Below are positions 1 through 33,281 of a stretch of DNA of 33,281 nucleotides, piece after piece (position 1 is the first letter of the stretch; the number at the start of each line of letters is the position of its first letter). Under the pieces are notes generated by a model. That model saw only the letters and a list, made by a program, of their open reading frames with translations, made no database searches and was not told where the DNA came from. The position numbers and the translations under genes are program-made. The stretch covers positions 1-33,281 of the IMG/VR virus record IMGVR_UViG_3300000234_000015; one strand, 5' to 3'. The DNA comes from a virus.

Positions 1-12
1 ATGTTTAATCAT
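1..12 (-). CDS. 5' end of a further minus-strand gene (partial)
   Basis: An ATG at 12 on the minus strand begins M-I-K-H and runs off the left edge. A strong ribosome binding site (GGAGGG, about 7 nt upstream) lies inside the end of the preceding 53-aa gene, and the ATG overlaps that gene's last codons. This matches the overlapping style of the rest of this operon, so the operon very likely continues beyond the window. Only four codons are visible, so the product cannot be named. Confidence 0.45.
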
Positions 13-166
13 TTTGGTTCCCTCCTGTGAAGATTGAGTTGGCTTTCTTTAACGCCTCCTCCGGCGTTGGCTTATTCTCTCTAAGGTATTTATCGAACGC
101 ATACTTCTGAACAGAGGCCATGCTCTCCCGATAACGATGTATCGCTGTGCAAGTGTCTGTTTCCAT
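5..166 (-). CDS. Small hypothetical protein (53 aa)
   Basis: Product not recognised. The 53-aa protein begins METDTCTAIHRYRE and ends in FTGGNQND. It is mostly charged and probably helical (a KYLRENKPTPEEALKKA segment), with no membrane segment. The start is supported by a GGGAAGGG ribosome binding site just upstream. It follows the 49-aa membrane protein gene by about 15 nt, and its 3' end carries the ribosome binding site of the next gene. It belongs to the leftward operon that starts with the primase-helicase, so an early accessory role is likely, but nothing in the sequence gives a biochemical function. Confidence 0.5.
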   Translation of the reverse strand: METDTCTAIHRYRESMASVQKYAFDKYLRENKPTPEEALKKANSIFTGGNQND

Positions 167-181
167 AGCTAGCCCTTCCCG

Positions 182-331
182 TTAGTAACCCATCAAAAAC
201 TTAATCCCGTAAACAGCGAGAAACAAAACTCCCCAGCTGTACGCGATTAAGTTTAAAACCATGATAATTTTAAAAATGGTAGAAGGCGGTCTGTTTTTTC
301 CAAGCGCGTTCCAGTCCTCAGTCTTTGTCAT
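182..331 (-). CDS. Small single-pass membrane protein (49 aa)
   Basis: Product not recognised. The N-terminal 16 or so residues are polar (MTKTEDWNALGKNRPP). They are followed by a hydrophobic segment at about residues 18-47 (IFKIIMVLNLIAYSWGVLFL and on), enough for one long or two short transmembrane helices. The ATG overlaps the stop of the upstream 56-aa gene as ATGA, and a GGTAGGGA ribosome binding site lies upstream. A small membrane protein in a phage early operon could act in superinfection exclusion, lysis timing or host membrane takeover. Those are possibilities from context only. Confidence 0.5.
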   Translation of the reverse strand: MTKTEDWNALGKNRPPSTIFKIIMVLNLIAYSWGVLFLAVYGIKFLMGY

Positions 332-498
332 TTTATCCCTACCTTTCCAGCGTTAACGGTAAGCGTTTTCTTAGTTGTGTCATCATAACCACCGACTTGA
401 ATATCGACACCACCACCAGAAAGAAAGTGGCGCTCGATTTCTTTGTTAAGCGTAAACTTCGCCAACAGATTTTCGACCTCTATCAATATCGTAATCAT
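328..498 (-). CDS. Small hypothetical protein (56 aa)
   Basis: Product not recognised. The protein begins MITILIEVENLLAKFTLNKE and has a central GGG followed by a beta-rich half (VDIQVGGYDDTTKKTLTVNAG). It has no membrane segment. The ATG overlaps the SF2 helicase stop codon (ATGA), and a GGGGGAAAG ribosome binding site precedes it. Its own stop overlaps the next start in the same way. The tight coupling to the helicase suggests co-regulated early expression. An accessory role to the helicase is possible but not shown. Confidence 0.5.
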   Translation of the reverse strand: MITILIEVENLLAKFTLNKEIERHFLSGGGVDIQVGGYDDTTKKTLTVNAGKVGIK

Positions 499-1994
499 GC
501 TACTTTCCCCCTTACGTTTTTCTGCTGCCTTGCCCGATAGATATTAGAAGCCCAGCCAACTGGTGATTTATACCCGCGAGATTTGGCCAGCTTAATCAGG
601 TCTTCCATTGTCTCTGCCCTTCCCTGCTCGATAAGGCTTTTATATTTCTGTTCCTGTTTCAGGCGCTTCATTTCTTCCTTGTCTAGCTTCACAAGCTCGC
701 CGTCCACTTCATCTATCTCACGCCCGATGACGGGATAAACCATTCCGCATTGATGGCAGACAGGCGCGGGCGTGTGGACATAGTAGCACTTGGGGCATTG
801 GCGTGATGGCGGGACTGGCTCGCTGCCAATCTTCTTCCCCTTCTTCCGGCTGTCCAGTGTCCACTCCCTTTCAGAGCAAGGCAGACCATGCTCCATGTAG
901 TTGTTAACGTGATCGTTGATAATCGCGGGCGTGATCTTGTAACGTAACACTCGCCCCCAGAATTGTAGCTGCGCCGCAAGCGACTTTGTGGGTTTCAAGT
1001 CACTTGCACTCTCGACACAGACATCCATGCCGGACGCTTGCGACAAGTCAAAACCGAAGTTAAGAAGGTCACAGAAGGTTAGGACTGTGAACTCTCTGCG
1101 TGCGTAGGCCTTAAAGATGCGCTTACGTTCTTCCATCGGCGTTTCGCCATCGATATGCACAGCCGACACACCAGCGTTCCTGAACGTCTCCGCGACGATC
1201 TGCGAGTGTCTTACAGATGCGCACCTTACAATGTGAAGGTTTCCGTTGCAGCGCCTGATATAATCATTCACACAGTCTCCGATGATAACGCCCTGCTGCT
1301 CCATGTATTGGCCAAGCTGCACCTGATTATAATCGCCATCCCCTACCTTGATCTTTGAAAGGTCTGGCTTCGTGCGCCCGTAATAATAATCATAATCGGA
1401 CAGGCGTTTGTTTTCGATCAACCATTGTATTGACCTGCCCTTAACCATGTGGTCATACCATATGCCCAGACCCTGCCCATTCAGCTTCCATGGCGTTGCA
1501 GATAGGCCGATGACCCACGCGCCTTGTTGTTTGTAGAAATTAATCATCTTGCCAAGATTTCCGGAACCGTAGTGAGTTTCATCAACAAGGACGATATACC
1601 CTTTGGGGAGTCTGCTCGTTGTTAACAAGCCAGTTTCCTCATCCTCATCTATTCTCCCCGTCATTGTCGGAACCATGCCGATATAGACAGGCGACAATGG
1701 ATTGTAGTGCTTGCCCGCCGCGATATAGCTGTGCTGGATGCGATACTTTGTAAGTGTTTCGCTCGTCTGTTCGAGAAGGTCTTTGCGCGGAACGGTAAAT
1801 ATGATTTTCCTGTCTCGCAGGCGGGCGATGTCTTCCTGTTTCGCCACGGCCTTCATAATCATATAGACCGCCATTGCAGTTTTCCCTGACCCTGTAGGCG
1901 ACTGGAGAAGGATAGATTTATGGTTTCGCATAGCTGTGCGCAAGGCCACCATAAGTTCCTGTTGGTCAGAGAATAATTCGAGCGCCTTAGTCAT
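495..1994 (-). CDS. SF2 (DEAD/DEAH-type) DNA helicase with C-terminal zinc ribbon
   Basis: The 499-aa protein shows the superfamily 2 helicase motif series in order. These are motif I (Walker A) SPTGSGKT at about 32-39, motif II DETH at 138-141, motif III SAT at 165-167, and motif VI QFWGRVLR at 344-351 with the arginine fingers. After the two RecA-like lobes comes a C4 zinc ribbon (CPKC at 400-403, CHQC at 413-416) and a charged helical tail. SF2 helicases of this kind in phages unwind or remodel DNA during replication or recombination in the cytoplasm. The start chosen is the ATG at 1994 (MTKALELF), which overlaps the stop of the upstream primase-helicase gene by 8 nt. A longer reading to 2090 would lie wholly inside that gene. 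Substrate and polarity cannot be read from sequence, and a UvsW-like annealing helicase is an alternative. Confidence 0.88.
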   Translation of the reverse strand: MTKALELFSDQQELMVALRTAMRNHKSILLQSPTGSGKTAMAVYMIMKAVAKQEDIARLRDRKIIFTVPRKDLLEQTSETLTKYRIQHSYIAAGKHYNPLSPVYIGMVPTMTGRIDEDEETGLLTTSRLPKGYIVLVDETHYGSGNLGKMINFYKQQGAWVIGLSATPWKLNGQGLGIWYDHMVKGRSIQWLIENKRLSDYDYYYGRTKPDLSKIKVGDGDYNQVQLGQYMEQQGVIIGDCVNDYIRRCNGNLHIVRCASVRHSQIVAETFRNAGVSAVHIDGETPMEERKRIFKAYARREFTVLTFCDLLNFGFDLSQASGMDVCVESASDLKPTKSLAAQLQFWGRVLRYKITPAIINDHVNNYMEHGLPCSEREWTLDSRKKGKKIGSEPVPPSRQCPKCYYVHTPAPVCHQCGMVYPVIGREIDEVDGELVKLDKEEMKRLKQEQKYKSLIEQGRAETMEDLIKLAKSRGYKSPVGWASNIYRARQQKNVRGKVA

Positions 1995-4854
1995 CGAGCT
2001 TAATCTCCTCGCTGTCGTCGTAAGTCTTCTCAGGCTTTGGAAAATCAAAATCAGGCTGTGCCATACCAATGAACATGTAGCGCGGAACAATAACCGTTGA
2101 CGTTCTGACCCCGACCGAAAAATAAAGTGTTTGGTTAAACTTCCTCGCCCCTTCCAGTTCTGACAAGCGAGCCTGATAGCTATCCATCCATTCAGTTCCG
2201 CGAAGTAGTGACCTTAAGTTCTCGTGCTTTGTTGCAAAGTGAACATCGTTGCCGAGGCAGGCGATGCCATAGCGGCGGAGAAAATTATCTTCATCCGATC
2301 CCTTCCTGCCCCCTTCGCTGATTATCTCACCGAAGGACACTTCCTTAAGGACACCCCTCGATGTGAAGCGAGCGAGCGAAGAACAAATATGTTGCAACAG
2401 CTTCTCCGGCTCACTCTTATGTTCAATTGTCGTGTGGTCGTTCCAATTATATTTGCTGATCCAATCCAGCGCGAAGTCGTAGGTCACAACGCAAGTAGAA
2501 TGGAGAAGATAAAGCCCAGCAATCATCGTGCCTATCTGCTCCCCTGCTCTGGCACTGCCCAGAACCTTACGCGCCGCACGCTGGAACGTCTTGATATTAG
2601 CGAGCAGGGTTTTCATGTGCTTAATCGTGCGTGCCTGTAGCCTGCGCGAAAACTCGTCTGTGATGTGTTGGTCGAGCATGTCCGTAATCTTGTCGTAATC
2701 TGCGATCGCTGTCGTCTTCCGGTTTTTGATAATCCTAAAGAAACTTATCCGGCTTTCGTCAGCAGATTTATTGACTGGCGGATTGATAGATGAGAAGCAG
2801 GCTGCGAACCTGATGCGGCTTTCCCCCTGCCCAAACTTTCCGACAATGGCTCCTGTTGTCGCCTTTCTTGCCAGTTCTATAACATCCTTCGTTGTCTGTG
2901 TTGGCTCTGCCTCATCATAAAAAATAGGGCGAGCGTCTGCCTTCATGGTCGCGCGCAGCGCTGGCTCTGTGTATCCGCCGCACGCTTCAATCCCGATGCG
3001 GCCTAAGATGACTTTCACAATGCGATTAAGAACGGTTGATTTGCCGCTCTCATGCTCTCCGGTTATCCAAATGTGCGGGCGGTATTCCGCTCCCTTCGTG
3101 TATTCTAGGCCTCCGCAAACAGGGGCTATGACAAGCCACCCAGCGAGCAGCGCACCGGAAAGAGGATTTTCCCATGTCACAAGCTCACACACGTTCCGGA
3201 GAATAACGGCCTCCGCGTTAGTCAGAGGCTCGACATCGTATGGCCTCATCATCTCGACTGTTTGAATGTAGCAGTATTCACTCTTCAACATATCGAAGGG
3301 AACGACAATCCCATCAACAAAAAGTTTCCTGCCACAGTTCACAACAACGCGGCCTTCATCCATCCACGCCCCTGCGCCCCTGATATAGTCGTGCTGTTTG
3401 AACACACCAATCTTATGACACTCTTGAACCATCGCGTTCTGTGCCATCAGCGCCATTTTTTTATCGCTTACGTTCCCGCCTTTGTCTGAAAAAATTGAGT
3501 TCTTCCAATTATCATAGTTATCTAAACAAATAATGTTTTGGATATTATGTTGAGATGGCGACAAGTTAATAATATCTCGTTGCGCGAAGCTGTAATAATA
3601 ATACAAGCCGCAATAGTGCCCTAAGCACCTAAAGTTAAGCCCGCAAAATCCGCTCGATGGCACTTCAAGCGTTTCGATTTGCGGCTCTGGTGGTGGATAG
3701 TCTGGCTCCAAATACCCAGGAACAGGTGGAAAATAATCGCCGCCGTGGGGTTGCTGATCTGGATCGCGGTCTGCGCCCAGCCCCACGGCGGTTTCACCCT
3801 TTGCAGGGATTGCATGGACAGCGGCCATAATTTGTTCTGCCACCGCCGCCTCGCCAAACATAATGGCTAGGTCGTTAAAGTCTGTTGGCTTGTTGTCCAA
3901 GGGCAAGCCATCGAAGCAGGGCGACACTACGGACGCGCCGCCGCATTTGGCCGCCGCCTGTCGTGCTTTATCTATCCCGACATTCCAAAGCATACCAGCC
4001 TCGCGCCAAGCTTCCCAGCGTGGGTCATCTGCTGCCACCTCTCTGGCTATAACATCCTTTGGGCGCTTGCTGTTTTCGAACGTCCAAGCGTCATTGTCGG
4101 CGCAGAGGACAAACTTTGCTTGCGGAAACTTCAGCTTCAGCGAGTGAAGGGCATAGACTAGGTTGCCGCTATCAATCGCGGCTGCGACTGGCAGGCCTGT
4201 TGCTTGCCGGATTGTCGCGCCTGTTGCAAATCCCTCGCATATTAGAATAATCCCCAAGTCTTCGCCTTTTTTGACGAACGGGAAATAATTCCCTTTCTTT
4301 TTCCCGCCGATGAAAAGAAACTTTTTCCCATCTGGTGTAATCCGCTGGATTGAATAAACAAGACCATCCGCGCCATAAACAGGAACAATTACTTCATTCC
4401 CCTTGGGACGAAACTTAATGCCATGCGCCTCAATTTGTTTGCGCTGGCAATATAGGTTTTTATTTGGTCTTTCTAGGTTCAGCTTGGGGAGGTTCTTAAA
4501 GGCTTTTGTGAGAAGGCGGGCAAGGCGTTTGTGTTTTTTCTCTAGTGCCTCAGTTTTCTTTTCTTCGTATTCCTTAATATGTTTATTTCTTTCTTTGCGC
4601 TCTTGCGCCGTCAGCTTGGTTCTCGATTTCGAATGCCAACTGTATTTTTTATCCTGATCCCTTCTGTCCATGTAACAACCATAGGCGAAGTCAGCACCAG
4701 CAATCTTCATGGTGTATGCGCCATGGGGTTTATTGCGGCTGTCGCCCTCCATGTAAGCGGGCTGCCATTTGTTATCGGCAATCAATTTGCCGTCTTTTGG
4801 ATTGAACCCTGCGGCAATCAGCGCAGAATGAAACTCATCTATTAAATCTAACAT
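1987..4854 (-). CDS. Bifunctional Toprim primase / P4-alpha-like helicase
   Basis: The 955-aa protein has a charged coiled-coil-like stretch (about 80-120) and then a Toprim catalytic domain. The Toprim glutamate is in CEGFATG (206-212), and the acidic signatures are CADND (251-255) and DFND (325-328), as in P4 alpha/TraC-type primases. A proline-rich linker (about 360-400) leads to a helicase half with Walker A GEHESGKS (599-606) and a Walker B-like PIFYDEAE (643-650), similar to DUF927/P4-type helicases. It is expected to lay primers and unwind the fork for phage replication. No N-terminal zinc finger is seen. The start at 4854 (MLDLIDEF) is preferred over ATGs further upstream (4881, 4980), because a promoter-like element sits at 4884-4914. 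It heads the coupled operon with the SF2 helicase. Confidence 0.85.
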   Translation of the reverse strand: MLDLIDEFHSALIAAGFNPKDGKLIADNKWQPAYMEGDSRNKPHGAYTMKIAGADFAYGCYMDRRDQDKKYSWHSKSRTKLTAQERKERNKHIKEYEEKKTEALEKKHKRLARLLTKAFKNLPKLNLERPNKNLYCQRKQIEAHGIKFRPKGNEVIVPVYGADGLVYSIQRITPDGKKFLFIGGKKKGNYFPFVKKGEDLGIILICEGFATGATIRQATGLPVAAAIDSGNLVYALHSLKLKFPQAKFVLCADNDAWTFENSKRPKDVIAREVAADDPRWEAWREAGMLWNVGIDKARQAAAKCGGASVVSPCFDGLPLDNKPTDFNDLAIMFGEAAVAEQIMAAVHAIPAKGETAVGLGADRDPDQQPHGGDYFPPVPGYLEPDYPPPEPQIETLEVPSSGFCGLNFRCLGHYCGLYYYYSFAQRDIINLSPSQHNIQNIICLDNYDNWKNSIFSDKGGNVSDKKMALMAQNAMVQECHKIGVFKQHDYIRGAGAWMDEGRVVVNCGRKLFVDGIVVPFDMLKSEYCYIQTVEMMRPYDVEPLTNAEAVILRNVCELVTWENPLSGALLAGWLVIAPVCGGLEYTKGAEYRPHIWITGEHESGKSTVLNRIVKVILGRIGIEACGGYTEPALRATMKADARPIFYDEAEPTQTTKDVIELARKATTGAIVGKFGQGESRIRFAACFSSINPPVNKSADESRISFFRIIKNRKTTAIADYDKITDMLDQHITDEFSRRLQARTIKHMKTLLANIKTFQRAARKVLGSARAGEQIGTMIAGLYLLHSTCVVTYDFALDWISKYNWNDHTTIEHKSEPEKLLQHICSSLARFTSRGVLKEVSFGEIISEGGRKGSDEDNFLRRYGIACLGNDVHFATKHENLRSLLRGTEWMDSYQARLSELEGARKFNQTLYFSVGVRTSTVIVPRYMFIGMAQPDFDFPKPEKTYDDSEEIKLDD

Positions 4855-4883
4855 CAAGACCCCGCTTAACCAGACCAGCATTG

Positions 4884-4914
4884 CTATAGTGTTATAACGT
4901 AAATGGTTTGTCAA
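4884..4914 (-). promoter_or_regulatory. Probable early promoter of the primase-helicase operon
   Basis: On the minus strand a perfect -35 TTGACA (plus 4909-4914) is followed by TTTACGT and then an AT-rich stretch. Possible -10 elements are TATAAC, which is too close at 12 bp, or the ACTATA/CTATAG series at 18-19 bp. The 15 bases TCTTTTTGTTTGACA are identical to the promoter at 5635-5663. It lies about 30 bp before the primase-helicase start. The -35 is convincing but the -10 is weak. Confidence 0.5.
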
Positions 4915-4951
4915 ACAAAAAGAAACCCCATTTTTCAGGGGCTTCCCTTGT

Positions 4952-5242
4952 TCAGCCCTCTTGTGCTGTGCGCGGTACAAAGCAGTTGTCTAGTGCGCCT
5001 GTCCTCCGGTTGATGTTGTTCACAATCCCGCAAAGGTCATGCACAAAGGTTTTCTGATCCGCGTGCAATAACCGAGTTAAGTCTAGCGGGCATCCGTTAA
5101 GGTGGCAGGCTATTAAGTCAACCTCCAAGTCAAGAATGGTCATTCCCTTCCATGTCGGTTGCCCTCTGAAAACGAATAGGGCGCGTTTGGCGATAGCTGT
5201 TATTTCTTCAGCTTCTTCTTTCTTTGTTCTCAACGTGACCAT
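4952..5242 (-). CDS. Hypothetical protein (96 aa)
   Basis: Product not recognised. The protein begins MVTLRTKKEEAEEITAIAKR and is a small, soluble, mixed alpha/beta protein with no membrane segment or clear motif. The ATG at 5242 follows the stop of the upstream gene by 3 nt. It is preceded by CAACGAAAGGAATA, a good ribosome binding site that is also found, identical over 14 nt, before the upstream gene. Expression is likely from the promoter at 5635-5663. It is separated from the primase-helicase gene by a short gap containing that gene's own promoter-like site. Confidence 0.65.
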   Translation of the reverse strand: MVTLRTKKEEAEEITAIAKRALFVFRGQPTWKGMTILDLEVDLIACHLNGCPLDLTRLLHADQKTFVHDLCGIVNNINRRTGALDNCFVPRTAQEG

Positions 5243-5245
5243 GGG

Positions 5246-5587
5246 CTATTCCTTTCGTTGGGTTGGTTGTGTGTTTGTTTGTATCGTACCGGCCTTTGAG
5301 TTTCCCAATTCGCTTTGGTATTGTCGGATTCGCGCTTGCGTTATGGCTAAATCTAATGCCGCGTTTTCCGCTTCACTGTTCATTATGTTTTCCGCAGCCT
5401 TGCGCGCCTGCTCTATACAATTACCTTTCTCTGGATACTTACCGGAAAACCCCCAACAAGCATCCAGGTCCTCACCTTCATCATTCTCGATAATAAAACC
5501 GTAAACATTCTTGGAATGATCGTCGCTGCAAATGTGGATTGTAAGGCCGCGATAGTTTTCGGTGTAAACTTCATTTTCGTTTGTCAT
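5246..5587 (-). CDS. Hypothetical protein (113 aa), first gene of the leftward operon
   Basis: Product not recognised. The first 60 or so residues look like a small beta-rich fold (YRGLTIHI, NVYGFIIENDEGEDLDACWG). They are followed by an alpha-helical half (CIEQARKAAENIMNSEAENA and on) and a polar Thr/Gln tail. The overall acidity is typical of small phage early proteins. It is the first gene after a strong sigma70-type promoter (5635-5663), with an AAAGGA ribosome binding site, so it should be made early and well. Such promoter-proximal small acidic proteins often target host functions, but that is only an inference here. Confidence 0.65.
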   Translation of the reverse strand: MTNENEVYTENYRGLTIHICSDDHSKNVYGFIIENDEGEDLDACWGFSGKYPEKGNCIEQARKAAENIMNSEAENAALDLAITQARIRQYQSELGNSKAGTIQTNTQPTQRKE

Positions 5588-5634
5588 GGGGTATTCCTTT
5601 CGTTGTGCATAAGGTTTTCGTTTCTTACACGCCC

Positions 5635-5663
5635 TTTATATCAGACGTAAAACAATCTGTCAA
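5635..5663 (-). promoter_or_regulatory. Strong sigma70-type promoter for leftward early operon
   Basis: The minus strand reads TTGACA (plus 5658-5663), a 17-bp spacer, then TATAAA (plus 5635-5640). This is close to the bacterial consensus, about 48 bp before the ATG at 5587. The spacer contains TTTACGT, and TCTTTTTGT lies upstream of the -35, both shared with the element at 4884-4914. Host RNA polymerase should read it, consistent with early genes. Confidence 0.8.
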
Positions 5664-5672
5664 ACAAAAAGA

Positions 5673-5701
5673 TTGACTTTTTTTATTCCCTATGGTAAAC
5701 A
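5673..5701 (+). promoter_or_regulatory. Possible divergent rightward promoter
   Basis: TTGACT at 5673-5678 is followed by a T-rich spacer. A poor -10 follows (TAAACA at 17 bp, or TATGGT, better in sequence but only 12 bp away). It precedes the 68-aa membrane protein gene at 5734 and would divide the early region into divergent units. A rightward promoter is needed here, but this exact assignment is uncertain. Confidence 0.4.
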
Positions 5702-5733
5702 TTCACAATCGTAACAAAACAAAGGAGATCACA

Positions 5734-5940
5734 ATGCAAAAATACCTCTTAACAATCGTGGCGCTTGCAGCAGGTGCAGGCGCGGTCTATGGCGGTTTTC
5801 TGGCTGGATCGGCTTTCACGGCTGATCATTACCAGCGTGTTGCACTTTCTCGCGGGTTTGGTGAGTTGGATGGGAAGACGCTTCAATTCGTTTGGGCGGA
5901 ACCCATTGGCTTAAATCTGCCAGCTAGTGTGACAAAATAA
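5734..5940 (+). CDS. Small membrane or exported protein (68 aa)
   Basis: Product not recognised. The N-terminus MQKYLLTIVALAAGAGAVYG and the following GGFLAGSAF form a single hydrophobic, Ala/Gly-rich segment at about residues 4-28. It reads as a signal anchor or an uncleaved signal peptide. The remaining 40 residues are soluble. The start at 5734 is fixed by AAAGGAG eight bases upstream; a longer frame from 5692 has no ribosome binding site. It is the first of three small rightward genes ending at the terminator at 6454-6481, and is probably an accessory envelope protein. Confidence 0.6.
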   Translation: MQKYLLTIVALAAGAGAVYGGFLAGSAFTADHYQRVALSRGFGELDGKTLQFVWAEPIGLNLPASVTK

Positions 5941-5966
5941 CAACAACTTACCAAAGGAGGATTAAG

Positions 5967-6170
5967 ATGGAAAAACGAATGTACAAGATCCGGCACAGGG
6001 GGGAAACTGTGATGATCGGGGGGCAACCGGAGTGCTTCAGGTTTATGATGCGCCTAGGAGGCTCTAGGATGACCGTAGGCGAGTTTATTTCGTCGGGATG
6101 GCAGATGGTACCCGCCAAGCCCTTACCCCTCTCTACGGTCATCCTACGCGATTCTAGGGGGTGTTCATGA
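5967..6170 (+). CDS. Hypothetical protein (67 aa)
   Basis: Product not recognised. The protein begins MEKRMYKIRHRGETVMIGGQ and is basic and beta-rich, with no membrane segment. A near-perfect Shine-Dalgarno (AAAGGAGG) precedes the ATG. The stop overlaps the next gene's ATG. The coding sequence contains a 14-bp perfect inverted repeat (6065-6078 and 6133-6146), which is unusual in a 67-codon gene and could fold in the mRNA or bind a protein. Confidence 0.55.
   Translation: MEKRMYKIRHRGETVMIGGQPECFRFMMRLGGSRMTVGEFISSGWQMVPAKPLPLSTVILRDSRGCS
6065..6146. repeat. 14-bp perfect inverted repeat inside a small gene
   Basis: TAGGATGACCGTAG at 6065-6078 recurs as its exact reverse complement CTACGGTCATCCTA at 6133-6146, with a 54-nt spacer. 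The right arm ends 9 bases before the GGGGG ribosome binding site of the gene at 6167. An RNA stem here could therefore alter access to that site, or the two arms could be paired protein-binding sites. Confidence 0.8.
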
Positions 6171-6427
6171 AACTCTTCTACAAATTGTGGGGTTGGCGGT
6201 TCAGAAACGCGAGAATAGCGCTAACCATTACCCGTTTCCCTGCCCCTCGCACGCCGTTTGATACAGGGGCAGCGGATAAATACTACGGGCGGCCTCGCAA
6301 TCCTAGCTTTGCGGATTTTTGGGGGCGTATCAGGCGTGATCTGACTGATGAGCAATTCCTGGACTATCTGGCTGGATACGAAGCGGAGATTGGGAGTAAA
6401 GATTGGGGGGGGGAGGGAACGGACTAG
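6167..6427 (+). CDS. Hypothetical protein (86 aa) with a G9 tract near its 3' end
   Basis: Product not recognised. The N-terminus MKLFYKLWGWRFRNARIALT is basic and amphipathic. The middle is Pro/Arg-rich (RFPAPRTPFD) and the C-terminal half is acidic and helical (DLTDEQFLDYLAGYEAEIG). The ATG at 6167 overlaps the preceding stop (ATGA) and has GGGGG just upstream; a GTG at 6161 is a weaker alternative. The last codons contain nine consecutive G (6405-6413). Gain or loss of one G would shift the end into a 12-bp repeat readable in frame, so the C-terminus may vary or the base count may be a sequencing artefact. Confidence 0.55.
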   Translation: MKLFYKLWGWRFRNARIALTITRFPAPRTPFDTGAADKYYGRPRNPSFADFWGRIRRDLTDEQFLDYLAGYEAEIGSKDWGGEGTD

Positions 6428-6450
6428 GGAACGGGCTAGGAACCGGACTG
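6415..6450. repeat. Three 12-bp direct repeats before a terminator
   Basis: Units GGGAACGGACTA (6415-6426), GGGAACGGGCTA (6427-6438) and GGAACCGGACTG (6439-6450) lie head to tail. They span the stop codon of the 86-aa gene and end directly before the terminator stem. Confidence 0.8.
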
Positions 6451-6453
6451 AAA

Positions 6454-6481
6454 AAAAGGCTCACTTTGCGGTGAGCCTTTT
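6454..6481. terminator. Bidirectional rho-independent terminator
   Basis: An 11-bp perfect stem AAAAGGCTCAC (6454-6464) / GTGAGCCTTTT (6471-6481) has loop TTTGCG. It is followed by a T run (6483-6488) on the plus strand, and the A7 at 6451-6457 serves as the T run for the minus strand. It lies between the convergent genes 6167-6427 (+) and 6501-6671 (-), so it should end both transcripts. Confidence 0.92.
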
Positions 6482-6500
6482 CTTTTTTCAGATGTCAAAA

Positions 6501-6671
6501 TTAGGGCGCGGCGCGGCGCTTTTTGCTCCGTTGTTCCCTAGAAAAATACGCGATTAGCGCCTTTTCTATGATTTCTGACATGGTTGTTTCGTTGTTAATC
6601 GCTTCTATTTGCAGCGTTTTTTTGGTTGAGCTACTGATTGAGACGTGCATTCGCCTGTGTGTTTCTGACAT
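6501..6671 (-). CDS. Ribbon-helix-helix (CopG/Arc-type) DNA-binding protein (56 aa)
   Basis: The 56-aa protein fits the ribbon-helix-helix pattern. A short basic-polar beta strand (RRMHVSIS, 6-13) is followed by helix 1 (STKKTLQIEAINNE, 14-27), the turn TTMSE, helix 2 (EIIEKALIAYFSRE) and a basic tail (QRSKKRRAAP). RHH proteins bind DNA as dimers through the beta strand and act as repressors or as centromere-binding partition proteins. The start at 6671 is set by AAAGGGA; a longer frame to 6746 would run through a promoter. The promoter at 6705-6733 and a palindrome GTTTCCGAAAC at 6695-6705 suggest autoregulation. It sits beside the AAAACGCATAAT repeats, which are its likely targets by proximity. 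No ParA partner is in the window. Confidence 0.75.
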   Translation of the reverse strand: MSETHRRMHVSISSSTKKTLQIEAINNETTMSEIIEKALIAYFSREQRSKKRRAAP

Positions 6672-6704
6672 TTGGTTCCCTTTCCGTGTTGAGAGTTTCC
6701 GAAA

Positions 6705-6733
6705 CGGTAGCCTTAAACGCGCAGGGGAGTCAA
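6705..6733 (-). promoter_or_regulatory. Promoter of the RHH gene with overlapping palindrome
   Basis: On the minus strand TTGACT (plus 6728-6733), a 17-bp spacer and CTACCG (plus 6705-6710) form an alphaproteobacterial-style promoter. It lies about 34 bp before the RHH start. The palindrome GTTTCCGAAAC (6695-6705) covers the expected transcription start and is a candidate operator. Confidence 0.55.
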
Positions 6734-6750
6734 TGGCTACAGACACGTGG

Positions 6751-6774
6751 AAACCGCCTTCACGGGCGGTTTTT
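6751..6774 (+). terminator. Rightward terminator-like hairpin before the repeat array
   Basis: AAACCGCC (6751-6758) pairs with GGCGGTTT (6765-6772), with loop TTCACG and a T5 run at 6770-6774. No rightward gene ends immediately upstream, so it may shield the repeat region from read-through or end a short RNA. Confidence 0.55.
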
Positions 6775-7027
6775 CAAAACGCATAATCGGTTTTGCGTTT
6801 CTGCTCCAGTGTTTTCAGTGGGTTAGGTGTAAAACGCATAATCGGAAATAATACTTTCTGCGTTTTACGTTTTCGTGTTACTGCATTGGAATAGCTGACG
6901 TATTCGGTTTTTTTTCTATTACTTTCATGCAAAACGCATAATTTTCCAGGAAAATACAGGGGGTCAGGCGCGTGCGCGTAGCGCGTGACGCGCGATGCGC
7001 ATGCACCCGCGTATGAGGCGAATTTTA

Positions 7028-7058
7028 TTGACATAAATTATGCGTTTTATCTTATTAT
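7028..7058 (+). promoter_or_regulatory. Promoter-like site with an iteron in its spacer
   Basis: TTGACA at 7028-7033 is followed by an AT-rich -10 zone (CTTATT at 17 bp, TATTAT at 19 bp). The inverted repeat copy 7037-7048 lies between the two. A protein bound to that repeat would block RNA polymerase. Transcription would run through the AT-rich block toward the structural operon, and could be an origin-activating or priming transcript. Confidence 0.45.
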
Positions 7059-7094
7059 ATATATATTTTTATATATAAATAATAATAATAATAA
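7048..7094. other. AT-rich block, candidate DNA unwinding element
   Basis: This is about 47 bases of almost pure A/T, including alternating TATATA and an ATA/AAT triplet run, placed directly after the GC-rich block and inside the repeat array. Such a stretch melts easily and is what an iteron-type origin needs, although promoters can also look like this. Confidence 0.5.
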
Positions 7095-7601
7095 GGGGTT
7101 AGGGCTGGACCGCAAAACGCAGAAAGTATTAAATTGAATTATGCGTTCCACATCCGTAACGACCGGATATTCGCCTTCTCTTTCATCGGCTTATACCCTA
7201 TAACCACAAACGCATAATATTTTTTAAAAAACGCATAATGCATTTCATCCCGTGTTTTGCAGGGTCAAATAATACTTTCATGTTTACAAAAATTATATCA
7301 ATTGCGTAACGACGGCCTTTTTCCCCTTCGCACCAAAGTGTTATCGTTTTTACGTAAAACGCATAATGACACGAAAAGCAAACGGGTTTTTAGCCCTCAA
7401 ATCACTGAAAAATACCTCGAAGTGTTAACAAAAGGTTAAGAAATTAACTTGTGTCGAAAAGTGTCCCCAAAAGCTAGGCTGGGCAAGCTGCGCGTTGAGG
7501 ACGGGCGTTAACCATTTCCGATGAAGATTTCAGGGCTGACCGACGAAAAAACCGCCCCCCAATCGTTAATTTTTCAGCCTGCCCGCCCTGAATATCGGAG
7601 C

Positions 7602-7630
7602 TTGACACATCCGCCTGCCCTCTGCTACCT
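7602..7630 (+). promoter_or_regulatory. Promoter of the structural-gene operon
   Basis: CTTGACA (-35 at 7602-7607), a 17-bp spacer and CTACCT (7625-7630) match the common alphaproteobacterial promoter form, about 50 bp before the first structural-operon gene at 7680. The stretch 7440-7600 just upstream has no gene. It shows only short inverted repeats (TTCAGGGC 7529-7536 with GCCCTGAA 7585-7592, and GGCTGA 7534-7539 with TCAGCC 7574-7579). Confidence 0.6.
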
Positions 7631-7679
7631 CTCTTACAAGGCATAAAACCGCCTCAACTAGTGGGAAAGGTCACGAACA

Positions 7680-8021
7680 ATGAAGATGTATCCAGCACTA
7701 AACGAATCCGTTTCCTACGCCCGCGCCGACGAAAAGGGCGTGACACATACAGGGACAGGCAAGGTTCAAGCTATCTTCATCGGCTCACCTGATCGCCGTT
7801 TGATGGTGCAGGTTAAGGACGAAACAGAGGCAGCTTGGAACGTCGATTTGGCGATGATTAACCCGACTGAAGAAGAGCTTGCCGCGTATCGGGATGCTGT
7901 CAAAGAGGTGCAGGCTATCACTGAAGAGGGCAACGGCAAGGTTAAGGCTATCGTTGACGAATACAACGATAAGGTGCAGGGTATTTATGTCAGCGTTCTG
8001 GGCAATGCAGTCGAGGCCTAA
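7680..8021 (+). CDS. Hypothetical protein (113 aa), first gene of the virion operon
   Basis: Product not recognised. The N-terminal half is beta-rich (MKMYPALNESVSYARADEKG, then VQAIFIGSPDRRLMVQVKDE). The C-terminal half is a charged helix (EEELAAYRDAVKEVQAITEE and on) with the recurring pattern GKVQAI / GKVKAI / DKVQGI. There is no signal or membrane segment. The ATG at 7680 has an AAAGG site about ten bases upstream; a second ATG at 7686 is possible. It precedes the small terminase gene by 14 nt. A packaging or regulatory role is possible from position only. Confidence 0.65.
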   Translation: MKMYPALNESVSYARADEKGVTHTGTGKVQAIFIGSPDRRLMVQVKDETEAAWNVDLAMINPTEEELAAYRDAVKEVQAITEEGNGKVKAIVDEYNDKVQGIYVSVLGNAVEA

Positions 8022-8035
8022 CCAAGCGGGGTGCG

Positions 8036-8581
8036 ATGTTGTCAACTATGGCTAGTGATAGAGAGCGTAAGTTTTGCGAAGAATACGTCATCGACTTTAA
8101 CGCCTCACGCGCCGCTACCGCTGCTGGCTTTGCCGCGACAACCGCTTCTAGTGAAGCTTACAAAACACTGAAACGGCCAGATGTCCAAGAATACATACGA
8201 TTCTTGAAAGGCGAGCAGACAGTCAGGGCAAAGGTCAATGCGGATTACGTTCTTTCGGCTATCGTTGATACACTGGAACGTTGCAAGCAAGAGGTAAAAC
8301 CAGTTTACATGGCAGGCGGCGGAGGCGGCGGGGCTAACGTGCAACAGACCGAAATTGATAAAGACGGTAATCTGGCTGCAGTATATAAGTACGATGCCAA
8401 AAGCGTGCTTAAGGCCGCCGAATTGCTTGGCAAGTCATTAGCCATGTTCACGGACGTTGTTGACCAGCGCATGACGTTCACGCAGATGCCAGACGTGAGG
8501 ATTGGAACGGCAACGGGCGAAACCAAAGCCCTGTCCTTTGACGTGGGAGAAGCGCCTAATCCGCCCAAAGCCGTTTCTTGA
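8036..8581 (+). CDS. terS: Terminase small subunit
   Basis: The 181-aa protein has the N-terminal helix-turn-helix region of the Terminase_2 family. The signature is RERKFCEEYVIDFNASRAA, then the AAGFAATTASSEAYKTLKRP segment and DVQEYI, within residues 8-57. A helical oligomerisation region follows, interrupted by a glycine-rich loop (AGGGGGGAN near residue 95), and then a C-terminal tail. The protein recognises phage DNA and recruits the large terminase for packaging. ATG 8036 has a weak GGGG site; ATG 8048 is an alternative start. Its partner terL starts only at 13823, so about 5.2 kb of other genes separates the two, which is unusual since they are normally adjacent. Confidence 0.8.
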   Translation: MLSTMASDRERKFCEEYVIDFNASRAATAAGFAATTASSEAYKTLKRPDVQEYIRFLKGEQTVRAKVNADYVLSAIVDTLERCKQEVKPVYMAGGGGGGANVQQTEIDKDGNLAAVYKYDAKSVLKAAELLGKSLAMFTDVVDQRMTFTQMPDVRIGTATGETKALSFDVGEAPNPPKAVS

Positions 8582-8622
8582 CTTTTTAACAATTTTATAA
8601 GACACTCGCGGCAGGGGGATTC

Positions 8623-9009
8623 ATGCCAGTTAAACCTTTCCAATACCTAGACCAGTCGAGTGGAGCCATCGTCAATGATGCTGTCCTGCCTTCGTGGGCG
8701 CTGGCCTTGGACGATGTTGGCGATCCTGTGAAGATGGGCGCGTATTCAGATAGGACGGTTCACTTCTACGGTGTATTCAGCGGCGGGACAGTCTCGCTTC
8801 GTGGATCCAACCTGCCAAGCCCTGATCCAGAGGACGACGGCCATTGGTTCACACTAACAGACCCGAAATTAACCACAGCCCTTGAAGGAATTGCCACGCC
8901 TTCTGGTTATGTGCTCTACGAAAATCCGTTGTTCATCTCACCGAAGCTTGTTGGTGGTGATGGTGCAACGTTGGTCAATGTCTCAATTCTAGGAAGGAAG
9001 CGCCAATGA
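8623..9009 (+). CDS. Hypothetical protein (128 aa), probable virion appendage component
   Basis: Product not recognised. It is beta-rich and Gly/Ser-rich, with segments such as HFYGVFSGGTVSLRGSNLPS and WFTLTDPKLTTALEG. These resemble small beta-sandwich virion proteins. GGGGG lies just upstream of the ATG. Its stop overlaps the next start (ATGA). It is the first of a set of genes between terS and terL that look like tail or head appendages. A virion role is inferred from composition and position. Confidence 0.6.
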   Translation: MPVKPFQYLDQSSGAIVNDAVLPSWALALDDVGDPVKMGAYSDRTVHFYGVFSGGTVSLRGSNLPSPDPEDDGHWFTLTDPKLTTALEGIATPSGYVLYENPLFISPKLVGGDGATLVNVSILGRKRQ

Positions 9010-9383
9010 GCTTCACGCAAGTCCCGCCGGACAGTACAGGCAACAAGATTGACACTGTGACGCTCACAGATGGGGTTGACACGGTTCATCGTCAGGTTGT
9101 TGTGATAGGTGATGATGGTTCTGGCAGTGACGTGGTATCACAGTTAAAGGTACTCACGGACACGTTAGTTTTTGTCGCGGGTGCGATACTAGAGAAGATG
9201 CCGCGTGTAACTGGGAACGATCAGGTGGCAGTGTCTATCGAAGGCGGTTCTGTAGGGATTAACAGCGGGACGACACTTTCCTATATTAGCACGATCAACG
9301 CTATTGGTGGGCGTTGGGCGAACGGGGATAACATGAACCAAGCAGGGGTTCTTCACCTTTACAATCAAATTGTGGTGGTATAA
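9006..9383 (+). CDS. Hypothetical protein (125 aa), probable virion protein
   Basis: Product not recognised. The start MSFTQVPPDSTGNKIDTVTL, with the DGVDTVHRQVVVIGDDGSG segment, is a form often seen at the start of small phage virion proteins linked to appendages. The central region is a helix-prone hydrophobic stretch (LKVLTDTLVFVAGAILEKMP) and the C-terminus is beta-rich. It overlaps the previous gene by ATGA and abuts the Kelch-like gene with no spacer, suggesting coupled translation and a shared structure, for example an adaptor for the propeller protein. Confidence 0.6.
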   Translation: MSFTQVPPDSTGNKIDTVTLTDGVDTVHRQVVVIGDDGSGSDVVSQLKVLTDTLVFVAGAILEKMPRVTGNDQVAVSIEGGSVGINSGTTLSYISTINAIGGRWANGDNMNQAGVLHLYNQIVVV

Positions 9384-10841
9384 ATGACAACGACCGTTAA
9401 CCTACGCAAGCTTCTTCATCGCAAAGCATGGGAGAGTTGCACGTCTTCGCCAGCGGTAACGAATGCGGGTGCATTTGTTGTCAACGACCGCTTTAACTTG
9501 GTTGGCGACTTGAGCGCTGCGCTTGTCACAGGTGTATCGGCTATCTATATTTATCAAGGGAAAGAGGATGCATGGCAGCAGATACCTAACTCTGGCATTG
9601 CGGGAACCTATGCGGCGGGGGCTTGCGGTTGTTTTCGCGGGTTTGGCGCGATGGGCGGGTCATTCACACAGACGGCCACAGCGGGAACGACAACGACAAT
9701 CACGACGAACCGGACGATTGTCAAAGGCTTGACTGGTTGCAAGGTGCGCGTTATCGCAGGGGCAGGGGTTGGTTATGAAGGCGCGGTAGTGTCGAACACG
9801 CTTGGCGCTAATGCTGTTTTAACCGTCACGCCCGCTAGTGCTGTTGCGTTTGGCTCGACGACACAATACCAAGTGTACTCTGGTTCTGTTTGGTTTATGA
9901 ACGCAGGGACAACGGCGGTTGGGTTTTCTGTTTATGATTTAGCGACGAATGTGTGGACTGCTCGGTCTGTCACGGGTCTTCCGACCGCATGGGGCACAGA
10001 CGGCAAGCTGATTCCGACTGGTGGTGCTGTGTCCTCGATAGCGACTGGGACGGCCACAGCGGGGGGAGCTTCAACGCTCACGAATAGCGCGAAGACTTGG
10101 GCGACGAACATGTGGGCGAACTATCAGGTTCGCATCACAGGCGGCACAGGGCAAGGGCAGATCAGGACGGTTTCGTCTAACACCGGAACGGTTTTAACAG
10201 TCTCGGCGGCATGGACGGTCACACCTGACGCGACCTCGACCTATTCGATTGAAGGTAACGACGATTACCTGTACCTGTTTGGGAACAACGCGGTGGCGAT
10301 TTATCGTTACAGCGTTGCGGCGAACACATGGACGTTACTTGCACCGGTAGCGGCACGCGCTGCTGTTGCTGGGGCGGGCTGCACAGGAAGCTGGATTGAG
10401 AGCGCACCGGGATGGGATAACGAGACACAGGTTGCGCACTACTCGACAACGGTTTTCAAGCAGAACGCACGTTATATTTATTCGTTCCGAGGCGGCGGGT
10501 CTTCATGGTTAGATATTTACGACATCGCCGCGAACACATGGATTTCAACAGTTTCATACGGAGGGCAGCTAGAGACGTTCACGACAGGATCAAGCGCAGT
10601 TGATGTTAACGGCGGAATCCATATTGGCAAGGAGGCTACTGGGCGGTTGTTTAGGTTAGACGTTGACTGCAACTGCCTACAGCCGCTTGCCACGAACACG
10701 AACCAAGCCGCGTTAGGTGGGACTGCCGTTGCAGGGGACAAGCTGTTTATTCTCTCGTACACAGACGGCGGGACAACGATTAATTTTCTTTATGCGCTGC
10801 GCAACTCGGCAGCCGATCTTGTGCGAATGCTTTTGGTCTAA
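9384..10841 (+). CDS. Kelch-like beta-propeller virion protein with two inserted beta modules
   Basis: The 485-aa protein contains blade-like units of Kelch style: SAIYIYQGKEDAWQQIP (52-68), FSVYDLATNVWTAR (181-194), LYLFG with YRYSVAANTWTLLAP (296-321), YIYSFRGGG with IYDIAANTWIST (365-389), and two further C-terminal units. Two similar inserts of about 75 residues (93-166 and 216-291) share TATAG, KVRVI/QVRIT G-G-GxG, VVSNT/TVSSNTG and VLTV. These resemble small modules common in phage tail proteins. Propellers of this type bind sugars or proteins, so a receptor-binding or decoration role is likely. No signal peptide or enzyme motif is seen. Its place between terS and terL is unusual. Confidence 0.65.
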   Translation: MTTTVNLRKLLHRKAWESCTSSPAVTNAGAFVVNDRFNLVGDLSAALVTGVSAIYIYQGKEDAWQQIPNSGIAGTYAAGACGCFRGFGAMGGSFTQTATAGTTTTITTNRTIVKGLTGCKVRVIAGAGVGYEGAVVSNTLGANAVLTVTPASAVAFGSTTQYQVYSGSVWFMNAGTTAVGFSVYDLATNVWTARSVTGLPTAWGTDGKLIPTGGAVSSIATGTATAGGASTLTNSAKTWATNMWANYQVRITGGTGQGQIRTVSSNTGTVLTVSAAWTVTPDATSTYSIEGNDDYLYLFGNNAVAIYRYSVAANTWTLLAPVAARAAVAGAGCTGSWIESAPGWDNETQVAHYSTTVFKQNARYIYSFRGGGSSWLDIYDIAANTWISTVSYGGQLETFTTGSSAVDVNGGIHIGKEATGRLFRLDVDCNCLQPLATNTNQAALGGTAVAGDKLFILSYTDGGTTINFLYALRNSAADLVRMLLV

Positions 10842-10850
10842 GGGGGGACT

Positions 10851-11003
10851 ATGGACACAGAAATCTTTGAACACGCGAACGGCTTTGGGTATCGCGTTGG
10901 GAACGTCTTTCAGGAATACGATCCTGAAAGAGAGGGTTTTACGCCGATGACACGCGAGCGAGCAGAAGCCATGGCGGCTGTTATCGCTGAAAGGGTTTTG
11001 TAA
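10851..11003 (+). CDS. Small hypothetical protein (50 aa)
   Basis: Product not recognised. It begins MDTEIFEHANGFGYRVGNVF and ends with a helix (TRERAEAMAAVIAERVL). It is soluble and acidic. AGGGGGG lies four bases before the ATG. The stop overlaps the next ATG as TAATG. The FEHANGFGYRVG-FQEYDPEREGF pattern resembles small conserved phage proteins that follow tail-fibre genes, but no function is known to me. Confidence 0.5.
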   Translation: MDTEIFEHANGFGYRVGNVFQEYDPEREGFTPMTRERAEAMAAVIAERVL

Positions 11004-11107
11004 TGCTTCTTGCGCTGTGGGCAGGGTTTTGGAAAGAGAGTGACTGGGCGGGGACAAGCGGGTTGAGCCGTGGGTTCTTCACAGTTATCAGGCGGCGCAG
11101 GCGATGA
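11003..11107 (+). CDS. Micro-ORF (34 aa) with hydrophobic start and Arg5 tail
   Basis: Product not recognised. It begins MLLALWAGFWKESDWAG and ends in VIRRRRR. It is joined to its neighbours by TAATG at the 5' end and ATGA at the 3' end. There is no separate strong ribosome binding site, so translation would depend on coupling. It may be a real microprotein or a coupling relay between genes. Confidence 0.35.
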   Translation: MLLALWAGFWKESDWAGTSGLSRGFFTVIRRRRR

Positions 11108-11190
11108 TTGGCGCTGACCATTTCTTGACTTTTCCGTGTTTTTGTGGGCATGTTCAGGGGCAACAAATGGAGGTCTCATGCTCAACTTAA
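11104..11190 (+). CDS. Micro-ORF (28 aa) leading into the next gene
   Basis: Product not recognised. The 28-codon frame contains FPCFCGHV and ends 13 bases inside the next gene. That gene's GGAGG site lies within this frame. Overlaps at both ends fit a translational relay. The protein itself may have no function. Confidence 0.3.
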   Translation: MIGADHFLTFPCFCGHVQGQQMEVSCST

Positions 11191-11477
11191 TCAACATCAA
11201 TAATCCGACTGTTTCCTTAACGGCAAGCTCGACCACTTCAAGCGTGGCGCTTCCCGCTCATGTATCTTCCCACATCCTGATTGATAACTCCTTCGCGGGG
11301 GCGCTTGATTGCTACGTCAAAAGCGGCCTGAGTGATGTTGTCGCCGCTGTTACTGATTTGCATATCGCGTGCAATGAGAAGGCTACCTATGAGATTGATC
11401 CATCACATACGCACGTTGCTGCTATAACCTCCACTGGAACGACTGTGCTGAAACTCGTTAAAGGGAATGGCGTTTAA
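11178..11477 (+). CDS. Hypothetical beta-rich protein (99 aa), probable virion decoration
   Basis: Product not recognised. It is Thr/Ser/Val-rich with alternating hydrophobic positions (PTVSLTASSTTSSVALPAHV, AITSTGTTVLKLVKGNGV), the look of a small beta-sandwich. ATG 11178 with GGAGG four bases upstream is chosen over an upstream frame start. Its stop overlaps the lectin-like gene's ATG as TAATG. It likely contributes to the same appendage. Confidence 0.6.
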   Translation: MLNLININNPTVSLTASSTTSSVALPAHVSSHILIDNSFAGALDCYVKSGLSDVVAAVTDLHIACNEKATYEIDPSHTHVAAITSTGTTVLKLVKGNGV

Positions 11478-12715
11478 TGCTACTTCACAACCACGATAGG
11501 GCACGGCAACGGTCCAGGGGGCTAAACCAGTCGCTCTTGAATATTGATTGGTCGTTCTTAAGCAGCGTCCCTAGCTCGCTGACGTTTGAGCGTTTGAGTG
11601 TTGGAACGTATTTTGACAGCACGGGGGCGCTTGTAACGGCTACGGATAATATTCCTCGCTTTGACCATGACCCTGTGACGCATGAGCCTTTGGGGTTACT
11701 GATAGAGTCACAGCGGCAGAATTGCGTTTATCCTAGCGTTATTACTCCAGGTGTTTGGGCGGGCTATGGCTCTCCCTCGTACACAAATATAACAGCGCTT
11801 GACGGCACGAATACAGCATTGGACGTTACGAGCACTGCCTCTTTGTTCGGATACAGCAAAACCGCTAGTGTTTCCCCAAGCACGAAATATACTATGTACG
11901 CGTATATTAAGGCTATCAGCGGTGTTGGGACGGGCAGAATGCGCCTAGGGTCGTCTTCAGCCGTTTGGGGGACAGGCGTAAATTGCGCGGTATATTTCAG
12001 GCCATCCGACAAAACCTTCACAGTGAGTAGCGCCGCTGTTGAAGCTTACGGATACAAGGAGCTAGGCGATGATTGGTTTATGGTCTGGGTGACTGGGACT
12101 ACAACCGCGACGGCATCTTCTGCTACGATGTACTGTTATGGCGAAACTATAAACGCACATTGGGGGCTTTGGAACTTTCAGATTGAGGCAGGGGCTAAGG
12201 CGACCAGTTTCATTTATACAACGACAACGGCGGTCACACGCGCTGCGGACTTCCTATACACGACTGACCTGTCTTGGTTTAACCAAACACAAGGGTGCTT
12301 TCTTGTTGAGCTATCTGTCGAGGCACTTCCCGACAATGGGGGGTCTTATGGCTATTATGTCTCATTCGATGCTGGGTCGATGACGAGTTATCTTTTACAA
12401 GGGCTGACACCAACCAATGCTCTTTGTGGGGTAGTAACAGGTGCGAACTTTTCTGCTATGAGTATAGGTGGAGTTACGCTAGGCACTGCATTTAAGTCAG
12501 CATTTTCCTATACCTCTGGGAATAACGCGTTCGCTGCTAAGGGGCTTCTTGACGGGGATGGAGCACTTCGAACTGCGTCTTTGGGAGGAACACTAACGCG
12601 GCTTAACTTTGGGGATGTCACCTCTGGGGGCAGGCGTGTGATAATTCATCTTCGGCGTTTCCAATACTGGAAGTACACTTTCTCTGACGACGACTTAAAA
12701 AGGATCACGACATGA
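11477..12715 (+). CDS. Lectin-like tail appendage protein
   Basis: The 412-aa protein has the N-terminal signature of a widespread family of phage appendage proteins: TFERLSVGTYFDSTGALVTA (35-54), then PRFDHDPVTHEPLGLLIESQ (60-79). A beta-rich carbohydrate-binding-like domain follows at about 90-240. After the linker TAVTRAAD comes a second jelly-roll, concanavalin/LamG-like domain at about 250-405. Such proteins bind cell-surface glycans and act as receptor-binding fibres or decoration. It sits with the Kelch-like protein between terS and terL. No catalytic motif is visible. The family resemblance is from memory of the LLIE-type signature. Confidence 0.7.
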   Translation: MLLHNHDRARQRSRGLNQSLLNIDWSFLSSVPSSLTFERLSVGTYFDSTGALVTATDNIPRFDHDPVTHEPLGLLIESQRQNCVYPSVITPGVWAGYGSPSYTNITALDGTNTALDVTSTASLFGYSKTASVSPSTKYTMYAYIKAISGVGTGRMRLGSSSAVWGTGVNCAVYFRPSDKTFTVSSAAVEAYGYKELGDDWFMVWVTGTTTATASSATMYCYGETINAHWGLWNFQIEAGAKATSFIYTTTTAVTRAADFLYTTDLSWFNQTQGCFLVELSVEALPDNGGSYGYYVSFDAGSMTSYLLQGLTPTNALCGVVTGANFSAMSIGGVTLGTAFKSAFSYTSGNNAFAAKGLLDGDGALRTASLGGTLTRLNFGDVTSGGRRVIIHLRRFQYWKYTFSDDDLKRITT

Positions 12716-13020
12716 TGGACACCTATATCAAGGCTAAGTCTTGGGCAGCTATGAAGGCCTTTCTCACAACGGAAGTTGAAGGACAGCTTATGCCGAATAT
12801 CAATTTCCAAAACATTATTCAGCCAATGAAAGGCCGTGACGCGATAGCGGCTGTCGGCAAGGAGGGTGAAGAAAATTACGTCCCTGAGCAAACCAAGCGC
12901 GGTGATCCTGAATACTGGTACACCTGCATCCGGTCGGAGGAGGATGTTAAAAAGCTACCAGTCGGCATTGTTGCCGCTGATCATGATGAGGCTATTCCTT
13001 TGGTTGGTGTTTGGGCATGA
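12712..13020 (+). CDS. Hypothetical protein (102 aa)
   Basis: Product not recognised. It has an alpha-helical start (MMDTYIKAKSWAAMKAFLTT) and then a mixed region with PEYWYTCIRSEEDV and a hydrophobic end (IPLVGVWA). It is soluble. The first of two adjacent ATGs overlaps the upstream stop (ATGA). It is coupled downstream to the 74-aa membrane protein. Small soluble proteins directly after fibre genes can be assembly factors, but nothing here shows that. Confidence 0.6.
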   Translation: MMDTYIKAKSWAAMKAFLTTEVEGQLMPNINFQNIIQPMKGRDAIAAVGKEGEENYVPEQTKRGDPEYWYTCIRSEEDVKKLPVGIVAADHDEAIPLVGVWA

Positions 13021-13241
13021 AAGACCTTCCGGCTAGACTTTTAATCGAGCGGACAAAAGCGATAAAGGCGCGGCGCGGAAAACGGATTGTTGTTTTATAC
13101 GACGATGCGATCACAGCTATTGAAGAAGGCGCGAAGGATCGCATCGAGCGTAACTTATGGCGCGGGATAGGCTGGCTGTATATGGCGCTTGCGTTTTGGT
13201 TTTTCTTTTTGTGGGTGCGCGATGAGCGATTTCTCTTTTGA
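13017..13241 (+). CDS. Small C-terminally anchored membrane protein (74 aa)
   Basis: Product not recognised. The first 45 residues are basic and helical (PARLLIERTKAIKARRGKRI and on). They are followed by a transmembrane helix, GIGWLYMALAFWFFFLWV, near residues 50-68 and the short tail RDERFLF. The ATG at 13017 overlaps the previous stop (ATGA). The C-terminal anchor and basic cytoplasmic part could suit a lysis-timing or superinfection role, but this is unproven. The gene overlaps the next by 20 nt. Confidence 0.6.
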   Translation: MKDLPARLLIERTKAIKARRGKRIVVLYDDAITAIEEGAKDRIERNLWRGIGWLYMALAFWFFFLWVRDERFLF

Positions 13242-13476
13242 CACTGAAAGGCTTGTGCACAAAGACCGGATCACGGCTATCCACGATATTGTCGAGCATC
13301 TCTTTTCTGCTGGCAGGGAGGAAGCTTGGAAGGCGGCACTCAAACTCACCGTGTTCGAAATGTTCGAGAAGTCTGACAACGGGTTTAAAAAGGTTTACCC
13401 TGAAATGCCGAAAGAGATGCAATACGCTGCCCATATTTTTAACATCGTTAAACTCAACACAGCGGGGTTACCATGA
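13222..13476 (+). CDS. Hypothetical helical protein (84 aa)
   Basis: Product not recognised. It begins MSDFSFDTERLVHKDRITAI and is predicted all-alpha (HDIVEHLFSAGREEAWKAAL, FNIVKLNTAGLP), with no membrane segment. The start at 13222 lies inside the end of the previous gene. An upstream in-frame ATG at 13189 has no better support. The stop overlaps the next ATG (ATGA). Confidence 0.55.
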   Translation: MSDFSFDTERLVHKDRITAIHDIVEHLFSAGREEAWKAALKLTVFEMFEKSDNGFKKVYPEMPKEMQYAAHIFNIVKLNTAGLP

Positions 13477-13763
13477 CGACAGAAGACACACAATGTTCTT
13501 GTTTAGCTTGTGATCCTGTATCGGGAGAGATCGGGCGGCCTTGCACGAAAGATAGAGGGGCTACGGAAGGGAGATGCACTATCCTTTCCGTTGACGCGAA
13601 TGATCCGGACGTATTCGACTTGGGCTTTCGGTCTGGACGTTTAAAGGGGTTTTCAGAGGGCGTTGCCTACGCACGCGCAGAGCTTACGCAGGACATGGAC
13701 GCAAGCCGGAAGCTCTCAATTGTTGGGGGCGTTGATTACCCTGACAACGCGAATGGTTCGTGA
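13473..13763 (+). CDS. Hypothetical Cys-rich N-terminal protein (96 aa)
   Basis: Product not recognised. The N-terminus carries cysteines at 8, 10, 13, 24 and 35 (CSCLACD, PCTKD, GRC), which could bind a metal. The rest is a soluble helical segment (GFRSGRLKGFSEGVAYARAE). It overlaps its upstream neighbour by ATGA and ends one base before a 20-aa micro-ORF that bridges to terL. Confidence 0.55.
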   Translation: MTTEDTQCSCLACDPVSGEIGRPCTKDRGATEGRCTILSVDANDPDVFDLGFRSGRLKGFSEGVAYARAELTQDMDASRKLSIVGGVDYPDNANGS

Positions 13764-13826
13764 ATGGGCAGGATAACAGATTTTATTGATTTGTTACTCG
13801 CGATAATGCTCGGTGGGTTTCGATGA
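13764..13826 (+). CDS. 20-aa micro-ORF bridging to terL
   Basis: The frame encodes a short hydrophobic peptide (TDFIDLLLAIMLGG) between the stop at 13763 and the terL ATG at 13823, which it overlaps by ATGA. It probably serves to pass ribosomes to terL, or it may be a tiny membrane peptide. It could equally be chance. Confidence 0.3.
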   Translation: MGRITDFIDLLLAIMLGGFR

Positions 13827-15223
13827 ATGAAAGCATCGAGCCGATAGGCGCAGAGGAGCCGTCCAATCTTCCACGGTTAGGAGAGATGACGATCCCAATA
13901 ATCCTGCAGCTTCCTGAGAAGCTGATGCCTATGGTGACGGCCTTCAACGAATACACGCTGTTCTTGCTGGAAGGTGGGCGTGGTTCTGGGAAGTCACACA
14001 GCGTTGCGCGGTTTCTTCTTTTCCTCGGTGAGAAGCGGAAACTTCGCATTGTGTGTGGGCGTGAAATCCAAGCCAACATCGAAGAAAGCGTTTACACGCT
14101 CTTGAAGGATTTGATTGGCCAATACGACTTATCCTATGAAGTTTTCAAACATAAGATTGTGCACAAGTGGAGTGGTTCAGAGTTCCGCTTCAAGGGTTTC
14201 CGTGAGCAGGGGAACGTAAGCGTTAAGGGGCTTGAGGGCATTGACGTGTTGTGGATTGACGAAGCGCAGTCGATCACGAAGCCGACGCTTGACATCATCA
14301 TGCCGACGATTCGCAAGGAAGCCGCACGCGTATTCTTCACGATGAACCGCTACATGCGCGATGATGCGGTTCCTGAATACTGCGTCGGGAACGCCGACTG
14401 CCTTCACATCAAGATCAACTATCACGAGAATACTTACTGCCCGTTGTCTCTAAAGGTGCAGGCAGAGGCGATGCGCGAAAAGAGCGAGCGCGATTACAAT
14501 CACATTTGGATGGGTCTGCCGCTGCAACAGGCGGACGACTACCTGTTCAACCTCGAAAAGCTTCATAGCTGTTATGGCCGCGTGGCCTTTGGTGATCGCG
14601 TAGGAAGGCAGCGGGTTCTTGCTATCGATTTTGCGGCGCAGGGGAACGATCAATGCGTTGGGACTGTGCTTGACCGTTTAACCAATCAGCACTGGAAGTT
14701 GTCGGAGCGCATTCCATGGGATGAACCGGATACGATGGTTTCGGTCGGGCGTATTGTTGCCATGATAGGCGAGATGAAGCCTAACGTCACGATCATCGAC
14801 ATCGGCGGGATGGGGAAGCCTGTCTTTGATCGTTTAATCGAAGTCGGGATGAAGGTTATTCCGTTTGATGGCGGCGCGACGCAGGGTATTGAGAAAGACC
14901 ATTACGGGAATTGGCGTGCGCAGGGGTATTACACGGTGCGCGAATGGCTTGACCAAGGGTTCCTCATCGTTGACAAGAAGGACGCGGAGGTCGTAAAGCA
15001 GCTTGAAAAGATCAAGATGAAATACCGCTCGAACGGTATCCGCATGATCCAGCCCAAAGTTGATATGAAGGCGGATTTAGGCTACTCTCCTGACGATGCA
15101 GACAGCTTGATGATGGCGATTGTCGGGGCGGCCTACCATCTACGCGGGTCATCGAACACGATAGCTGGGAACGATGGGACGGGCTATAAGCGCAAGTACG
15201 ATGGTTCTCGACGCAAGATTTGA
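13823..15223 (+). CDS. terL: Terminase large subunit (packaging ATPase/nuclease)
   Basis: The 466-aa protein shows Walker A GGRGSGKS (51-58), Walker B plus catalytic Glu VLWIDEAQ (142-149) and the coupling motif FTMNRY (172-177). After a linker comes the RNase H-like nuclease domain with acidic residues in LAIDFAAQG (D269), TIIDIGG (D326) and SPDDADSL (D424/D425). This is the Terminase_3 family layout and length. The protein docks on the portal, pumps DNA into the procapsid and cuts the concatemer. All key residues are present, so it should be active. It is separated from terS by a 5.2-kb gene island. Confidence 0.93.
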   Translation: MNESIEPIGAEEPSNLPRLGEMTIPIILQLPEKLMPMVTAFNEYTLFLLEGGRGSGKSHSVARFLLFLGEKRKLRIVCGREIQANIEESVYTLLKDLIGQYDLSYEVFKHKIVHKWSGSEFRFKGFREQGNVSVKGLEGIDVLWIDEAQSITKPTLDIIMPTIRKEAARVFFTMNRYMRDDAVPEYCVGNADCLHIKINYHENTYCPLSLKVQAEAMREKSERDYNHIWMGLPLQQADDYLFNLEKLHSCYGRVAFGDRVGRQRVLAIDFAAQGNDQCVGTVLDRLTNQHWKLSERIPWDEPDTMVSVGRIVAMIGEMKPNVTIIDIGGMGKPVFDRLIEVGMKVIPFDGGATQGIEKDHYGNWRAQGYYTVREWLDQGFLIVDKKDAEVVKQLEKIKMKYRSNGIRMIQPKVDMKADLGYSPDDADSLMMAIVGAAYHLRGSSNTIAGNDGTGYKRKYDGSRRKI

Positions 15224-15257
15224 AACATGGTAAACTGCGACACGCGAAAGGACGGAC

Positions 15258-15743
15258 ATGGCCATCACTGTTGAAATTATTGAGAAGGGCGACGAAGCTG
15301 CGATCAAGCAGATTGTTTCCCTTTCCGGCGTTTTCACTAACGAATGCCTGTTGTTTCGCACGCTTGTGTTTGACGAAAGTAAATGTTCAGTTTTTACCCA
15401 TAAAGTGCAGCAATGCGGCGACATAATTCTTGCTTGTGTGGACGGGGTAGCGGCTGGCTATTCGGCTGTTGTTGAAGATGATACGGTTACAGAGAAACCG
15501 AGGCTTGAAATGGTGACGTTTTACGTTCACCCTTCGTTTCGGAATAGTGGTGTTGGGGCAGCGCTGGCCGACAAGGTTGTTGAGTTGATCGACGAGCGCG
15601 GGAATGGATATTCGCAGTTGGCTATTTGTGCGTATTTTGAAAATGATCGTGAAATCATACAACGCGCAACAGAACTCCTCTTCAAGCGGAGAGGTTTTAA
15701 GCAAGTTGGTGTAATCCTTGGAAAGATGGGAGACGAAAAATGA
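15258..15743 (+). CDS. GNAT-family N-acetyltransferase
   Basis: The 161-aa protein has the GNAT core. A beta strand leads to motif A (VTFYVHPSFRNSGVGAALAD, 86-105), with the acetyl-CoA pyrophosphate loop R-N-S-G-V-G-A, and then motif B (FKRRGFKQVG). It transfers acetyl from acetyl-CoA to an amine, with unknown target. AAAGGA lies upstream of the ATG, and the stop overlaps the next start (ATGA). GNAT genes next to terL and the portal are seen in several podoviruses. Possible targets are a host factor or a virion protein. Confidence 0.8.
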   Translation: MAITVEIIEKGDEAAIKQIVSLSGVFTNECLLFRTLVFDESKCSVFTHKVQQCGDIILACVDGVAAGYSAVVEDDTVTEKPRLEMVTFYVHPSFRNSGVGAALADKVVELIDERGNGYSQLAICAYFENDREIIQRATELLFKRRGFKQVGVILGKMGDEK

Positions 15744-15934
15744 AGTTTTTTGGAAAATTGTTTGGTGGCGGTGATGAGCCAAAAGTTTCACCTGATGCGG
15801 GTAATGAGACTAACGCTGAGAAGCGCAAGGTAAAACAAAGCCGCTCAGCGCTTCTAGGGACGCTTGGCGGCGTTGTTGGTGATGAACTTAATCCTGGCGA
15901 AGTCAAGCGGCGCACGTCCCTTCTCGGTAATTAA
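15740..15934 (+). CDS. Small protein (64 aa) with conserved C-terminal tail, copy 1
   Basis: Product not recognised. It starts MKFFGKLFGGGDEPKVSPDA, has a basic middle (EKRKVKQSRSALLGTLGG) and ends GDELNPGEVKRRTSLLGN. The next gene ends almost identically, so the two are paralogues or share a docking tail. The ATG overlaps the GNAT stop. Position just before the portal gene suggests a small virion or assembly protein that binds the portal or capsid through the tail. Confidence 0.6.
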   Translation: MKFFGKLFGGGDEPKVSPDAGNETNAEKRKVKQSRSALLGTLGGVVGDELNPGEVKRRTSLLGN

Positions 15935-15951
15935 AAAAAGGGGTAAGAGAA

Positions 15952-16230
15952 ATGAAGTTTGTCTCAAAAATGGGTGCTGGCGAGGAGAAACCAAAGGTTG
16001 AAAAAAGGTCTGATTACATGCTCGATGTTACGGGTCCCCCTGCGCCAAACACAGCCTTCTTACCCAATGAAGGTTTAGTTGTGGGTATGATCGATAAACC
16101 AAGCCGATCAGCGATCTTGAAACCTGCCGCCGAAGCCCGATCAACGCTTTATGAAACCGAAGGCGGCGGCGAGGGGGATGAACTTGAACCTGGTGAAGTC
16201 AAGCGGCGTAAAACGCTTCTAGGAAATTAA
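15952..16230 (+). CDS. Small protein (92 aa) with conserved C-terminal tail, copy 2
   Basis: Product not recognised. It shares with its upstream neighbour the MKF start, a PKVEK/PKVSP stretch, SRSAIL, and the C-terminus GDELEPGEVKRRKTLLGN. The extra middle section (DYMLDVTGPPAPNTAFLPNE and on) is Pro-rich and probably disordered. It has a GGGG ribosome binding site and lies 18 bp before the portal gene. Probably an ancient tandem duplication with divergence, kept for two related virion or assembly roles. Confidence 0.6.
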   Translation: MKFVSKMGAGEEKPKVEKRSDYMLDVTGPPAPNTAFLPNEGLVVGMIDKPSRSAILKPAAEARSTLYETEGGGEGDELEPGEVKRRKTLLGN

Positions 16231-16248
16231 GGCGAAGGAAGCCAAGCT

Positions 16249-18048
16249 ATGAAAACGCAATTCGAAAATGTCTATGAGCTTTACTCCGCGTGCAAAACCG
16301 AATGGGAGCGGAATAGGCCTAAGTGGCTAGACATTTCTCGATTTGTTGGGATCACTGTTGATGTTGATTACGTTTACAACAGAGGCTTTGGCACGAAGAC
16401 AGGCCAAGACGTTGACCAATACGTTGATGATCCGACGGCAGCGTTGTGCGTTAATCAGGCTGGCGATTACGTTACAGGCATCATGTGGGGAACAGGCGAG
16501 AAGGTTTTTGACCTTATTCCGTCTCGTTATGTGACAGAGTTTGTTGACAGCGAAGTTGTTGAGGATTACTTCGCTTTTGCAACAGACCAAACGCTTTACC
16601 ACATGAACCATTCTGACGCAGGGCTTTCGACGGCCATGAAGTCATATGCTTATGACCAGCAGGGATTTGGGACATCTGGTATTGGGTCATTCCTTAACAA
16701 GCAATTTCTGCGCGGTGTGTCGCACAACGCTTTGGTATTCAGCAACCACGGCGTTGATAATCTTATGATTGACGAAGGGCGTGGTGGACAATGCGATATT
16801 GTGTTTGTCAATTACAACTGGAAGATTAACAGGATTGTTGGCGAGTTTTGTATGGACGGCGGAGATCTTGACCAACAGAAGTTTGGGGAACTCCCGACAG
16901 TTATGCAGGACGCGCACAAGCAAGGTAATTACAACACTAACTTTAGGATTGTGTTTGGGTTTTTCCCGCGAGACGATTACGACCCTAAGTTAAAGGGGAA
17001 GCGTGGGGCGAAATATAAAGGCGTGTGGTTCTTGGACGACGCGCACGACAACAAGACCTTCTATGAGGAAGATTTCATTGACCGTCCGATCGCCGTAGCG
17101 CGAGCCATTAAGGTTCGCGGAGAGGTTTTTGGGCGGGCAGCAGGAACACTTCTCAACAGCACGATTAAGGGCGTAAACTTTTTAGTGGGGACAGCAATCG
17201 AGGTTGTTGAGAAAATGTCTAACCCGTCTATTGGGTTGTTCAGCAATTCGATCTTCGGTGAGAGCGTCCTCGACACGTCGCCCAACGGGTTGACAGTGTT
17301 TAACCAAACGCTTGCAGGCGGGACGCAATCTCCTGCTTTCCCGATTTATGACGTTGGCGATCCTTCTGCTATTCTAAAGTTCATTGTTCCTTACATGAAT
17401 GAGAAGATCACCACAGGCTTTAAGGTTGATGCACTGCTTGATTTCTCATCGGCCAAGGAAATGACGGCGACAGAAAGCTTGCAGCGCTATGCCATACGCG
17501 GCAAGTCTCTCGCGGGTATGTTGCTTCAGCAGAAGAACGAATGTTTGGTTCCGATAACCAACAGGTCTGTTTCGCTCTTAATGTCTATTGGAGAGCTTGG
17601 CGTTGATCCTACCGACATGAATAAGGTTAAGCAGTTGCGCCAGCTTGGGCAGAGTCGTCGTATTATTCCCGATGCCGTTTTAGAAGTAATGAAATCTGGG
17701 AAGCCATGGTTTGAAATCCGGTGGAACAACGAGCTTGAAAAGCTGGTTAGGACGGAATCCGTTCAGAACCTGATGCAGATTATCAACGCGATAACGGCTA
17801 TAGCTGGTTTATACCCTTCGATTATTGCGGCTATTGATTGGTATAAATTATTGAAAGATATAAACGAAAACCTTGACGTTAACAACCAAATCCTTCTTAC
17901 TGAAAGGGAGTTCAAAGCTCAGGTCGCCGCAGCCGCTGAACAACAGGCTCAAATGATGGCGATCCAAGCTGGCGAGGTCGCATCGAAATCTTCGGCCAAT
18001 ATGGCGCGTGCGAACAAGGAAAACACAGAGGCAAAAAATGCAGTCTGA
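16249..18048 (+). CDS. Portal / head-tail connector protein (T7 gp8-like)
   Basis: At 599 aa it has the size and N-terminal pattern of the podoviral head-to-tail connector family: ELYSACKTEWERNRPKWLDI, the AGDYVTGIMWGTGEKVFDLI region, then AFATDQTLYHMNHSDAGLST. A long central beta/alpha region follows, and a C-terminal helical tail rich in Ala/Gln (QVAAAAEQQAQMMAIQAGEV), typical of the portal crown/barrel. A dodecamer at one capsid vertex forms the DNA entry channel and docks TerL and the tail. AAGGA lies upstream of the ATG. The gene overlaps the next by 11 nt. Confidence 0.88.
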   Translation: MKTQFENVYELYSACKTEWERNRPKWLDISRFVGITVDVDYVYNRGFGTKTGQDVDQYVDDPTAALCVNQAGDYVTGIMWGTGEKVFDLIPSRYVTEFVDSEVVEDYFAFATDQTLYHMNHSDAGLSTAMKSYAYDQQGFGTSGIGSFLNKQFLRGVSHNALVFSNHGVDNLMIDEGRGGQCDIVFVNYNWKINRIVGEFCMDGGDLDQQKFGELPTVMQDAHKQGNYNTNFRIVFGFFPRDDYDPKLKGKRGAKYKGVWFLDDAHDNKTFYEEDFIDRPIAVARAIKVRGEVFGRAAGTLLNSTIKGVNFLVGTAIEVVEKMSNPSIGLFSNSIFGESVLDTSPNGLTVFNQTLAGGTQSPAFPIYDVGDPSAILKFIVPYMNEKITTGFKVDALLDFSSAKEMTATESLQRYAIRGKSLAGMLLQQKNECLVPITNRSVSLLMSIGELGVDPTDMNKVKQLRQLGQSRRIIPDAVLEVMKSGKPWFEIRWNNELEKLVRTESVQNLMQIINAITAIAGLYPSIIAAIDWYKLLKDINENLDVNNQILLTEREFKAQVAAAAEQQAQMMAIQAGEVASKSSANMARANKENTEAKNAV

Positions 18049-18349
18049 GACTAAGAGTAATCCAACGACAACGGCGGAAAAGCTTCAAGAGCAACAGGCC
18101 GCACGCGAACAGGGCGAGGGTATCGCCAAAGAACGCGCTGAGGATTACAAGAAAGCGATTAATGGCGTTGTCTCGACCCCTAACGGCGAGCTTGTCATGA
18201 AGGCGTTTGTCAAGGCGCTTGGTGTCTTTGCGGTAAAGCCGAACCGCGATGGCATGGCCTTGGTTAGCGATAAGGCGTTGCGTGACTTCTATCTCACGTT
18301 CATCAGGCCTTATCTTGATGAAGACCTTCGGCGCAACATAGAAAACTAA
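18038..18349 (+). CDS. Bbp19-like small virion-region protein (103 aa)
   Basis: The protein begins MQSETKSNPTTTAEKLQEQQ, with a coiled, charged start (AAREQGEGIAKERAEDYKKA). It is followed by a segment like VVSTPNGELVMKAFVKALGV and the end LRDFYLTFIRPYLDEDLRRN. The pattern and position between portal and scaffold match the Bbp19-like family of podoviruses related to Bordetella phage BPP-1. Function is unknown. The ATG at 18038 with AGAGG upstream is used. Family assignment is from memory of pattern and context. Confidence 0.6.
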   Translation: MQSETKSNPTTTAEKLQEQQAAREQGEGIAKERAEDYKKAINGVVSTPNGELVMKAFVKALGVFAVKPNRDGMALVSDKALRDFYLTFIRPYLDEDLRRNIEN

Positions 18350-18361
18350 GAAAGGATTAAC

Positions 18362-19267
18362 ATGCCTGAAGAATTCCAAGGTGATTCCCCCGCTATTGCG
18401 GATACGGGATCAGCAGGGACGGGGGCGACCCAATCTCAGCAAGGCGTAGAAGGGGCACAGACAGGGCAGGAAGGCGTTGGACAGCAAGCGCGGCAGGGTG
18501 GTAGCCCACAGACTGATCTAGTCATCCCAGACGCTTACAAAGAGCGTGGATGGGCAGGGAAAGTGAAGAGCGTCGAAGATGCCTTCAAACTCATAGACAA
18601 TCAGGATCAACTCATCGGGAAGAAGACAGTAACGGCGTTGGATTACACCAAGGCCACGCCGGAGGAAATAGCTGAGCATCACTCGAAGCTGGCTCCAAAG
18701 GACGCATCTTTGTACAATTTCAATGCTTCTACTGACGACAAGGTAGCCTCGGCTGTTGGCGATGTGTTTATGAAGGCTGGCATTAACGAATACCAAGGTA
18801 AACAGGTGCTCCAGCTTTTGCATCCAATGATTAAGGAGATTGAGAAAGCGCAGAACCAAGATGCCGTATCAGAAGAAGGGTACGCAAAGCTTGCGCAGGC
18901 TGCATTTGGTGAGACCTTCAAGACCAATCTAGGCAAGGCTGAGGCCACGCTAAAGCAGTATGCGCCGGACGACGACAGTAAAAAAGTCTTTGACACTATG
19001 CCAAATAGCCAGAGGATTGCTGTTGACAAGACGGTTAACAAGATCGTCGAAGGCTATGAAGCGCGTATCTCGAAAATCCTGAAAGAGCATGGTATTCAGG
19101 AAAGTGGCGCACAAGGAGCAGGTGGGCTAGGGAAGATGGCTGGAAACCTCGACGACCAGCGCCGCGACATCCGCTCGCAGATCAGGGGCATCGAAAGCCG
19201 TCCACACACGGCGGCAGAGAAACAGGCCTTGATCGAAAAGCTCGCTTCAACATACACCAATAAGTAA
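18362..19267 (+). CDS. Capsid assembly scaffolding protein
   Basis: The 301-aa protein is acidic and low-complexity at the start (Gly/Gln/Thr-rich, residues 1-50). It then carries the IPDAYKERGWAGKVKSVEDA / FKLIDNQDQLIGKK pattern typical of podoviral scaffolds, long helices with many Lys/Glu, and a basic helical C-terminus (LDDQRRDIRSQIRGIESRPH) that would bind the capsid protein. It lies between portal and capsid, as expected. It is needed to build the procapsid and is then released. AAAGGA precedes the ATG. Confidence 0.75.
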   Translation: MPEEFQGDSPAIADTGSAGTGATQSQQGVEGAQTGQEGVGQQARQGGSPQTDLVIPDAYKERGWAGKVKSVEDAFKLIDNQDQLIGKKTVTALDYTKATPEEIAEHHSKLAPKDASLYNFNASTDDKVASAVGDVFMKAGINEYQGKQVLQLLHPMIKEIEKAQNQDAVSEEGYAKLAQAAFGETFKTNLGKAEATLKQYAPDDDSKKVFDTMPNSQRIAVDKTVNKIVEGYEARISKILKEHGIQESGAQGAGGLGKMAGNLDDQRRDIRSQIRGIESRPHTAAEKQALIEKLASTYTNK

Positions 19268-19279
19268 AGGAATAGGAAC

Positions 19280-19969
19280 ATGAAAGCTCTTAAACTTACA
19301 ATCTCCGGCTCATATCGAAACGCCAAGCATGAGGCGATTGACTTCGAAAACGTCACAGGTATCGTGCCTGTTGTAGAGCATGACCTGGCCGTTTATCATA
19401 TGCAAAGTCGCTATGCGCTTCGCTGGATCAAGGCGGCATTAACATCTGACGGCGACAAGATGTATCCTGAGCGTGTCGATGATATGCGCCAGACCTTCAC
19501 GGATAATTTCGAAGAGGTCGATGTCACCCTTTCCTTCCTCGGCAAGAACATCAAGGACATGACCGCTGACGAGCTACAAGACCTTGCAGCCTACAAAGAC
19601 CTTCGGACGATCCCCCTGCCGCAAGAGGTTTCCGGCGTATCGTTGCGGGAGCTTCGTGTAGCAGCGTATGCCGCCTATTCGGATGCGTTTAACGGGACAA
19701 GTCTGATGAAGGAAAAAGATCAGGAAGGGTTTAATTACGCAACGCTTCCTGCTCTCGTTATCGCAGGGGAGGCTAGGCGCGATCCGACGGTCAAGCTGAC
19801 GAACGAAGAGGTTCTTGAGCTGGAACAGAAAAGGATGGACGTTTCCTCAACACCGAAGTCGAACATGACCATTGACGACCTTCGTAAAGTGGCGAAACAG
19901 AAGAACATTCAAGTCTCGGCTAATATGGGATTTGACGATCTCTACACAAAGATTTATGGTGGTTCATAA
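19280..19969 (+). CDS. Hypothetical structural-region protein (229 aa) with SAP/HeH-like C-terminus
   Basis: Not firmly recognised. It begins MKALKLTISGSYRNAKHEAI, a beta-rich domain (about 1-90) with a VPVVEHDLAVYHMQSRYALR segment. A helical middle follows, and a C-terminal unit MTIDDLRKVAKQKNIQVSAN / MGFDDLYTKIYGG (about 196-229) resembles the helix-extended-loop-helix (HeH/SAP/Rho-N) nucleic-acid-binding fold. Position between scaffold and capsid suggests a virion or assembly protein. The gene is followed by a strong terminator. The small fold call is by eye only. Confidence 0.6.
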   Translation: MKALKLTISGSYRNAKHEAIDFENVTGIVPVVEHDLAVYHMQSRYALRWIKAALTSDGDKMYPERVDDMRQTFTDNFEEVDVTLSFLGKNIKDMTADELQDLAAYKDLRTIPLPQEVSGVSLRELRVAAYAAYSDAFNGTSLMKEKDQEGFNYATLPALVIAGEARRDPTVKLTNEEVLELEQKRMDVSSTPKSNMTIDDLRKVAKQKNIQVSANMGFDDLYTKIYGGS

Positions 19970-19992
19970 TTCCTGATGGTTGGTTGGGAAGG

Positions 19993-20026
19993 AAAAGGGG
20001 CGGCCTTCAAGCTGCCCCTTTTTTAT
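19993..20026 (+). terminator. Rho-independent terminator upstream of the capsid gene
   Basis: The stem 19993-20004 (AAAAGGGGCGGC) pairs with 20011-20022 with one G-T wobble, loop CTTCAA, and the T run covers 20019-20024. It should end the packaging/scaffold transcript so that capsid synthesis depends on the next promoter. Confidence 0.88.
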
Positions 20027-20029
20027 TAC

Positions 20030-20064
20030 TTGCATAAAAGTTAATTTCTGTTATTATTACTTTC
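20030..20064 (+). promoter_or_regulatory. Probable promoter of the major capsid gene
   Basis: TTGCAT (20030-20035), a 16-bp spacer and TATTAT (20052-20057) give a plausible promoter directly after the terminator. TATTACTTTC (20055-20064) matches the motif seen several times in the iteron region. The long leader (about 115 nt) has no recognisable RNA element. It holds only a repeated CGGATAC (about 20064 and 20129). Confidence 0.45.
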
Positions 20065-20181
20065 GGATACTCGCGTCCTGCGACCCATGATGGCCACCAG
20101 CCGAAAATGGTAGAAAGCCCGATATTATCGGATACCTTTCGAGAAAAAAATCACACATCAAACTTAGCAAGGAGATTGGAA

Positions 20182-21111
20182 ATGCCTTCCAGCACATATA
20201 ACCCTAGCATCGATCAGGGCGCGAAGCTGAACTTCATTGACAGCTTTTACGAACTGGCGCAGCAAACCAAGTCCCAACTCGTCGCCACCGGAGCAATCAA
20301 GTGGCTTCCGTCGAAGGGCAAAACAAACAACATGGCTCGTATCGGCAAGATCGAGCTGCAAGAAGTTGCTACCCGCAACCCTGACAAGCAATATGGTGAT
20401 TACGCGCTTGATAACCGCCAGTTCTCGAAGAAGCGTTTTACGCGAACTGTCACCATTGACGCGAAATACGACATCAACGAACTGCTTAAAGACCCGACAT
20501 CGGACATCTTGACGCAGCTCAACAACGCCAAAGAACGTGTAATCGACCGTATTGCGATTGCCGTTGCCGTTGGTAGTGTTTTGGTTGGTGCGCCTGATAC
20601 AGCTCCTTCATCGATCTCTGCCGCCACAGATGGCGTTCTGACGATTGATGCGACGGCTGGCTTTGTTTATACGACTGTTCAGAAAATCACGCAGAACTTC
20701 GTTAACAACGATGTTGATATGATGACGGCTCTGCGCTCGACGATCTGCATCACGGGTAAAGAAAACACGTCTCTGATGGGTGAAGATAAGTTTATCAACA
20801 CCCGCTATATCAGCGGCCTACCCGTAGAACAGGGCGTTATGAAAAAGGCTGGCACTTACCCAATCGTTCTCTTCGCTGGGTCTGAAAACGGTGGCATCCA
20901 AGTCACAAGCCCTATCTTGCCCGAAGCCACGACAACGCGCTCTTGCGTTGTTCTTGCGCCTGAGAGCATTGCTATGGCGATGGAGATTGGTGATGTCAGT
21001 GTTGAGAAGGCCAGCACGAAGGTGAACTCGTATGACATTACCATCGATCTTTGGATTAATGGTATGCGCACCGAGGGCGTGAAGGTTCAACTTGCCACCA
21101 CAACGATGTAA
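20182..21111 (+). CDS. Major capsid protein
   Basis: The 309-aa protein has the N-terminal region LNFIDSFYELAQQTKSQLVA, the beta-rich RFTRTVTIDAKYDINELLKD segment, a central helix region, and the C-terminal strands ESIAMAMEIGDVSVEKASTK then YDITIDLWINGMRTEGVKVQ. This is the type of podoviral capsid protein with the HK97 fold. It forms the icosahedral shell. The start at 20182 (MPSSTYNP) has AAGGAGA seven bases upstream and is preferred over a frame start at 20107. A dedicated promoter and flanking hairpins support high expression. Confidence 0.8.
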   Translation: MPSSTYNPSIDQGAKLNFIDSFYELAQQTKSQLVATGAIKWLPSKGKTNNMARIGKIELQEVATRNPDKQYGDYALDNRQFSKKRFTRTVTIDAKYDINELLKDPTSDILTQLNNAKERVIDRIAIAVAVGSVLVGAPDTAPSSISAATDGVLTIDATAGFVYTTVQKITQNFVNNDVDMMTALRSTICITGKENTSLMGEDKFINTRYISGLPVEQGVMKKAGTYPIVLFAGSENGGIQVTSPILPEATTTRSCVVLAPESIAMAMEIGDVSVEKASTKVNSYDITIDLWINGMRTEGVKVQLATTTM

Positions 21112-21115
21112 GACA

Positions 21116-21143
21116 GGGGAGGCGGTGTAACAGCCGCCTTCCT
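21116..21143 (+). promoter_or_regulatory. Hairpin after the capsid gene without T run
   Basis: An imperfect 11-bp stem (GGGAGGCGGT paired through G-T wobbles with GCCGCCTTCC) has loop GTAACA. No U tract follows, so it is probably not a terminator. It may protect or partly attenuate the capsid mRNA ahead of the decoration-like gene. Confidence 0.55.
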
Positions 21144-21175
21144 ATCTCGAAACAAGTCTCTAAAGGAGAAAAACA

Positions 21176-21691
21176 ATGTCAGATAAAGTAAACAACCTCC
21201 TTACTTCCTCGGCTCGCAATGCGCGTTTCGAAAGTGGTAAGCAGGCTATGGTGGTTGACTTTCAAACGTCTATCACTGCTGCGAACTCTGCTGCTGGCGA
21301 CAAAATCGTTTTGGCTGCGGGCTTGTCCTTTGCCGATCGCATTTCGTCCGTCCGCACAGGTGGTCAAGGCACTCCTGCCTTGACAGGTGCTACAGACAAC
21401 GACCTCGGCTTCTGGTATAAGAATGCCGCTGGAACATTAGTGGAACTGGATAAGGATATTCTGTGGAACGGCATCACGCTCGCCACATCTGTAACCTATC
21501 CTGACTTGCTGACGGGGTTTAACTCTGCGCTCGACCGCTCGATGAATATCGGGCAGTTGCTTAGCAAGGGTGTTGACCAAGAACCCGCTGGCGGTGTCTT
21601 CCTCGTTTTGCAGACGAACAACGCAAACACGGCTGCTGGCCCTCTGTTGCTGAACTTGTTCATCGACATCGACGAGGCTACCACGGCCTAA
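21176..21691 (+). CDS. Putative capsid decoration or minor structural protein (171 aa)
   Basis: Not firmly recognised. The protein is beta-rich and Ala/Thr/Gly-rich (DFQTSITAANSAAGDKIVLA, FLVLQTNNANTAAGPLLLNL), with no charged coiled coils and no signal. It follows the capsid gene with its own AAAGGAG site and ends in a terminator-like hairpin. The pair capsid plus this gene form one small unit. A decoration or head-fibre protein is the best guess from place and composition. Confidence 0.6.
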   Translation: MSDKVNNLLTSSARNARFESGKQAMVVDFQTSITAANSAAGDKIVLAAGLSFADRISSVRTGGQGTPALTGATDNDLGFWYKNAAGTLVELDKDILWNGITLATSVTYPDLLTGFNSALDRSMNIGQLLSKGVDQEPAGGVFLVLQTNNANTAAGPLLLNLFIDIDEATTA

Positions 21692-21698
21692 ACGTGTT

Positions 21699-21737
21699 AG
21701 GAGGCGGTGTTTGTCCCGCCGCCTCCTTTACGTCTTT
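21699..21737 (+). terminator. Terminator-like hairpin after the decoration-like gene
   Basis: A perfect 9-bp stem AGGAGGCGG (21699-21707) / CCGCCTCCT (21719-21727) has an 11-base loop and is followed by TTTACGTCTTTTT. The T tract is split, so termination may be partial, giving less tail than capsid transcript. Confidence 0.75.
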
Positions 21738-21756
21738 TTGATAAACGAGGTTCGCC

Positions 21757-22386
21757 ATGGCTATTAATTCAAAAGTTGATCTTTGCAATATGGCGCTTGG
21801 CCACCTAGGTAATTATGGGACAGTTCTGGATATAGACACGCCGACGAATGACAAAGAAATCACATTCACACTTTGGTACGATATTTCACGCCAAGCCTTC
21901 CTTAAATTAGCCATTCCTAACTTCGCCCTTTGCCGTAGAGTTGTTTCGCTGCGAGACAAATCACCTCCGTTCGGCTCATCGCTTGGCTATCAATATGCGT
22001 ATGAATACCCGACCGATTGCCTTAAGGCGCTCGGCATAGGAGAGATTAGGGAAAAGGAAAATAATTTCTCCGTTGAAGGCCGCGATATTTGGACAGAGGA
22101 GGCTTATGAGAGTGGGCTGCCGCTTCGGTTCATTAAGGATATTACGGACGTTTCTGTAATGTCGCCAGAGTTTAAGATGGAGTTCTCGTATTATCTGGCC
22201 ACGAATGTTTGTCTTTCCATCACGCAGGATTCGGCAAAGGCTGCGAATATGAAGAAGGAGCTTCCTTTAAAAATAGTGTCGATGAGTGCGCTCAATGCCC
22301 AAGAGAACACACCCGCCCGTATTAGTAATTCGAGATTTAAAGAAGCCAAATGGAACGGGTTCGTTTCGGAGGTCGGGAAACTATGA
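21757..22386 (+). CDS. Head-tail adaptor (T7 gp11 / tail tubular protein A-like)
   Basis: The 209-aa protein begins KVDLCNMALGHLGNYGTVLD and has the ITFTLWYDISRQAFLKLAIP / NFALCRR pattern. The segment FGSSLGYQYAYEYPTDCLKA follows, then a C-terminal helix region ending in NSRFKEAKWNGFV. This order is characteristic of the tail tubular A/gp11 family. It forms the ring below the portal that links it to the nozzle. Length is normal. Its stop overlaps the nozzle gene's ATG (ATGA). Confidence 0.85.
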   Translation: MAINSKVDLCNMALGHLGNYGTVLDIDTPTNDKEITFTLWYDISRQAFLKLAIPNFALCRRVVSLRDKSPPFGSSLGYQYAYEYPTDCLKALGIGEIREKENNFSVEGRDIWTEEAYESGLPLRFIKDITDVSVMSPEFKMEFSYYLATNVCLSITQDSAKAANMKKELPLKIVSMSALNAQENTPARISNSRFKEAKWNGFVSEVGKL

Positions 22387-24443
22387 GAGTTGTAACAAGC
22401 TTCAACAACTTCGCCCGTGGTAAAATCGATCATGATATGATGGGGCGCTTTGATCTGCCGATTTACAGGTCTGGTGCGGATGTTGTCCAAAACTTTTTCA
22501 CAAACTACAAGGGTAATGCGATCTATCGTACTGGCTTTAAAGAGATGCTTGGCGAGGCCTTCCAAGACTGCGCCTTCCAAGAGTTCAAGTTCCGCGACGA
22601 TCAAAACTATCTGCTTGTGTTTTACGACTTGAAGATACGGTTCCTATCTTACGATAGCAGCGGAACCTTTGGGTGGGTTCTCGATAGTTCAAGTAACATT
22701 CTTGAGGTAACGACGGTTTACACTTTGGAGCAGTGCAAAGAGCTTCAATTCACGCAAAACGCTGATGTGACGATTATCACACATCAAAGCCACACGCCAA
22801 AGATATTAACCCGTGTGTCGGCTAACAGCTTTACGATTGCGGATTACACCTTCACAGGCGGAACACCGCCGTTCGGGTCTGGGCAATATCCGAAGTGCTG
22901 CCTGTATTACAAGGGGCGGCTGTATTTCGCTGCCACCGATGCAAAGCCGACGACTGTGTGGGGGAGTGAAAGCGGCCAATACAACAACTTTGTTATTCCG
23001 TCCACAGTCACAGATGCGTCGCCTCTACAGTTTACAATAGCCGATCTCACGCAACCTATTGAATGGCTGTTCGGCGGAGACAACTCTCTTATAGCTGGCT
23101 CTGCTGACGCACCTGTCGCGATAAATGGTGGTTCTGTAGGCGCTGCGATCAAAGCAGACACGATCGAGGCAAACTTGACATCGGCGGATGGTTGCAACAA
23201 GGTCACTCCGTTCAAGAAGGATGGGTTAGTATTTTACGTTGGGAAGAATAGCAGGAATGTTTACTATTTCAGCTACGATCTTCTGACAGAGAGCTTCATC
23301 GGGGAAGACGCGAACTTTGTTTCTTATAACATTACGACAACCGGCATCAAGAAAATGCGCTGGAAAAAAGACCGTGACGACCTTGTTTATTTCATACGAA
23401 CGGATGGCCAGTTACTCTCGCTTAATTTCAAGCAGAAGGAAAGTATTATCGGGTGGCACACTCATACCACAAACGGTGTTGTGAAGGATATAGCCGTCAT
23501 CACAGACAACTCCGGCGACCCTCAATTTTTTGCGCTCGTATATAGAAACTCTGATTTCTATATCGAGAAGCTCGCGGAGCATATCCAATTCTCAGAGCGC
23601 GTATCGTTTTTTTCTTATGAAGAAGGCGATAACAGGGAGGAGGCTACACAGAGGGACGACGAGGCCTACAACAGATATGTCGCGGAACAACTCGGCGATT
23701 GCGTGTACCTTGATTGTGCGTCAAGCGTTTCTGATTTGAAAAGCAACGCTATCACATATACTCCTGACGACGAGCTTTTAACCGCTACGAATGATGTGTT
23801 TTCCTCTGGTGACGTAGGCAAGCATATCTCTTACAAAACGATCACGGGATATGAAAGCGGAAGATTCGAAATCCTATATTATGTAAGCCCTAAAGTTGTA
23901 GGCGTTGGCGTAGTTCAAGAGCCGACAAGCAACACATACACAGACTGGTATTTGTCTTTTTCAACGCTCACAGGTCTTTCCATCTACGATGGAACGTCTG
24001 TTGGTGTTTCGACTGACGGTGGGTTCCTGTCAGATTTCGACGTTTCCGACGGGACTATAAACCTCGGTTGCCAATTTTTTAAAGTACACGTCGGATACCG
24101 CTACACTGGTATTATAAAATCGTTCTGTCTCGGTCTTCAAATAGGAGCGGAGAACACGCAGGCAACCTATAAATCTATGTCTCGCATAGGCATAAGAACC
24201 GTTGCCTCTGCTGGCTGCAAGTTCGGCTCGTCTTTGTACCGTCTTGCCGATGTTCAGGAGCTTTCTCAGCGTGATCTTAATTATCTTCCTCCGCTCCCGA
24301 TTGACGGAACAAAATACACGACTTATGTTGACGATACAGAAGAAGACAAGTTTTTCTATGTCGTACAAAATGAACCGCTACCGCTTATCATCACAGGCGT
24401 TATGGTCGATGTGACGATGGCGGTGACGAGACCAACACAATAA
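22383..24443 (+). CDS. Tail nozzle-type protein (tail tubular protein B-like)
   Basis: The 686-aa protein opens with SFNNFARGKIDHDMMGRFDL then IYRSGADVVQNFF and GNAIYRTGFKEMLG. This is the start pattern of podoviral nozzle/stabilisation proteins. The rest is beta-rich with propeller-like units (CLYYKGRLYFAATDAKPTTV, LLTESFIGEDANF, IKKMRWKKDRDDLVYFIRTD). It forms the tail tip tube for DNA exit. The start at 22383 overlaps the adaptor gene by ATGA; a frame start at 22350 lies inside that gene. No enzyme motif is seen. Confidence 0.8.
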   Translation: MRVVTSFNNFARGKIDHDMMGRFDLPIYRSGADVVQNFFTNYKGNAIYRTGFKEMLGEAFQDCAFQEFKFRDDQNYLLVFYDLKIRFLSYDSSGTFGWVLDSSSNILEVTTVYTLEQCKELQFTQNADVTIITHQSHTPKILTRVSANSFTIADYTFTGGTPPFGSGQYPKCCLYYKGRLYFAATDAKPTTVWGSESGQYNNFVIPSTVTDASPLQFTIADLTQPIEWLFGGDNSLIAGSADAPVAINGGSVGAAIKADTIEANLTSADGCNKVTPFKKDGLVFYVGKNSRNVYYFSYDLLTESFIGEDANFVSYNITTTGIKKMRWKKDRDDLVYFIRTDGQLLSLNFKQKESIIGWHTHTTNGVVKDIAVITDNSGDPQFFALVYRNSDFYIEKLAEHIQFSERVSFFSYEEGDNREEATQRDDEAYNRYVAEQLGDCVYLDCASSVSDLKSNAITYTPDDELLTATNDVFSSGDVGKHISYKTITGYESGRFEILYYVSPKVVGVGVVQEPTSNTYTDWYLSFSTLTGLSIYDGTSVGVSTDGGFLSDFDVSDGTINLGCQFFKVHVGYRYTGIIKSFCLGLQIGAENTQATYKSMSRIGIRTVASAGCKFGSSLYRLADVQELSQRDLNYLPPLPIDGTKYTTYVDDTEEDKFFYVVQNEPLPLIITGVMVDVTMAVTRPTQ

Positions 24444-24458
24444 GAAAAAGGTGACGCC

Positions 24459-24977
24459 ATGGCAGTTGCAACATCAACAATGTTGGCTATCGCAGGAATT
24501 GGGCTTGCAACAGTAAGCGCTATTAGCGGAATGAGTGCTGCTGATAAAGCTGCGAAGGCTACTATCCGAGAAGGCAACCTCGTAGCTGCTAATAAGGCGA
24601 AGGAAACGAAATTGAAGGCCGCACGTCTTCAAACATCATTTCTTAACTCAGGCTTAACGCTTGAAGGGACACCTATGGCTGCTATCGATGACACGTTCAA
24701 TACTGGTCTCGCAGACATTGAACAGATCGGCTCGAACTATAATAACCAAGCTAAGAAGATTATTTCAAATGCTCGCACATCAGCGTTAACAGGGCTTGCG
24801 ACTGCTGTAATCTCCGCCGGAGCTATGAGAGGGCTGGAAGCATTTGGTACGCTTGGAGAAGCCGCAGCATTGAATCCCGCCGCCGCTTCTGTTTGGGAGT
24901 CTGGGGCTGCCGCTGGCGCTGGTTTCTCAGAGACATTGAAGAGCGCAAAATACGCTTCATTTCTAAATCCAGTATAG
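24459..24977 (+). CDS. Internal virion protein (T7 gp14 analogue, 172 aa)
   Basis: A hydrophobic N-terminal segment (TMLAIAGIGLATVSAISGMS, 7-26) is followed by a helical part with KLKAARLQTSFLNSGLTLEG / TPMAAIDD, a pattern common to small podoviral internal or ejection proteins. An Ala/Gly-rich C-terminal segment could insert in a membrane. It probably enters the host outer membrane on infection to start the DNA channel, as gp14 does in T7. It is the first of three internal-protein genes in a row. Confidence 0.7.
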   Translation: MAVATSTMLAIAGIGLATVSAISGMSAADKAAKATIREGNLVAANKAKETKLKAARLQTSFLNSGLTLEGTPMAAIDDTFNTGLADIEQIGSNYNNQAKKIISNARTSALTGLATAVISAGAMRGLEAFGTLGEAAALNPAAASVWESGAAAGAGFSETLKSAKYASFLNPV

Positions 24978-24984
24978 GTGTTTT

Positions 24985-26658
24985 ATGGCACAGCGCGATC
25001 TTGTTAACCTGAGAGAAGTGACTAAAGTTGTTGCGGAAAGCCCCAACACGCTTTTGGACGCTGGTGTTGATCTTGCCCAAGACATTATCCGCCAGAACCA
25101 AGAGGCCAAGATCAACGAGAGCACGTCTCAGGCGCAGCTTGAATTGAACGCGCTGCAAAGCCAGTATCAGATAGACTTCGAGAGTGATCCGATGTCCGGC
25201 ATCAAGGAATATAAAAGCAATCGTCAGGCGATCTTTGATAAATATTCCGAAGGCATTTCACCTTTTTATCGTAAGGCGTGGGACGATAACTCACGTAGGC
25301 TAACGCAACAGAACGACGCAGCGCAGCAGGGATGGGCGCTAAAACAGACGAGGACTAATACTGTTAATTCAATAAACAGAAGCATGAAGAACAACCTTCT
25401 TCAAGCAAACATTGACGGCCAAAACTTTGGCGGGAGCGATGACGCTGAAATATCTGCTTTTCTAAACTTCGAAAACTCGAAGAGCGGGTTGATGGAATGG
25501 GGGGCGAGAAATGTCGGGTCTGAAACGACTGCCAAGATGCTTGCAGATTATGAGGGGGATTATATTAAGTCGTTCATCTCCGGCGTGGCCGATGAAGACC
25601 CGATTAAGGCGCTTCGGCTTCTCGACGATAAGGCAGTGACGGGGGGTTTCAATGACGTGGATCAGTATTCATCCATGAAGCGGCATATAGAAAACAGGGC
25701 GCTACAGGCTAATCGTGTGGCTTCACAGAAAGAAATCCTTTCATCGCTGAGAGACGAAAACTCTTTGCTTTCGCGGTCAATGGATCATGCCGTAGGATAT
25801 GCCGAGCTTCAATCCGAAATGGACAGGATGAAGCTTTCGCCAGCTTCTCGTAACTTTTTTCTTGAGGCCAACGGGTTCGAAACAAAAACTAAGGCCGACA
25901 GGACAAAGGAGGCTAAACCTGCCAAAGAGCCTAAGCTCGACGAGGGGCAGAAAGTTGAGCTTAAGGAAAAAATCTTTTCCGACATTATAGAGCTTGGGAA
26001 GGCGAAACAACCGATAACACCAGAGCGCATTAAAGGCCTACAAGACAGCATTTATCATGCGTCACAGAATGGGGCGCTCACAAAGAAAGAAACGGGGGAT
26101 TGGCTTAACCAAGTTTTGCGCCCCTATATAACCCAAAAAGAGGAAACGCTCTCTAAGTTTTCAGATGATGACTGGTTCGGAGACGACCTCGGCCTTGAAG
26201 GATTAAAAAAAGAGTTTGATAAAAACGTAGAGATACACCCTTCCGAAGGAGAGAAGAAAATCGGTGTGTTAACTGAGCGCACAAACATGAAAAACCGCCT
26301 TCAACTTTATGACTTTTACATGCAGAACCTTGAAGAAAGCGCGTCACGCAGAAACATACCGATTGGAGATATTCAACGCTTAAGCGAGAAAGAGCGTCGG
26401 GCGATTTATGGGGTAGCGCAAGACAACGCGATCAAGCAGTTGAACACAGAAAACTACCCTGAATTGCGGAACATGAAAGACGTTCCCAACGCTGTTTTTC
26501 CAGTGTTCAATAAGCGGTCTGATATTCAGGCTGTTTATAAGGGCGCTGGCGGCAAGCGTGATCTCACAAGAGAGGATATTATGAAGGTGGCGAAAAACAA
26601 GAACATATCGCCAGCGGAAGTGATTTCCTTGCTTAGGGGGAATGGGGCTATCGAATGA
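24985..26658 (+). CDS. Internal virion / ejection protein (T7 gp15 analogue, 557 aa)
   Basis: The 557-aa protein is almost entirely helical and polar, with many Gln/Asn/Glu (DLAQDIIRQNQEAKINESTS, LELNALQSQYQIDFESDPMS). A region with EEDVR-like and KAEKPK-like charge follows (about 300-330, KTKADRTKEAKPAKEPKLDE), which may be a flexible hinge. It has no signal or membrane segment. Length and place between the gp14- and gp16-type proteins fit the middle ejection protein that forms part of the periplasmic tunnel. It overlaps the next gene by ATGA. Confidence 0.7.
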   Translation: MAQRDLVNLREVTKVVAESPNTLLDAGVDLAQDIIRQNQEAKINESTSQAQLELNALQSQYQIDFESDPMSGIKEYKSNRQAIFDKYSEGISPFYRKAWDDNSRRLTQQNDAAQQGWALKQTRTNTVNSINRSMKNNLLQANIDGQNFGGSDDAEISAFLNFENSKSGLMEWGARNVGSETTAKMLADYEGDYIKSFISGVADEDPIKALRLLDDKAVTGGFNDVDQYSSMKRHIENRALQANRVASQKEILSSLRDENSLLSRSMDHAVGYAELQSEMDRMKLSPASRNFFLEANGFETKTKADRTKEAKPAKEPKLDEGQKVELKEKIFSDIIELGKAKQPITPERIKGLQDSIYHASQNGALTKKETGDWLNQVLRPYITQKEETLSKFSDDDWFGDDLGLEGLKKEFDKNVEIHPSEGEKKIGVLTERTNMKNRLQLYDFYMQNLEESASRRNIPIGDIQRLSEKERRAIYGVAQDNAIKQLNTENYPELRNMKDVPNAVFPVFNKRSDIQAVYKGAGGKRDLTREDIMKVAKNKNISPAEVISLLRGNGAIE

Positions 26659-29600
26659 GCGCGGATGTTTTTGACGAATACGGGATAAGTGTCCAGCCTG
26701 CCCCAGAAGCGGAAAAGGATGTTTTTGACGAATACGGGATAAGCGCGAAGCCGAAATACATGTCACGTCCTGCTGAAACTTACGGCGGAGACGAGAAGAT
26801 CGTCTTTGGGTCAGAAGGAATTACTGTTGACGCGCCATATGGAAGTACAAAAATCTTGGAGAATGCGCTCAGGGACGACTCTTTCGACGATCATCCTTCT
26901 TCTATAGGAGAAGAAACTGCTGCGGTTTTTGAGAAACAAGCGGCTAACATAGCGTTTTTTGCGAATGCTTTCGGTCTTGTGACTGCCGATGAAGTAGCGC
27001 CGTTTATCGCTGATCGCTCCCGCGCCCTTCAATCCGCGCAAGAGCGTGCCCCAGAATATGTTAAGAAGTTCAACAGAGATTATGCCGCAGCAGAAGGAGC
27101 CTTTCAGACAACGGGTGTTTTATTAGATAACCTGCCTGTTTTGGGAAGGGTGGCGATAACACAGTCACCGAATAGTATTCTCCCATTACTTACGACCTAC
27201 GCTGGGACGAAGACTGGGGCAGCTGTCGGGGGGGCTTTAGGGAGTGCTGTGCCAGTGGCTGGGACAACAGCAGGGGCGATCACAGGAGGTGTTGCTGGCG
27301 GTGCTGTGGGGGCTTTTACGGGGTCTTCCATGTCTGAGATAGGCTCTCAGTTGGACGAGCTTTTATTGGTATCTGGCTACGACACTTCTGATGCTAACTC
27401 GGTTCGCGCTGCTCTCCAAGATAAAGAGCTTATGGCAGACGTGACGGCTAAGGCGGTACGCAAGGGCATAACAACCGCCGCGATAGACGGAATGTTTCAG
27501 ATAGTAGGCGGACACTTTATACGGACTTTAGGTAAGACAGGCACTGTCTCTGCGAAGGCAAAGGGGGCTGTGGCCGATGTGGCTGTGCAATCGTTTGGAG
27601 AGTTCTCCGGCGAGGCCGCAGGGCAGTATGCTAGGGATGGTAACGTAAGCTACAAAGACGCTGTGCTGGAAGGCGTAACGTCTATTACACAGTCCGTAGG
27701 GCAAACGGCCATAGGTGCAGCGGCGCGGGGAGGGAAGGCCGTCGTGAAAGCATCCACAACGCAAGACGATGCTGTTAATTTCGTGGCGGAAGTACAGGCA
27801 GCTAGTGAGGCTGAAACAAAAGCGCAGGACATTTCTGAAACGCGAGTCGAGGGTGTGCCGCAGGAAGTTGTGGCCGATATTGTTTCTGATTTCCTCGGCG
27901 GTGTGGAGCCTGATACATCTCAATTCTCCGAAGCACAGGAGGAAGCTATCCAAAACATTTTGGACAATGCGACCCCTGTAAGAGATAAGATTATTCGTGG
28001 TCGCATAAGAACCTTGGATATTGCAGTTGAGAGTAAGCTCGAACAGGTTGATGCCGCAGAAACAGAGATCGAGATTGCCGAGAATGAAGGACGTGCGACC
28101 AAGAGGCTTGAAGAAAGAGCTTCCCGTTTAACAGAGGAATGGGAAGCTCTCGATGCAGAGCGCGGCGAATTACTAGCTGTAGAAAATCCAGCCACGGAAA
28201 GCGCAGACCTTCTAAAGAAAGACATCACGATTAAGGGCGAAGTTCTCGAAAAACAGAACATACAGGCAACTAAAAAAACTGTTATGGCTGTTAATGCCGC
28301 CTTCCGAAAAGCTCGTGTCTCGGCACAGCAAGGAATTAAAAATGTTCAAACGCTACTAAGCTCTGCCATCAAGCAGTCTGGGCTTGACGTTAAATCACAG
28401 TCTGATTTTATCGGCACGATCAAAAACATACAAACTGCCGAGCAGCTTAAGGCGCAGGCTCCAAAAATACAGGCGCGGATTGAGGTTAAAATCAACGAAA
28501 CGAGAAAGCGCAATGCTATTTCTTCCATACGCAGCCTATTGAAGCGTGTGGCAAAAAGTAATGTGATCTCTATCGATTATGTTAACAAGATTAACGATTT
28601 GGTTAATGCCATAAACACAAGAAACATGTCCCCGAAGACATCTGAGCGTTTAAACAAAACACTCAAGTTTGTAGAAAGTGGCGGTGTCGTACCGAAGGCC
28701 GTTCTTAAAACGCTAGAAGTCCTCGGCAAAAAAAAGCTTTCAGACATTTCGCCGTCAGAACTTGAGGCTATGTCAGACGCTATCAAGGGCATGATCGATA
28801 TTGGTAGAACCAAGTTGAAGTTGATGAAGGCGCGTGAGCAAAGGGTTTTGAAACAACGCTTGTCGGAACTTTCTGCCGACAGCAAGCCTTTATCATCTGT
28901 GCCGCTTAAACGAGCGCCTCTCGGAGAGAGGCTTGCGGCTATGGATAAAGTGAAGAATAATTTTCTTAGCGTTGCGAATTATCTTCAAAGGTTGAACATC
29001 AACAAGAATCCAATGGATGTTATTTTCGACATCATGGACGGGTTGAAAGAATATAGCGGCGCGAACCATCGCATATTCAAGCAAACTGTTGATGCTGGAT
29101 ACAGTAAGTTTCTCGATTTAAAGGAGTCAATAACAAGACCTATTAAGTCGCTTCAAGACAGGCTGAGCCTTGAACCAGAGCAGTTCCAGCGCATCGGCGT
29201 TTATGCTGCTTGGCAGCAAAAAGGCGGGGAGAAAAAATTACTCGCAAGCGGAATAACACAGGAAGAAATAGACAGCCTTACTCTTTCCCCCGATGAAATG
29301 GCCATGTACGACCTCATGCGTAAACAGCTCGACAGCATGGTCCCTGCGTTGCGTGAAGTAATGCGTGTTCAATACAATAAGAACTTTGACGAGGTTGAAA
29401 ACTATTTTCCGTTCATGACAGATTTTGACGCAATGACTGGGTACGAAATCCAAGATATGTTTGGTGATGCTGTCCCGCTTACAACGAAAAAGAAAAACGT
29501 CGAAAAGGGATTTACAAAAACGCGGACAGGGGGGCAACAAACCATTCGTATAGACGCTCTTGCTGTGTTTATGCGCCATGTGGATAACGCATCATATCTT

Positions 29601-30773
29601 GTTGGCCTAGGCTCTGACATAAAACAGCTTTCAGACCTAGCTTCATCAGATGAGTTCGGTGTTATTGCTGGGGATATAGGCCAAAATATCGTAACAGACT
29701 GGCTTAATCTTCTCGCTCGCAAAGGATCGCTTCCTGATCGTGTTAACTTTCTGGACGTTTTCAGGAGGAATACAGGAGCGGCTATCCTTGGTTTTAAGCT
29801 TTCGTCGATATTCATTCAGCCGACATCTTTGATGGACGGGGCTGCTCTTGTCGGGGGGACATATGTCGCAAGAGGTGTAAGCAATTTCACCGATCCTGCT
29901 TGGAGAAAGTTCCTCGTTGATAACATGCCAGAAATTAGGGAAAGGGGAGGAGACGATCCGGCCTATCTTGACCTTGGCGGCGACGGTGTGTTGAAGGACG
30001 CTAGATCTGCTGGATATTACGCGATGCAAAAGGTTGACCTTTTTTCCGCATCGTCTGTTGCTATCGGTGCTTACATGAAATCTGTTGAGGAACGAGGTGG
30101 AACTGTCGATCTTTCAAAACCAGACAAGAAGGCTATTGCTGACGCGCAGCTTTACATGAGACGCACGCAATCAGCAAGTTTTGCTAAGGATACTGCTCCG
30201 GTTATCAGCCAAGGAAAGCTGACTGGTAATGTTTCTGTTGATAAGCTTATAACGCAATTCCAATCATTCCTTTTTAACAGGTGGTCGATTATACAGCATG
30301 ATATGATTTCGGCTGGCCTTATGAAAGGGAAGACAGTTAAAGCCATGAATATAGCTATGTGGCTAACCATGGCGAACATATCAGAATACTTCATTCGTCA
30401 ATGGACGAAGGAGATGATAGCCCTTGCAACAGGCACAGAGCCGCCGGAAGAAGACGATGAGAAAAAGACCGAAAAGATTATAATGCAGGCTGTTGGAAAT
30501 GTTCCTTTTGTCGGGTCAATTGTTAACTCTTTTCAATATGGAAGTGTTCCGATACCTTCCTTGTCTATGTTGGAGAAGTTCGCTGAAAGTGTTCAATATG
30601 GGAATATGTCAAAATCAGCAGATAAAGAGGCTAGGCATTATGGGGGCGCTGCGTTGCTCGCTAGTGGGCTGCTCGGCGTTCCTGGTGCGCTTCAAGTCCA
30701 ACAGCTTTACAGCGGTCTTATGAAGGAAAAAAGCACTGGTAAAGAAGAAGAAGAAGGCTTCACAGCAAACTAA
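26655..30773 (+). CDS. Giant internal virion / ejection protein (T7 gp16 analogue, 1372 aa)
   Basis: Close in size to T7 gp16. The N-terminus has two copies of DVFDEYGIS (4-12 and 22-30), similar in style to the DPFDQF-type repeats of other podoviral large internal proteins. A Gly/Ala-rich segment (about 180-230, GAAVGGALGSAVPVAGTTAG and on) could insert in membrane. A long charged coiled coil lies at about 440-515, further helical stretches in the middle, and more hydrophobic segments at about 1035-1080 and 1228-1260. No lysozyme or transglycosylase motif was found at the N-terminus, unlike gp16. It should be ejected to form the inner-membrane part of the DNA channel. Confidence 0.72.
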   Translation: MSADVFDEYGISVQPAPEAEKDVFDEYGISAKPKYMSRPAETYGGDEKIVFGSEGITVDAPYGSTKILENALRDDSFDDHPSSIGEETAAVFEKQAANIAFFANAFGLVTADEVAPFIADRSRALQSAQERAPEYVKKFNRDYAAAEGAFQTTGVLLDNLPVLGRVAITQSPNSILPLLTTYAGTKTGAAVGGALGSAVPVAGTTAGAITGGVAGGAVGAFTGSSMSEIGSQLDELLLVSGYDTSDANSVRAALQDKELMADVTAKAVRKGITTAAIDGMFQIVGGHFIRTLGKTGTVSAKAKGAVADVAVQSFGEFSGEAAGQYARDGNVSYKDAVLEGVTSITQSVGQTAIGAAARGGKAVVKASTTQDDAVNFVAEVQAASEAETKAQDISETRVEGVPQEVVADIVSDFLGGVEPDTSQFSEAQEEAIQNILDNATPVRDKIIRGRIRTLDIAVESKLEQVDAAETEIEIAENEGRATKRLEERASRLTEEWEALDAERGELLAVENPATESADLLKKDITIKGEVLEKQNIQATKKTVMAVNAAFRKARVSAQQGIKNVQTLLSSAIKQSGLDVKSQSDFIGTIKNIQTAEQLKAQAPKIQARIEVKINETRKRNAISSIRSLLKRVAKSNVISIDYVNKINDLVNAINTRNMSPKTSERLNKTLKFVESGGVVPKAVLKTLEVLGKKKLSDISPSELEAMSDAIKGMIDIGRTKLKLMKAREQRVLKQRLSELSADSKPLSSVPLKRAPLGERLAAMDKVKNNFLSVANYLQRLNINKNPMDVIFDIMDGLKEYSGANHRIFKQTVDAGYSKFLDLKESITRPIKSLQDRLSLEPEQFQRIGVYAAWQQKGGEKKLLASGITQEEIDSLTLSPDEMAMYDLMRKQLDSMVPALREVMRVQYNKNFDEVENYFPFMTDFDAMTGYEIQDMFGDAVPLTTKKKNVEKGFTKTRTGGQQTIRIDALAVFMRHVDNASYLVGLGSDIKQLSDLASSDEFGVIAGDIGQNIVTDWLNLLARKGSLPDRVNFLDVFRRNTGAAILGFKLSSIFIQPTSLMDGAALVGGTYVARGVSNFTDPAWRKFLVDNMPEIRERGGDDPAYLDLGGDGVLKDARSAGYYAMQKVDLFSASSVAIGAYMKSVEERGGTVDLSKPDKKAIADAQLYMRRTQSASFAKDTAPVISQGKLTGNVSVDKLITQFQSFLFNRWSIIQHDMISAGLMKGKTVKAMNIAMWLTMANISEYFIRQWTKEMIALATGTEPPEEDDEKKTEKIIMQAVGNVPFVGSIVNSFQYGSVPIPSLSMLEKFAESVQYGNMSKSADKEARHYGGAALLASGLLGVPGALQVQQLYSGLMKEKSTGKEEEEGFTAN
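26663..26743 (+). repeat. 27-nt exact direct repeat at the 5' end of the giant ejection gene
   Basis: The 27 nt at 26663-26689 recur exactly at 26717-26743, in frame and 54 nt apart. Each copy encodes DVFDEYGI(S). Identity at third codon positions suggests a recent duplication or pressure at DNA level. Confidence 0.9.
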
Positions 30774-30807
30774 GATTGAGTTACAATAAGGCAATGGAGG
30801 ACTAGAC

Positions 30808-32190
30808 ATGGCTATATCAGACAACTACGCACCAGATGTGAGCCTATGCGACGGGGTTACGACGGCATTCTCTGGCGATTGGAATGTTTTGGCGGCGGCA
30901 TATTTCAGGTTCGCCATTGAAAACGTTTCTTCTGGTGTTCAAACCTTGCTGATACAGGGAACGGATTATACGCTATGGTTCAACGATAACGGATACATAG
31001 CAACAACTGCTGTCGCGTATTCTGCCTCATACAAGGCTGTTCGTTATCGTGAAGTCGCGCTCGATCAGTCTGCGCCTTACACAACATCAAAGGGATTTCA
31101 GGGGAAGGCTGTAGAGAACAGCTTCGATAAACTTACGGCCATCGAGCAGGATCAGAACGACAATATCGGCAGATCGTTTAAGGCTCCTGTCGGGGAATCT
31201 GCGGTGGCGCTTCTCCCTACGGCGACGACACGTGCTCTTAAATATCTCGCGTTCGATGCAAGCGGGGCTCCAATAGCTGCAGAAGGCACTACAGACACGC
31301 CGATCTCTGCGGCTATGGAGCCTGTTGTCAGTGCAGCGACTCTTGCCGGGGCAAGGACTGAGCTTGAGGTTTATTCCACGACCGAGGTTTATTCCAAGGC
31401 CGAGGTTGACGGGCTTCTAGCGCCTTCGGCAAAGAATAAAATTATCAACGGGAACTTTGGCATTAACGATTGGGCTTATGTGTCAGGTGCAGCCATAGCT
31501 GCTTCGGCGTTTGGACACAACCGATGGAAGGCTGGGACTAGCGGATGCACTTACACCTTCACGCAAGCCAAAGCCTCGACAACGATAACAATAACAGCAG
31601 GGTCTTTGATCCAGACTATTGAAGACGCGAATGTTGAGGGCGGCACTTATACCCTTTCATGGACTGGGACGGCAACGGCGAAGGTCAATGGTGGAACGGC
31701 TGCGGCCAGTCCTATCACAGTCACAGGGCTGGCGGCTGACACGGCGATCACGGTCGAGCTTCTGACGGGGACGGTCGGCCTAGTGCAAGTCGAGACGGGC
31801 GACACAGCCACGGATTTTGAGCGCAGAAGCATCACAACCGAGGAGCTTCTGTGTGCTAGATACTTGCCTGTTTTTGTCTCGACTGGGACTTCCTCTCTTG
31901 TAGGTGTCGGAACTGTAAACTCTTCAACGGCAGGACAGCCATTAATCTTTTTCAAAGTCCCGTCTAGGGTTGCTCCTACTGGCTTAACTGTTAGCGCCGT
32001 AACGCACTTCTCTGTAAACATTGCCACTGGGAACGTAGCGTGCACAAATGTGACTATTGGCGGAATGACAGGGAGGAATGCGGTTATGTTAAACTTCTAT
32101 GTTTCTTCTGGCTTGACCGCTGGGCAAAGCTGTTTCGGATTCGCTAACAACGCAAGCGGCAGACTACTATTAACGGGGTGCGAGCTATGA
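30808..32190 (+). CDS. Tail fibre with T7 gp17-type N-terminal domain
   Basis: Residues 1 to about 130 follow the T7 tail-fibre virion-binding domain pattern: CDGVTTAFSGDWNVLAAAYF, QGTDYTLWFNDNGY, YKAVRYREVALDQSAPYTTS, then KGFQGKAVENSFDKLTAIEQ and IGRSFKAP. A helical/flexible linker to about 205 is followed by NKIINGNFGINDWA, the start of a carbohydrate-binding-like beta module. Repeated Thr/Gly beta strands and a C-terminal tip domain (TTEELLCARYLPVF onward) follow. It binds the host receptor. GGAGG lies upstream of the ATG. The 45-aa gene after it overlaps by ATGA. Confidence 0.82.
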   Translation: MAISDNYAPDVSLCDGVTTAFSGDWNVLAAAYFRFAIENVSSGVQTLLIQGTDYTLWFNDNGYIATTAVAYSASYKAVRYREVALDQSAPYTTSKGFQGKAVENSFDKLTAIEQDQNDNIGRSFKAPVGESAVALLPTATTRALKYLAFDASGAPIAAEGTTDTPISAAMEPVVSAATLAGARTELEVYSTTEVYSKAEVDGLLAPSAKNKIINGNFGINDWAYVSGAAIAASAFGHNRWKAGTSGCTYTFTQAKASTTITITAGSLIQTIEDANVEGGTYTLSWTGTATAKVNGGTAAASPITVTGLAADTAITVELLTGTVGLVQVETGDTATDFERRSITTEELLCARYLPVFVSTGTSSLVGVGTVNSSTAGQPLIFFKVPSRVAPTGLTVSAVTHFSVNIATGNVACTNVTIGGMTGRNAVMLNFYVSSGLTAGQSCFGFANNASGRLLLTGCEL

Positions 32191-32324
32191 ACTGGAAATA
32201 CACAGACGAGACAAAACAGATAGTATTCCGAACATTAGACGATGGGCGGGTTGAAAGCTGCTTTGTAACAGTGCAGGCAATACAGGATTATCTTTCTGCT
32301 GGCGGAGAGATAGACGAACAATAA
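32187..32324 (+). CDS. Small protein after the tail fibre (45 aa)
   Basis: Product not firmly recognised. It begins MNWKYTDETKQIVFRTLDDG and contains the TVQAIQDYLSAGGEIDE end. This resembles the short conserved proteins after phage tail fibres, where the W-x-Y-T, DDGR and YL-GG-I pattern is common. Start and stop are well placed, overlapping the fibre stop by ATGA. It may help fibre assembly or be a chaperone remnant. Confidence 0.55.
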   Translation: MNWKYTDETKQIVFRTLDDGRVESCFVTVQAIQDYLSAGGEIDEQ

Positions 32325-32336
32325 ACGGTGGTGATT

Positions 32337-32579
32337 ATGGAACCAGTTCGCGTTGACGGCATATTGATGAAAGTAGCAGAACAGGGCGCGATGTGCGCGT
32401 TCATGCTTCTTGTCCTCTTGGGGCTTTGCTGGGTCGTTAAATCGATGTATGCGCGAGTACTACAGCAAGCCGATCAGCAACAAAAGATTTTAATTGATAG
32501 CACGCTGGCCATCAACAACAACACAACTGCCCTCGGTGCGATGATAAAACAGGTAGAGAGGCTTGCAGATGTTCGATAA
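32337..32579 (+). CDS. Single-TM holin candidate (80 aa)
   Basis: A short polar N-terminus (MEPVRVDGILMKVAEQG) is followed by one membrane helix (AMCAFMLLVLLGLCWVVKSM, about 18-37) and a helical, polar C-terminal part (QQADQQQKILIDST and on). This topology fits class III-like single-TM holins or small lysis accessory membrane proteins, and it lies two genes before the endolysin. A spanin or antiholin role is an alternative. The ATG at 32337 follows GGTGG. Confidence 0.5.
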   Translation: MEPVRVDGILMKVAEQGAMCAFMLLVLLGLCWVVKSMYARVLQQADQQQKILIDSTLAINNNTTALGAMIKQVERLADVR

Positions 32580-32754
32580 GCTGAAACAGAGATTGTTCCC
32601 TTCGGAGGAAACCGTTAAAGCTCTCCGAACAATCCACAAGCAAAGCGTCCAAATGAACGTCGCGGCGCATGAGGGGCTTTTGGCTGCTTGTGAAAAGGGG
32701 AACGTCTGCCCTCTCGTCGCGCCGAATAGAAACATTTCCCGCCGCATAGGGTGA
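32569..32754 (+). CDS. Small protein in the lysis cassette (61 aa)
   Basis: Product not recognised. The protein begins MFDKLKQRLFPSEETVKALR. It is basic and helical, with two cysteines in the second half (AACEKGNVCPLV) and a basic end (NISRRIG). It overlaps the preceding holin candidate by 11 nt and ends three bases before the endolysin ATG. It has no membrane segment, so it is not itself a holin. A regulatory or assembly role in lysis is possible. Confidence 0.55.
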   Translation: MFDKLKQRLFPSEETVKALRTIHKQSVQMNVAAHEGLLAACEKGNVCPLVAPNRNISRRIG

Positions 32755-32757
32755 CAC

Positions 32758-33159
32758 ATGTTTGTTCTCAGTAACCGAAGCATCGACCGTCTTACAGGTG
32801 TCCACGCCGATCTATGCGCCGTCGTGCGCCGCGCCATCCAAATCACCCCTATCGATTTCTGCGTCACAGAGGGGCTTCGGACGATAGAGCGGCAAGAGAA
32901 GCTGTTCGCGTCAGGCGCGAGCCAGACCATGAAAAGCCGCCACCTGACAGGCTATGCCGTTGATCTGGCCGCGATGATCGACTTTGACGGGGACGGAAAG
33001 CCTGAGGTTCGCTGGGACTGGGGGCTTTACGAGAAGCTGGCTGTAGCCATGAAGGCGGCGGCTGCTGAGTTAAAGGTTAAGATCGTCTGGGGCGGCGACT
33101 GGAAAACCTTGAGAGATGGTCCACACTTTGAGCTAGACAGAGAGGCTTACCCAGCATGA
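32758..33159 (+). CDS. Endolysin: M15 family peptidase (VanY/T5-endolysin type)
   Basis: The 133-aa protein is a single catalytic domain. It shows TEGLRTIERQ (37-46), SRHLTGYAVDL (60-70, with zinc ligands His62 and Asp69), and DGPHFEL (120-126, with zinc ligand His123). This is the M15 pattern of L-alanyl-D-glutamate or D-Ala-D-Ala peptidases that cut peptidoglycan cross-links. It has no signal peptide, so release needs the holin. All metal ligands are present. It overlaps the next ATG (ATGA). Confidence 0.9.
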   Translation: MFVLSNRSIDRLTGVHADLCAVVRRAIQITPIDFCVTEGLRTIERQEKLFASGASQTMKSRHLTGYAVDLAAMIDFDGDGKPEVRWDWGLYEKLAVAMKAAAAELKVKIVWGGDWKTLRDGPHFELDREAYPA

Positions 33160-33281
33160 TCGCTTGGGCGCTAAAGAATGCCCTTCCTATCAGCGCAGGA
33201 GCGTTGCTGGTAGGCTCTATGGGGTTCGCCCTACATACCCTAGCCATGAACCATCAAAAGGCTTCCTACGAGCTTAAATTG
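33156..33281 (+). CDS. Inner-membrane spanin-like protein (partial)
   Basis: Runs off the right edge after 42 codons. It starts MIAWALKNALPISAGALLVG and continues as a hydrophobic segment to about residue 31, then NHQKASYELKL, which looks like the start of a polar helical region. Small phage proteins with an N-terminal anchor and a following periplasmic coiled coil directly after an endolysin are usually i-spanins (Rz). The visible part is too short to confirm the coiled coil. Confidence 0.55.
   Translation, partial: MIAWALKNALPISAGALLVGSMGFALHTLAMNHQKASYELKL

Follow-up and report, generated by a model that had tools for sequence, protein, structure and literature searches.

A predicted iteron-type replication origin that recurs, with different repeat words, in phages sharing the C-terminal half of a primase-helicase

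The window analyzed here, a 33,281-nucleotide stretch of viral DNA that makes up IMG/VR record IMGVR_UViG_3300000234_000015, contains a cluster of short repeats (iterons) around an AT-rich block that we interpret, with a probability of roughly 0.83, as the theta-type replication origin of the phage, the presumed reader of the repeats being the C-terminal half of a 955-aa primase-helicase. The same arrangement, with other repeat words, is present in about a dozen different phages that share this kind of primase-helicase, which makes the cluster very probably a replication start site; as judged from the compared genomes, the identification as an iteron origin is strongly supported. The iteron/AT architecture is conserved without conservation of the sequence itself and is associated with the C-terminal half of the protein across many phages. 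To our knowledge, the replication origins of most sequenced phages are unknown. In the present case, the origin appears to be predictable from one protein family, for phages of widely differing hosts with genomes of 33 to 94 kb, the prediction rule being the strongest cluster of short words at the AT-richest spot.

Organization of the repeat region and its gene neighborhood

The 9-bp core ACGCATAAT occurs eight times within 592 bp (6776-7367), with six copies on the plus strand (starting at 6776, 6831, 6931, 7207, 7228 and 7356) and two on the minus strand (7037-7048 and 7138-7149). The count of six direct and two inverted copies within 600 bp, given in an earlier note on this DNA for a 12-bp word, is thus borne out for the core, and only six of the eight copies match the full 12-mer AAAACGCATAAT exactly (five on the plus and one on the minus strand), with one mismatch at 7207 and two at 7138. 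In the word search, the exact copies were located at 6776-6787, 6831-6842, 6931-6942, 7228-7239 (21 bp from the 7207 copy) and 7356-7367 on the plus strand and, inverted and touching the AT-rich block, at 7037-7048, whereas the two inexact ones read CAAACGCATAAT (7207-7218, plus strand) and GGAACGCATAAT (7138-7149, inverted). The same search revealed degenerate copies reading AAAACGCAGAAA at 6855-6866 (minus strand; the word type of the relative L008) and 7114-7125 (plus strand) as well as a weak copy at 6794. When all copies are counted, there are 11 TGCGTT cores, six to the left and five to the right of a 40-bp all-AT block. The 9-bp core was not found outside the cluster in a search of the whole 33,281-base record, so the word forms a single cluster and is not scattered over the genome; none of 100 dinucleotide shuffles reached the observed number of matches, and simulation of 60 sequences of 33 kb gave at most 3 copies of any 9-mer per 600 bp.

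Composition analysis shows a GC-rich block (6968-7008) followed by an AT-rich block (7045-7096) between the repeats, in the order that had been noted before. The AT-rich block, which consists of (TA)n and (TTA)n runs, is the AT maximum of the whole record, with 100% A+T over the 40 bp from 7052, and is the presumed unwinding element. The GC-rich block is mostly alternating purine/pyrimidine; its 20-bp alternating tract at 6968 is the longest of this kind in the record. The longest alternating tract is located at the iteron region also in the relatives L008 and L009 and in phage PHB04; as a general feature, this tract was rejected, given that it holds for the window clade and PHB04 and fails in most other phages. 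A 17-bp string, CGCGCGATGCGCATGCA, is common to the window (6984-7008) and PHB04 (L043:45600-46060), the origins of which are otherwise unrelated, and in both cases lies inside the alternating tract near the AT block. Repeat comparison further showed that a 42-bp unit with two iterons face to face (left arm, 6828-6869) recurs in inverted orientation 241 bp further on (right arm, 7111-7152), the two arms being 81% complementary.

The region does not appear to encode a protein, as the earlier note had held: among the open reading frames of at least 25 aa located in 6741-7690, none is matched convincingly by a frame in the equivalent position in the relatives, that is, the region is not a conserved gene. 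A terminator-like stem-loop (6746-6775, plus strand) immediately precedes the first iteron, and no annotated plus-strand gene ends there.

The leftward genes encode a DEAD/ResIII-type DNA helicase (phrog_16; 495-1994, minus strand) that is a constant partner in the surveyed phages, the primase-helicase (1987-4854, minus strand), a DUF6874 protein and, adjoining the iterons, a small RHH-like protein (6501-6671, minus strand; PF01402 E=0.0075, below the cut-off). The primase-helicase, the presumed initiator, matches phrog_35358, phrog_2249 and phrog_21086 and combines a TOPRIM N-terminal half with a P-loop ATPase and an unmodelled C-terminal half. Rightward are the gene for a 113-aa protein without known function, g113 (7680-8021, plus strand), the gene for the terminase small subunit, TerS (8036-8581, plus strand), and then head and tail genes, assigned by eye. 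The uncharacterised g113 proteins (113-127 aa) always adjoin the iterons in the window clade, being kept as the right-hand neighbor in L008, L009 and L013, and precede TerS in the window, L008 and L009; a search for relatives of g113 in known phages yielded no match. A GNAT acetyltransferase gene (15258-15743) lies between the genes for the terminase large subunit and the portal protein, and is present in L009 too (41% identity).

Conservation of the layout in the window clade

The relatives in the window clade are three IMG/VR contigs, L008, L009 and L013, the last of these a short contig that starts within the region. The identity to the window is 70% (L008) and 54% (L009) for the primase and 50% (L013) for g113. 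Both L008 and L009 keep the full layout, with the RHH-like gene on the left, iterons flanking a (TTA)n/(TA)n block, the purine/pyrimidine tract, and g113-TerS on the right; in L013, the stretch from the contig end to g113 contains four iterons, arranged as two close pairs. The repeat word differs between the genomes, namely TTATGCGTTTT in the window, TTCTGCGT in L008, CTCTGCGT in L013 and TTCTGCCAT in L009, and can be followed from TTaTGCGTT to TTCTGCGT to TTCTGCCAT; the L008 form, TTCTGCGTTTT, is present in two of the window's own copies. Neighboring iterons in L008, L009 and L013, measured with words chosen after the regions had been seen, mostly have a spacing of 10-12 bp, close to one turn of the helix, and the spacing in the window is less regular (one 21-bp pair compared to 10-12 bp). 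No DNA similarity between the window region and the clade relatives was detected with blastn. A constant layout with drifting letters is what would be expected of an array of binding sites that coevolves with the protein reading it.

Nucleotide searches of phage and plasmid collections with the region produced no match, and a scan of genome contigs with the primase alignment found no relative. When viral contigs were scanned for exact copies of the word lying close together in pairs, two further contigs, L010 and L011, were retrieved and discarded as unrelated chance matches in coding-like sequence. In L008, inverted copies of ACACATGAACTTGT (3104-3257, minus strand) are located upstream of the RHH-like gene and are likely a separate operator of the RHH-like protein.

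Survey of phages encoding the primase-helicase

A tblastn search with the primase yielded 79 phage records, and 15 records with a homolog of the C-terminal half were examined, namely the window, L008 and L009 along with Mwe-JY13, phi1422, PY223, MQ-4, KLER1-1, S-H1, Acjo_20, ZRG1, Dolphis, Mecenats66, ST4 and PHB04. Over-represented 6-mers on both strands in 400-bp windows were compared with the position of the AT-richest 50 bp. The top 6-mer cluster coincides with the AT-richest spot in 13 of these 15 records, which were hand-picked from the one tblastn list, are not all independent and include several genomes read in part. The cluster words include GGTAAC (12 copies in phi1422), GGTTAC (13 copies in the 93.5-kb genome of Dolphis), GCTACC (15 in ST4), CGTTAG (11 in ZRG1), GTTACA (12 in Acjo_20) and GATACC (10 in PHB04). 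The two exceptions are S-H1, where the cluster directly follows the primase gene, away from the AT maximum, and Mecenats66, where the signal at the AT maximum is weak, with few copies. The motif GTTA or GTTAC is common to most of the cluster words, and this points to a single family of readers.

As a positive control, the same scan recovers both crr and ori of P4, for which the origin repeats are annotated, and no coincidence of cluster and AT maximum was detected at k=6 in epsilon15, P2 and HK97. Phage T7 scores too, through repeats near its left end, so that the cluster statistic alone is no proof of an origin. The position of the cluster relative to the primase gene varies: it follows the gene in phi1422 and S-H1, precedes it in Acjo_20 and is 12 kb away in PY223. 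Because the word can be read phage by phage, the specificity between initiator and iterons, as well as its drift, is directly testable by swapping.

The candidate reader of the iterons

Alignment of the primase-helicases reveals a conserved C-terminal half (the P-loop ATPase and about 200 residues) behind varying N-terminal modules: TOPRIM, CHC2 (PY223, Dolphis), a P4-type zinc ribbon (S-H1, ZRG1) and PriCT-2 (Acjo_20, MQ-4). In PY223, S-H1, Acjo_20 and ZRG1, which have iteron clusters, the similarity to the window protein is confined to the C-terminal half; in ep3 and FoX2, which lack a cluster, it is confined to the N-terminal half. The RHH-like proteins of the window and L008 could not be aligned although the iteron words are alike, which makes the RHH-like protein, one of the two proteins named in the earlier note, an unlikely reader. 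Given that the cluster follows the C-terminal half, this half of the primase-helicase is the best candidate for the reader of the iterons. Under an alternative that we consider unlikely, the cluster would be a replication origin read by a different phage protein, such as the DEAD helicase or a small initiator that escaped notice, or by a protein of the host. The DEAD helicase indeed occurs in the surveyed phages as widely as the primase, but ep3 and FoX2, which lack the cluster, retain this helicase (shared with MQ-4, E 4.5e-165 or better), and it is the C-terminal half that the cluster tracks.

Neither Pfam nor NCBIfam contains a model specific to the C-terminal half, and the PDB contains no relative, so that the structure of this half would be new; the matches of the primase-helicase in a PDB profile search were dismissed as limited to P-loops and other chance similarities. 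The AlphaFold models are too poor for use (mean pLDDT of 33 for the whole protein and 48 for the C-terminal 176 aa), and accordingly, for the C-terminal half a DNA-binding fold is no more than a suggestion. We see an even chance that the C-terminal half represents a hitherto undescribed family of initiator helicases that load themselves and have a DNA-reading domain of their own; this half would have been joined to at least four N-terminal priming modules (TOPRIM, DnaG-type CHC2, P4-type zinc ribbon and PriCT-2), with one matching iteron/AT origin per phage and a word that drifted from a TGTTAC-like ancestor. In the literature searched, which covered few subscription journals, we found no description of iteron origins for this primase-helicase family.

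Phage ctHz2215, in which the C-terminal half is of the VapE type, has a different and weaker cluster, with the word GTGGCTATA, at its AT-richest spot. These repeats (L030:19393-19710) are located just before the TOPRIM-VapE gene and possibly represent an origin of this kind that is paired with another type of helicase half.

Improbable alternatives: operator, partition and packaging functions

The cluster is located between divergent transcription units and therefore could be an operator array for the leftward RHH-like gene and the rightward g113-TerS genes, with the RHH-like or another small protein as the regulator. Iteron origins are often autoregulated, and in L013, the iterons overlap a promoter-like sequence, TTGACG-18-CATAAT, recognized by eye. 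However, the window region shows no excess of promoter-like sites (1 found compared to 2.3 expected), and the gene context of the cluster varies among the phages whereas the AT block is nearly always present, so that we regard an operator cluster as improbable.

The earlier note had proposed either an iteron origin or a partition site, the latter implying a phage-plasmid. Plasmid RHH centromere-binding proteins read short repeats in both orientations, and the window, as in Omega/ParG-type centromeres, has short repeats in both orientations, the gene beside them being a candidate RHH gene with a PF01402 match below the cut-off; RHH-like genes flank the cluster in L008 and L009 as well, and in phi1422, a small gene lies after it. 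Nevertheless, no match to ParA (PF13614), ParB (PF02195) or integrase (PF00589) was found in the window, L008, L009 and L013, records that may be incomplete (in the ParA profile search, none of the 4 records compared to 14 of 14 controls). In addition to the failure of the RHH-like proteins of the window and L008 to align, described above, L008 has separate inverted ACACATGAACTTGT repeats next to its own RHH gene, a centromere needs no AT-melting block, and a centromere would leave both this block and the link to the primase-helicase unexplained. Of the two proposals, the origin is thus the one favored by the comparative evidence, and a centromere-like site bound by the RHH-like protein of a phage-plasmid is very improbable.

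Least probable of all is a site for packaging or concatemer processing (cos/pac, or akin to the terminal CCTAAAG repeats of T7, which score in the same statistic): the cluster lies just upstream of g113-TerS in the window clade and stays with the terminase genes in L008 and L009 (with g113 in L013) but not in distant phages, most of which have it either next to genes for replication or at a large distance from the terminase genes, and it tracks the C-terminal half of the primase-helicase.

Comparison with known origins

The predicted origin of the window would work like the origins of P4 and SaPIs but, judging from the domain tests made, belongs to neither group. The 8-bp repeats of P4, which have a spacing of 10-11 bp, occur in both orientations, as do the window iterons, and the presumed reader is a primase-helicase, the P4 alpha protein, the TOPRIM half of which is homologous to that of the window protein (hhalign probability of 99.6 over 261 columns). 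The alignment with alpha is, however, confined to the TOPRIM half, the C-terminal half does not align, and the D5_N, DUF5906 and Pox_D5 domains of alpha were not found in the window-type proteins. Moreover, the word of the window occurs in one cluster rather than in separate ori and crr sites, in a record that may be incomplete, and the surveyed viruses are complete phages, not satellites.

The SaPI Rep proteins and the Cch and Cch2 proteins of SCCmec are self-loading initiator helicases in which the C-terminal domain reads iterons near their own gene (PMC7581432). An initiator helicase that reads iterons is also what is proposed for the window; however, the window protein has a fused primase and no D5-type Pfam match, and DUF927 (PF06048) was not detected, either at E up to 1 in the window protein or at E up to 0.01 in 15 family members. 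The distance between iterons and gene is about 1.9 kb in the window and 12 kb in PY223, and whereas the SaPI origin is directly downstream of the helicase gene, the window cluster is upstream, and those of phi1422 and S-H1 are downstream.

In the lambda origin, iterons lie beside an AT-rich unwinding region within the gene for the initiator O. The window iterons are likewise adjacent to an AT-rich region; the differences are that the lambda iterons are inside the initiator gene and that there is no O-type protein among the proteins scanned. The plasmid Rep families Rep_3 and RepA_N had no match among the selected open reading frames scanned with Pfam.

Proposed mechanism of initiation and additional support

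For the iteron origin, the following sequence of events can be envisaged. The C-terminal half of the primase-helicase would bind the 8-10 bp iterons on either side of the AT-rich block and assemble as oligomers; the block would then melt, and the adjoining alternating purine/pyrimidine tract may store superhelical strain. Helicases would load at the melted block and travel outwards, and the N-terminal primase half would prime the strands for a polymerase, probably the host Pol III.

The cumulative GC-skew check proposed in the earlier note places the minimum at or near the cluster: at 5757 in the window, 1 kb from the cluster, at 36899 in the L008 record (cluster at 36.4-36.9 kb) and at 14082 in the L009 record (cluster at 14.1-14.6 kb). 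These positions agree with an origin, but the evidence is confounded because the genes diverge at this point, which flips the skew as well.

No gene for a Pol III beta-clamp-like protein was seen in the window at the place corresponding to that of the relatives. In L008 (5602-6279) and L009 (8559-9200), such proteins (PF02767) are encoded beside the primase, in the replication operon, and in S-H1, a beta clamp is annotated beside the primase, all of which fits recruitment of the host Pol III.
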